Source of the DNA: a virus
Direction: 5' to 3' (one strand)
DNA length: 25,606 nt
IMG/VR virus record: IMGVR_UViG_3300036767_000497
Location: 1-25,606 of that record
The translations under genes were made by a program, and so were the position numbers. Of this stretch, positions 1 to 25,606 are shown one piece after another. Positions within the stretch are counted from its first letter, which is position 1. Each line of letters opens with the position of its first letter. A model generated the notes under the pieces. The model searched no databases. It saw only the letters and a list, made by a program, of their open reading frames with translations, and was not told where the DNA came from.

Positions 1-599
1 TAAAGGCCCTTTCTTCCCTCTTCCGTATCGTCGAAAGTATCCCTACCGAATTCCCCGTTAATAATGGCCGAAGCTTCGTAACCGGCCTTTTCGAACCATA
101 TAAAGATAGCGTTACCGATAGCCCTATGGGTCCCGTCGCCGTCTACTATTAACACGGGTATAGAATCACTTAAGGCACTTACGAAAATCTTAAAGGCTTT
201 TTTAAGGCCGTCCCATTCGCGGAACTTTTTAACGCGTATTAAGACTATTTCCCCGGTTGGGTTTACATCCATTAAGGCCCCGATTTTATCCGGCCTAAAG
301 TCCTCCCTATAATATTTCTTCCAGTTGGTCCCGTCTTGGTCCCCGGCTTGTAGCCACAAACAACGGAAATCTATACAAGCTTGTGGCCGGTTGTCGTAAT
401 CACTACAAGAACCAACCCGGCCTAAAACACATTTATTACAAGTAGTATTTTTAACTTTTTCTATATCGTCTATATTAAATAGGACACAACAAAGCGAACA
501 AGAACCGCAAGACCGGGGAACTTCCGCCGGTCTTACGGCCTCCCGGTCCCAAGACGGTATAGCTAGGTTATCGCTAATTTGGAGTTTATCGTTGGCTAT
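1..599 (-). CDS. YkgJ-like cysteine-cluster protein (3' end outside window)
   Basis: An open frame of about 199 codons that runs off the left edge. It holds CGSCSLCC, then CNKC, then a C-x-D-Y-x-x-R-P-x-A-C-x-D-F-x-C-L-W-L run. This is the signature of the YkgJ / UPF0153 family, which is thought to bind a metal or iron-sulfur cluster. The part after about residue 100 is alpha/beta and unrecognised. No ATG, GTG or TTG stands near the family start; AAGGGG precedes an in-frame ATA at 599 by six bases, so an ATA start, a +1 frameshift from the overlapping upstream gene, or a sequencing error must be considered. The start given is therefore tentative. Confidence 0.65.
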   Translation of the reverse strand, partial: MANDKLQISDNLAIPSWDREAVRPAEVPRSCGSCSLCCVLFNIDDIEKVKNTTCNKCVLGRVGSCSDYDNRPQACIDFRCLWLQAGDQDGTNWKKYYREDFRPDKIGALMDVNPTGEIVLIRVKKFREWDGLKKAFKIFVSALSDSIPVLIVDGDGTHRAIGNAIFIWFEKAGYEASAIINGEFGRDTFDDTEEGRKGL

Positions 600-1593
600 G
601 GTTGGCCCCTTTTTTATTTAGTTGGTTTCTTAAGTCTTCCCCAATTTGTAAAGCGTGTATCCGGGAAAGTTGGGTAGTAATTCCATACTTTACGCTATTG
701 TTATGTTTCTTTATAGTAGCGTTTACTATAGCCGTTTCGCCTACTTCTAAATATCGGTCTACTATTTCCGGGTAACCTTCTACGTCTTCTTTTTCGCCTA
801 AAGGTAAATGGAAGGAATTAAAGTAAATAAATTGGTTTTCGTTTTTGTCTTCTAATATATATCCGCCGTCGCGTTCGCCGTAGTAATTGTTAAACTCAAA
901 TAGTCGCACTAAAGTAAGTTCTAACTTCATCCGTTCCCCGGGTTTCCCTACGGGTTGGCTTTTGGCCCGTTTTAAGGCTACCTTACGGTCCTTTTCTTCG
1001 CGTTCCCGGTTAGCCTTGGCGTCGGCCTTCTTTTTGTCTTCTACGGCCTTTTTTACTTCCGGTATTTCCGCAATATATTCCAAACATTTTTTAGCGTTGT
1101 GTTCACTTGGAAACCATCCGCTACCGTATACCATATAAACGAAGTAGTCCAAGTCTTTTGTAACGTAGCTTAACGGCTTACCGTGGTACTTACCGAAGTT
1201 AATATACTTTTCGCTTTGGGGTAAATTGGCCCAACGGTTAGGGTCGTTAAATTTGTTTAACTTCGTACCTAATGTTTCGGGGGAAACATAGTAATATTTA
1301 TAGTTCTGTTTTTCGCATAGGTCTAGTAGCTTTTCTTCTACGCGGTCCTTATCCTTGGTAAGATTCTTTATAAAATAATTAGTAACTATTTCCTTATGTC
1401 CGGAACCGTCATTAACCCAACGGGAAGAAACGCCCCAAGCCGTAAACATCTTTACGCCTTCACCGGTGGAAGTAAAGACTAACCCTTCCCGGGTATTGGG
1501 GTCGTCGGCTATTTCCCGGAAAGCGTCGTAAGTCGCTATTCTTTTTGTATTGTACATAGGGGGGGAATATAATACATTTCTATTATTTCCCAA
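586..1593 (-). CDS. Unknown protein with FGKYxGK motif
   Basis: A 335-residue, highly charged protein outside the virion module. The TTG at 1593 is a possible start; ATG at 1557 (MYNTKRIATYDAFREIADD) is an alternative. Neither has a clear Shine-Dalgarno sequence. INFGKYHGKPLSYVTKDLDY (about 132-151) matches the small 'F-G-K-y-x-G-K...Y' motif known from DUF3820-like proteins and the tails of some exonuclease-like proteins. A Lys/Arg/Glu-rich helix (about 180-215) links to a C-terminal beta part that could be OB-fold-like. It may act on DNA. The 3' end overlaps the next gene. Function uncertain. Confidence 0.6.
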   Translation of the reverse strand: MGNNRNVLYSPPMYNTKRIATYDAFREIADDPNTREGLVFTSTGEGVKMFTAWGVSSRWVNDGSGHKEIVTNYFIKNLTKDKDRVEEKLLDLCEKQNYKYYYVSPETLGTKLNKFNDPNRWANLPQSEKYINFGKYHGKPLSYVTKDLDYFVYMVYGSGWFPSEHNAKKCLEYIAEIPEVKKAVEDKKKADAKANREREEKDRKVALKRAKSQPVGKPGERMKLELTLVRLFEFNNYYGERDGGYILEDKNENQFIYFNSFHLPLGEKEDVEGYPEIVDRYLEVGETAIVNATIKKHNNSVKYGITTQLSRIHALQIGEDLRNQLNKKGANHSQR

Positions 1594-1596
1594 AGG

Positions 1597-1651
1597 ATTT
1601 TATAAGTATTTATTCTATTGGGTAGTGGTACTAACCACTATGGGGTAGTGG
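1597..1651 (-). promoter_or_regulatory. Operator-like repeats and AT-rich -10-like box
   Basis: In the 118-base gap 1594-1711, GGGTAGTGG occurs at 1620-1628 and 1643-1651, and an inverted TAGTGGT/ACCACTA pair lies at 1623-1640. TATAAAAT (1604-1597, minus strand) could be a -10 box, but no -35 box is evident. The arrangement resembles a regulator binding site before the 335-residue gene. No gene is seen in this gap. Confidence 0.3.
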
Positions 1652-1711
1652 CCTAAAAATGGTGGAATACGGCCGGGGAGGCGTATTGTCTTATGCTCTA
1701 CGTTCTAATCA

Positions 1712-2839
1712 TTAGTTTCCTCCACCACCACCCCAAGAATCCTCTACAACAGTAAGGCGGTGGTACGAGTTCGTTCCGCTTTGGGCTATGAAATACAAAC
1801 CGTATGTACCAGACGGCATACTCGGGCCGGAATTATAGTAATATAATTTCCCCTTATTAGCTAAGTTGGCCGTCAAATGGTTCGCACGTTCTTCATAAGG
1901 TATGGGACCGCCCCCTATTGCGGTTTGTAATGATTCGAGATTTTGGTTCAGCCGTTTGCTATTGTCCAGAATAGTTTGGTCGTTAAAATCTTGCTTAATG
2001 GTTACGTCACTTCCTAAGCCTCCCGCAAAATCATCTGAACTAAATGTAGCCTTGTTGTTGATGTAAGTTATTATATGATTACCACTCCACACATCGGTAA
2101 CCCCCGACCCCAAATCGTTTATTTCTCGGTGCTTATCAGCGTCTCCAGAGTGGCTTGTAAGGTCGGCGTCATCAGCTTTTAGAGCAAGTTCGGTATTGAT
2201 TTTACTGGCACTAAATAAATCCGTATTATTAACGCCCGAGTCGTCTATTTCTCGGTGAACACTATTGTCTCCAGAGTGGCTTGTAAGGTCAGCGTCATCA
2301 GCTTTCAGAGCAAGCTCGGTATTGATTTTACTTGCACTGAACAAATTGTACTCACCCGTGCCAGAGTCATTTATCGTTCTGTGAAGACTATTGTCTCCAG
2401 AGTGGCTTATATCCGCGTAGTCGGTGTCGTGGTCGTGTCCGAGGGTAGCGTATTCGGTTGCGTGGTTGTGGGAAGTATTGGATTTACTGGCTAACAGAGT
2501 ATTTACCTTACTGTTAGAAAAAGTTTCAGTAGTCCCCGTACCCACGTCGTTTATAGCCCGGTGTTTGGTATCGTCGCTTATATGGTCCGCCGTAGCTTCT
2601 GTAGGAAAGAATATATTCTGTAATTCATCTTGGGCCGAATCTCCCACATAAACATTTATAAGACTTTGGGGTAAGCTATCCACGTAATAGGTTCCGTCCC
2701 CGTTGTCCTCTATCGTATGGGCTAAATTTCCGCTTTTGTCCGCTATTACCGTATCGTTAACGTCGCGGATTTTAACATCTAAACCGGAAATAAGTTCGTC
2801 GCTATTTTGTCCAAATATTCCGAAAGAAAATCTACTCAT
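1712..2839 (-). CDS. Tail fibre protein with tandem repeats
   Basis: A 375-residue protein. The N-terminal ~70 residues form a small beta domain (LDVKIRDVNDTVIADKSGN) that probably attaches to the tail tip. Next come four copies of a ~42-residue repeat: H-S-G-D-x-x-x-H-R-x-I-x-D-x-G, then F-S-x-S-K-I-N-T-E-L-A-L-K. Between the first and second lies a histidine-rich HNHATEYATLGHDHD motif, which in phage fibres often binds metal along a trimer axis. After the repeats there is a helix and a glycine-rich beta tip ending in WGGGGGN. RBS AAGGAAC. It would be the distal receptor-recognition fibre. Confidence 0.75.
   Translation of the reverse strand: MSRFSFGIFGQNSDELISGLDVKIRDVNDTVIADKSGNLAHTIEDNGDGTYYVDSLPQSLINVYVGDSAQDELQNIFFPTEATADHISDDTKHRAINDVGTGTTETFSNSKVNTLLASKSNTSHNHATEYATLGHDHDTDYADISHSGDNSLHRTINDSGTGEYNLFSASKINTELALKADDADLTSHSGDNSVHREIDDSGVNNTDLFSASKINTELALKADDADLTSHSGDADKHREINDLGSGVTDVWSGNHIITYINNKATFSSDDFAGGLGSDVTIKQDFNDQTILDNSKRLNQNLESLQTAIGGGPIPYEERANHLTANLANKGKLYYYNSGPSMPSGTYGLYFIAQSGTNSYHRLTVVEDSWGGGGGN
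2115..2416 (-). repeat. 126-bp tandem DNA repeats in fibre gene
   Basis: Near-identical blocks beginning GTCTCCAGAGTGGCTT start at 2141, 2267 and 2393, a period of exactly 126 bases (42 codons). The first two match over about 80 bases with few changes, more than protein conservation alone requires, which suggests recent duplication. Confidence 0.8.
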
Positions 2840-2867
2840 TTTATTAAGTTCCTTATTTTATTGTTAG

Positions 2868-3344
2868 TCATTCGTCCACCCTTACGCCTATCCTATAGGC
2901 AAACATACACCCGATTAGGTTATCTATTGAAGGCCGGGTATAAATATAATTTACGCTTGTTAGTTCCATTTCTATTTCGTCTTTCATTATATACCCATCT
3001 TGGGGTATTATGGCGACAGAATCTATTAAACAATCGTAACAAATCATTGGGAAGTCTATATGGGGTATTAGTTTTACAAAGTTAGACCGGTTATAAATAT
3101 CCATTAACTTGTCTATGTGTCCGCCGGTTACACTAGCAAAATTATATTTAGCGGTAAACCGCCACCTCGGGGGGCCACTTATATACTTACCGTCAATATT
3201 TTCGAAGCGGTCCGTTTCGTCTGAATAAGTGTCTTCCCTTTTTCCCTTGTTCGCTACTGGTAAATCTACGCGTATGGGGTTAGACATATTCACCGGGTCG
3301 TCATAGTAAATAATGGTTGGTCCACCGCTTCCAGTGTAAGCCAT
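2868..3344 (-). CDS. Minor tail structural protein, unknown
   Basis: A 158-residue beta-rich protein between tail tip and fibre genes. RBS AAAGGA about ten bases before the ATG. It contains PPRWRFTAKYNFASVTGGHI and two close cysteines (MICYDCLIDS). The layout is like small baseplate or tail-tip proteins that connect hub and fibre. Family not recognised. Confidence 0.55.
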   Translation of the reverse strand: MAYTGSGGPTIIYYDDPVNMSNPIRVDLPVANKGKREDTYSDETDRFENIDGKYISGPPRWRFTAKYNFASVTGGHIDKLMDIYNRSNFVKLIPHIDFPMICYDCLIDSVAIIPQDGYIMKDEIEMELTSVNYIYTRPSIDNLIGCMFAYRIGVRVDE

Positions 3345-3368
3345 TTAATTTCTTCCTTTATTATAAAA

Positions 3369-3441
3369 GGGGCGTTCGTATCCCGGGGGAAAACCGGCGG
3401 AATTAAAAAATTCCGTTAGCAACCCAAAACCGTAACGCCCC
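3369..3441 (-). terminator. Nested hairpin, possible terminator after tail tip gene
   Basis: GGGGCGTT (3369-3376) pairs with AACGCCCC (3434-3441). Inside it, CGGAATT (3398-3404) pairs with AATTCCG (3409-3415). On the minus strand the outer stem is followed by TTTTATAATAAAGG, a short U-rich tract, which then leads into the next RBS. The 126-base gap holds no gene. Partial termination or attenuation is plausible. Confidence 0.5.
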
Positions 3442-3470
3442 CTATTTTTATTTAATTCCATTTTCTTATC

Positions 3471-5537
3471 CTAGTTATCTAGTATAACTATATTTCTATA
3501 AGCGATTATGGGAGATTGGCCGGCCCAATATACAGATAGTTTTATCCTATAGTCTTCGTAACCGGCATTTTTATTTACACCGTCGTAAACTTCATCGGTA
3601 AGCGAACTAGAATAAACGTTGGTAGGGGGGTGTAGGTCGTATGCAATAATGGCCACGGTAACAAAAGTTGGCCCCATTTCTTGTTGTAGTTTTAATTCCA
3701 CCCAAACAGAACTTTGGGACGACGGCCAACCGTCCCCAAAATACTCCCAAGTAATATAAAGTTCACCACCAAAAGCCCAAGTATGTTGAGTGTTCGGTTG
3801 GGGTAAGTAAATTTCAACGGAAGGGTCAGACGGGTTAGGCCCTTCGCCCTCTTCTTGTTCTTCGGTATATTCCATTAACGTAAAATCGTCGGATACTTCG
3901 GTCTTAAAACTTACGGTATTATCTAAAAAGCTTTGTTCTAATTCAATAACCCGGCCTATACTGTAGTCGGCGGTATTCCCGTCCGCCGTAACTACTATTT
4001 CGTCCATAAGGGCTATTCTGTCGTCCCCGGTTGGGGGGTCGTATAATTTAATGTTGTATTCTTGTCTTGTACTTTGAGCGTATAAACTGTATTGTTGGAC
4101 TATAGCGTCTAATTCGTTCTTCCTTAATACTAAACCATAGGTACTTACTTTTCCGCTACTGGAATCTTTTTCGTAACGTGAAACCGATACTTCCGATTCT
4201 TTATTTTTTTCCGTTTCCCTTTCCCGTTCTAAAAAATTACTAGAAATTACTTGTTTGGTATTGTTGGCGTCGTTACGCGGTAATAAATGTATTTTATCTA
4301 ACGGGTCCACATAAAACCACCGGTTAGACACTATCGCCAAATCTTTTAAAATGTCGGACCCGTTTTTATTTCGGTAGTGTAATCTATATTCGTTATCGAA
4401 AGGCGTTTCCATACTGCCGAAGATTAACCAGTAGCCGAAAAGGTCCGTAGGGTTTTTAGCTTCCGCCACCCAATAGGTATTAGTAGAATCATAATCCCAA
4501 GCTAATTTTATAATAGGATTTTCCCACCCTTCGCGTTTTAAGTAAGACCAGATTTTATTCTGTCCTATATTGCCCAGATTGGTAAAGTCGCCGTTATTTA
4601 CCTTCGTACCGTACCCGTGAAGACTAGGCCAAGTATCGTGAAACGGGGCAAGTGGGAAAAATTCGTGGGTAGCTTGTATATCACCTACCCCCCCACCGGT
4701 ACAATCGTAGGCGAAAATATAAGCCCCCATAGTCGGCAGTTTAAAATCAAACCAAGGGACTACTAACGATATTGATATAGTCCAGTTAAAAGGCCAACCC
4801 CAGTAATGAGACCAAGCCCAATTTAGAAAAGCCCCGTAAGATATTACCGTCTTAATGAATAAACCGACATCGTACCGTAGGGCGGTATACCTATAACCGG
4901 AAGGGTAATTTGACGCGGATTGTTTCCGTATTTCTATCTTGTCTTCGCCGAAAATAACTTCGAATAGAAAGTTAATAAACCCGAATTGTCGCATTTTAAA
5001 AATAGTATTACCAAAGAAGTTTTTTATATCGCTTTCCGTAGTCGGTACGCTATCTTCGTCCGCCGTAAAGTTAGTACCCCTTTTATTATTTACACTTGTA
5101 CAGACTTCCCCTACTATTTCGTGTAACGGTTTAGGCGAATCCATTAACTTAAATTCTGTTATAGGTTCTTCGCCTTCGTCTTCGGTTACTTCGCCGACCA
5201 AGGTATCTTTAAGTAATAACGCGTTAGGGAATACGGTAAATTCCGGGGTATCCGAATATTCTTTGCGGATTTCGTCCACAAATCCGTTAAGTAGTGGAAT
5301 CCCGGAATTGGCCTCTTCTATTTTAACGAAGTCTAAACGTTCCGGCCACGTAAAGGCGTCCCCGAAACTGGCTTTATGTAGGTTAAAAGTAAATTCCTTA
5401 ACCCGGTATTCGTTTAAGCCTTCCCCCTTTAGGGTTTCCGTAAAGGCGTCCGGGAATCCATCCTTCATTACAAACGGCGTTACATCTGCCCAATCTTGGT
5501 TAGCCGGTTTATGGAATATATTAACTTTAGTCGCCAT
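3471..5537 (-). CDS. Tail tip / hub-like protein with Ig-like C-terminal domain
   Basis: A 688-residue protein directly after the tape measure gene. The first ~130 residues look like a phage tail hub or distal-tail domain (MATKVNIFHKPANQDWADV ... FTFNLHKASFGDAF). The centre is aromatic-rich with WAWSHYWGWPFNWTI, then a hub-like part (VSNRWFYVDPLDKIHLLPR). After the acidic linker EEQEEGEGPNPSDPSVEI, the last ~110 residues form an Ig-like domain with Trp-rich strands (LYITWEYFGDGW, YRIKLSVYW), similar to Kre9/KNH-like surface-binding folds. Role: tail tip assembly and probably host surface contact. The specific family is inferred from position. Confidence 0.65.
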   Translation of the reverse strand: MATKVNIFHKPANQDWADVTPFVMKDGFPDAFTETLKGEGLNEYRVKEFTFNLHKASFGDAFTWPERLDFVKIEEANSGIPLLNGFVDEIRKEYSDTPEFTVFPNALLLKDTLVGEVTEDEGEEPITEFKLMDSPKPLHEIVGEVCTSVNNKRGTNFTADEDSVPTTESDIKNFFGNTIFKMRQFGFINFLFEVIFGEDKIEIRKQSASNYPSGYRYTALRYDVGLFIKTVISYGAFLNWAWSHYWGWPFNWTISISLVVPWFDFKLPTMGAYIFAYDCTGGGVGDIQATHEFFPLAPFHDTWPSLHGYGTKVNNGDFTNLGNIGQNKIWSYLKREGWENPIIKLAWDYDSTNTYWVAEAKNPTDLFGYWLIFGSMETPFDNEYRLHYRNKNGSDILKDLAIVSNRWFYVDPLDKIHLLPRNDANNTKQVISSNFLERERETEKNKESEVSVSRYEKDSSSGKVSTYGLVLRKNELDAIVQQYSLYAQSTRQEYNIKLYDPPTGDDRIALMDEIVVTADGNTADYSIGRVIELEQSFLDNTVSFKTEVSDDFTLMEYTEEQEEGEGPNPSDPSVEIYLPQPNTQHTWAFGGELYITWEYFGDGWPSSQSSVWVELKLQQEMGPTFVTVAIIAYDLHPPTNVYSSSLTDEVYDGVNKNAGYEDYRIKLSVYWAGQSPIIAYRNIVILDN

Positions 5538-8500
5538 TATAAACGGCCCCGTTTAAGTCTGTTTTCCGCTATTATAATATCGGAACCGCGTACGGTGGTC
5601 CGGGCCGGGCTACCCTTAACAACCTTTACAAGTTCTTTTAAACTTTTTTCCATTTCCGTAATGTCGGGTCCTTGGCGTTGTTGTTGTATCCCCGGGAAGT
5701 GGCCCGTTAAAGCTATGTTCCCCAAGCTTATTTCGTGGGCTATCATAGGGGTAAGTTCTTTTTTAGCGTATTCTTTAAACCCTTCTACCGGGGCCACAAA
5801 TTCCGGCCCGGCTTCCCCTAATAAGCCTATAGTCGGTTGGTTTACTAGTCCACCGTGGGCGAAGGCTTGGACCATACCTTTAGCGGTTTCTAGTAACCCT
5901 ATACCGGCCCCATAATACGCCAATTTCGGGACCAAAGTAAGGCCAAGGGTTAGACTTTCCGAAGCGAAAATTTTAGCTAATTCGATAGCCATTCCTATTT
6001 GAGCCGAAGTAATTTTGTCTATTAGTTCGCCCTTTAAAAATTCTTTAACCCCACCGCGTAGCTTCCCGAACCTTTCCATCGCTAACTGGCTTAACTGGTC
6101 GTCGTATTCGGCTTGTTTGGTTTTTAGTTCTTGTTCGTCTTCTATTGAACCTTCTAACGCTTCCTTACGGTCTTGTAAAATTTTGAAATACCTAGAAAAA
6201 CTTGTTAAGCCTAATTCGTAGTTACGGTCTTCGGCGTCTTTTAAGCGGTCCACTTCGTCTTCGTAGCTATCTTGCTTTTCGTTATTTAATTCTATTACTT
6301 TTAGCCTTAAATTTTCATAAGCTAACTCTTCTTCAGCCGTCATATTTACAACTTCGGCCATTATATCTATTTTATCTTGGTAAAACTTTATTTCGTCGTC
6401 TATTCCTTGTTGTTTTGCCTTTATTAACGCCAATTCGTCTTTTATATTAGCCACTCTCTTGGCTTCGGCTTTCTCGCTATCTTTAAAACCCCGCCACATA
6501 CGATTTATAACAATTTGTAATTTTTCTTGCTCTATTTTTTGTTCCGTTGTTTGATTAGTTAGCTTTTTTAACGCGTTCCTTCTTTGTACTAAAAGATTAT
6601 ATACCGCCTTATCGCCTTTTCTTTCCGCTTGTAACATTAGTAGTTTTTGTTCGGCGGTAGTTAGGGTAACTATGGCACTGGTTACTTCCTTTAAGGCTTC
6701 TACCCGTTCTTCTAGTGCCTTTTTTTCGTTTTGTAGGTCTTCTAAAGAGACGTCGTCGGCTTGCCCTTGCTCTTTTTTCTTTTTAATAAGTCTATCTATT
6801 GTATCTATTGCTTTTGCCAAGGCCTTATTATAGCTACCCATCTCGGTAGACTTGTCCATAACTCTTTTATCCATAGCGTTTTCGGTGGCCGGGTCCCATA
6901 TATCACTTGCTTGTATGGGCTTTTCCTTTTTCAGCTTCTCTTGTTCTACCCGTAGTTCTTGTAGGGACCACTTTAATAAGTCGGAGTCTTTTTTAACAGA
7001 AGCGAAAGCTATATCATTATACAAAGAATATTGTATAGACCGTAAACTTGCACCTTGGTTTAGTTGGGTTTTCCACCGGCTCGTCTCTACTTCTCCACCT
7101 TCTACTACCTTTTTGGTTAATTTATCGCGGACCCCAATTTCCTTGTCTAAAACTTCTATTCTGTCTAAAGCGGATTGAAGTTCTGTATAACCGGAAGCGT
7201 CGCGGACCGCTTGTTCATAACCGTAAATAGCTTCTGCGGACCTATCTACGGCGTCGGTCGATTCGTCGGCTTTCCCTACTAACCATTCTATAGCCGAACC
7301 GATAAGCAAGATACCGGCCCCAATACCGGTAGAAATAAGCGTAGCCTTTAAAGTCTTTAGGCTTAAAGTGGTCGTCCTAATACCCCGGCGTAACAAAACC
7401 ATAGCAATCCTATAAGCCCTTACGGTTTTTATACCGGCGAATATCGAACCGTTTACCGATAGCATTACCAATTTAAAAGTAATAAGGGAACCTATAAGTG
7501 CTATTATTGCCTTTTTCCAGTTTTGTATAACTACGATTAGGCCTCCCATAACCGAGTTTAGAAGCGGTAGGGTAATACTGCCTAATTCTATTAAGATTGC
7601 GTTAAAATTATTCTTTAATAGTGCAGATTGGAAGTTAACCGTAGCTTCCATTTTCCGGAAAGCTTCATCGGTGGCCCCTAACGCATTCCGCATAGCGTCC
7701 AAGTCGTCGGTAGCCATTTGGAACTTATTAGTAAGTATAAGGATAGCCCTTGCCCCTTGCCGTCCGAAATTTTCTACAAGTTCTTCCTTTGAAGCCCCCC
7801 CTAATTCTTTAATAGTTCCTATTAGCCCCTTGGTCTTTATTAGTTGCCCGCCGGTTGTATTGGTTAATCGCTTTAACAATTTATTAGCGTTAGAAGCTGG
7901 GTTGGATAATTCGGTAATAGCACCGGCTAAAGCCGTGGAACTCATTGCCGTATTCATAGAGTTTTTAGTAAGAGTGGCGAAGGCCGAAGCTACCTCTTCG
8001 AATTCTACCCCCATACTGGAAGCGACCGGTATAACTTGGCCTAAATTTTGGGCCATTTCGCCGAAGGTAGTTTTCCCGCGTTTGACCGTAGTAAACATAA
8101 TGTCGGATACTTGTCCCGCTTCATCCGCCGAAAGACCATAAGCGTTTAATACTGTAGTAATACCATCTACGGCGGTTTTAACATCGGTTACCCCGGCCGT
8201 GGCGGACCGGGTAGCCGTTTCTAAAAAGCCTATAGCTTCGGACGAATCTATAGACGCGGAAATAACTTCGTAAAGACCTTCGCTTAATTCGGTAGTAGAC
8301 GCCGGTAAACGTTTAGATAATTCTAATACTTCTTTAGATAGTTCGGCTACTTGTGGCCCGGATTCGCCTAAAAGGGTATTTACTTCCGCCATTTTAATTT
8401 GGAAATCTGTAAACGGTTTTAACATACTGCCGACCATTTGTAAGCCCACTTGTATACCGTTCATAGCCAACCCAACCTTGGCGAAGCCGGCGGTAAGGCC

Positions 8501-8620
8501 GGTAGTAAAGCTTTTTACTTGTTTATTTGTCTTCCCTATTTCTTTATTTACACCACGTACGCCCCTTACTATGTCCGTAGTATCGGCTTTAATCTGGAAT
8601 ATTAACTTATCTTGGGCCAT
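5537..8620 (-). CDS. Tail tape measure protein
   Basis: A 1027-residue protein, the longest in the window. Residues ~70-330 match the TP901-type tape measure core (repeated small-residue helices; TTVLNAYGLSADEAGQVSD; FATLTKNSMNTAMSSTALAG). Hydrophobic segments occur near 370-395 and 425-450 (ISTGIGAGILLIGSAIEWL). A very long coiled-coil region runs through about 460-830. Near the C-terminus FAHGGLVNQPTIGLLGEAGP is a typical tape-measure signature. It sets tail length and may help form the DNA channel. Its ATG lies three bases after the chaperone stop without its own RBS. Its stop overlaps the next ATG as TAATG. Confidence 0.93.
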   Translation of the reverse strand: MAQDKLIFQIKADTTDIVRGVRGVNKEIGKTNKQVKSFTTGLTAGFAKVGLAMNGIQVGLQMVGSMLKPFTDFQIKMAEVNTLLGESGPQVAELSKEVLELSKRLPASTTELSEGLYEVISASIDSSEAIGFLETATRSATAGVTDVKTAVDGITTVLNAYGLSADEAGQVSDIMFTTVKRGKTTFGEMAQNLGQVIPVASSMGVEFEEVASAFATLTKNSMNTAMSSTALAGAITELSNPASNANKLLKRLTNTTGGQLIKTKGLIGTIKELGGASKEELVENFGRQGARAILILTNKFQMATDDLDAMRNALGATDEAFRKMEATVNFQSALLKNNFNAILIELGSITLPLLNSVMGGLIVVIQNWKKAIIALIGSLITFKLVMLSVNGSIFAGIKTVRAYRIAMVLLRRGIRTTTLSLKTLKATLISTGIGAGILLIGSAIEWLVGKADESTDAVDRSAEAIYGYEQAVRDASGYTELQSALDRIEVLDKEIGVRDKLTKKVVEGGEVETSRWKTQLNQGASLRSIQYSLYNDIAFASVKKDSDLLKWSLQELRVEQEKLKKEKPIQASDIWDPATENAMDKRVMDKSTEMGSYNKALAKAIDTIDRLIKKKKEQGQADDVSLEDLQNEKKALEERVEALKEVTSAIVTLTTAEQKLLMLQAERKGDKAVYNLLVQRRNALKKLTNQTTEQKIEQEKLQIVINRMWRGFKDSEKAEAKRVANIKDELALIKAKQQGIDDEIKFYQDKIDIMAEVVNMTAEEELAYENLRLKVIELNNEKQDSYEDEVDRLKDAEDRNYELGLTSFSRYFKILQDRKEALEGSIEDEQELKTKQAEYDDQLSQLAMERFGKLRGGVKEFLKGELIDKITSAQIGMAIELAKIFASESLTLGLTLVPKLAYYGAGIGLLETAKGMVQAFAHGGLVNQPTIGLLGEAGPEFVAPVEGFKEYAKKELTPMIAHEISLGNIALTGHFPGIQQQRQGPDITEMEKSLKELVKVVKGSPARTTVRGSDIIIAENRLKRGRL

Positions 8621-8623
8621 TTA

Positions 8624-8866
8624 TTATTTATAGTCTTCGTTTTGTTGTCTTGTGTATTTGTGTTTCTTGTCTATCCATTTTAAGGCTTCTATTTGTGTAA
8701 TGTTTTCCTTTATTTCCCGGGCTTTAACTATGTCCATATCCGCAAGAAAGAAAATTAAGTCTTCCAAATAGTGTATAACATTATGGTCTTCCTCGTCTTC
8801 CTCTTCTAAAGACCTAAAGAAGTCCACGGCATTTTCGCCGGTGTTTTCGCTATCTACTTTGTCGAT
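8624..8866 (-). CDS. T extension of the tail chaperone (GT product via -1 frameshift)
   Basis: Eighty codons in the -1 frame relative to the upstream chaperone, open from the A6 run to the stop at 8624. The part after the junction begins IDKVDSENTGENAV and contains an acidic patch (LEEEDEEDHN) and helices, as usual for the T domain that binds the tape measure protein. Independent start at GTG 8827 is possible, but no Shine-Dalgarno sequence precedes it. A shift at the A run would give a 190-residue fusion. The stop is three bases before the tape-measure ATG, which itself lacks an RBS. Confidence 0.7.
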   Translation of the reverse strand: MDKVDSENTGENAVDFFRSLEEEDEEDHNVIHYLEDLIFFLADMDIVKAREIKENITQIEALKWIDKKHKYTRQQNEDYK

Positions 8867-9195
8867 TTTTTCACGACCGGCGATATAGCTTTTAATTTCA
8901 TTAGAAGCCCGTCGTTTAATACTAAAAAATCCGATACGATTTTTTCGAAAACACTATTAGGAATTTCCATTATATCTATTTCATCTATTGGTCCCTTTAA
9001 TACAACCCTAAAAAGGTCTGTAATAGTCCCTTCCTTCGTTATTTCTGTTATTAGGCCTTGTATATCGTTCATCTTGTCGCCGTCCATAGTCGAGAATATT
9101 TCGGCTAATTTTATATCTTGGCCTATTGTTAATTCGCCTTGCCATACTTTTACCCCTTGTATGGTGTAGGTCTGTTTACCGGTGGTTTTTGCCAT
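8854..9195 (-). CDS. Tail assembly chaperone, G-like
   Basis: A 113-residue mixed protein placed two genes before the tape measure gene, where siphoviruses encode the G chaperone. The N-terminus reads TYTIQGVKVWQGELTIGQD; the remainder is helical. AAGGAAAACCAA precedes the ATG. Near its 3' end the codons GTG AAA AAA TCG provide a run of six As at 8871-8866, after which the -1 frame stays open into the next frame. Most ribosomes would finish here; a few would shift and make the longer GT product. Confidence 0.75.
   Translation of the reverse strand: MAKTTGKQTYTIQGVKVWQGELTIGQDIKLAEIFSTMDGDKMNDIQGLITEITKEGTITDLFRVVLKGPIDEIDIMEIPNSVFEKIVSDFLVLNDGLLMKLKAISPVVKKSTK
8866..8871 (-). other. Probable -1 frameshift site (A6 run)
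   Basis: On the minus strand the codons read GTG-AAA-AAA-TCG. The heptamer G-AAA-AAA is not a perfect X-XXY-YYZ, but re-pairing on a run of six As is easy for lysine tRNA. Open -1 frame, position at the end of G and location before the tape measure gene all agree with a programmed shift. Confidence 0.65.
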
Positions 9196-9220
9196 TTGGT
9201 TTTCCTTTGTTTTGCCATTG

Positions 9221-10060
9221 TTAAAAAGCGTTAAGGGTAGTTATGTTTCCGCTTATTGTTATAATGTTACCAGTATATACTCCACCGTTTACCGGTAAGG
9301 TTATTATAGCAAAAAATTGACGCGGAAATGGTTGTATTCTAAAATAATAGTCGCCCGTATTTAAGCCGGAAATAGTCGCGTTATTAAATTTTACCTCTTC
9401 ACCCCGGCCGGACGGGTCTACGGGTACGCCGTCTTCCGGAAAGGGAACCCAAGATAACGAACTTTTATTATATAGGGACCAATCCGTCCTATCGTCTTCG
9501 GTAAAAAAACTATATTCCGGTTGGCCCATTGGCCCGGAATTAAAGGTAGTTTCTGTATCTATTTCTAGTAAAAACTGTAGCCGGGCATCTCTTATTGTTA
9601 TCGGGGTTAAAAAGTGGAAGACCATATCTTCGGTATTGGATTTAGGCTTTATTATTCTTTTGTCCGAAATTTCGGGTAATGTAAAGTCCACATTAGTATA
9701 GACCGTTTTACTTTCTGCGGTCCCCCCTTGGCTTACTTCATCGTATAAAGTTACTTCGATATTGATGTCTGTAAATTCTTGTTGTATGCGGAAGTCGGTA
9801 GGGCTATCCCAATGTATGGGAATTTCTTTATAACGGGGGGAGAGGTTAATGTTATCGTAATCTTGGCCAACCGTTGGCCGTAAGGTGGCGTCTTCCCAAG
9901 CCGAAGTCTCTTCGGAATAAAACCGAAGCCCCCCAATACTACACGGCATAGAATCCGGTTCCTTTACCTTAATAGTTATTATATGGTTATCGTCTATTTG
10001 TTCTATGGAAAGTATTTCCCATTTAAGCCGGGTTGGGGTTTTTGTTATTTTTATGGCCAT
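9221..10060 (-). CDS. Ig/FN3-like appendage protein ending mid-domain
   Basis: A 279-residue beta-rich protein of the decoration block. The middle and C-terminal parts look FN3-like (ATISGLNTGDYYFRI). The last ~25 residues (IITLPVNGGVYTGNIITIS) are the opening strand of a Big-type repeat and then stop, which leaves the domain incomplete. The missing part resembles the N-terminus of the 105-residue protein two genes upstream. It follows the 85-residue gene after a TAATATG junction without its own strong RBS, so coupling is likely. Confidence 0.6.
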   Translation of the reverse strand: MAIKITKTPTRLKWEILSIEQIDDNHIITIKVKEPDSMPCSIGGLRFYSEETSAWEDATLRPTVGQDYDNINLSPRYKEIPIHWDSPTDFRIQQEFTDINIEVTLYDEVSQGGTAESKTVYTNVDFTLPEISDKRIIKPKSNTEDMVFHFLTPITIRDARLQFLLEIDTETTFNSGPMGQPEYSFFTEDDRTDWSLYNKSSLSWVPFPEDGVPVDPSGRGEEVKFNNATISGLNTGDYYFRIQPFPRQFFAIITLPVNGGVYTGNIITISGNITTLNAF

Positions 10061-10061
10061 A

Positions 10062-10319
10062 TTAGTTTTGTCCCGGGGTTATAGTAAACTGTCGAACATT
10101 AGAAATAAGGCTTTCGTTTCCGTTTATATCCGCGATAATTACATAAACTTTTCTACCTTCCGGATTGCCGGAACCGTCAAAGTCCGCCAAAGTGCAAACC
10201 TTCGAAAATATTATATTTGGTCCGGACGGGGACGAAAACCCGCCCCCTAAAAAGTTGTCGTTTACCGGGTCCGGTTCGTTAGTATATGTTTGCTCGTAAT
10301 ATCTTATGCTAAAAATCAT
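10062..10319 (-). CDS. Small FN3/Ig-like appendage protein
   Basis: An 85-residue beta-rich protein whose C-terminal half (RKVYVIIADINGNESLIS) resembles the last strands of an FN3/Ig-like domain with the A-x-D-x-x-G-N-x-S signature. The glycine-rich centre (NFLGGGFSSPSGPN) may be a loop. It is linked by ATGA to the upstream gene and by two bases to the downstream gene. It may be one subunit of a multi-part fibre. Confidence 0.55.
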   Translation of the reverse strand: MIFSIRYYEQTYTNEPDPVNDNFLGGGFSSPSGPNIIFSKVCTLADFDGSGNPEGRKVYVIIADINGNESLISNVRQFTITPGQN

Positions 10320-10633
10320 TCTTCAGTAAGCCCCAATAAAACCAAAGACATTTCGCCTATAGACCAGTTTTCTAAATCCGATACTTTCATAGGCGAGGAA
10401 GTTATTATACCGGCTATTACTTCTTGGTTTTGTACGGCGTTGGAATTCCCGGCTAAATCTTCGGCTATTGGGTAAACATTCCACCGGCCGGCCGTCCAAT
10501 TTTCAGTAGTTACCGACCAATTCGGGGCCCCTTCTTGTACTGTTGTATCAATCCCTATTACCGTGTCTATATTTGGGTTAAATGTACTCGATAAGGTCCG
10601 ATATATTGTTACTTTTGTCGTATCTTGGGCCAT
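10316..10633 (-). CDS. Partial Ig-like appendage protein
   Basis: A 105-residue protein that starts in the middle of an Ig-like repeat: [17 protein letters not shown], then PNWSVTTENWTAGRW and VYPIAEDLAGNSN correspond to the same positions as the start of the 218-residue Ig-like protein. The C-terminal 30 residues are different (DLENWSIGEMSLVLLGL). It is coupled to the collagen-like gene by TAATG and to the next gene by ATGA, so it is probably made in equal amounts with them and used in one appendage. Confidence 0.6.
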   Translation of the reverse strand: MAQDTTKVTIYRTLSSTFNPNIDTVIGIDTTVQEGAPNWSVTTENWTAGRWNVYPIAEDLAGNSNAVQNQEVIAGIITSSPMKVSDLENWSIGEMSLVLLGLTEE

Positions 10634-11802
10634 TATTTAGCCGGAACGAAATAATACACGTTCCCCCCTATAGTTACTTTTAGCCTACCCTTATCTATAA
10701 TTATAGCACTTACGCCCGATAGGTGGCTATTACCAGTAGCACCGGTAGGACCGGTCGCACCTTGCGAACCAGTAGCACCGGCCGGACCGGTATTTCCTTT
10801 AACCCCATCGCTACCGGCGTCGCCTTTGGTCCCTTGGGGTCCAGTAGCCCCGGTAGTTCCTTGGTTTCCGGTATCGCCTTTAGCCCCGGTAGTTCCTTGG
10901 CTTCCTTCGTCCCCCTTTTCGCCCTTATCTCCTTTTCCGCCCTTGTCCCCCTTAAGCCCGGTCGTCCCTTGGGGTCCAGTAGAACCAGTAGCCCCGGGGT
11001 TTCCGGTATCGCCTTTAGCCCCGGTTGTCCCGGTGGTCCCTTGGGGGCCAGTAGGACCAGTAGAACCAGTAGCCCCGGTTGGTCCGCTTGGACCAAGAGG
11101 GCCAGTTGGTCCCCTATCGCCTTCCGGTCCTTGGGTCCCGGTATCGCCTTTAGTTCCTTGGGGTCCGGTAGGGCCGGTATTACCAGTATTCCCGGTATCG
11201 CCTTTAGTTCCTTGGGGGCCAGTTGGTCCGGTAGAGCCGGTATTTCCTTGGCTTCCGGTGTCCCCGGTATCGCCTTTAGCGGAAAGCTTGGCCCAATAAG
11301 TGGTAGAAGTGGAAGGGGTTTTATTTGTACCGGCTTTTATACCCACATAAGAAGAACCGTTATAAAATACCGCGTCGTCTATGGCGTAGGCCGTGCTACT
11401 ACTATAAGTTCCTTTCCATACCAAGCCTTCCGGTCCAGTACTTCCGATAGGTCCGGTATTTCCAGTAGGACCAGTAGAACCGGCCGGGCCGGTAGCCCCT
11501 TGGGGGCCTTGGGGACCGGTGGCCCCGGTTGGACCTTGCGAAGTCGCATTAACCGAAGCCGGACCAAAAGCCCGGCCTATATATTGGTGTAATTCGTTAA
11601 CGTCGCTACGAAGTTTTACTAATTCGCTACGTAAATTTTGGATAGCACCGTTAACACTTTTTAAGATACTTTCGTCGTCCGGTATATTCCCACTAACCAA
11701 AGGGCTACCGGCGTATTCCATAACCTTTTCCATTAAAGTAGTTTCGCTTATGTCTTTAGAAGTAAGCGAGTTTTTTAAAGTTATGTCATTGTCGAACGGC
11801 AT
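10633..11802 (-). CDS. Collagen-like fibre protein with inserted carbohydrate-binding-like module
   Basis: A 389-residue protein. Residues 45-80 form a coiled coil that could start a trimer. Two Gly-X-Y tracts follow: about 90-126 and 177-357, rich in G-P-T, G-A-T, G-D-T and G-D-K triplets. Between them, residues 128-175 hold a small aromatic module ([19 protein letters not shown] ... TYWAKLS) of the kind found in carbohydrate-binding module 5/12-like inserts of phage fibres. The C-terminal 30 residues form a short beta end piece. It should make a trimeric rod on the virion that may touch surface glycans. RBS AAAGGTG; stop/start TAATG with the next gene. Confidence 0.85.
10732..11535 (-). repeat. 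Gly-X-Y (collagen-like) coding repeats
   Basis: Nine-base periodic DNA coding for collagen triplets, interrupted once by the aromatic module (about 11278-11421). The antisense strand also reads open here, purely as a by-product of the repeat. Length variation by slippage or recombination would be expected. Confidence 0.85.
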
Positions 11803-11813
11803 ATTTTCACCTT

Positions 11814-12326
11814 TTACGATTTAGTTATTTTAATGTAGCCCCCATAAATTTGGTGGGCGGTTGAAGTAGTACCCACATAAATAGAAATATACTTAGCACC
11901 ATCAGAGTCGAAGTCGGTGGAATTTATTTCTACGTTAGTGTTTCCGCTTCCCTTTTGAACGGCAAGTCCGTTCGTAATCATACATTCGTAAATTTTAGTA
12001 TTTATAGTATGGGAACAGTTTATACGGAAGTGGGTAACCGTAAACCCCCTAGGTATTACAAAAGTGGCCACCATTTCCAAGGACGACGATTTTACTATCG
12101 CGTGGCCCCCGTAATTATTTAACGCGACATTATAATAAGAGTTGTCGCCATTAGGGCAAAAATCTCCCGGGGTTACAATAATTTGGGTCGGGTCTAATAG
12201 GTATCCCGCATCTGCTTTCTTACTGTAAACTTCGCCAAAATTATCGTTACACTTGTCGAAAGCGTCGCGTATAGTGTCGCCGGAATTAGTCCCGGCGGTT
12301 CCAAGGCTTATAGTTTGTTGGCCCAT
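11814..12326 (-). CDS. Fibre-associated structural protein with 'DNF' N-terminal motif
   Basis: A 170-residue protein. The N-terminus [19 protein letters not shown] followed by [11 protein letters not shown] matches a motif found at the start of many phage fibre and baseplate-attached proteins (G-T-A...G-D-x-x-R-x-A-F-x-K-x-N-D-N-F). The remaining ~125 residues are beta-rich and end GGYIKITKS, like a small receptor-binding or jelly-roll head. It stands between the Ig-like and collagen-like genes and likely belongs to the same appendage. The 109-base gap before it holds a long imperfect inverted repeat (CGGGC/GCCCG) but no gene. Confidence 0.6.
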
Positions 12327-12435
12327 TTATCCGGTTTTCCTTAAGGTTAAATTTCGGGCCACTAAATTAACGTGTAGTTAGTCTATGGCCATAATTCAGT
12401 AGCCCGAATAGTTAGGTAGATTCGTCTATTTCTTC

Positions 12436-13092
12436 TTATGAAGACGTACCGGTAATAGTGAAACTTGTTCCGGTAAATACGTAGCCGTTAGAGTGGCTTG
12501 TAATAGCCGGCGAACTTGGGGCCGTAGTATCTATAATAACCGAAAGGATACTACCATAACCACTATAACCGCCGGATTTATCCCTCCACCTTGCCCGGTA
12601 TTGATGGGTAGCATTTACTAAGGCCGAAGGTTCTTGCAATGTATATGACCATTCTTTCGTACTGCCGTTTACAACAATAGTCATAGATGAGTCTGCTACA
12701 TCGACAACCTTTGACCAAGACCCCGCCCCGGTTTTACGTTCTACTTCGTAGCGATTCAAAGATGCGTCCGGTGGTACTACCGAATTCGGACCGGTTAAAG
12801 TTACACCGGACTTTATCCTAGGCGTCGAATCGTTGGTTACGTTGTCCGAAGATGACGAACCGGAATCGTCTAATAGGTCTGGTAATGTTGGTGTAGTAGA
12901 GTCCCCCGATTTTAAATTTACAGTTGAAGAGGCCCCCGATTCATTCCCGGCCAAATCTGTAGCCTTGCCGGTAAGGGCGTGGCTTCCGGCCGAAAGCGTT
13001 AACGCTTTAGACCAGTTTCCGGAACCGTCTACGGTAGCCGTTCCTACTGATTGTCCTCCGTCGAAAAGTTCTACTGTTTTAGTGTCTGGCAT
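12436..13092 (-). CDS. Ig-like repeat fibre/decoration protein with split terminal domains
   Basis: A 218-residue secreted-style beta protein of a virion. The N-terminus MPDTKTVELFDGGQSVGTA is the middle of a bacterial Ig-like (Big) repeat, continuing through GNWSKALTL and TGKATDLAGNES. Then comes a Ser/Asp linker (DDSGSSSSDNVTNDSTPRI), an FN3-like domain (about 95-190), and a C-terminus FTGTSFTITGTSS that is only the first strand of another Big repeat. Thus the protein starts where its own end leaves off. The ATG has AAGGAA nine bases upstream, so the start is real. It probably decorates the tail or neck and may bind host surface sugars. Confidence 0.7.
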   Translation of the reverse strand: MPDTKTVELFDGGQSVGTATVDGSGNWSKALTLSAGSHALTGKATDLAGNESGASSTVNLKSGDSTTPTLPDLLDDSGSSSSDNVTNDSTPRIKSGVTLTGPNSVVPPDASLNRYEVERKTGAGSWSKVVDVADSSMTIVVNGSTKEWSYTLQEPSALVNATHQYRARWRDKSGGYSGYGSILSVIIDTTAPSSPAITSHSNGYVFTGTSFTITGTSS

Positions 13093-13105
13093 TTTATATT
13101 ATTCC

Positions 13106-13264
13106 TTATTTGTTTAGTTGTTTTTTTACTTCATTCCATACGGTGTTATCTAATTTATTAGAAGACCTATCGACTAAATAGTCGCCTATCTTAATTAGTA
13201 CCGCTATAATAACCTTTTCAGTAAGTAACGCGGTGGCTATTGAACTTAATACCTTGGCTATCAT
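13106..13264 (-). CDS. Small amphipathic/membrane protein, 52 residues
   Basis: A short gene found by direct reading: ATG at 13264, AAGGA about eight bases upstream, stop TAA at 13106. The product begins MIAKVLSSIATALLTEKV, continues with a hydrophobic stretch (VIIAVLIKIGDYLV) and ends in a charged helix (KLDNTVWNEVKKQLNK). It lies between two well-supported genes with tight spacing. Such tiny proteins are common near phage lysis or tail genes; a holin-related role is possible but unproven. Confidence 0.65.
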   Translation of the reverse strand: MIAKVLSSIATALLTEKVIIAVLIKIGDYLVDRSSNKLDNTVWNEVKKQLNK

Positions 13265-13270
13265 AATGTT

Positions 13271-13588
13271 TTATCCTTGTTTTGTTTCCCATTTCCCGAA
13301 CCGGTGGCTTAATTCGTCTATATTCTTTTCGACATTTCTAAAGCCCCGGCTTACTTGGTCGGTTAAGCTTTTAAATTTTTCATTAGTAACGGCTTCTATT
13401 ACGTCTTGCTTTCTTTCTATTTGCCCTAATCGCCTATTCCACATATCCATATCGGTTTCGATTTTGGTTTCTAGTGTTCGCATATCCCGGTATAAAGACC
13501 TTAAAAGCGTTATAAAAGCGGAGAGGCTTACCGTAAAAACGATTTGTAAAACGATAAAAGCTACTTTCCATACGCTACCTATTTCCAC
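13271..13588 (-). CDS. Membrane-anchored coiled-coil protein (holin- or spanin-like candidate)
   Basis: A 105-residue protein starting at GTG (GAAGG six bases upstream). Residues about 7-27 form one hydrophobic membrane helix (WKVAFIVLQIVFTVSLSAFI), followed by a basic patch and a long heptad-patterned helix that runs to the C-terminus. One N-terminal membrane helix plus a coiled coil is seen in several small phage membrane proteins, including some holin-like and spanin-like ones. With the next small gene it may be the membrane part of the lysis system, whose peptidase is encoded 10 kb away. Inference only. Confidence 0.65.
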   Translation of the reverse strand: MEIGSVWKVAFIVLQIVFTVSLSAFITLLRSLYRDMRTLETKIETDMDMWNRRLGQIERKQDVIEAVTNEKFKSLTDQVSRGFRNVEKNIDELSHRFGKWETKQG

Positions 13589-13820
13589 CTTTAGCCTTCT
13601 TTTTCTTGGCCTTTTTCTTGGCCTTGTTTTTTTCTATCTTTTTATCTAAGTCCCCGTTATAATCCACGACGCCAAAGTCGTGAGCCGATTTACTTTCGGC
13701 CGGGTCTTCGAAGTAGCCGTCGTCGTGGTCCGGGTCGGGGACCAAAGTATAGCCCCAACCTATCCGGGTCTTAACATCCGACGGGTCGATTTCAATTAAC
13801 CGGCCCGCCGGTGTTTTCAT
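13575..13820 (-). CDS. Small unknown protein with Lys-rich tail
   Basis: An 81-residue protein starting MKTPAGRLIEIDPSDV. I prefer the ATG at 13820 because AGGTGG stands five bases before it; a GTG at 13829 is in the same frame. The first part looks like a small folded domain common in phage structural regions (a 'GW' turn in RIGWGYTLV); the C-terminus is a run of Lys and Ala (KKAKKKKAKGG). Function unknown. The 3' end overlaps the next gene by 14 bases. Confidence 0.6.
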   Translation of the reverse strand: MKTPAGRLIEIDPSDVKTRIGWGYTLVPDPDHDDGYFEDPAESKSAHDFGVVDYNGDLDKKIEKNKAKKKAKKKKAKGGNR

Positions 13821-13861
13821 CTTAACCACCTAAACAAGTCCAAAGGTATTTAGTTAATTCT

Positions 13862-14299
13862 TTATGATGCGATATCAGCAACCACAAAACCCGGGGAATC
13901 GTGTTCGGGGATTGATTTACGGCAAACGATTTTAGTTTTTAAACCGTCTACGCTTGTCTTACAATCGTCCAAACTTGAAACCGTAAGCGTTCTACCAATA
14001 CCACCCCCACCGCCGGAAGCCGTGGCTATAATAAGTTCGTCCGAACCATCCACCGCCGACATATCGGAAGTGTCTAATTCCGAAATAGTAATTTCGATAG
14101 TGTATTTTCTACCGAAGCTTTCTATAATTTCGTTACCGTCTTCGAGTTCGGCTATCGTTTCTTTAATTTCTTCTGCAAAAGAAACGACCCCGTCTTTTAG
14201 TCCTTTAACGCTTAAAGCTTCTGCGTTGGCTTTATTAAAGGTAATCGTAACTACCCTACCTAACATTACTTTAGCGTGGCTTAATTCTCTACTTGCCAT
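13862..14299 (-). CDS. Putative major tail (tube) protein
   Basis: A 145-residue beta-rich protein following the tail terminator. It has alternating strands, the helix KGLKDGVVSFAEEIKETIAE and a glycine-rich loop ASGGGGGIGRTL. Tube proteins of siphoviruses are small beta barrels encoded at this place. No other tube candidate is seen in the window. Its start is in a TAATG overlap with the upstream gene. Confidence 0.5.
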   Translation of the reverse strand: MASRELSHAKVMLGRVVTITFNKANAEALSVKGLKDGVVSFAEEIKETIAELEDGNEIIESFGRKYTIEITISELDTSDMSAVDGSDELIIATASGGGGGIGRTLTVSSLDDCKTSVDGLKTKIVCRKSIPEHDSPGFVVADIAS

Positions 14300-14721
14300 T
14301 AGTTAGTATTCCTTATTTGTATGTTAATATTATCAAAAGTAACGACCACTATGTCGTCGCCGTATGTTGTGGTAAAATCCGTATCGGTATCTATTCTATC
14401 TATGTCGCTATGTACTACTTCTTCTAAATTCCTTATGGCCTTACTACAATCGCCAAGTTTATTTAAGTACATATCGTTAAGCGGATTTAGTCCGAATTCT
14501 AACTCTACGCCTAATTCGGTTAGGGTGTCCATTTCGTAACTACTTCCGCCTTGCTCGTTAAACCGGATGGTAAAAGCGTTTTGTAGTTGTGAAGTTGGAA
14601 ATATTCCTAATTCCATATTAAACCACAAGTTCGCCGGTTTGTAGCGAAAGCTTAACCCGGAATCGTTGGATATGGCCGTTTTTAACGACGCCAATATCCC
14701 GGAATAGTTTACTACCGCCAT
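14299..14721 (-). CDS. Tail terminator / tail completion protein
   Basis: A 140-residue protein with an alpha-beta layout: N-terminal helix, FRYKPANLWFNMELGIFP, strands, a helix with CSKAIRNLEEVV, and C-terminal strands ending NINIQIRNTN. This is the expected design and size of a tail-terminator (gpU/HK97 gp10-like) subunit, which caps the tail tube at the neck. It is flanked by TAATG junctions on both sides. Call based mainly on gene order. Confidence 0.5.
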   Translation of the reverse strand: MAVVNYSGILASLKTAISNDSGLSFRYKPANLWFNMELGIFPTSQLQNAFTIRFNEQGGSSYEMDTLTELGVELEFGLNPLNDMYLNKLGDCSKAIRNLEEVVHSDIDRIDTDTDFTTTYGDDIVVVTFDNINIQIRNTN

Positions 14722-15137
14722 TACCTACCGAAAACATATTTAGACCTTACCGATATTTCGCCAGTATCTACTACATTGTCTTCGTTTACGTCGTAGTGAT
14801 AACGCAAAGGGATTAAAGAAGCTTCCATTTCGTAGGCCCCGGCCATTTCCAAAAGGCTATTACCCTTAAATATCCGCGAAATAGCTAACCTTACGATACA
14901 ATCTTTAAGGTTTGGCGTTTCTATAAAGTCGTGTACTTTTTCGACTTCGTCTTTTATTTTCGCGTGGGTATAGCTTGGGTTATTGTTTTCCATATCAGCG
15001 TAAACCATACGGTAAACATCCTTACGGGCTTCGGCGATTTGGTCGCTAAAATCCGCTTGGCCGATAAATTTATAGTCCGCTATATTAGGGACAATATTAT
15101 CTAAGTCCGCGTCTACTACTATTATTTCCGTTAGCAT
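14721..15137 (-). CDS. Head-tail connector / adaptor protein
   Basis: A 138-residue, mostly helical acidic protein next to the major capsid gene. Its size, helical content (DQIAEARKDVYRMVYADM and the helix ending in RISRIFKGN-like residues) and position fit the gp6/gp15-type adaptors that bind below the portal. The name rests on synteny and fold impression. The stop overlaps the next ATG as TAATG. Confidence 0.55.
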   Translation of the reverse strand: MLTEIIVVDADLDNIVPNIADYKFIGQADFSDQIAEARKDVYRMVYADMENNNPSYTHAKIKDEVEKVHDFIETPNLKDCIVRLAISRIFKGNSLLEMAGAYEMEASLIPLRYHYDVNEDNVVDTGEISVRSKYVFGR

Positions 15138-15157
15138 TATTCTAATCCCAAGTTAGG

Positions 15158-15183
15158 GGACCGGCCCGGTAAAAGACCGGTCC
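15158..15183 (-). other. Hairpin after major capsid gene
   Basis: GGACCGG (15158-15164) pairs with CCGGTCC (15177-15183), with extra GC-rich self-complementarity inside the loop. No U-tract follows on the minus-strand transcript. A structure here may slow or process the message and protect the capsid transcript's 3' end. Confidence 0.5.
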
Positions 15184-15212
15184 AAACCTATAATATGGTT
15201 ATCGTCTACCTA

Positions 15213-16082
15213 TTACGAAGCGACGTAACTACTTAAGGACTGTACGGACCATAAACTATCTTGGTCTACGATACCGTAATCGCCTACCCAATACCAACCG
15301 ATATTTAACATACGGCCCAATTTATCAAAGGGCCCAGTAATTCGCATTTCGGCGGATTGGCTTTCGGCTTTTCCAAAAGCGTTTCGACCAAAAAAGGCCG
15401 ATTCGTGTACGTCGGGGTCCGCGTCTGTAAAAGGCATACCGGTCGAACTAATAAACCGGAATCCTTTATAGAAGCCTACTTCGTTACGAAGGATAGGCAT
15501 AGCGTCGGCGTACTTTTGTACGTCTTTCCAAGCCGAAAATCCGGCTATATCTTGGGCTACGGCCGGGTGACACATACAAACGTAAGCGTCCCCGTCCCAC
15601 CGTTCAGCGTTTTTGTTGTTTAACTCAAAGAATACCGCGTCTAAAAGGGCTTCGGTTATATTAGCCGAAGAACCGTCCTTATTATTCGCGGAACCTTGTA
15701 AGCTTAAACAAGCTAAACGGTTTAAAGATTCTGCCATATTCCGGGCGACGACTTGGGAAGCCCCAAGGTCTGCTTTACCGCCACTTTGTAGGGACGCTAA
15801 AGAAGTTTTAGTAACCACGTTACCGTATTCTTTCGGGGTAAAGGTTACTTTACTATCGGCCATTGCTACGGCGTCTACATCCGAGCCGTCCGTAAGTTCG
15901 GTTACGGCGTAATCCATCTTCGAATATTTTACAAAGTCTATAGATTTAGCCCCGATACTTCGACGGTAACTTGCGAATTGGTCCGCTACGATTCTGTCCC
16001 CGGCTTCCACTTGGAAAGCTTGGTCCATTAAGGCTATTTGTGAATCGCCTAATACCGAAGCGGTAGTTTTTACATCTGCCAT
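15213..16082 (-). CDS. Major capsid protein (N4gp56-like, HK97 fold)
   Basis: A 289-residue protein starting MADVKTTASVLGDSQIAL. EYGNVVTKTSLASLQ, a stretch of small residues, MCHPAVAQDI and GFYKGFRFISSTGMPF follow the order expected in N4gp56-type capsid proteins with the HK97 fold; the C-terminus is ALIGN-able by eye only. It would form the icosahedral shell. RBS AGGAA sits eight bases before the ATG. A hairpin follows the gene before the connector gene, which may help to give high expression of this gene relative to those downstream. Confidence 0.88.
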   Translation of the reverse strand: MADVKTTASVLGDSQIALMDQAFQVEAGDRIVADQFASYRRSIGAKSIDFVKYSKMDYAVTELTDGSDVDAVAMADSKVTFTPKEYGNVVTKTSLASLQSGGKADLGASQVVARNMAESLNRLACLSLQGSANNKDGSSANITEALLDAVFFELNNKNAERWDGDAYVCMCHPAVAQDIAGFSAWKDVQKYADAMPILRNEVGFYKGFRFISSTGMPFTDADPDVHESAFFGRNAFGKAESQSAEMRITGPFDKLGRMLNIGWYWVGDYGIVDQDSLWSVQSLSSYVAS

Positions 16083-16109
16083 TTTTATATTCCTATTCTA
16101 TTAAGTGTT

Positions 16110-16721
16110 TTACGCCCCGGCCATTTCTTCGTTAAGCTTTTCTAAATCGGCTATTGAAGTAGCACCTTTTACCCGGGTCCCAAAGTCTTGTTGGCCCTTC
16201 GGCACTTGGTCCGCGTGGGCTTCTTTTGGTTTTTCCGGCGAAGAGAAATAATCTAACTGGTCCAGTTTTTTAAGTTCTGTTAAGTTACCGGCCATATCGT
16301 CGTTACTTATTTCCGTAAAGTCCATTTCGCCATTTTCCCCGGCTTCCGGCATTTTCAAAAACGTAGAAGCTTTTTCGAAACGGGGGTCGTTTTTAACCTT
16401 ATTATAACGGTTTAAAAAACTGGTCCGCGTTTCTTCTTGTACACCGGCTTTGAAGACTTTTAAATCCTTCAATTCTGCCGTTAATTCGCTTGTATCGGCC
16501 TTTTTCCGTAGTTCGTCTATATCTACGTCGTTGTCGTTTAGTTGGCCTTGCATTTCGCGAATTTTAAGCTTCCGGGCTTTTGATTCCGCCGAAGCGTCTT
16601 TAACGTTTTCAATAAGCGTAACAACCCCGACTTCTATTTCTTTTAGTATGGGCGTTAAGGCTTCTAATTTGTCCTTATCTACTTCGGACCTAACCCGGTC
16701 CGTTAGCTTTACTATATCCAT
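16110..16721 (-). CDS. Capsid scaffolding protein
   Basis: A 203-residue, highly charged and almost entirely helical protein, with long coiled-coil stretches in about the first 100 residues and a basic/acidic tail ending in KLNEEMAGA. Its size, composition and location directly before the major capsid gene are those of a phage scaffold, which would guide capsid assembly and then leave or be degraded. RBS AAAGGA is seven bases from the ATG. No protease motif is seen in this protein. Confidence 0.78.
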   Translation of the reverse strand: MDIVKLTDRVRSEVDKDKLEALTPILKEIEVGVVTLIENVKDASAESKARKLKIREMQGQLNDNDVDIDELRKKADTSELTAELKDLKVFKAGVQEETRTSFLNRYNKVKNDPRFEKASTFLKMPEAGENGEMDFTEISNDDMAGNLTELKKLDQLDYFSSPEKPKEAHADQVPKGQQDFGTRVKGATSIADLEKLNEEMAGA

Positions 16722-16765
16722 AGTTTAATCCTTTTATATTAAGTGGCTTGTTCAATCATAGTTGT

Positions 16766-16771
16766 ATTATA
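16766..16771 (-). promoter_or_regulatory. Candidate -10 box of the capsid operon promoter
   Basis: A perfect TATAAT lies between the terminator and the scaffold gene, about 45 bases before the ATG. The -35 region is weak (TTGGTT or GGTTTT, depending on spacing), so activation by a phage factor is possible. Its position directly after a terminator makes a new transcription start here likely. Confidence 0.5.
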
Positions 16772-16814
16772 TGTTTAGACTACAGTAAAAACCAACCCCT
16801 AAAATTTGGGAATT

Positions 16815-16850
16815 AAAAAAAAAGGGACCGGTTAGGGTCCCTTTCTTTTT
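16815..16850 (-). terminator. Strong intrinsic terminator, probably bidirectional
   Basis: AAAGGGACC (16821-16829) pairs with GGTCCCTTT (16836-16844) around a six-base loop. On the minus strand the stem is followed by nine Ts (complement of the A run at 16815-16823, partly overlapping the stem). On the plus strand it is followed by CTTTTT. It ends the accessory cassette before the capsid operon. Confidence 0.85.
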
Positions 16851-16877
16851 GTTAGGCGTACTACTTCGGGTTATATT

Positions 16878-18179
16878 TTAATTTTCATCCATACAGAAAC
16901 CGTCTTTAACACACTTTACAAAAACGGAAATACGCTTTGTAAAGTTACGGTCTACGCCTTTTACCATAATCTTAATAACTTCGACTAGGTCTTCCCGGGT
17001 CATTGTCGAAAAGCCGGCCATTGTATTGTCCATTTCGTCCATAGTATAGAATCCGGTCGCCGAAGAGAAGGAAACGTGGAAGCTAACGAAACTAGCTTTA
17101 CAAGTATACGCAAATTCACCCACCTTACCCCTTCCGCCGTTTACTATGCAAAATTTGGCCCCGTCTTTCGTGGCGACATATCCGTAGTTTCCGTATTCGC
17201 CGTTAGCTAATGGAAGGGCCACTAAATCGCGGACCGTTTCCTCTTCGGCCTTTAATCCGGTCTCGGAATAAATGCCCCCGAAAATAGCTTCGTTTTTGTT
17301 TAGTTCCGCCTTATTCCGGTCGGTCCATTTCTTATTGTCTTCCGCCCGGTCTATGGTCCCTTCTATCTTTTCTACCAACCTTTTTAAATGGGGTTTTAAG
17401 GTAGTAGTTTTTCCATTATACCCCCATTTGGCCCGGTGGTTATTACCGTCCAAACCAGAAGAATGGGATTCTATCCTAAACTTATCGTCGTGCGAAACGC
17501 CAACAAGACAGATATTAAGGACCATTCTAAAGTCGGCCGTTTGCATTTGCCGACGAACCAATTTTACCCCGTAGGTATCGTCGTTAAACACGTTACCGCG
17601 TCCGGGAATTTCGGCCAATATGTTAGCGGACCTTTTAACCTTATCGCTAAAGCGTACTTCGACTGTAGGGAAGTGGTCCCGGTATTCTGTCCGGTACGGT
17701 ATTTTATCGCTACACCCTACCACGTTCGCCGTAGGTTCGGTTTGTATATTCGGCTTCCAAGGGAACGGGTTATCGCCTTTACCGACCAATTCGTCGAGTT
17801 TCGTATAGCTATACGAATTAAACGTGTGTTTGTTGCGGAAGTAGTCTTTTACTTCCTTACCAACCCTTTTTATCCCGGCTACACTAACCACATATTTATA
17901 AAAGCGGAAAGGCTTTCTATAGTATGGGATTAAGGTAAGGTCTACGGTTTCGCCCTTGTAGGTAAATTGGACGTCTCCGTCTTTTTTTAGCTTAAAGCGG
18001 TCGTCGTATTCTAAAATAGAATCCGTCGTAAAGGACCGCATTAGGCCTATAAGCTTACTTAAGATACCGTTACGCCTCTTATCGCTACGGATACGCTTAT
18101 AGTGTGGCCCGGCCGGAACCATTTGCTTAACGGTTACTTCGAAAAGTCCGTCTTTTATTTTCCTTATTATATTCATCAT
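16878..18179 (-). CDS. Large unknown accessory protein
   Basis: A 433-residue basic protein, the largest of the accessory cassette, not recognised. It begins MMNIIRKIKDG after the RBS GAAAGGATAGCGAA. Visible features: a basic N-terminal ~60 residues, a Lys-rich middle, and a C-terminal part with FVSFHVSFSSATGFYTMDEMD followed by a helical region and two cysteines near the end. The pattern of short strands with helices suggests a globular enzyme or RNA/DNA-binding protein, but no catalytic motif can be named. It is the last gene before a strong terminator, so it closes a transcription unit separate from the capsid genes. Confidence 0.68.
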   Translation of the reverse strand: MMNIIRKIKDGLFEVTVKQMVPAGPHYKRIRSDKRRNGILSKLIGLMRSFTTDSILEYDDRFKLKKDGDVQFTYKGETVDLTLIPYYRKPFRFYKYVVSVAGIKRVGKEVKDYFRNKHTFNSYSYTKLDELVGKGDNPFPWKPNIQTEPTANVVGCSDKIPYRTEYRDHFPTVEVRFSDKVKRSANILAEIPGRGNVFNDDTYGVKLVRRQMQTADFRMVLNICLVGVSHDDKFRIESHSSGLDGNNHRAKWGYNGKTTTLKPHLKRLVEKIEGTIDRAEDNKKWTDRNKAELNKNEAIFGGIYSETGLKAEEETVRDLVALPLANGEYGNYGYVATKDGAKFCIVNGGRGKVGEFAYTCKASFVSFHVSFSSATGFYTMDEMDNTMAGFSTMTREDLVEVIKIMVKGVDRNFTKRISVFVKCVKDGFCMDEN

Positions 18180-18192
18180 TTCGCTATCCTTT

Positions 18193-18212
18193 CGGGGGCC
18201 TTTCGGCCCCCG
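18193..18212 (-). promoter_or_regulatory. GNRA-loop hairpin immediately before an RBS
   Basis: CGGGGGCC and GGCCCCCG form a perfect 8-bp stem; on the minus-strand transcript the loop is GAAA, a GNRA tetraloop. It is followed at once by AAAGGATAGCGAAATG. There is no U-tract, so it is not a usual intrinsic terminator. It could stabilise the downstream message, mark a processing site or influence access to the RBS. Confidence 0.6.
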
Positions 18213-18224
18213 CCTTGTTTTCTG

Positions 18225-18773
18225 TTATTGGTTAAAACGGTGTTTATATGGGGCGGATTCTTTAAAACCTAACTCGTAAGAATCCGTCGCGTTACTACTA
18301 CCGTCGAAATTCCATACTTGTACATATACGCCCTTTAATCCGTCGTAACGTGTTTCGTCGTATGGGTTTGTTAGGTAGTCGTCTATGGCTTGTAATAGGG
18401 TCCAAGCTTCCATATCATTAGGAAGGCCTAACACTTGTACGCTTTCGCCTAACTGGTTATTCGTGTATTCTATTGTTAGCGAATTACTAATACAGTTAGG
18501 GGTATTTTTAACGACTAACTTATCGCCGATAAAAATAAGGTCCCGAAGGAAGAACTTTCCTTTTAATAGACAACGGGCTAAACGGCTTTTAAGACTTTCG
18601 CCGTTCCACTTCTTTCGGTTGTCTTCGTCTATTTTGGCCATTAGTACCGCGTGGGCTTCTTTGTCTTCTCCGGCCAAATAAAGCCTATGGGCTTCCGGAC
18701 AAGAACCGTAGAGCATATCGGCGGTTTCTTTTTTACTCGTTAGGTCGTAATGTACTACCTTATGTTTACTCAC
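18225..18773 (-). CDS. Unknown accessory protein
   Basis: A 182-residue protein starting at GTG with the same kind of RBS leader (GAAAGGATAACGAAATA) as its neighbours. The N-terminal half is helical and charged; the C-terminal half looks mixed alpha/beta. No family recognised. It is coupled to the upstream gene and followed by a GC-rich hairpin before the 433-residue gene. Confidence 0.62.
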   Translation of the reverse strand: MSKHKVVHYDLTSKKETADMLYGSCPEAHRLYLAGEDKEAHAVLMAKIDEDNRKKWNGESLKSRLARCLLKGKFFLRDLIFIGDKLVVKNTPNCISNSLTIEYTNNQLGESVQVLGLPNDMEAWTLLQAIDDYLTNPYDETRYDGLKGVYVQVWNFDGSSNATDSYELGFKESAPYKHRFNQ

Positions 18774-19312
18774 TATTTCGTTATCCTTTCTTTTTGGGTT
18801 AACCCGTTAAACCATTCTACTTTATCTTCGTAGCCTTCTGTTCCTTCTATGTAGGCTACCGCGTGGTCTAGGCGGGCTTGTTCTGTTATTGACGGTTCCC
18901 GGTCAAATGTTCCGGAAGCGTCCGGTATTAGTTCCCAACCCCCGTAATTATCGGTCTTCCTTATACCGTATTCTTTAGGGTTGTAATGTGGGTTATCTAT
19001 TGAACCGTAACCTACTCGACAATCGTAACAAGCTATCTCATAGAAAACGCCTTCCGAAACATAGCCTAACAAATCGGTAGCGGTTCCTATTAAAGACTTG
19101 TTAAAACGGCGTTCGATTTTCTTACCCGGGTAAAACCTTTTCGCTAAAGCGGTGAGATGTATGCCGTTGTGTTCTATTTCTTTGTCAGCGTCCGGGCCGG
19201 AACGGGCGTCCGTCGGTAGGCCGGAAAGTTGGCCGGAAATTGTTACGGCCGGTAGGTTAAGGGAAAACAAAGCCTTTAGCTTTGTCGTCCAAGTAGTCGT
19301 TTTGTTGTCCAT
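18773..19312 (-). CDS. Unknown accessory protein
   Basis: A 179-residue protein of unrecognised family. One CYDC motif (about residues 94-97) could bind a metal. The region around GYGSIDNPHYNPKEYGIR is rich in Gly, Tyr and Asn. The ATG is preceded by GAAAGGATAGCGAA, an RBS leader shared almost exactly with two downstream genes. The stop overlaps the next GTG start as TAGTG, so the next gene is translationally coupled. Confidence 0.62.
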   Translation of the reverse strand: MDNKTTTWTTKLKALFSLNLPAVTISGQLSGLPTDARSGPDADKEIEHNGIHLTALAKRFYPGKKIERRFNKSLIGTATDLLGYVSEGVFYEIACYDCRVGYGSIDNPHYNPKEYGIRKTDNYGGWELIPDASGTFDREPSITEQARLDHAVAYIEGTEGYEDKVEWFNGLTQKERITK

Positions 19313-19333
19313 TTCGCTATCCTTTCTGTTAGG

Positions 19334-19519
19334 TTATAATTCCATCCATTCAAAGTGAGTACCAACAAAGAATTTCCTTTTAGGCGTTGGTTTGGATAGT
19401 TTAAAAATAGTTACATTGAATCTGCCTTGGTTATGGTGTTCTTCTGAATTCCATTCAAAGTGCGTCCTTTCCTTGAATAGCTTTTTTGCTTCTGTTTTAT
19501 TTCGTGCGAACTTTTTCAT
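19334..19519 (-). CDS. Small unknown protein
   Basis: A 61-residue basic protein of unknown function. The frame is open upstream to 19588, but the ATG at 19519 is preferred because AAAGGAAAGTAAA stands directly before it and a candidate promoter overlaps the longer version. It contains a short internal echo, THFEW, once in the middle and once near the end. It is followed closely by the 179-residue gene. Confidence 0.5.
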   Translation of the reverse strand: MKKFARNKTEAKKLFKERTHFEWNSEEHHNQGRFNVTIFKLSKPTPKRKFFVGTHFEWMEL

Positions 19520-19559
19520 TTTACTTTCCTTTCTTTCGTTTGTGTTTGTCACGGTGATA

Positions 19560-19588
19560 AATATACGGTCTATCCTTATAGAAACCAA
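19560..19588 (-). promoter_or_regulatory. Candidate internal promoter of accessory cassette
   Basis: TTGGTT (19588-19583) and TATATT (19565-19560) are spaced by 17 bases on the minus strand, leaving a leader of about 30-40 bases before the AAAGGA ribosome site and ATG at 19519. The surrounding region 19520-19633 is AT-rich and otherwise empty. Confidence 0.35.
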
Positions 19589-19633
19589 CAGAAATCTATA
19601 ATAATAATATAGGGTAAAAAAAATGGCCCGGGG

Positions 19634-19915
19634 TTAGGAAGTGGCCTCCCCTTCCTCTGTTTCTAAAAGATAAGATTCCGCGATTTCGTAGAAATTGATT
19701 TCACTAATTGATGTTTTACAAACGTCAGCAAAAAAACCAGACTCCACCCCTAACTCGTCAAACATATCGTATGCCCAATTTTCTAACGCTAATGAGAGTT
19801 GATAGCCATTCTTACCGTTTGCCATATTTAACGCTTTATGATAAGAACCTTCATCGGTTTCAATCCAGAGTTTGAAGTTCCAAGTTTCCCAATTTGTCCA
19901 ACCGTTGTATTTCAT
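19634..19915 (-). CDS. Small conserved 'NGWTNWETW' protein (DUF7249-like)
   Basis: A 93-residue acidic protein. The start MKYNGWTNWETWNFKLWI is characteristic of a small family frequent in phages and in some bacterial accessory DNA; its function is unknown. I chose the ATG at 19915 rather than the one at 19939, because it forms an ATGA overlap with the upstream gene, has GGGGA just before it and starts exactly at the family motif. The C-terminus is acidic (LLETEEGEATS). Confidence 0.72.
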   Translation of the reverse strand: MKYNGWTNWETWNFKLWIETDEGSYHKALNMANGKNGYQLSLALENWAYDMFDELGVESGFFADVCKTSISEINFYEIAESYLLETEEGEATS

Positions 19916-20214
19916 ACTTCCCCCCAAATAGGCAAACACTTTTTAAGCCGTTCTACTACGGTCCCTAATATTTCCCAATATTCTTTATCGTAATCCCTTT
20001 CGGGGTGTAGTTCGTAGTTACCGGACGGCCCGGGTATTATCTTGTCTTCCATAAACCCCCGTAGGAAAGTAAAGACCAGTTTTTCGCAATAACTACAAAG
20101 GTGGAAAGACGCATATTTATTATAAGGGTTAAACCGCATAACTGAAACTTTACGGCTATCCTTTACTTCGCCTTTACAACCTTCGCGGTCGCATATTGTT
20201 TTTACCATTTGCAT
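19912..20214 (-). CDS. Small protein with two Cys pairs, zinc-ribbon-like
   Basis: A 100-residue protein with four cysteines arranged as CDREGC near the N-terminus and CSYC at about residues 41-44, a spacing compatible with a treble-clef or zinc-ribbon fold. The C-terminal half is helical and charged. A good AAGGGGA ribosome site precedes the ATG. The stop overlaps the next start as ATGA. A nucleic-acid or protein-binding role is possible but not shown. Confidence 0.65.
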   Translation of the reverse strand: MQMVKTICDREGCKGEVKDSRKVSVMRFNPYNKYASFHLCSYCEKLVFTFLRGFMEDKIIPGPSGNYELHPERDYDKEYWEILGTVVERLKKCLPIWGEV

Positions 20215-20302
20215 AGTGTCCCCTTAATTATGGCCCGGCCCCCGGTGGTCTGTTTGTTCTTACTTTGTCATAAGACGCCGTAGAGCCGGACCGGTTAGGT
20301 GG

Positions 20303-20746
20303 TTAGGTTATGTTATTTATACGTCCTTGTTTAGTCGCCCAATCCGGATTATACTTTTTACCATTACTAGCCCGTATAATTCCGGTTTTTATTTCATCGT
20401 AGAACCACCGCATTTCTGACCGTGCCTTTTGTAAGAAAGCGTCTTTTATTCCGCTACACCTTTGGCAAGATTTACCTAAAACGGAATCGACTTTTTCCGT
20501 TTCGGTTATGGGGTGGGGTTTGCTACGACTTGTTCCGGTTATTGACATTAAAGAAGTATCGCCATTTAGCCGTTTTATTCCTTGTTCGGCTTGGTCCTTC
20601 CCATACTTCTTTATAAGGTAAGCTACTTCGCGGTCTAACTGGACCAATGCTTCCGTGGTAGATTGTAAGCCTAAATCCCGAAGGACTTTCTTAAGACTTC
20701 CTACCCGTAGAAGGGTTAATCCGCGTCGTTGTTTTACGTTATTCAT
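20303..20746 (-). CDS. Unknown protein with CxxC motif
   Basis: A 147-residue basic protein of unrecognised family. The first half is helical; the middle has CQRC in KSCQRCSGIKDAF, which may bind a metal although only two cysteines are visible. No Shine-Dalgarno sequence precedes the ATG; a candidate promoter is placed so that transcription would begin at or next to the start codon. It opens a run of small genes lying between minor head and scaffold genes, and is separated from the head operon upstream by a hairpin. Confidence 0.6.
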   Translation of the reverse strand: MNNVKQRRGLTLLRVGSLKKVLRDLGLQSTTEALVQLDREVAYLIKKYGKDQAEQGIKRLNGDTSLMSITGTSRSKPHPITETEKVDSVLGKSCQRCSGIKDAFLQKARSEMRWFYDEIKTGIIRASNGKKYNPDWATKQGRINNIT

Positions 20747-20752
20747 AATAAC

Positions 20753-20781
20753 AAATTACAACAACCTATAGAAATATGCAA
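20753..20781 (-). promoter_or_regulatory. Candidate sigma70-like promoter of the accessory cassette
   Basis: On the minus strand TTGCAT (20781-20776) and TAATTT (20758-20753) are separated by 17 bases. The predicted start of transcription falls about at 20746, which is the A of the next gene's ATG. That gene lacks a Shine-Dalgarno sequence, consistent with a leaderless message. Confidence 0.4.
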
Positions 20782-20806
20782 GAACTATTTAAGGGGGGAA
20801 AGACCG

Positions 20807-20830
20807 TAAACCCCTTATTATAGGGGTTTA
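20807..20830 (-). terminator. Hairpin after the 88-residue gene, possible weak terminator
   Basis: TAAACCCC (20807-20814) pairs perfectly with GGGGTTTA (20823-20830) around an 8-base loop, right at the stop codon of the upstream gene. The minus-strand transcript continues with CGGTCTTTCCCC and lacks a good U-tract, so it may be a weak terminator or an RNA-stabilising structure rather than a strong stop. Confidence 0.4.
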
Positions 20831-21094
20831 GGGGGAATCTTTCGGGGTTTTTTTAGCTTGGTATTCCAAAAACTGACTAATAGTAAAGGCGACACTTATA
20901 GGCTTAAACTGTATGTCGTTGTCGCCGGGGTAGGGGGTCCGGTGGTCGAAGTTCCCCATTAAAATTTCGTTCGGTATTCCTTCCGGAAAGGCCTTACATA
21001 TAAAGCCGTCTTGGTCCGGGCCCAGTACTTTGTGGTCGAAAAACCGGCAAGACATACAAGGCATTTCAATAGCAATATTTTTTTTAGTTTCCAT
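20828..21094 (-). CDS. Small cysteine-containing phage protein next to minor head gene
   Basis: An 88-residue protein with a strong GGAGGA ribosome site. Two cysteines in PCMSCRFF plus a later Cys ([16 protein letters not shown]) and the [13 protein letters not shown] stretch match a small conserved family commonly seen beside portal and minor-head genes in phages and prophages. The cysteines suggest a metal site. The function is not known to me. It follows the minor head gene by 18 bases and ends just before a hairpin. Confidence 0.68.
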
Positions 21095-21112
21095 AATTAA
21101 AAATCCTCCAAG

Positions 21113-22774
21113 TTACTTTCCCGTTTCGAACCACTCTTCTCTGTCACGTTCTTCACTTATTATACGTTCTTGTTCTTGTTCTTGCTCTGTCTCTTTTCCG
21201 GTTCGCTTTGCGTAATGCTCTTTTAATATCTCATAAACTTCTCTGGCATAGGGGGACTTCTGTACGCCGTTAAAATGTTGGCATACGGCTTCGGCTACAA
21301 ACTCATCTAAATCGTCTTCGGCATATTTCGACAAATAGAATTCGTCGCGTTCCGCTACAAAAGCGTCAACTTCGGATTGTGTATAGTAAGGTCCTCGTAC
21401 AAACGGAAGAACTCCGCCCTCTGTTGCCGGCTTACGTATTGGGTTATTGGAGTGCCACTGCATATTTGAGGGGGCGTAAACATAACCGCCCTTATCTTTT
21501 CCGGGTGGGGCCATTTCTTGATGTAACTTTCTCCAGTTCCCTCGATTGTCCCCCCCTTCAGCATACAAGTAATCAAGTGAAGCATCTATGGCCCTAGTCT
21601 CGGACGGCTTATAAATGTGGGGCTCACCCCAACGTTTGTTAAAGGCTTTTACATCTTTTAAATATCTATTATATGCTTCTCTTAGTTTTTTCGGCATACC
21701 TTCGGCCCAAGTGCCATTCGTTTCCAGATAGGCCCAAGAATTAGACTGTCGAACATACCGCCAAGATAAAACGTGTCCGAATTCGTGGGTAAGTACAGAT
21801 TTACGGTAACCCCGTGGGTTTTTCTCTCCCCTAATGGTTTCCGGGTGAAACCGCCGTATCTGATTATGAATGTAATGTTCGTCGGCCTTTTCTTGGGTTT
21901 GGTTTGCGAACTTCGTTTGTATAGTTATTTCGCTACCGCCACTACATAATCCCATCCACGTACTATTGATTTCTCCGGCCATTACTTGCTCTAAGTCGTT
22001 ATTGGGGAAGTCTTCATACAGTTGTTTAAGTTGAAGGTTAAATCCGTTTGCCATATCCGGGTCGTTTAACTGTGAATAGTCAACCACTAACGGACGTCCG
22101 TCTTCTCTTGTAAAATTATGAGTAGCCCAAGCTTCCGCCTCGCGTACAGTCAAATGTTTACCACACATATTAGGCCGAAGTTCCGACTTTGCTACCCCCT
22201 TAGTCCCGGTTTCTTCTTTCTTCTTTTTCTCTTCTCTTAATGTTTTCTCTCGAGTGTCTGCAAGTGGCTCGAGTTTACCGGTCGGTTTTAACATACACTT
22301 ACACCCGTAACTACATTTGGTTTTTCCTTCCCTTGGTAGGCCCGTCCTACGCCCCCCTTCCTTTAGCATTACGTTCTTCCAACCCTTTATAGTTCTGGCC
22401 TTAAGCGTGGAAAGTGTTATACAGTCCGAACAGTGGTCCGTCTTAACCCGGCCTAATTTCCATAGTAATAGTTCCTCCGGGTTTTGGCGTGCATATTCTT
22501 TTATAGGTTCCGCTACTACTTCTTTATATAGTGCGTCCGTCATTCGCCTAATTTGCCATTCCATATCTTGAAAAGGACCTATTCCCATATCTACCAACAT
22601 TAACGTCCTTTTTTCGGCGTGCTTTCTGCCATAGCCCTCCATTATTAGACGTACCACCCACCCGTGGGCCTTTTTTGTTACCATATCAGCCATATCTTCT
22701 GCTTCTTTTGTATACAAATCTACCAAGGTATGAACCTTCGTGCCTTTATATTTAAACTTGAATGCGTTAGACAT
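21113..22774 (-). CDS. MuF-like minor head protein fused to a zinc metallopeptidase domain
   Basis: A 553-residue two-part protein. The N-terminal ~170 residues look like a phage Mu F / SPP1 gp7 minor head domain: a helical start, then a zinc-knuckle pattern with Cys115 and Cys118 (HCSDC) and Cys154, Cys158 and Cys160 (KCSYGCKC). A charged KE-rich linker (about 172-200) leads to a C-terminal region with HEFGH at 330-334 and a downstream DEFVAEAVCQHF (490-501), whose glutamates could give the third zinc ligand, as in HExxH peptidases. The last ~25 residues are extremely acidic and Gln-rich (TEQEQEQERI). Minor head proteins sit inside the capsid near the portal and can be ejected with DNA, so the peptidase may be delivered to the host or may process head proteins. 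The fusion is clear; the role is inferred. Confidence 0.82.
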   Translation of the reverse strand: MSNAFKFKYKGTKVHTLVDLYTKEAEDMADMVTKKAHGWVVRLIMEGYGRKHAEKRTLMLVDMGIGPFQDMEWQIRRMTDALYKEVVAEPIKEYARQNPEELLLWKLGRVKTDHCSDCITLSTLKARTIKGWKNVMLKEGGRRTGLPREGKTKCSYGCKCMLKPTGKLEPLADTREKTLREEKKKKEETGTKGVAKSELRPNMCGKHLTVREAEAWATHNFTREDGRPLVVDYSQLNDPDMANGFNLQLKQLYEDFPNNDLEQVMAGEINSTWMGLCSGGSEITIQTKFANQTQEKADEHYIHNQIRRFHPETIRGEKNPRGYRKSVLTHEFGHVLSWRYVRQSNSWAYLETNGTWAEGMPKKLREAYNRYLKDVKAFNKRWGEPHIYKPSETRAIDASLDYLYAEGGDNRGNWRKLHQEMAPPGKDKGGYVYAPSNMQWHSNNPIRKPATEGGVLPFVRGPYYTQSEVDAFVAERDEFYLSKYAEDDLDEFVAEAVCQHFNGVQKSPYAREVYEILKEHYAKRTGKETEQEQEQERIISEERDREEWFETGK

Positions 22775-23346
22775 TAAAACCCCTCGATAAGATTTTCGCG
22801 GGAAATTTCTTTTATTATATGTTCTTTTATTTGCCCCCGTACCGCGTTTGCTAACCGGTCGGGAAATTTAGAACCTACGGGCCACTTTTGGAAAATACCG
22901 GAATACCTTTCGGTCCGGTTATACATTGCGGTCCGGTCCCCCCCCTTATTATGCCAAATAAAAAGGTCGGTGTATGACGGCGGAGTGGCTTGGGCTGACG
23001 AGTTTACTATTCGCCTTTGGTCCCGGGGCCGGTGTACCCCCCTTTTTTGGCCCTTATGTCCACCTTTAACCCCCATATAAACGCGGTTTCCACTGTGCTT
23101 TGCGTATTTCGCGTAGACCGACATTCCAGTTCGGGTACGTGAAAAGCCTATTCCCTTGTCCCTTGTTTCCCCGGTATTTATTAACCAGTGGTCGGCCCCC
23201 TTGCTTAATATTGTAGAAGGTTTATTACGTGGGGCCGTGTCGTTTCGTATTCCCTTCTTTAGTGTTAGTAGTCGCCTATACTGGCCCCGTAATAATCTAG
23301 CTTCCTTATGAAAAAATGGTTGTAGGTTTAATTTGATTTTAGCCAC
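22774..23346 (-). CDS. Putative virion morphogenesis / head-tail completion protein
   Basis: A 190-residue basic protein starting at GTG. The segment HWLINTGETRDKGIGF resembles the 'L-x-x-T-G-x-L-R-x-S-I' stretch of phage virion-morphogenesis (gpS-like) and HK97 gp10-like proteins, and the later YSGIFQKWPVGSKFPDRL fits a C-terminal helix preceded by an aromatic region. Such proteins act in head completion or tail joining. The stop codon overlaps the start of the minor head gene in a TAATG arrangement, so the two are likely translated together. The family call is tentative, made by motif memory only. Confidence 0.45.
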   Translation of the reverse strand: MAKIKLNLQPFFHKEARLLRGQYRRLLTLKKGIRNDTAPRNKPSTILSKGADHWLINTGETRDKGIGFSRTRTGMSVYAKYAKHSGNRVYMGVKGGHKGQKRGVHRPRDQRRIVNSSAQATPPSYTDLFIWHNKGGDRTAMYNRTERYSGIFQKWPVGSKFPDRLANAVRGQIKEHIIKEISRENLIEGF

Positions 23347-23537
23347 TTAACACCCAAAGTAAGGCCGGAAATAACGGAAGGCCTTATTACTTTCCTTAGC
23401 TTCTTTTTAGCTACTATTATCTTTTCTTCGTCGCGTTTAAATCCGGCCCTAATTAATCCGCCTATAGCTTCTTTTATTTTCGGTTGGGTAAGCCTTACTA
23501 ATTTCGCTTCTTTTTCGGTTAGGGCGTTAATATTCAT
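23328..23537 (-). CDS. Small unknown basic protein
   Basis: A 69-residue lysine-rich protein without a recognised family. A GGAAAG ribosome site precedes the ATG. The sequence is probably helical, with a short hydrophobic patch near the C-terminus (VISGLTLGVKW) that is too weak to call a membrane segment. Its 3' end overlaps the start of the next gene by 19 bases, which supports it being a real member of the operon. Confidence 0.55.
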   Translation of the reverse strand: MNINALTEKEAKLVRLTQPKIKEAIGGLIRAGFKRDEEKIIVAKKKLRKVIRPSVISGLTLGVKWLKSN

Positions 23538-23562
23538 TGGTCTTTCCAGTTTCTTAAAAGGT

Positions 23563-23976
23563 TTATCCTTGTACTTGTCGCCGGCTTTCGTTTAGTTCTT
23601 TTGGTTTCCCTTGTCCGTCTTCTATGTCGTCGAAAAAGTGGTGGTGTTCGTATACTTGCTTCCAATTTATAAGACCATCGAATAGGCTTTTTATCGAATA
23701 TCTTTTAGTAGGCTTGGGCCGGTCAAAAGCCGAAAACCAAACCGCGTTACGTAGGTCGGTTCTAATTTCCCTTAATTTATTCTTTGTTTCGTCCGATAAG
23801 CCCCCCGTACTTACTTCCAAGTGTTCTAATTTTCTTTCGGCTATTACTACGGATTTAGCTATAACACGGTAATACCTTTCGAAGAAAGCCCAACAGTTCT
23901 TTTTAGAAGCCCAACCGTCGGCCATATCTTCGTCCCATTTATCTTTAAGTCGGTCTATAAAGTGGTCGTATATCAT
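23563..23976 (-). CDS. Unknown protein in head module
   Basis: A 137-residue soluble protein of unrecognised family, rich in aromatic and charged residues and predicted mainly helical. It has a clear AAGGA ribosome site about eight bases before the ATG. The C-terminal third holds a His/Asp cluster (YEHHHFFDDIEDG). It has no membrane segment, so it is not an obvious holin partner for the adjacent peptidase. It sits between the peptidase and the minor-head genes and is probably co-transcribed with them. Confidence 0.65.
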   Translation of the reverse strand: MIYDHFIDRLKDKWDEDMADGWASKKNCWAFFERYYRVIAKSVVIAERKLEHLEVSTGGLSDETKNKLREIRTDLRNAVWFSAFDRPKPTKRYSIKSLFDGLINWKQVYEHHHFFDDIEDGQGKPKELNESRRQVQG

Positions 23977-23977
23977 A

Positions 23978-24421
23978 TTATTTCCTTACTTTTTTATCTA
24001 GTTCGAAGTGTACAAGGTCCCGAAACTTGTTCTTTTTGGTTTGGGTGTATGTTCGTCTCCAGTCCCCCCCCCAACGTAAAGTATAAGTTAATACGCCTTC
24101 GTTTAAAAGTCGTTCCGCTACCCCCCGGACATACCCGGCGAAGTGGTAAAACTGGTTTATATCTTTCCAATCTATATTACCCCGGGCCTTACCTACATAG
24201 GGGGCCACATCTACGGCCATACTCGGAATTTTATTATGGTTACTATTCGGGTATTTAAGCTTGGAAAATCCATCGTTAAAGGCTTTATTTTGGGCCGTCT
24301 TACCCCGGTGGCCACATAATATCGTACAATCGTAGCGGACAACCACTTCGTTAAATAAAGTTTGTAATTCGTTGTCGCAAGTTTTTAACCGGCTCTTACT
24401 TCTTTTACTAAATCTCGGCAT
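23978..24421 (-). CDS. M15-family peptidase, endolysin-like (L-Ala-D-Glu type)
   Basis: A 147-residue protein that would cut the peptide of peptidoglycan. The zinc-ligand pattern of the M15 peptidases is present: H62 in SNHNKIPSMAVDVAPY, D71 nine residues later, and H138 in LVHFEL near the C-terminus. The RWGGDW motif at about residues 116-121 is also typical of phage L-alanyl-D-glutamate endopeptidases. There is no signal peptide or separate cell-wall-binding domain, so it looks like a single-domain enzyme of usual size. It starts just after the portal stop and two bases before the next gene. It could be the lysis endolysin or a virion-associated peptidase used at entry; the position inside the head module leaves both open. 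Confidence 0.88.
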   Translation of the reverse strand: MPRFSKRSKSRLKTCDNELQTLFNEVVVRYDCTILCGHRGKTAQNKAFNDGFSKLKYPNSNHNKIPSMAVDVAPYVGKARGNIDWKDINQFYHFAGYVRGVAERLLNEGVLTYTLRWGGDWRRTYTQTKKNKFRDLVHFELDKKVRK

Positions 24422-24424
24422 AAT

Positions 24425-25606
24425 TTAACCTATGTCCCCTTCTTGTTCTTCGTCTACCGGAATACCGACACCTATTCCCATTATTCCGTTAAAGACCGCC
24501 AAATTTAAGCGTATGTATTCCCCCGCTTCCTCTTCGTTAAATTCCGGGTTTTTCTTAAGTATATACCGGATAGGGCTACTTGTCCCGTCTTCCCATTTCG
24601 CCCGTTCTAATTCGTAGTCTTCTTTTTCGTCCGTAACTATTCGCGGTTCTTGGTAGTCTACGCTTACCCGTTCTAAAAAGCCGTCGCTAATTTGTCGCCC
24701 CGGTTCCCGGTGGTAGTTATTAACGTCTACCAATGTTTGCAATAAGTCGCGGTCCATTGGCCTTAATATGTTTATATCCTTGGCCCATTGGCGTAGTTGC
24801 GGTTCGTTCTTAAGCCTTAAGGCTATCCCGCTTAAATTTTGTTGTAATTCCGCCCTTAAAATGTTGTCTACATTATGTAGCTTACTAACGAAGTCCGTTA
24901 GTTTTTCTATTAGTTCTACTACATCTTTATTATAAAGGTTGGCCGAAAGGATTTCCCCTTCCGGTTTACTGTCGCCTATAGCGGATTCCATAAATAAAGG
25001 ATGCCGTAGACCGGTCTTTAGTTGGCCCCGTTCCCCTTCGGTCCCGGTAGGATTAAAGTTTAAGATAAGTAGCCTTATAGTTTCTTGGATAGTGTCGTCG
25101 TTACATACTGTTAATAAAACATTTATAGACCGTATTAGTTCTACGATAGCGTCCATACCATAACCCCAAAACTTGTTAGAGTGGTCCCGGTATCTATAAA
25201 CAACGAAGGGCCAATAGTCCGGGCCTAATAGGTCGGGGTTGTCCCCTATAGGGTGTTTAGCCCCTACTATGTCGTTTATTTTCGCGTCGTATTCCGGCTT
25301 CTTGGGGGTCCAGTAATGGAAACCCTTTTCCCGGTCCCATACTATCCAAATACTATTAGCCCCCCTTACCTCTTCCCAATATATAATTTTAGGCTCTGTA
25401 TGTACATCGGAATAGGTTAGTACTTCTGTATTACCGGCGTGGTAAGAGTTGTCTATGAAAACCCGGTCTAAATTAGAAGCGTATTTAACGTTTGCTATTA
25501 TTGTATTATGTAGCCTACACCGTAAGAAGCTTTCTTGGAAAATACTATGTATTCGGGTTTCTTCAATTAACGCGGTAAATAATTCTATGTCTTTATCGCC
25601 TACCCC
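24425..25606 (-). CDS. Phage portal protein (5' end outside window)
   Basis: The frame is open from the window edge to its stop, giving 393 residues of a larger protein. An internal ATG at 25156 is only a methionine within the gene; the reading continues upstream without a stop. The visible part contains the stretch NKFWGYGMDAIVELIRSIN, followed by a long helical region and an acidic tail ending in EEQEGDIG. A short beta-rich segment, then a W/G turn, then long helices is typical of the wing and stem of phage portal (head-tail connector) proteins, which form the dodecameric DNA channel at one capsid vertex. It is the first gene of the visible head module and lies upstream of the minor head gene, as expected for a portal. 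The assignment rests on fold pattern and synteny; the N-terminal part and any terminase gene lie outside the window. Confidence 0.75.
   Translation of the reverse strand, partial: GVGDKDIELFTALIEETRIHSIFQESFLRCRLHNTIIANVKYASNLDRVFIDNSYHAGNTEVLTYSDVHTEPKIIYWEEVRGANSIWIVWDREKGFHYWTPKKPEYDAKINDIVGAKHPIGDNPDLLGPDYWPFVVYRYRDHSNKFWGYGMDAIVELIRSINVLLTVCNDDTIQETIRLLILNFNPTGTEGERGQLKTGLRHPLFMESAIGDSKPEGEILSANLYNKDVVELIEKLTDFVSKLHNVDNILRAELQQNLSGIALRLKNEPQLRQWAKDINILRPMDRDLLQTLVDVNNYHREPGRQISDGFLERVSVDYQEPRIVTDEKEDYELERAKWEDGTSSPIRYILKKNPEFNEEEAGEYIRLNLAVFNGIMGIGVGIPVDEEQEGDIG

Follow-up and report, generated by a model that had tools for sequence, protein, structure and literature searches.

Proteins of a marine phage that start and stop within Ig-like domains are probably tail-appendage subunits joined by shared domains

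Why do several neighboring proteins of a phage begin and end in the middle of Ig-like domains? The question is raised by a linear IMG/VR contig from a marine phage, 25,606 bases long, which is referred to here as the window. Genes for 218-, 170-, 389- (collagen), 105-, 85-, and 279-amino acid (aa) proteins sit between the tape measure gene and a putative tail tube gene, the latter called from its position and size only. All phage genes considered are on the minus strand, including those for the 218-, 105-, 85-, and 279-aa proteins, whose coordinates were as originally predicted (Table 1). In what follows, strands C-G at the start of a protein are referred to as its acceptor half and strands A-B at its end as its donor tail.

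The same phage was found at at least 99.94% identity in IMG/VR contigs 3300005423_000004, 3300005509_000035, and 3300022227_000012, and a contig from a Rhodospirillaceae MAG carries it at 99.98% identity. Because these four further contigs repeat the window sequence, its unusual gene ends are not the result of an assembly error. The 35.9-kb contig 3300022227_000012 begins and ends within one metallophosphatase gene, which indicates a nearly complete genome and suggests that this genome is circular or permuted. The two end copies of the metallophosphatase (L071 and L072) differ slightly in their N-terminal sequence. No further Big_13 protein was found in the 35.9-kb contig, and the capsid relatives of the phage have essentially the capsid gene alone in common with it.

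Table 1. Positions in the window of the proteins and proposed half-domains discussed in the text.
Feature	Coordinates	Strand	Evidence
218-aa middle protein: acceptor half (C-G) first, one complete domain, donor tail (A-B) last	12436..13092	-	Big_13 match; alignment with tandem repeats; cut as in the 309-aa family
Proposed acceptor half-domain of 218-aa protein (residues 1-60)	12913..13092	-	Glucodextran_B match to 39-82 of 83 positions alone; five strands in AF2 model
Proposed donor tail (A-B) of 218-aa protein (residues 190-218)	12439..12525	-	Similar to 279-aa tail beyond 5,000 shuffles
170-aa protein with T4 gp9/10-like N-terminal domain (the DNF gene of the original prediction)	11814..12326	-	PF07880, E 0.0016; matches to cyanophage gp9
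389-aa collagen-like tail fibre protein	10633..11802	-	Collagen PF01391, E 8.5e-35; PHROG tail fibre families
105-aa protein: acceptor half-domain (residues 1-72) and short tail; proposed next chain member	10316..10633	-	Partial Big_13 match
85-aa protein	10062..10319	-	ATGA overlap (10316-10319) with 105-aa gene
279-aa protein: apparently beta-rich body (by inspection only) and C-terminal donor tail; proposed donor-only member	9221..10060	-	Tail homology
Proposed donor tail (A-B) of 279-aa protein (residues 247-279)	9224..9322	-	Tail homology with 218-aa protein; gain in joined profile

Two observations concern the surroundings of these genes. The collagen-like fibre (10633-11802) contains a non-collagen segment of 49 residues that resembles a carbohydrate-binding repeat. 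Directly before the 218-aa gene, the region 13106-13588 holds a small membrane-protein-like ORF (about 13106-13264) and a separate 105-aa protein with a weak match to Rz-like spanins; lysis-type genes directly ahead of the 218-aa gene are in an unusual place.

The 218-aa protein matched the Pfam profile Big_13 (PF19077) with an E-value of 4.2e-15 and a score of 56.5 bits (cut-off, 27). The best match begins at position 40 of the 102 positions in the profile, so the front of the domain is missing. When the protein was aligned with the tandem Big_13 repeats of an adhesin, its start fell just after the ..GTA/EPG.. linker, and its last ~29 residues corresponded to the front of a new repeat. By comparison with the 309-aa family described below, strand C lies at the start of the protein and strands A-B lie at its end. 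These results bear out the original prediction that the protein starts and ends in the middle of an Ig-like domain; the terminal piece, however, which had been taken for a first strand, comprises two strands, A and B, and the cut falls at the B/C loop.

An in-frame stop codon stands two codons upstream of the 218-aa ATG, the open frame exceeds the gene by only two codons, and the sequence upstream of that ATG shows no trace of former coding. The ATG of the 105-aa gene is also preceded at two codons by a stop, and therefore both starts are genuine. Structure prediction of single proteins had been proposed as a check; for the 218-aa protein the AF2 model was poor (mean pLDDT 58) and too uncertain for fold searches, and the acceptor half showed five strands at low to moderate confidence.

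Like the 218-aa protein, the 105-aa protein begins at strand C. Its match to Big_13 was partial, with the front missing (E 0.0015; 19.4 bits, below the cut-off of 27), and the start of its gene overlaps the stop of the collagen gene by one base. The 279-aa protein gave no Pfam match and no PHROG match, but its tail resembles that of the 218-aa protein. The two tails align (ITSHSNGYVFTGTSFTITG / ITLPVNGGVYTGNIITISG) with a score of 44, compared with 42 for the best of 5,000 shuffles and 32 for the best other 31-mer in 13 window proteins; the 279-aa tail is about seven residues longer than the 218-aa tail. The partial Big_13 match and the tail homology agree with the earlier proposal that the 105-aa protein starts, and the 279-aa protein ends, in mid-domain, except that the latter ends ..VYTGNIITISGNITTLNAF, seven residues past the end previously quoted. 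The 85-aa protein might tentatively be read by eye as strands C-G of an FnIII-like domain, with the C terminus of the 105-aa protein as its strands A-B. It had no Pfam match either alone or joined to the 105-aa protein, and hhalign gave no support for a split FnIII-like domain.

When the halves were joined in silico, the domain matches grew. With either tail placed before the 218-aa start, the Glucodextran_B match was extended from 39-82 to 5-82 of the 83 profile positions, and the score rose from 28.6 bits for the start alone to 33.9 and 32.4 bits with the tails in front. The Big_7 score increased from 14.9 to 24.9 bits, passing the cut-off, when the 279-aa tail was placed ahead of the 218-aa start. 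The reverse order, with the start before the tail, produced no such profile gain. For the 105-aa start the gain was small or absent (19.9 bits alone, 20.9 with the 218-aa tail, and 18.8 with the 279-aa tail).

Phages encoding a 309-aa protein emerged from a scan of IMG/VR for Big domains. The first residues of this protein, MAVNTVRVQING.., belong to strand C, and its last, ..ITIAPNPVNVGQSYVITVDVSD, to strands A-B. Members of this family, about 300 aa in length, were found in Firmicutes-type phages and in archaeal viruses, with homologues at 35-49% identity in an Oscillospirales phage (L090), Methanomassiliicoccales virus vir215, Flavonifractor phages, and a gut phage. The starts and stops of these homologues align to within a few residues, with the exception of a Flavonifractor phage in which a fused C-terminal domain takes the place of the donor tail. 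A wider scan used patterns internal to the 309-aa protein, and therefore the ends of the family members were not selected for. In all 55 intact members, whose pairwise identities are 36-81%, the start deviates from the common position by no more than 3 residues and the stop by no more than 1. The tail has a conservation of 0.54, compared with 0.47-0.56 elsewhere in the protein, and an occupancy of 0.99. The family matched PHROG 11157 (E 7e-62), as did the 218-aa protein of the window (E 1.2e-10). The best solved structure for the family was the tandem Big repeats of SiiE (PDB 2yn3 and 2yn5), and a BFVD search returned generic multi-Ig proteins only. Judged from their sequences, at least 50 phages and archaeal viruses of quite different kinds have tail proteins cut within an Ig domain.

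Relatives of the window's own proteins were far more restricted. In IMG/VR, relatives of the 279-, 218-, and 105-aa proteins came from the same phage only, as did relatives of the 279-aa protein in GTDB contigs, and the 279-aa protein was absent from 297 genomes of the host order, the phage contig itself excepted. The family profile found long continuous frames only (813-4,944 codons) in 385 genomes of the host class. A weak match of the 105-aa protein to Cellulophaga phage phi19:1 looks like chance, and a scan for the motif DLENW..EM, run with a pattern one codon short, matched unrelated genes. Against the 309-aa family, hhalign gave the 218-aa protein a probability of 93%, over one Ig half-domain only (50 columns), and the 105-aa protein a probability of 5.8%; BLAST with the L090 homologue covered 44 residues. 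The three window proteins are only distantly comparable with the family, and their kinship to it rests on generic Ig similarity. What the window shares with the family is the cut (start at strand C, end after strand B) together with encoded partner halves, and this match would speak for how the proteins work and not for their descent.

In the family, the missing halves are encoded nearby. Using half-domain profiles, donor-only (A-B), middle, and acceptor-only (C-G) proteins were found together in 44 of 60 loci. Exactly one of each was present in 37 of these, four had one or two more, and in the remaining three the donor was a 273-aa frame that had been counted as a second middle protein. Partner scores were typically 20-44 and 30-90 bits, compared with bests of 5.2 and 7.3 in a control of 3,803 ORFs from unrelated viral contigs. 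Missing partners were often accounted for by diverged small proteins or contig ends, and in contractile-tail phages a gpI-like baseplate protein takes the acceptor-only role. In the Oscillospirales phage (L090) the gene order is middle, acceptor, a 78-aa gene, donor, and tape measure, so that the set sits between tail proteins and the tape measure, and the roles follow one another in an order comparable with that in the window.

Further observations were made in individual loci of the family. One locus (L095, 5001-6980) encodes two middle-type proteins in tandem, of 309 and 343 aa, an arrangement consistent with chains that vary in length. In L137, L149, L116, L093, and L096, the donor-only and acceptor-only proteins end in similar short peptides within one phage; these peptides differ among phages, both being ..YSGEVYSGEVDA in L137 and both W-rich in L096. 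The shared terminal peptides in several phages suggest that both end proteins may dock on one partner.

Two loci, L118 and L132, carry an in-frame fusion in which the donor protein precedes the start of the middle protein. Homologues in which the separate parts are continuous had been named as a check on the original prediction, and they exist in the family; the three window proteins have no close relatives beyond copies of this phage. The AF2 model of the L118 fusion, built with 48 sequences, had a mean pLDDT of 92.9 and a pTM of 0.78. Donor strands (residues 7-33) were modeled at pLDDT 93-94 and acceptor strands (57-115) at 93-96, with most of the linker at 53-66. A solved two-Ig chain aligned over residues 5-234 of the model (184 residues, 3.2 A), and three-domain SiiE aligned over residues 5-323. 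The model is as expected if the donor and acceptor strands form one domain, the pairing being read from these structure alignments. Together, these data show where the cuts lie, that a separate family conserves them strictly, that matching halves exist, and that halves are fused naturally in two loci.

We consider it probable that the proteins of the window and of the family are tail-appendage subunits joined by shared Ig-like domains, in the window in the order 279→218→105. Each contact would be a single beta-sandwich built from two proteins, to which one contributes its terminal strands A-B and the next its initial strands C-G. The 279-aa protein would donate to the 218-aa protein and the 218-aa protein to the 105-aa protein, giving donor-only, donor-plus-acceptor, and acceptor-only members, and repetition of the 218-aa unit could lengthen the chain. 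The 170- and 389-aa proteins are neighbors outside the chain and are not needed by the model. A location on the tail is suggested by the position of the genes between tail tube and tape measure; binding between separate chains and the order in the window are likewise what we infer from these data.

The original prediction that domains are completed between subunits has good support, above all from the same cut in independent phages, the partner genes, and the two natural fusions, but the pairings it proposed, the 218-aa protein with itself and the 105/85/279-aa unit with itself, are less likely than the chain 279→218→105. This chain is favored over self-pairing because related loci hold donor-only, donor-plus-acceptor, and acceptor-only proteins. 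It is true that middle proteins carry both halves and could form homopolymers, so that the A-B tail of the 218-aa protein, or of a 309-type protein, might fill its own start, within one molecule or between identical copies, with the other proteins unrelated. Such self-completion is nevertheless unlikely: it leaves the donor-only and acceptor-only proteins of the same loci unexplained, the A-B strands that precede the acceptor half in the L118 and L132 fusions belong to another protein, and in the window the other halves are carried by the 105- and 279-aa proteins. Nor do the ends look like the functionless partial terminal repeats that Ig proteins often carry. The window alone has four such ends, one of them with weak domain evidence, and might be dismissed as chance or tolerated raggedness, but in all 55 family members the start is constant to within three residues and the stop to within one, which makes this account scarcely credible.

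It had also been suggested that a multi-repeat ancestral gene was broken, here when the collagen and DNF genes were inserted, leaving half-domains as remnants. Joining the 218-aa to the 105-aa protein over the two inserts would indeed rebuild a domain, as seen by inspection and with a small profile gain. This explanation fails to account for the start of the 218-aa protein and the end of the 279-aa protein, however, and the cut is also seen in many phages that lack such inserts, where both ends are kept and the tail is under the same constraint as the remaining protein; in L090 it falls between two overlapping genes, with no collagen or DNF insertion. We therefore regard a broken gene as very unlikely. 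Alternatively, programmed frameshifting or read-through might join the halves into one protein, as many junctions overlap by 1-4 bases and frameshifting is known to add Ig domains in phages (reviewed in PMC9022992). However, the acceptor gene begins between -11 and +11 nt relative to the stop of the middle gene, and each of the three relative frames occurs. In 19 of 30 cases the donor gene is downstream of the middle gene, 541-665 nt away in 18 and 2.4 kb away in one, so that their halves cannot be joined in order. The variable frames and remote donor genes, which also count against a broken gene, exclude frameshifting or read-through as a general explanation, and we give it the least credence of the alternatives considered.

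If subunits are indeed joined by shared domains, this would explain many short tail genes of unknown function that start or stop in mid-domain, and sequence alone would predict which neighboring gene products bind each other. It would represent a modular way for phages to join appendage parts, and natural split Ig pairs would be on offer as protein-joining tools. Annotation of proteins one by one would miss such shared domains. A search of open-licence papers found no account of Ig domains divided between phage proteins, or of virus parts joined by them, which is weak evidence of novelty. A broader reading, possible but in our judgment somewhat short of probable, is that tailed phages and viruses of archaea share a pilus-like assembly code without a chaperone, in which donor-only, middle, and acceptor-only proteins polymerise to variable length by way of Ig domains split at the B/C loop; the window phage would then be a far-removed or convergent case.

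Ig-like domains are known on phage structural proteins, in some cases appended through programmed frameshifting (Fraser et al. 2006, reviewed in PMC9022992). Those domains also decorate tail proteins and also involve gene junctions inside the Ig-bearing unit, but they are whole domains on one protein, whereas here one domain would be divided between two proteins. PHROG 11157 is a very long Ig-repeat profile (3,825 positions) with no function given and is silent on split domains. Bacterial adhesins of the SiiE type have the same type of domain, as tandem Big repeats, but all of their domains are complete in one chain.

In chaperone-usher pili, incomplete Ig-like subunits are completed by a segment of the next subunit (donor-strand complementation); the subunits miss their G strand, carry an N-terminal donor extension, and are handled by a periplasmic chaperone and an usher. 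A Pfam scan of 20 window proteins recognised no chaperone or usher. The proposed appendage resembles these pili in the donor-only, donor-plus-acceptor, and acceptor-only roles along the fibre, which are predicted here from sequence. It differs from them in that a pilus subunit receives one G strand from an N-terminal donor, whereas in these phages two strands, A and B, would be donated, in the window by a C-terminal tail.
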